Shown in pieces: positions 1 to 10,248 of a stretch of 10,248 bases of DNA. The stretch lies in contig QIMA01000158.1 in NCBI GenBank assembly GCA_003233535.1, positions 1-10,248 of the forward strand, in the 5' to 3' direction. The notes under the pieces are model-generated. The model did not search any database and was not told where the DNA came from. It was given only the letters and a program-made list of their open reading frames with translations. A program made the translations under genes and the position numbers. Source of the stretch: Rhodanobacteraceae bacterium. GTDB lineage: Bacteria > Pseudomonadota > Gammaproteobacteria > Xanthomonadales > SZUA-5. How positions within the stretch are numbered: position 1 is the first letter of the stretch; every line of letters starts with the position of its first letter.

Positions 1-369
1 TTCGACGGGGCTGGTCAGTGGCAATGTCGAGGCAAACAGGCGATTGTTCTGCTGTGTTCCAACGCTGTAAAGAATCAAATTGTCGAACAGCTGTCTGAAA
101 CGAACGGCACCGGCCGCATCCCCGACATTGACCTTCTGATTGAGAAAATCATTCTCTCGATCAATCACGTACATCTCGAGCCGATCATCAACCTCGATAT
201 CAGCGCGATAGGTGATCCAGCGACCATCGGGTGTGTATGCAACGTCGCTTGTGGTCGCCGCCAGCGGCAATGGCTGGGAGATTTTTTGCACAGCAGCCTC
301 GGCTGACATGCCAGTCAGAATCAGCATGAAACACGCAACCAGCCATCGCCCACCGTTGACGTTTTTCAC
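1..369 (-). CDS. Exported WD40/TolB-like beta-propeller protein, N-terminal part (runs off the left edge)
   Basis: This open frame runs from GTG at 369 to the window edge without a stop, giving the first 123 residues. The start is chosen because AAGGG lies about five bases upstream; an in-frame GTG at 375 sits directly on that site and fits less well. Residues 1-25 look like a signal peptide: a short charged start, the hydrophobic run WLVACFMLILTGM, then a small-residue cleavage region (SAEA). The mature part has the pattern AYTPDGRWITYRAD...LEMYVID, typical of PD40/TolB-like propeller blades as found in TolB and the N-terminal half of S9 peptidases. The protein is therefore probably periplasmic or outer-membrane associated. 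Whether a peptidase or another domain follows cannot be seen. It lies downstream of the CadC-like regulator on the same strand and may be its target or co-transcribed with it, which is inference. Confidence 0.75.
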   Translation of the reverse strand, partial: MKNVNGGRWLVACFMLILTGMSAEAAVQKISQPLPLAATTSDVAYTPDGRWITYRADIEVDDRLEMYVIDRENDFLNQKVNVGDAAGAVRFRQLFDNLILYSVGTQQNNRLFASTLPLTSPVE

Positions 370-481
370 AATCACCCTTGCCAGCTCCCATTCGTCAGAT
401 CAATCGGCTCATGCTAAGCATCCTGTTGCGAAAGACTTGATGGATGGATGAGGCTTGCTTGAGGATTACGATTTGTGCGTG

Positions 482-691
482 TTAGACCTTGCGCGACCGG
501 CGGCCGAGAAGAACACGGTATCGGACTCTGCCATGCGTTGTAGCGGGTGTGCTTGGCGCGCCGCTGAACGCGATCGTTAGTCCACCGAGGATGCTCGACG
601 ATTGCAAACCGCCAGAGAGTTGGGAAACCGCCTGTCGGGCTGCAAATCCGCCTGCGTGGTCCATATTTCCGCCAATTATTCGCCAGCTCAT
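482..691 (-). CDS. Possible small 69-residue protein coupled to the upstream regulator
   Basis: I do not recognise this ORF. It starts at ATG 691, overlapping the stop codon of the regulator gene as ATGA (691-688), which is the usual layout for translational coupling. There is no clear Shine-Dalgarno sequence. The product is rich in glycine and serine, has a mildly hydrophobic middle (SSSILGGLTIAFSG) and ends with a basic tail (GRRSRKV). No known domain, signal peptide or clear membrane helix is visible. It could be a real small gene of the regulator operon, a decayed fragment, or chance coding. The roughly 110 bases between its stop and the next gene show nothing else. Confidence 0.3.
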   Translation of the reverse strand: MSWRIIGGNMDHAGGFAARQAVSQLSGGLQSSSILGGLTIAFSGAPSTPATTHGRVRYRVLLGRRSRKV

Positions 692-2607
692 GAGTCTGGT
701 GAGTAAATCGGTATATTCATTGATCGCAGTACCTGACGATAGTCCTCACGTTGGCGCAGTGGATCCAGCGCTGGGCTGATTCTCAGGACCAGAAAGGACT
801 CACTTCTTAACTTGAGCATTGGTACTAGCCATGTCATGGCCTCGTCCAGGCGGCCACTGGCAGCCAACGTCTCCAGATGCAAGAAATAATGGTGGCCAGT
901 CTTGCGCAGAGGCTCAGGCTGCAATTGCTCAGCAAGCTTGGTCCAGTAGGCTTGGCCGTCGGAATCGTCGATGGCCTGAATCAGGAGTCGCCGCTCATCG
1001 CCCGTCGGCGCGGTGCTGCTGGCCTCCAGCATCTCTCTGGCGGCGTCAGCACCACGACCCTGCCGCATCAACGCATAGCCATAGTAGCGATGGTGCCAGT
1101 TGAATTTCGGTGTATAGCGTTCAAGCTCTTCGAACACGACTATAGCCCGTTCAGTCTGCCCTGCCGTGGTCAGCAATATGCCGTGAACGCCTTGCAGTAA
1201 CGCCGAATAGGGCTCGATCTGCAGCGCCGAATCGATCCAGTGCAAAGCCTCCTGATGTTTGTTCTGCATCGACAGTACCTCTGCCAGAAACTGTCGATTC
1301 TCAGCCAGACCCGCAGCCGATTTGACTGAACGTCTCGCCATGCTCTCGGCCTCGGCCAAATGCAAGTCTTGCTGCAAATGAACCTGGGCCATGGCGAGCA
1401 GGGCGTAGGCGTTGTCAGGCTCCCGAGACAATGCTCGGCGGGCCGCCTGGGCTGCGCGAGGATAGCCAACCGTGGGTGATTCCAACATGTAATTGACCTG
1501 CAGCAACTCACTCATGGCCCACCAAGCGTGAGCATCTGCATGATCCGGTGCCTGTTCAACGACCTGGCTAAACAGTTCATGACCACGCGCCAAGTCTGCG
1601 AACGAGCGTTGACGCCAAAGCCAGCGGGCTTTCAACCAGGTCTGGTACGTCTGTGCATTGGTCAACGTCGTTGGGCTTGAATTCATCAACGAAAACGGTT
1701 CTGGCATATCCAGCTGCCGCCTCAATGCGATGATCACTCGGTCTCTCATCGGCATCAGATCGCTGACGTTGGACTGCACCATATCGACCCATAGCAGTTC
1801 TGAAGTACGAGAATCCTGTAACCTCAGGTTGAGCCTGAGTTGATCGTTGACTAGGCTGACATCTCCCAGCAGCACCGCGTCTGCCCCAATCGTCCTGGCC
1901 TGAATGAACTCTTTGCCTGGGGCCACATCACTTTGTGGCAGCAGATAGATTCGCGGCTGTGCCAGGCGCGTCAGATGAATGGCGATCTCTTCGCGCAAAC
2001 TCTCGGGAAGGTATCGCTCATCCTCCGGCACCTGGGCGATGTCGAAGGGCATGATAGCAATCGATTGGGGACGTCCCGCCTCAAGCGGCTGGACCGGCGC
2101 TGGACTGCGAAGGGACCACGCTGCGGTAACAAAAATAATAACTGCGGCCACCAGCCCAGCGGCGAAGACCGGCAATCGCCAATGTGGACTACCCGCATCG
2201 GTGGGCACACCCGCGGATGGAGGTGACTGAATATCGCTGTTGACCGCTCCATCTGTGGGCGCCGGGGCAACCGATGGTCCCTCCCGTCTGACAGCGGGCA
2301 GCCATTGGTAACCTTGACGAGACACCGTTCGGATAAAGCTTGGGTCGTGCCGATCATCACCCAGCGCTCGCCTGAGGATGGACACCGCCCTGGCCACTAC
2401 CGAATCGTCAAAGTGGGCACTACCCCAGACCGCATCAAGCAACTCGTCCTTGCTCAGAGTCTGCCCGGGATGTTCACAGAAACGGCAGAGCAATCGCATC
2501 ACTTTTGGTTCCAGCGTCGATTCAGCCTCAGCTCCAATCAGCCGATTGCTTTGCGGGTCAACGCAGAAGTCGCCAAACTTGTACTGGTAGGGAGTGTTGC
2601 TGGGCAC
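688..2607 (-). CDS. CadC/ToxR-like membrane-bound transcriptional regulator with TolB-like and TPR domains
   Basis: The 639-residue protein has four parts. Residues 8-106 form an OmpR/PhoB-type winged helix (YKFGDFCVDPQ, LEPKVMRLL, LSKDELLDAVWG, VVARAVSILRRALGDD, FIRTVSRQGYQW). A Pro/Ala-rich linker runs to about 142. One transmembrane helix spans about 144-166 (LPVFAAGLVAAVIIFVTAAW). From about 180 to 280 comes a TolB/FlgO-like domain (SIAIMPFD, GADAVLLGDV), followed by tetratricopeptide repeats from about 325 to the end. This matches one-component regulators that bind DNA in the cytoplasm and sense through a periplasmic domain, as known for CadC. The start is GTG at 2607; an in-frame TGA six bases upstream rules out a longer form, and the ribosome site is weak. 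It is divergent from a small exported protein gene. The phased CTCAA repeats upstream make autoregulation plausible. Signal and targets are unknown. Confidence 0.88.
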   Translation of the reverse strand: MPSNTPYQYKFGDFCVDPQSNRLIGAEAESTLEPKVMRLLCRFCEHPGQTLSKDELLDAVWGSAHFDDSVVARAVSILRRALGDDRHDPSFIRTVSRQGYQWLPAVRREGPSVAPAPTDGAVNSDIQSPPSAGVPTDAGSPHWRLPVFAAGLVAAVIIFVTAAWSLRSPAPVQPLEAGRPQSIAIMPFDIAQVPEDERYLPESLREEIAIHLTRLAQPRIYLLPQSDVAPGKEFIQARTIGADAVLLGDVSLVNDQLRLNLRLQDSRTSELLWVDMVQSNVSDLMPMRDRVIIALRRQLDMPEPFSLMNSSPTTLTNAQTYQTWLKARWLWRQRSFADLARGHELFSQVVEQAPDHADAHAWWAMSELLQVNYMLESPTVGYPRAAQAARRALSREPDNAYALLAMAQVHLQQDLHLAEAESMARRSVKSAAGLAENRQFLAEVLSMQNKHQEALHWIDSALQIEPYSALLQGVHGILLTTAGQTERAIVVFEELERYTPKFNWHHRYYGYALMRQGRGADAAREMLEASSTAPTGDERRLLIQAIDDSDGQAYWTKLAEQLQPEPLRKTGHHYFLHLETLAASGRLDEAMTWLVPMLKLRSESFLVLRISPALDPLRQREDYRQVLRSMNIPIYSPDS

Positions 2608-2683
2608 CTGTCAATGATCCGATTCGAGCGATTGTGATCGTAGCAAGTGATCATCGATTCACACCGAGGTCTACGCCTAATAA

Positions 2684-2737
2684 CTCAACAAAACCTCAAG
2701 CTACCCTCAAGCGTTCACCATGGTATCGCAGCTTGAG
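2684..2737. promoter_or_regulatory. Candidate operator: three CTCAA direct repeats at 11-bp spacing plus one inverted copy
   Basis: CTCAA occurs at 2684-2688, 2695-2699 and 2706-2710, exactly 11 bases apart; the second and third copies extend to CCTCAAGC/G. An inverted copy, GCTTGAG, lies at 2731-2737. Direct heptamers repeated every 11 bases are the known layout of PhoB boxes and of other OmpR/PhoB winged-helix sites, where subunits bind head to tail. The gene whose start lies 77-103 bases away encodes such a winged helix. Autoregulation, and possibly control of the divergent gene, is inference from position and spacing. Confidence 0.4.
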
Positions 2738-2808
2738 TCTGGCAAATTAAGACGATCTACAGCTGGCCGAGTTTCTCGGCGCGCTGGCGAGGAAGAATTC
2801 AGTGTGTC

Positions 2809-2838
2809 CTGGGTTCGGTCTTTCTGGGTTCGGTCTTT
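2809..2838. repeat. Perfect 15-bp tandem duplication
   Basis: CTGGGTTCGGTCTTT occurs twice back to back, at 2809-2823 and 2824-2838, with no mismatch. It sits about 80 bases before the start of the small exported protein gene, so it could be a pair of protein-binding sites or a recent slippage product. The sequence alone cannot decide. Confidence 0.7.
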
Positions 2839-2916
2839 GCGGATGAATCGCTTGCGTTATTCGAATAGAGGGCGCATTTTCAAAGTGGCGGATCTGGAAT
2901 GCGTAAGGAGTCACCA

Positions 2917-3330
2917 ATGCAAAAGCTAGTTTGTTTCACCGCGTGTCTCGCTTGGTGTCTCGCCACCACGGCGTATGCCGAGGGTCCTGCGTTGAGCGGT
3001 AGTCAGGGAGAGTCTGAGTCAAGGATCGTAATACAGACCCTAACCCCCGTTTACAACAATGTTCCCGCGGCCGCAAAGCCATCGGTAGTGCCCGACGACT
3101 ACCCAGGTGAGCGGGGCACCGCTCATTCGCTATCAACGGTTCTGGCCAAGGGCGCGGACAAACAAGGCTTGACCATGGAAGAAAAGTGGTCAAACGACGT
3201 AGTCGTCTGCGACCGCATGCAAACTACCGGCACTAGGCACATGCGGACCGTCTGTCGCACGCGCGGTGAATGGCAGACTTTGCGCAGCAATGGCCGCGAA
3301 ATTTTGGATAGGGGTGTGTCCATCAACTGA
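2917..3330 (+). CDS. Small exported protein with a C-terminal two-cysteine motif, function unknown
   Basis: The product has 137 residues. ATG 2917 is chosen because AAGGAG (2905-2910) lies six bases upstream; the in-frame ATG at 2899 would put that ribosome site inside the gene and spoil the signal peptide. Residues 1-21 form a clear signal peptide (MQKLVCFTACLAWCLATTAYA, cleavage after AYA), so the protein is exported to the periplasm or beyond. The middle is polar and low in complexity. The end carries VVCDRMQTTGTRHMRTVCRTRGEWQTL, in which two cysteines flank a TGTR turn, followed by GEW. I recall short Xanthomonad exported proteins with a similar C-x(n)-TGSR-x(n)-C-T-x-x-x-W pattern; their function is not known to me. 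The cysteines could form a disulfide. Being divergent from a membrane-bound regulator, it may be under that regulator's control. Confidence 0.8.
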   Translation: MQKLVCFTACLAWCLATTAYAEGPALSGSQGESESRIVIQTLTPVYNNVPAAAKPSVVPDDYPGERGTAHSLSTVLAKGADKQGLTMEEKWSNDVVVCDRMQTTGTRHMRTVCRTRGEWQTLRSNGREILDRGVSIN

Positions 3331-3744
3331 TCGGTCCGCTACTGGTCGATTTCGGTCAGGCTGTTCGATTCGGCTTGAGACGGAGTCTTGCATCGGGCTT
3401 GTTGCTCTCGATACGCCGGCTCCACCGCTGCTGACCTGAATGAGCCGCGCATGACCGCGCATGGATCGATCCGTTCGATATCTTGGGATCTTGATGTCTG
3501 CTCCGTCGGCTCGGCGGAGTGAGTTAGTGCGGGTGCATCTTGCCTAGCGTAAACTAACTTGCTCGCTGAATCCGGGCGCTGAAAGTGGGTCTGGTTCTGG
3601 ACCCGTGTATGCGTGCCTCACTGGCTCGTTGCATCCCGTCACAAACAAGGTCGCTGTTTCGCGCCCCAACGTGGATAGCACTCCGGGCGGCTTTGTGCCG
3701 TCCCATCAAGCCATCCGGCTTGTTCGCAGCTACAAGGCAGAGTT
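3331..3744. other. 414-bp stretch without a supported gene
   Basis: No ORF here has a ribosome site, domain or credible composition. Small structures seen are a nine-base direct repeat CCGCGCATG (3445-3453 and 3455-3463), the palindrome GGATCGATCC (3463-3472), and a hairpin GGGTC/GACCC with an eight-base loop (3587-3604). None is followed by a T-run that would make a clear terminator. The promoter of the downstream dehydrogenase gene should lie here, but I cannot point to convincing -35 and -10 boxes. Confidence 0.5.
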
Positions 3745-4905
3745 ATGAGTTTTCAGAGCTTCGGGGTCATTGGGACCTCGCTGAAGGTCGATGAGCGGCG
3801 CGTGCCGATTCACCCTGAGCACCTTTCCCGATTGTCGGCCGAGATCCGCAATTCTCTGATTTTCGAGACTGGCTACGGCCTTCGGTTTGGCATGGACGAT
3901 GCAGAACTCGCCGCGTCCAGCGGCGGTGTCGCGCCACGGCGCGAACTGCTGGCCGAACTGGGCCGAGTGATCATTGCCAAGCCGATGCCAGCCGACCTCC
4001 AGGAACTGCGCGATGGCGGGGTGTTGTGGGGCTATGTGCATTGCGCACAGCAGCGCGCCGTAACTCAGGCGGCGATCGATCGTCGGCAGACCCTAATCGC
4101 ATTCGAAGACATGTTCGTGTGGAGCCGCGCAGGCCAAATTGGGCGCCACACCTTTTACAAGAACAACGAGATGGCTGGTTACTGCGCGGTCCTGCATGCG
4201 CTGCAGCTCAGAGGCATAGACGGTCACTACGGTAACCAACGCAAAACGGTCATTTTCAGTTTCGGTGCCGTCAGTCGCGGCGCAATTTACGCGCTGAAAG
4301 CGCACGGATTCCGTGATATCACCATCTGCATACAGCGTCCGGGTCAGGAGGTGCGAGAGGAAATTCTCGACTGCAACTACGTGCGCATTCGCATTGGGAG
4401 CGTCGGTGAGCCGCGGATGATTGAGGTGCTGCATGACGGCAGCGAGCGTCCGTTATCGGCGTTGATCAGCGAATCGGACATCATCATCAACGGTACTTTT
4501 CAAGATCCCGCCGCTCCTTTGATGTTCGTCACCGAAAGCGAACACCAAGTGATTAAGCCGGGCTGTTTGATCATTGATGTGAGCTGTGACGAAGGCATGG
4601 GCTTCTATTTCGCCAAGCCAACGAGTTTTGCCGCACCCATGTTCAAAGTTGGCAAGGCTGATTACTACGCTGTCGATCATACGCCAAGCTATTTGTGGGA
4701 GAGCGCCAGTCGATCCATTTCCGCCGCGATGGTCGTGCATCTGCCGTCAGTGTTGAGTGGCGCGTCGGGCTGGCAATCGAACGAGACGATTCGTCAGGCC
4801 CTGAACTTGGTTAATGGTGTGGTTCAAAAGCCAGCGATACTGAACTTTCAGAAACGCCAATCGGCTTATCCGCATCTGCCCTTGGTTGACGCGAAAGCGC
4901 CCTGA
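3745..4905 (+). CDS. Alanine dehydrogenase/PNT-family oxidoreductase, N5-(carboxyethyl)ornithine synthase-like
   Basis: The 386-residue protein starts at ATG 3745, with AAGG (3734-3737) seven bases before it. Residues 5-140 resemble the AlaDh/PNT N-terminal domain: ERRVPIHPEHL near the start, K79 in IAKPM and H99 in GYVHCA fall where alanine dehydrogenase has its pyruvate-binding lysine and catalytic histidine. FYKNNEMAGYCAVLHAL (137-153) closely resembles the YKN..AGYAGVLDAL segment I recall from lactococcal N5-(carboxyethyl)ornithine synthase (EC 1.5.1.24), which reductively couples pyruvate to ornithine. The Rossmann domain begins at about 167. IIDVSCDEGMGF and HTPSYLW near the end also fit. 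The nucleotide loop reads FSFGAVSRGA (171-180), so the first glycine of GxGxxxxGA is serine. The family is secure; the substrate is not, and a saccharopine- or opine-type reaction is possible. The gene stands alone, convergent with rmuC. Confidence 0.8.
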   Translation: MSFQSFGVIGTSLKVDERRVPIHPEHLSRLSAEIRNSLIFETGYGLRFGMDDAELAASSGGVAPRRELLAELGRVIIAKPMPADLQELRDGGVLWGYVHCAQQRAVTQAAIDRRQTLIAFEDMFVWSRAGQIGRHTFYKNNEMAGYCAVLHALQLRGIDGHYGNQRKTVIFSFGAVSRGAIYALKAHGFRDITICIQRPGQEVREEILDCNYVRIRIGSVGEPRMIEVLHDGSERPLSALISESDIIINGTFQDPAAPLMFVTESEHQVIKPGCLIIDVSCDEGMGFYFAKPTSFAAPMFKVGKADYYAVDHTPSYLWESASRSISAAMVVHLPSVLSGASGWQSNETIRQALNLVNGVVQKPAILNFQKRQSAYPHLPLVDAKAP

Positions 4906-4928
4906 GCTCATAGAAAACGCGAACTATC

Positions 4929-4944
4929 GGCGTGTGCGCACGCC
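4929..4944. terminator. Possible hairpin between convergent genes
   Basis: GGCGTG-TGCG-CACGCC forms a perfect six-pair stem with a four-base loop, 24 bases after the dehydrogenase stop and 66 bases before the end of rmuC. There is no T-run on the plus side. On the minus side a short TTTT follows about 12 bases later. It may help end transcription from both sides, but the evidence is weak. Confidence 0.3.
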
Positions 4945-5010
4945 AGTTGCGCGCCCGTTGGAATTGGCTACCGCGCAGTCAGCTCAAGCAGGTATCGGCA
5001 GTGGGGCAGA

Positions 5011-6531
5011 TCAGGCCGGCAGCAATCCCGGGCTGCTGTCGTCCTCGTCGTCTTCATCGTGCTGAGCATCGATCAGTTGCGGCGGCAGCTTCTTGCTTGG
5101 CTCAACGCCCAGGTCGCGTAGACGTTCGGCTTGGCGGATCAGGTTGTTGCGGCCCTGACTGAGCTTGTTGAAGGCTTCATCCAGCTGCCCATCCGCTTTG
5201 CGTACCGCTCCGCGCGCCAGTTCCAAATCGCCGACGAAGCCGACCAATTTGTCGTATAGCTTGGCGGCGCGGTGGGCAATTTCTTCGGCGTGCGTGTTGC
5301 GCTGCTCTTGCCGCCAGACGTGATGTACGGCTTTGAGCGTTGCTAACAACGTGGTTGGAGAAACCACGATTACGCGTCGTTCCAGTGCGTGCTCGTATAG
5401 GTCTGGCGCGGTGCGTATCGCGTCGATGAAGGCGCCTTCAACCGGCACGAACATCAGCACCATATCGAGCGATTTGCTGCCCAGCAGTTGGTCGTAGCTG
5501 CGCTCGGAGAGACCCTGTACGTGGCGCCGCAGCGAAACAACGTGCGTATTTAGATGCTTCTTGCGCTCATCCTCATTGTTGCTGGATACCGCGCGGTCGT
5601 AGGAGATCAGGGAGACCTTGGAGTCGACAACCAGAGCGCGATCTTCGGGCAGGTGGATGACCACGTCCGGCCGTGCTGCTCCGCCGACCTCGCTTTTGAG
5701 CACTTCTTGGCGCTCATATTCGCGGCCCTCGGTGAGGCCAGCCATCTCCAATAAACGTTCTAAGATGACCTCGCCCCAGTTGCCCTGCATCTTGTTGTCG
5801 CCGCGCAGCGCCCGGGTTAGGTGGGTGGCTTCGTCGCTAAGCTGCGTGTTGAGCGTGCGCAGATTGTCCAGTTCCTTGAGCAGCAGGCTGCGCTGGGTCT
5901 TTTCCTCGCCGTGGCCGGCGCGGACCACTTCTTCGAACTCCTTCAGTTGCTCGCGCATGGGCGTTAGCAGTTGGCCGATCTGTTCCACGTTCTGCTGGCC
6001 GAAGCGTTTGCTCTTTTCTTCCAGGATGTCGTTGGCTAATCCGGCAAAGGACTGTCTGAGCTCTTCGCGGGCGCGCTCCAGCAGGGCCAGCTTTTCCTCG
6101 CCAGAGCGCTGCTGTTCGACTAAGCGCGCTTCGAGCCGGCCACGTGCGTGCTGGGCCTGGGCGTGACGCTGCTCGGCCTTGGTTAGCTGATCCTGGAGTC
6201 CGGTGACGTTGGCTTCTAAGCGCGGAACTAGCTCTAACCGTCCCTGCAGGGCGGCATTTTCGCTGCGCGCGCTGGCCAGCGCGTCGGCGTACTGTTCGGC
6301 GCGCCGCTCCTGTGCCATTCGCGCCTGCTTCTGAACATCGGCTTCGTTTTGCCAGCGTTCGCTCTCCCGGCGCACGCTTTCCAGTTCGGGCCCGATTGTG
6401 TCAGCTGCGTTACGTTTGCCTAACCGCCAACTCAGCGCGATTCCGCCAGCGGCGAAAATCAAAATGAGCAGCAAAAACAGGCTAGGGTAGGTCGACGCGA
6501 TCTCGCGCAAAAAGGTATCGATAGATTGCAT
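5011..6531 (-). CDS. rmuC: DNA recombination protein RmuC
   Basis: The 506-residue protein has the RmuC layout. An N-terminal membrane helix spans residues 17-36 (SLFLLLILIFAAGGIALSW). A long charged coiled coil follows from about 45 to 180, and the RmuC nuclease-like domain lies at about 200-470 (KMQGNWGEVILERLLEMAGL, RPDVVIHLPEDRALVVDSKVSL, DMVLMFVPVEGAF, VIVVSPTTLLATLKAV). The acidic tail (DEDDEDD) is variable in the family. In E. coli, loss of rmuC raises inversion between short inverted repeats, so the family is thought to limit such recombination. The start is ATG 6531; no other Met lies nearby and the ribosome site is weak. A palindromic repeat begins only 25 bases upstream, so the promoter must lie within or beyond it. 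Identification is confident, while the mechanism is little known. Confidence 0.95.
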   Translation of the reverse strand: MQSIDTFLREIASTYPSLFLLLILIFAAGGIALSWRLGKRNAADTIGPELESVRRESERWQNEADVQKQARMAQERRAEQYADALASARSENAALQGRLELVPRLEANVTGLQDQLTKAEQRHAQAQHARGRLEARLVEQQRSGEEKLALLERAREELRQSFAGLANDILEEKSKRFGQQNVEQIGQLLTPMREQLKEFEEVVRAGHGEEKTQRSLLLKELDNLRTLNTQLSDEATHLTRALRGDNKMQGNWGEVILERLLEMAGLTEGREYERQEVLKSEVGGAARPDVVIHLPEDRALVVDSKVSLISYDRAVSSNNEDERKKHLNTHVVSLRRHVQGLSERSYDQLLGSKSLDMVLMFVPVEGAFIDAIRTAPDLYEHALERRVIVVSPTTLLATLKAVHHVWRQEQRNTHAEEIAHRAAKLYDKLVGFVGDLELARGAVRKADGQLDEAFNKLSQGRNNLIRQAERLRDLGVEPSKKLPPQLIDAQHDEDDEDDSSPGLLPA

Positions 6532-6556
6532 AGGGCGATTGGGCCAGTGTGCACGT

Positions 6557-6698
6557 CTAGCCCGGATGTTTCATGAACTCGCGCGATGATCGCGCAGGAC
6601 ATTGATTGTCCAGTGATTTTTCTGAAGGAGCGGTGTAGTGGTTCATGCGATCAATGGACAAGCGAGGGCGCGTGAAGTTTATGAAACGTTCGGGCTAG
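6557..6698 (-). repeat. Palindromic dispersed repeat, copy 1 (142 bp)
   Basis: The ends are CTAGCCCGGATG and CGTTCGGGCTAG, near-perfect terminal inverted repeats. Read on the minus strand, the copy aligns over its length with copy 3 (8435-8589): shared blocks include TTTCATAAACTTCACGCG near one end, a 21-base identical block (6626-6646 here, 8501-8521 there), and CAATGTCCTGCGCGA near the other. Inner hairpins are GCGCGA/TCGCGC with a three-base loop (6581-6595) and GGACA/TGTCC (6597-6611). No ORF of note is present. It is a non-autonomous MITE- or REP-like element and begins 25 bases upstream of the rmuC start codon. Confidence 0.85.
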
Positions 6699-6776
6699 GT
6701 GCAAGGGCTGCGATCTGACCTGACCACTGAATCACCGATTGAGACAGGCGTTCACAACGAGCGGTCGCTCTTGCTT

Positions 6777-6851
6777 CTAGCCCGGAGTTGCATGAGCATT
6801 CGGCGCGAAGATCGGCGGCCGCAGCCGAAGGTTCATGAAACTCCGGGCTAG
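6777..6851. repeat. Palindromic dispersed repeat, copy 2, short form (75 bp)
   Basis: The ends are CTAGCCCGGAGTTGCATGA and TTCATGAAACTCCGGGCTAG, the same termini as copies 1 and 3, but the core is different and shorter. The core forms its own stem, TTCGGC pairing with GCCGAA. It lies 78 bases after copy 1 and ends 81 bases before the mtnB start, so the 401 bases between rmuC and mtnB are mostly repeat. The sequence between the two copies (6699-6776) shows nothing recognisable. Confidence 0.8.
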
Positions 6852-6932
6852 TGCTGCGGCGCGCGAAGATTCGAAATTCGGTGCGCCGCCAAAAGACTTT
6901 TCGCTATAGTGGATCGGTTCGATCAAGAGGGT

Positions 6933-7577
6933 ATGACTATCGCCGTATTTAGCGCTGCGCGTTTCGCCGAATGCGCCCAGGCCATTGCTGAACAGGCCGC
7001 CGATCTTGCTGCCAAGGGCTGGATACCGGCGACCAGCGGCAATTTCTCGCTGCGCATGGACGACCAGCATGTCGCAGTCACCGCTTCTGGCTGCAACAAG
7101 GCTGCATTGACCCCGCAGGAAGTGCTGGTCGTGGATCTGCATGGCAAGCCGCTGTTGACCCACGGCAAGCCTTCGGCAGAAACCGAGTTGCATACGCAGA
7201 TCTATCGGCGCTTTCCGGAGATTGGCGCGGTGCTGCACACGCACTCGCTCAACCAAACGCTGGCGTCGAAGGTGTTTGCCGCCGAAGAACGGTTGGAGAT
7301 TGCGGGTTACGAGCTGCTCAAAGCATTTTCTGGCTACGCGAGCCACGAAGACCACATCGTCATACCGGTGTTTGCTAATAGCCAGGATATGGGCGAGTTG
7401 GCTGCGGCGATCGACGACTACTTGGCCCATAAGCCGATCACTCATGCTTATTTGATCGACGGGCATGGCGCTTACGCCTGGGGTGCGACGATGGCGGATG
7501 CGCGTCGTCATCTGGATGCGCTGGAATTTCTGTTGAGCTGTGAACTGGAAATGCGGAGATTGCGCTCACATCGATAA
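6933..7577 (+). CDS. mtnB: Methylthioribulose-1-phosphate dehydratase (methionine salvage)
   Basis: This zinc-dependent class II aldolase-fold enzyme dehydrates 5-methylthioribulose 1-phosphate to the diketone that MtnC then uses, in the cytoplasm. The 214-residue product shows [13 protein letters not shown] (29-41), TASGCNK (50-56), the zinc ligands H102 and H104 in LHTHS and H178 in DGHGAYAWG, and E127 in GYELLKAF at the position of the catalytic glutamate known in human APIP. The length is normal for the family. ATG 6933 is preferred over GTG 6909, since a -10-like TATAGT (6905-6910) overlaps that GTG; AAGAGGG precedes ATG at short spacing. It is the first gene of the mtn cluster. Its stop codon TAA (7575-7577) lies inside the mtnD remnant, so the last few residues may have changed when the deletion occurred, far from the active site. 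Confidence 0.93.
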
Positions 7578-7764
7578 TCGGGTGTATGAAGTATCTTGCG
7601 AGCGCGGCGATCTCATTTCGGTGCCGGCCGGCACGCGTCACTGGTTCGATATGGGACCGGCGCCGAGTTTCGTTGCGATCCGGCTGTTCATCAATCCCGA
7701 GGGTTGGGTCGCATCATTCACCGGCAGCGACATCGCCGAACGATTTCCAAGGCTGCAAGCATGA
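7563..7764 (+). pseudogene. mtnD: Acireductone dioxygenase remnant, N-terminal about 60% deleted
   Basis: From about 7567 the frame reads [19 protein letters not shown], then [20 protein letters not shown] and a tail ending ERFPRLQA, stopping at TGA 7762-7764. This is the C-terminal third of MtnD, the cupin enzyme that oxidises acireductone to the 2-keto precursor of methionine. The family has about 180 residues; only some 66 remain. The histidine in GTRHWFD, equal to the fourth metal ligand (His140 in the Klebsiella enzyme), is present, but the part with the H-x-H-x3-E ligands is missing. No mtnD start codon remains; the frame opens upstream only through mtnB codons (GTG 7540). The stop overlaps the mtnC start as ATGA, the original operon joint. 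A stable active enzyme is not expected. An assembly error is the main alternative. Confidence 0.85.
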
Positions 7765-8438
7765 CCATCAAAGCCATCGTCACCGACGTTGAAGGCACCA
7801 CGAGCGATATCGATTTCGTCCGTAAGTGCTTGTTTCCTTATGCGCGCGAACGCATGCCCGAGTTTATCAAGACTCACGGTCTGGATGATGAGCTAAGGAA
7901 ATTACTGGCGATGGTGGTCGCCGAAACTGATCTCCAGGCGGGGGATTGGGAAGGAATCGCCGAACGTCTGCAGCACTGGATCGATGAGGATCTTAAGCAC
8001 ACGGCGCTCAAGGCGATCCAGGGGATGATCTGGCGTGAAGGATTTGAGCAAGACGTATTCCGATCTCACGTCTATCCCGACGCCGTTCACCACTTGCGTC
8101 GCTGGCACGCTGACGGCATCGCGCTGTACGTCTATTCCTCTGGTTCGATCGCGGCTCAGCAGCTGTACTTTCGCCACTCTGCGGCGGGTGATCTGTCTGA
8201 CTTGTTCAGCGGCCACTACGACACGACGTCGGGGGGCAAGCGGATCGCGGAGTCTTATCGCAAGATCGCTGCTGATATCGGTCACGCGCCTGCTGGTCTG
8301 CTGTTCTTGTCCGACATTGAGGCCGAGCTGGATGCCGCTAAGGAGGCCGACTGGCAGACCGTGCAGGTGGTTCGCGAAGGGACGATGCCTAGCGACCGTC
8401 ACCGGCAAGTGGCCGAGTTCGGCGGCGTGGGAATCTAG
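7761..8438 (+). CDS. mtnC: Acireductone synthase / enolase-phosphatase E1 (methionine salvage)
   Basis: This HAD-superfamily enzyme enolises 2,3-diketo-5-methylthiopentyl-1-phosphate and removes the phosphate to give acireductone. The 225-residue product has the family motifs: [12 protein letters not shown] (9-20; nucleophile D9 and E11 in the MASA-type motif I), LYVYSSGS (122-129, motif II), K160 in SGGKR (motif III) and [11 protein letters not shown] (183-193, motif IV), plus the conserved [15 protein letters not shown] cap segment at 81-91. The length is typical. The start ATG overlaps the mtnD stop (ATGA), with AAGG (7749-7752) eight bases upstream. The stop TAG (8436-8438) is part of the terminal CTAG of repeat copy 3, which therefore sits exactly at the gene end. 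A longer frame opening at 7596 reads through the mtnD remnant in another frame and is not used. Confidence 0.94.
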
Positions 8439-8589
8439 CCCGGAATTTCATAAACTTCACGCGCCCTTGATCGCCCAGCGACTTTTCCTCCGTCGGGGGT
8501 ATGAACCACTACACCGCTCCTGCGGAAAAACCACTGGCCTACCAATGTCCTGCGCGAGCATCGCGCGAGTTCATGAAATTCCGGGCTAG
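8435..8589 (+). repeat. Palindromic dispersed repeat, copy 3 (155 bp)
   Basis: The ends are CTAGCCCGGAATTTCAT and ATGAAATTCCGGGCTAG, perfectly complementary over 17 bases. The copy is in opposite orientation to copy 1 and shares its internal blocks, including an identical 21-base segment at 8501-8521 and the GCGCGA/TCGCGC hairpin (8552-8566), whose three-base loop differs between copies. Its CTAG supplies the stop codon of mtnC. Read as RNA, the terminal inverted repeat could fold into a long stem at the 3' end of the mtn transcript. Confidence 0.88.
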
Positions 8590-8696
8590 CTCATCCGAAC
8601 GCCGCGGCGAGCTTTGCTCGTGACGCGGTGGCTGTCTAGCGAGCGCCGCACTCTTCGGCGAATTTGGCTCGTAGGCGGACCCGTGCTGAAAGGCAC

Positions 8697-8724
8697 TCGA
8701 AATCGACACTGCGACCCCGATAAT
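8697..8724 (+). promoter_or_regulatory. Weak candidate sigma-70 promoter for the C13 peptidase gene
   Basis: TCGAAA (8697-8702) and GATAAT (8719-8724) are separated by 16 bases and match four and five of the six consensus bases respectively. If used, transcription would start near 8731, downstream of the earliest possible start codon (TTG 8614), which supports a start at GTG 8758. This is judged by eye only. Confidence 0.3.
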
Positions 8725-8757
8725 AGGGGCTTGTTCGGCAATGCCTTGAACCGACCA

Positions 8758-10206
8758 GTGAAGTCTTTGTTAATCACGTTATGGCTAGGACTGCGGCTGC
8801 AGGTGCTGCTGCCGCCGCCGGCCAGTCAGCGCATTCGTCCGGCCGCACACTTTTGGCTGCTGCTGATTTTGCAGATTGCCAGCACCGTGCTGATCGCCTG
8901 GATGTACGCGCCAGCGGCCGCGGTCTTCGATCCGATGGGCGTGCAGAGTGATGCTTTCCTAGCCATCCTGACCTTGGGCAGCGCAGCGTTGGCTGCGACC
9001 GTACTCAAACGGCCAGTGCTGGCTTGGTCGTTGGCGGTGCTGTGGACGGCAGCGGGCCTGTGGCTGGGCTGGATTTGGGTGTTGCTTGAATGGCTGTTGG
9101 CCAGCTTCGGTATTGATTTGGCAGCCTATCCGCTGAGCATCCGGCTCGTTTTGTTGAGCTGGTGGCTGCTGATCCTGCGCCGTTCGCTGGACGGGCTAGC
9201 GCCGGACGCGGGCTGGGCCTGGCCAGGAGTGGTGGCTCTAGCCGCGGCGTTGGTCAGTGGTTTACCTGCGCTGATGCTGCCGCTGGCTAACTATTATGAG
9301 ATGGCCTATCAACTGCCAGTGGCCTATTACGATGAGTATGCGCCGCCTTGGCCGCTACGCAGCAGCCCGGAAGTGTTGCTGGCCGGCCAGCCGGCGTTAG
9401 TCGACCACGCATTAGCCAAGCTCAAGGCGCAGGACCCGCAGCGCACAGACGGCTACTTGTTGGCCTTTGGTGGCGACGGTTCGGAAACGGTGTTCCGCAA
9501 TGAAGTTGACTACGTGCGGCAGCTGTTTGCTCAGCGCTTCGGCATGCAGGGCCGGACCCTAGGCCTGCTTAATCATCCAGAGACGACCGACAAGCTGCCG
9601 CTGGCCAGTCTGACCAATCTGCGTTCGGCGCTCAAAGGAATGTCGGAGGTAATGGACCCTGAGGAAGATCTGCTGTTCTTGTTCATGACCAGCCACGGCA
9701 GTTCGGACCATCAGCTGTATGTGGATCTGCTTGGTCTACCGCTGGACCAGATCGATCCGCAGCAGCTCCGACTAGCGATTGACGATAGCGGTATCCGCTG
9801 GAAGGTCCTGGTCGTGTCTGCCTGCTATTCGGGCGGCTTTATCGACGCTTTGACCGACAGCACCACGCTAGTGATCACCGCTGCGCGTGAGGACCGTTCA
9901 TCGTTTGGCTGCGGCGTGGATTCGGATTTCACCTATTTTGGCCGCGCCTTTTTCATCGACGCGCTGAATCAAACGGCGGATTTCTTGCTTGCTTTTGACC
10001 TAGCCAAGGAGCGGATCGCCGAGCGTGAGGCAATCGAAGAACTCGATCCTTCCGAGCCACAGATTGCCAGCACGCCGCTAATCGAAGCGCGCCTGAACAG
10101 CTGGGCCGGGCAACTGGAGTTGGGGCCGGAGTTGGCCTGGTCATTGCCTGATCTCGGCGATTCGCGGGAGTCGCCAGCCGAACCGGCCTCTGACCGTAGT
10201 GACTAA
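8758..10206 (+). CDS. Polytopic membrane protein with C13 (legumain-clan) peptidase domain
   Basis: With start GTG 8758 the product has 482 residues. The first 180 carry about five hydrophobic helices (near 31-49, 66-82, 87-113, 124-141 and 155-176). A soluble domain follows from about 200: YLLAFGGDGSETVFRNEVDYV, DLLFLFMTSHGSSDHQLY with the expected catalytic H313, and VLVVSACYSGGFIDAL with the expected nucleophile C356. A histidine in SHG after one hydrophobic strand and a cysteine in SACYSGG after the next is the known clan CD pattern (legumain, GPI transamidase, caspases). The tail from about 440 is acidic and variable. The start is uncertain: the frame is open from TTG 8614, but that stretch is less hydrophobic, has no good ribosome site and would precede the candidate promoter. 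The stop TAA (10204-10206) is formed by the first bases of repeat copy 4. The substrate is unknown. Confidence 0.82.
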   Translation: MKSLLITLWLGLRLQVLLPPPASQRIRPAAHFWLLLILQIASTVLIAWMYAPAAAVFDPMGVQSDAFLAILTLGSAALAATVLKRPVLAWSLAVLWTAAGLWLGWIWVLLEWLLASFGIDLAAYPLSIRLVLLSWWLLILRRSLDGLAPDAGWAWPGVVALAAALVSGLPALMLPLANYYEMAYQLPVAYYDEYAPPWPLRSSPEVLLAGQPALVDHALAKLKAQDPQRTDGYLLAFGGDGSETVFRNEVDYVRQLFAQRFGMQGRTLGLLNHPETTDKLPLASLTNLRSALKGMSEVMDPEEDLLFLFMTSHGSSDHQLYVDLLGLPLDQIDPQQLRLAIDDSGIRWKVLVVSACYSGGFIDALTDSTTLVITAAREDRSSFGCGVDSDFTYFGRAFFIDALNQTADFLLAFDLAKERIAEREAIEELDPSEPQIASTPLIEARLNSWAGQLELGPELAWSLPDLGDSRESPAEPASDRSD

Positions 10207-10248
10207 CCCGGAGTTTCATAAACTTCATGCGCCCTCGTTAGGCCCTTG
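10203..10248 (+). repeat. Palindromic dispersed repeat, copy 4 (cut by the window edge)
   Basis: It begins CTAACCCGGAGTTTCATAAA and continues with CTTCATGCGCCCTCG, closely matching the left end of copy 3 and, on the other strand, the right end of copy 1 (TTCATAAACTTCACGCGCCCT). Its first CTAG has become CTAA, and these bases give the stop codon of the C13 peptidase gene. The right half is outside the window. Confidence 0.75.

Follow-up and report, generated by a model that had tools for sequence, protein, structure and literature searches.

The mtn locus of the window

The window analysed here is a stretch of 10,248 bases that forms one contig (C116) of a draft genome of 3.08 Mb, assembled in 606 contigs and 80.93% complete. 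Its plus strand carries mtnB, a piece of mtnD and mtnC, flanked by minus-strand rmuC and a Peptidase_C13 protein. mtnB (6933..7577, plus strand) encodes methylthioribulose-1-phosphate dehydratase and scores 233.9 bits against the family model TIGR03328, whose cut-off is 137.05. It starts at the ATG at 6933, as does P0001, an MtnB protein cluster with four members. mtnC (7761..8438, plus strand) encodes acireductone synthase, an enolase-phosphatase, and scores 242.2 bits against TIGR01691 (cut-off 128.1). A sequence-only reading of this DNA had described both enzymes as complete, and the family models agree.

Elsewhere in the draft, an MTAP-like gene is full-length and scores 272.4 bits, just below its cut-off of 274.85. 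mtnA is found in two pieces at contig ends (C216:8-310 and C415:3074-3289), and its middle is unassembled.

The Peptidase_C13-domain protein follows mtnC at 8614-10206, and a match to it was seen in 11 of the 30 fetched loci of relatives despite their short flanks (L003, L004, L007, L008, L010, L013, where it is weak, L015, L018, L019, L020 and L024). An AlaDH/PNT-like protein at 3745-4905 scores 73.8 bits, far below the alanine dehydrogenase cut-off of 391.85. Rfam returned nothing at gathering score in the window. The closest named records in a genome scan that may omit the window's own genome were Lysobacterales HKST-UBA245 and Gammaproteobacteria Co_bin.113.

The joint and the mtnD remnant

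What has happened between mtnB and mtnC is best seen against two genomes of the same genus, G001 (locus L020) and G002 (locus L008; its mtnD is of the type of P0243). The named records L032 and L033 match L020 and L008, respectively, and give the same identities. In both genomes a 181-residue mtnD overlaps its two neighbors, with its ATG overlapping the mtnB stop. The window shares with these intact operons the gene order, rmuC before, Peptidase_C13 after, and the flanks. mtnB is 87-89% identical to L020/L032 and L008/L033 over 211 residues with 0 gaps, and mtnC is 78-80% identical to its relatives over 225 residues, again with 0 gaps. The difference is a segment of mtnD that the relatives carry and the window lacks, running from the end of mtnB into mtnD codon 116. 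Counting base 7566 as part of mtnD, it measures about 346 bases against L020 and about 349 against L008, and both the lengths and the position of the joint may be off by a few bases, since the parental allele may differ from both. The sequence-only reading had put the missing length at about 350 bases, which holds as an absence relative to these genomes.

Alignment to the relatives and breakpoint arithmetic place the joint at 7565..7566, give or take a few bases, at the right edge of the range of 7555-7566 proposed earlier. mtnB is colinear with its relatives to about 7565, its last colinear codon being an Arg (7563-7565), and colinearity resumes at the His117 codon of mtnD (7567-7569). After the joint mtnB runs on for three foreign codons and a TAA at 7575-7577, all drawn from mtnD sequence. 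This stop is read out of the mtnD codons GAT (7573-7575) and AAT (7576-7578), just as had been noticed. The same reading had called the arrangement a deletion fusion of mtnB and mtnD. A deletion joint relative to the relatives does exist, but mtnB and the remnant lie in different frames, and therefore the product is not a fusion protein.

What is left of mtnD comprises 65 C-terminal codons and a stop (7567..7764, plus strand), in keeping with the roughly 66 codons first estimated. The open reading frame named at that time (7540..7764, plus strand) is a mechanical one from the ORF list, whose first nine codons align as out-of-frame mtnB. It scores 58.2 bits against PF03079 (cut-off 27) and covers only profile positions 110-157 of 157; no NCBIfam model matched it at an E-value of 0.001. 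The remnant is 85-88% identical to L008 and L020 over 65 residues and 95% identical over 64 residues to P0244, the closest full-length protein among 360 that were fetched (the best 120 each of 2985, 147 and 7999 hits, the third of these searches having scored only the 8000 candidates with most words in common). An intact mtnD allele of the same species was sought among these 360 proteins, and P0244 came close but at 95% over 64 residues is not the same allele.

Is the remnant likely to be functional? It is 65 residues long, whereas 120 full-length homologues span 180-200. It aligns with the C-terminal third of acireductone dioxygenase (ARD; MtnD, PF03079; PDB 1zrr) and keeps the ligand histidine of the GTRHWFD motif; it lacks the first 116 residues, and three of the four metal ligands with them. 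By hand count on the alignment, the ligands H97, H99, E103 and H141 of L020 fall on residues 88, 90, 94 and 133 of the 179-residue chain 7jxg_A, the numbers given for the ligands of human ARD in the excerpt available of PMC8315008. 120 of 120 full-length homologues carry the same four residues, three His and one Glu, and H141 is the only one retained in the window, so the earlier statement that three ligands are gone was correct. According to the same excerpt, mutation of any one of the four in the Klebsiella enzyme abolished metal binding and function. Because three of four ligands are gone and such mutants lose function, the remnant is expected to be inactive, a prediction made from its residues.

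mtnD in related genomes and the state of the remnant

Among 60 relatives, mtnB and mtnC are both over cut-off in 35, exactly those in which ARD also scores over cut-off; a weaker match in G047 lies under the cut-off and was left out of this count. All 35 matches are stop-free and begin at or before profile position 52, ahead of the ligand region. mtnB, mtnD and mtnC are adjacent in 30 of 30 loci fetched from these 35 genomes. As the sequence-only reading had allowed, the window strain differs from its relatives, which retain a longer mtnD at the same place. Truncated relative to its orthologues at that place, mtnD of the window has the form of a partial-deletion pseudogene.

We also surveyed a class sample of 377 genomes, which includes the window's own genome and at least five of the same relatives. 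In this sample 75 genomes carry both mtnB and mtnC over cut-off. An ARD match also passes its cut-off in 74 of them, the window remnant being counted as one, and the exception is G310. By mtnB alone such a match is missing in 5 of 88 genomes, and by mtnC alone in 3 of 78. By these counts, mtnB and mtnC are seldom, though occasionally, found without ARD.

Four genomes of class family f92 (G236, G310, G372 and G425) combine mtnB over cut-off with an mtnC-like gene, which in three of them scores under cut-off, and give no ARD match. In two of these the pair of mtnB and the mtnC-like gene lies at L053 5726-7047 (G310) and L054 5638-6968 (G425), beside genes that we take to be rnfA and rnfB-like. 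In G308 the N- and C-terminal parts of mtnD stand in different frames on a 3.05-Mb contig (L055, about 2300-2830), which may be real or a sequencing error.

Does the remnant show the decay expected of a gene that has lost its function? mtnB, mtnC and the remnant all have pairwise dN/dS values of 0.05-0.09; for the remnant the ratio is 0.07-0.09 in the two pairs that include the window and 0.09 between the relatives. On the window branch the remnant has a dN of 0.066 and a dS of 0.84, against a dN of 0.032 and 0.049 on the branches of the relatives, values that are rough because synonymous sites are near or past saturation. A test for relaxed selection on these near-saturated sites gave no clear sign of it, and by a rough Poisson estimate the neutral share of the window branch is below about 0.1. 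Neither a stop nor a frameshift occurs within the remnant. Two features could be faint signs of relaxation. Position 10 of the remnant is a Ser, found in 0 of 120 full-length homologues (116 of 120 have Leu), and amino-acid changes are most numerous on the window branch, four against one and three on the other two. The extra changes mean little, since mtnB and mtnC likewise have their longest branch in the window.

These patterns do not demonstrate the suggested loss of the salvage pathway: mtnB and mtnC look constrained, as does the remnant, the MTAP-like gene is full-length, and mtnA is cut by contig ends and not visibly broken. Because the remnant is without clear decay, the loss of mtnD is either very recent or not real.

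A recent deletion or an assembly error

Truncation of mtnD is an ordinary kind of event, and here it is well observed. We lean towards a real deletion of about 350 bases, in a single and very recent event, in at least part of the sampled population. Such a deletion would have taken the first 115-116 codons of mtnD together with its start and the mtnB stop that this start overlaps, so that mtnD codon 116/117 would follow directly on the last codon of mtnB. The joint would then be present in the DNA of the cell, and the leftover, without a native start, would give no active enzyme. Acireductone would continue to be made by MtnB and MtnC, and ARD would be missing for its conversion to the methionine precursor.

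The main competing explanation, which we regard as quite possible though the less probable of the two, is an assembly error in which the end of mtnB was joined to mid-mtnD through a chimeric read, the closure of a low-coverage gap or a strain bubble, so that the organism's mtnD is normal. Coverage may be thin because the draft, with its many contigs and incomplete genome, is of limited quality and two contig ends interrupt mtnA. Spurious pseudogenes are reported to arise at low coverage, although the excerpt available of PMC11017572 deals with frameshifts and internal stops rather than large deletions. Among the proteins seen, the joint has no independent copy: the remnant protein (P0121) is a single-member cluster whose member comes from a contig as long as the window, and the proteins seen include the tail of one of the four members of P0001. 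The constraint on the remnant, mtnB and mtnC, with little decay, is as compatible with an artefact as with a recent event. The presence of a longer mtnD in all 35 relatives with mtnB and mtnC also points to an error, as does the frameshifted mtnD of G308, which is possibly a sequencing error in another assembly.

Against an assembly error stand the breakpoints themselves and the rest of the contig. Within 40 bases on either side of the breakpoints in L020 and L008 there is no common word longer than 6 bases, and therefore no repeat of assembler k-mer size in these relatives. Nor do the other coding stretches compared, from rmuC to the C13 gene, have a gap like that in mtnD. Gap letters number 3 in 508 columns for rmuC (L033), 0 for mtnB and 0 for mtnC. 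For the C13 gene they number 13 in 486 (L032), 15 in 476 (L033) and 15 in 217 (L008), and the first 48 residues of that ORF are unaligned to the relatives. No counterpart of the left half of the window, as far as rmuC, turned up in the loci of the relatives that were compared. The absence of a longer common word and of a similar gap elsewhere mildly favors a real deletion. A deletion driven by a repeat was also considered, and the joint coincides with no repeat listed for the window.

Could the organism manage without this copy of mtnD? A lineage truly without ARD, in which MtnB and MtnC are under selection and acireductone is disposed of through an unrecognised enzyme, chemical oxidation or passage to other cells, seems improbable to us. 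Acireductone does oxidise chemically in air. There is also a slim chance that the deletion is real but harmless, with a full ARD copy in the unassembled fifth or so of the genome. The completeness of 80.93% leaves room for one, but ARD matches are single in all 36 relatives that have them, and two matches occur in only 3 of the 377 class genomes, the second being under cut-off in two of these. The search of the genome for a full mtnD that had been proposed returned the remnant as the sole significant PF03079 match in the contigs of the draft. Full-length P0244, run against the same contigs at E-values up to 10, added one match that looks like chance (36 residues, 36% identical, E 0.064, with an internal stop). 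A second ARD copy or a stray N-terminal piece was thus not found within the draft. That MtnB and MtnD work as a fusion, or that the dioxygenase functions in shortened form, is hardly credible: the excerpts available of PMC2759508 and PMC3698126 describe a fused MtnBD enzyme in Tetrahymena, in which mtnB is likewise joined directly to mtnD sequence, but there both proteins are whole in one chain and mtnC is lacking, whereas in the window the frames differ, a stop follows three codons past the joint, mtnD is a fragment without three of its four ligands, and mtnC is present.

Broken methionine-salvage genes have been described in another gammaproteobacterium, Sodalis glossinidius, where, in the excerpt available of PMC3228920, the pseudogenes are mtnK, mtnA, mtnC and mtnE; here the gene that appears broken is mtnD, in a draft genome. 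Among the papers listed in a literature search, titles and abstract openings gave no case of mtnD loss with mtnB and mtnC retained. If the deletion is real, the window holds a fresh loss-of-function allele at the step of methionine salvage that depends on oxygen, and the two preceding genes are intact. An artefact would instead be an example of a draft genome suggesting a pathway hole. In both cases, a gap of this kind in a draft calls for read support.

The mtn genes of the window also lie among copies of a MITE-like repeat with inverted ends (CTAGCCCGGA...), found at 6557-6698, 6777-6851, 8435-8589 and 10203-10248. These copies flank the mtn genes on both sides, and their ends overlap the stop codons of mtnC and of the C13 ORF. 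The end pattern, allowing at most one mismatch, has 88 matches in the window's genome and 0 in seven close relatives. Seven complete pairs of 155-225 bases were found, and 14 of the 88 end matches start less than 200 bases from a contig start.
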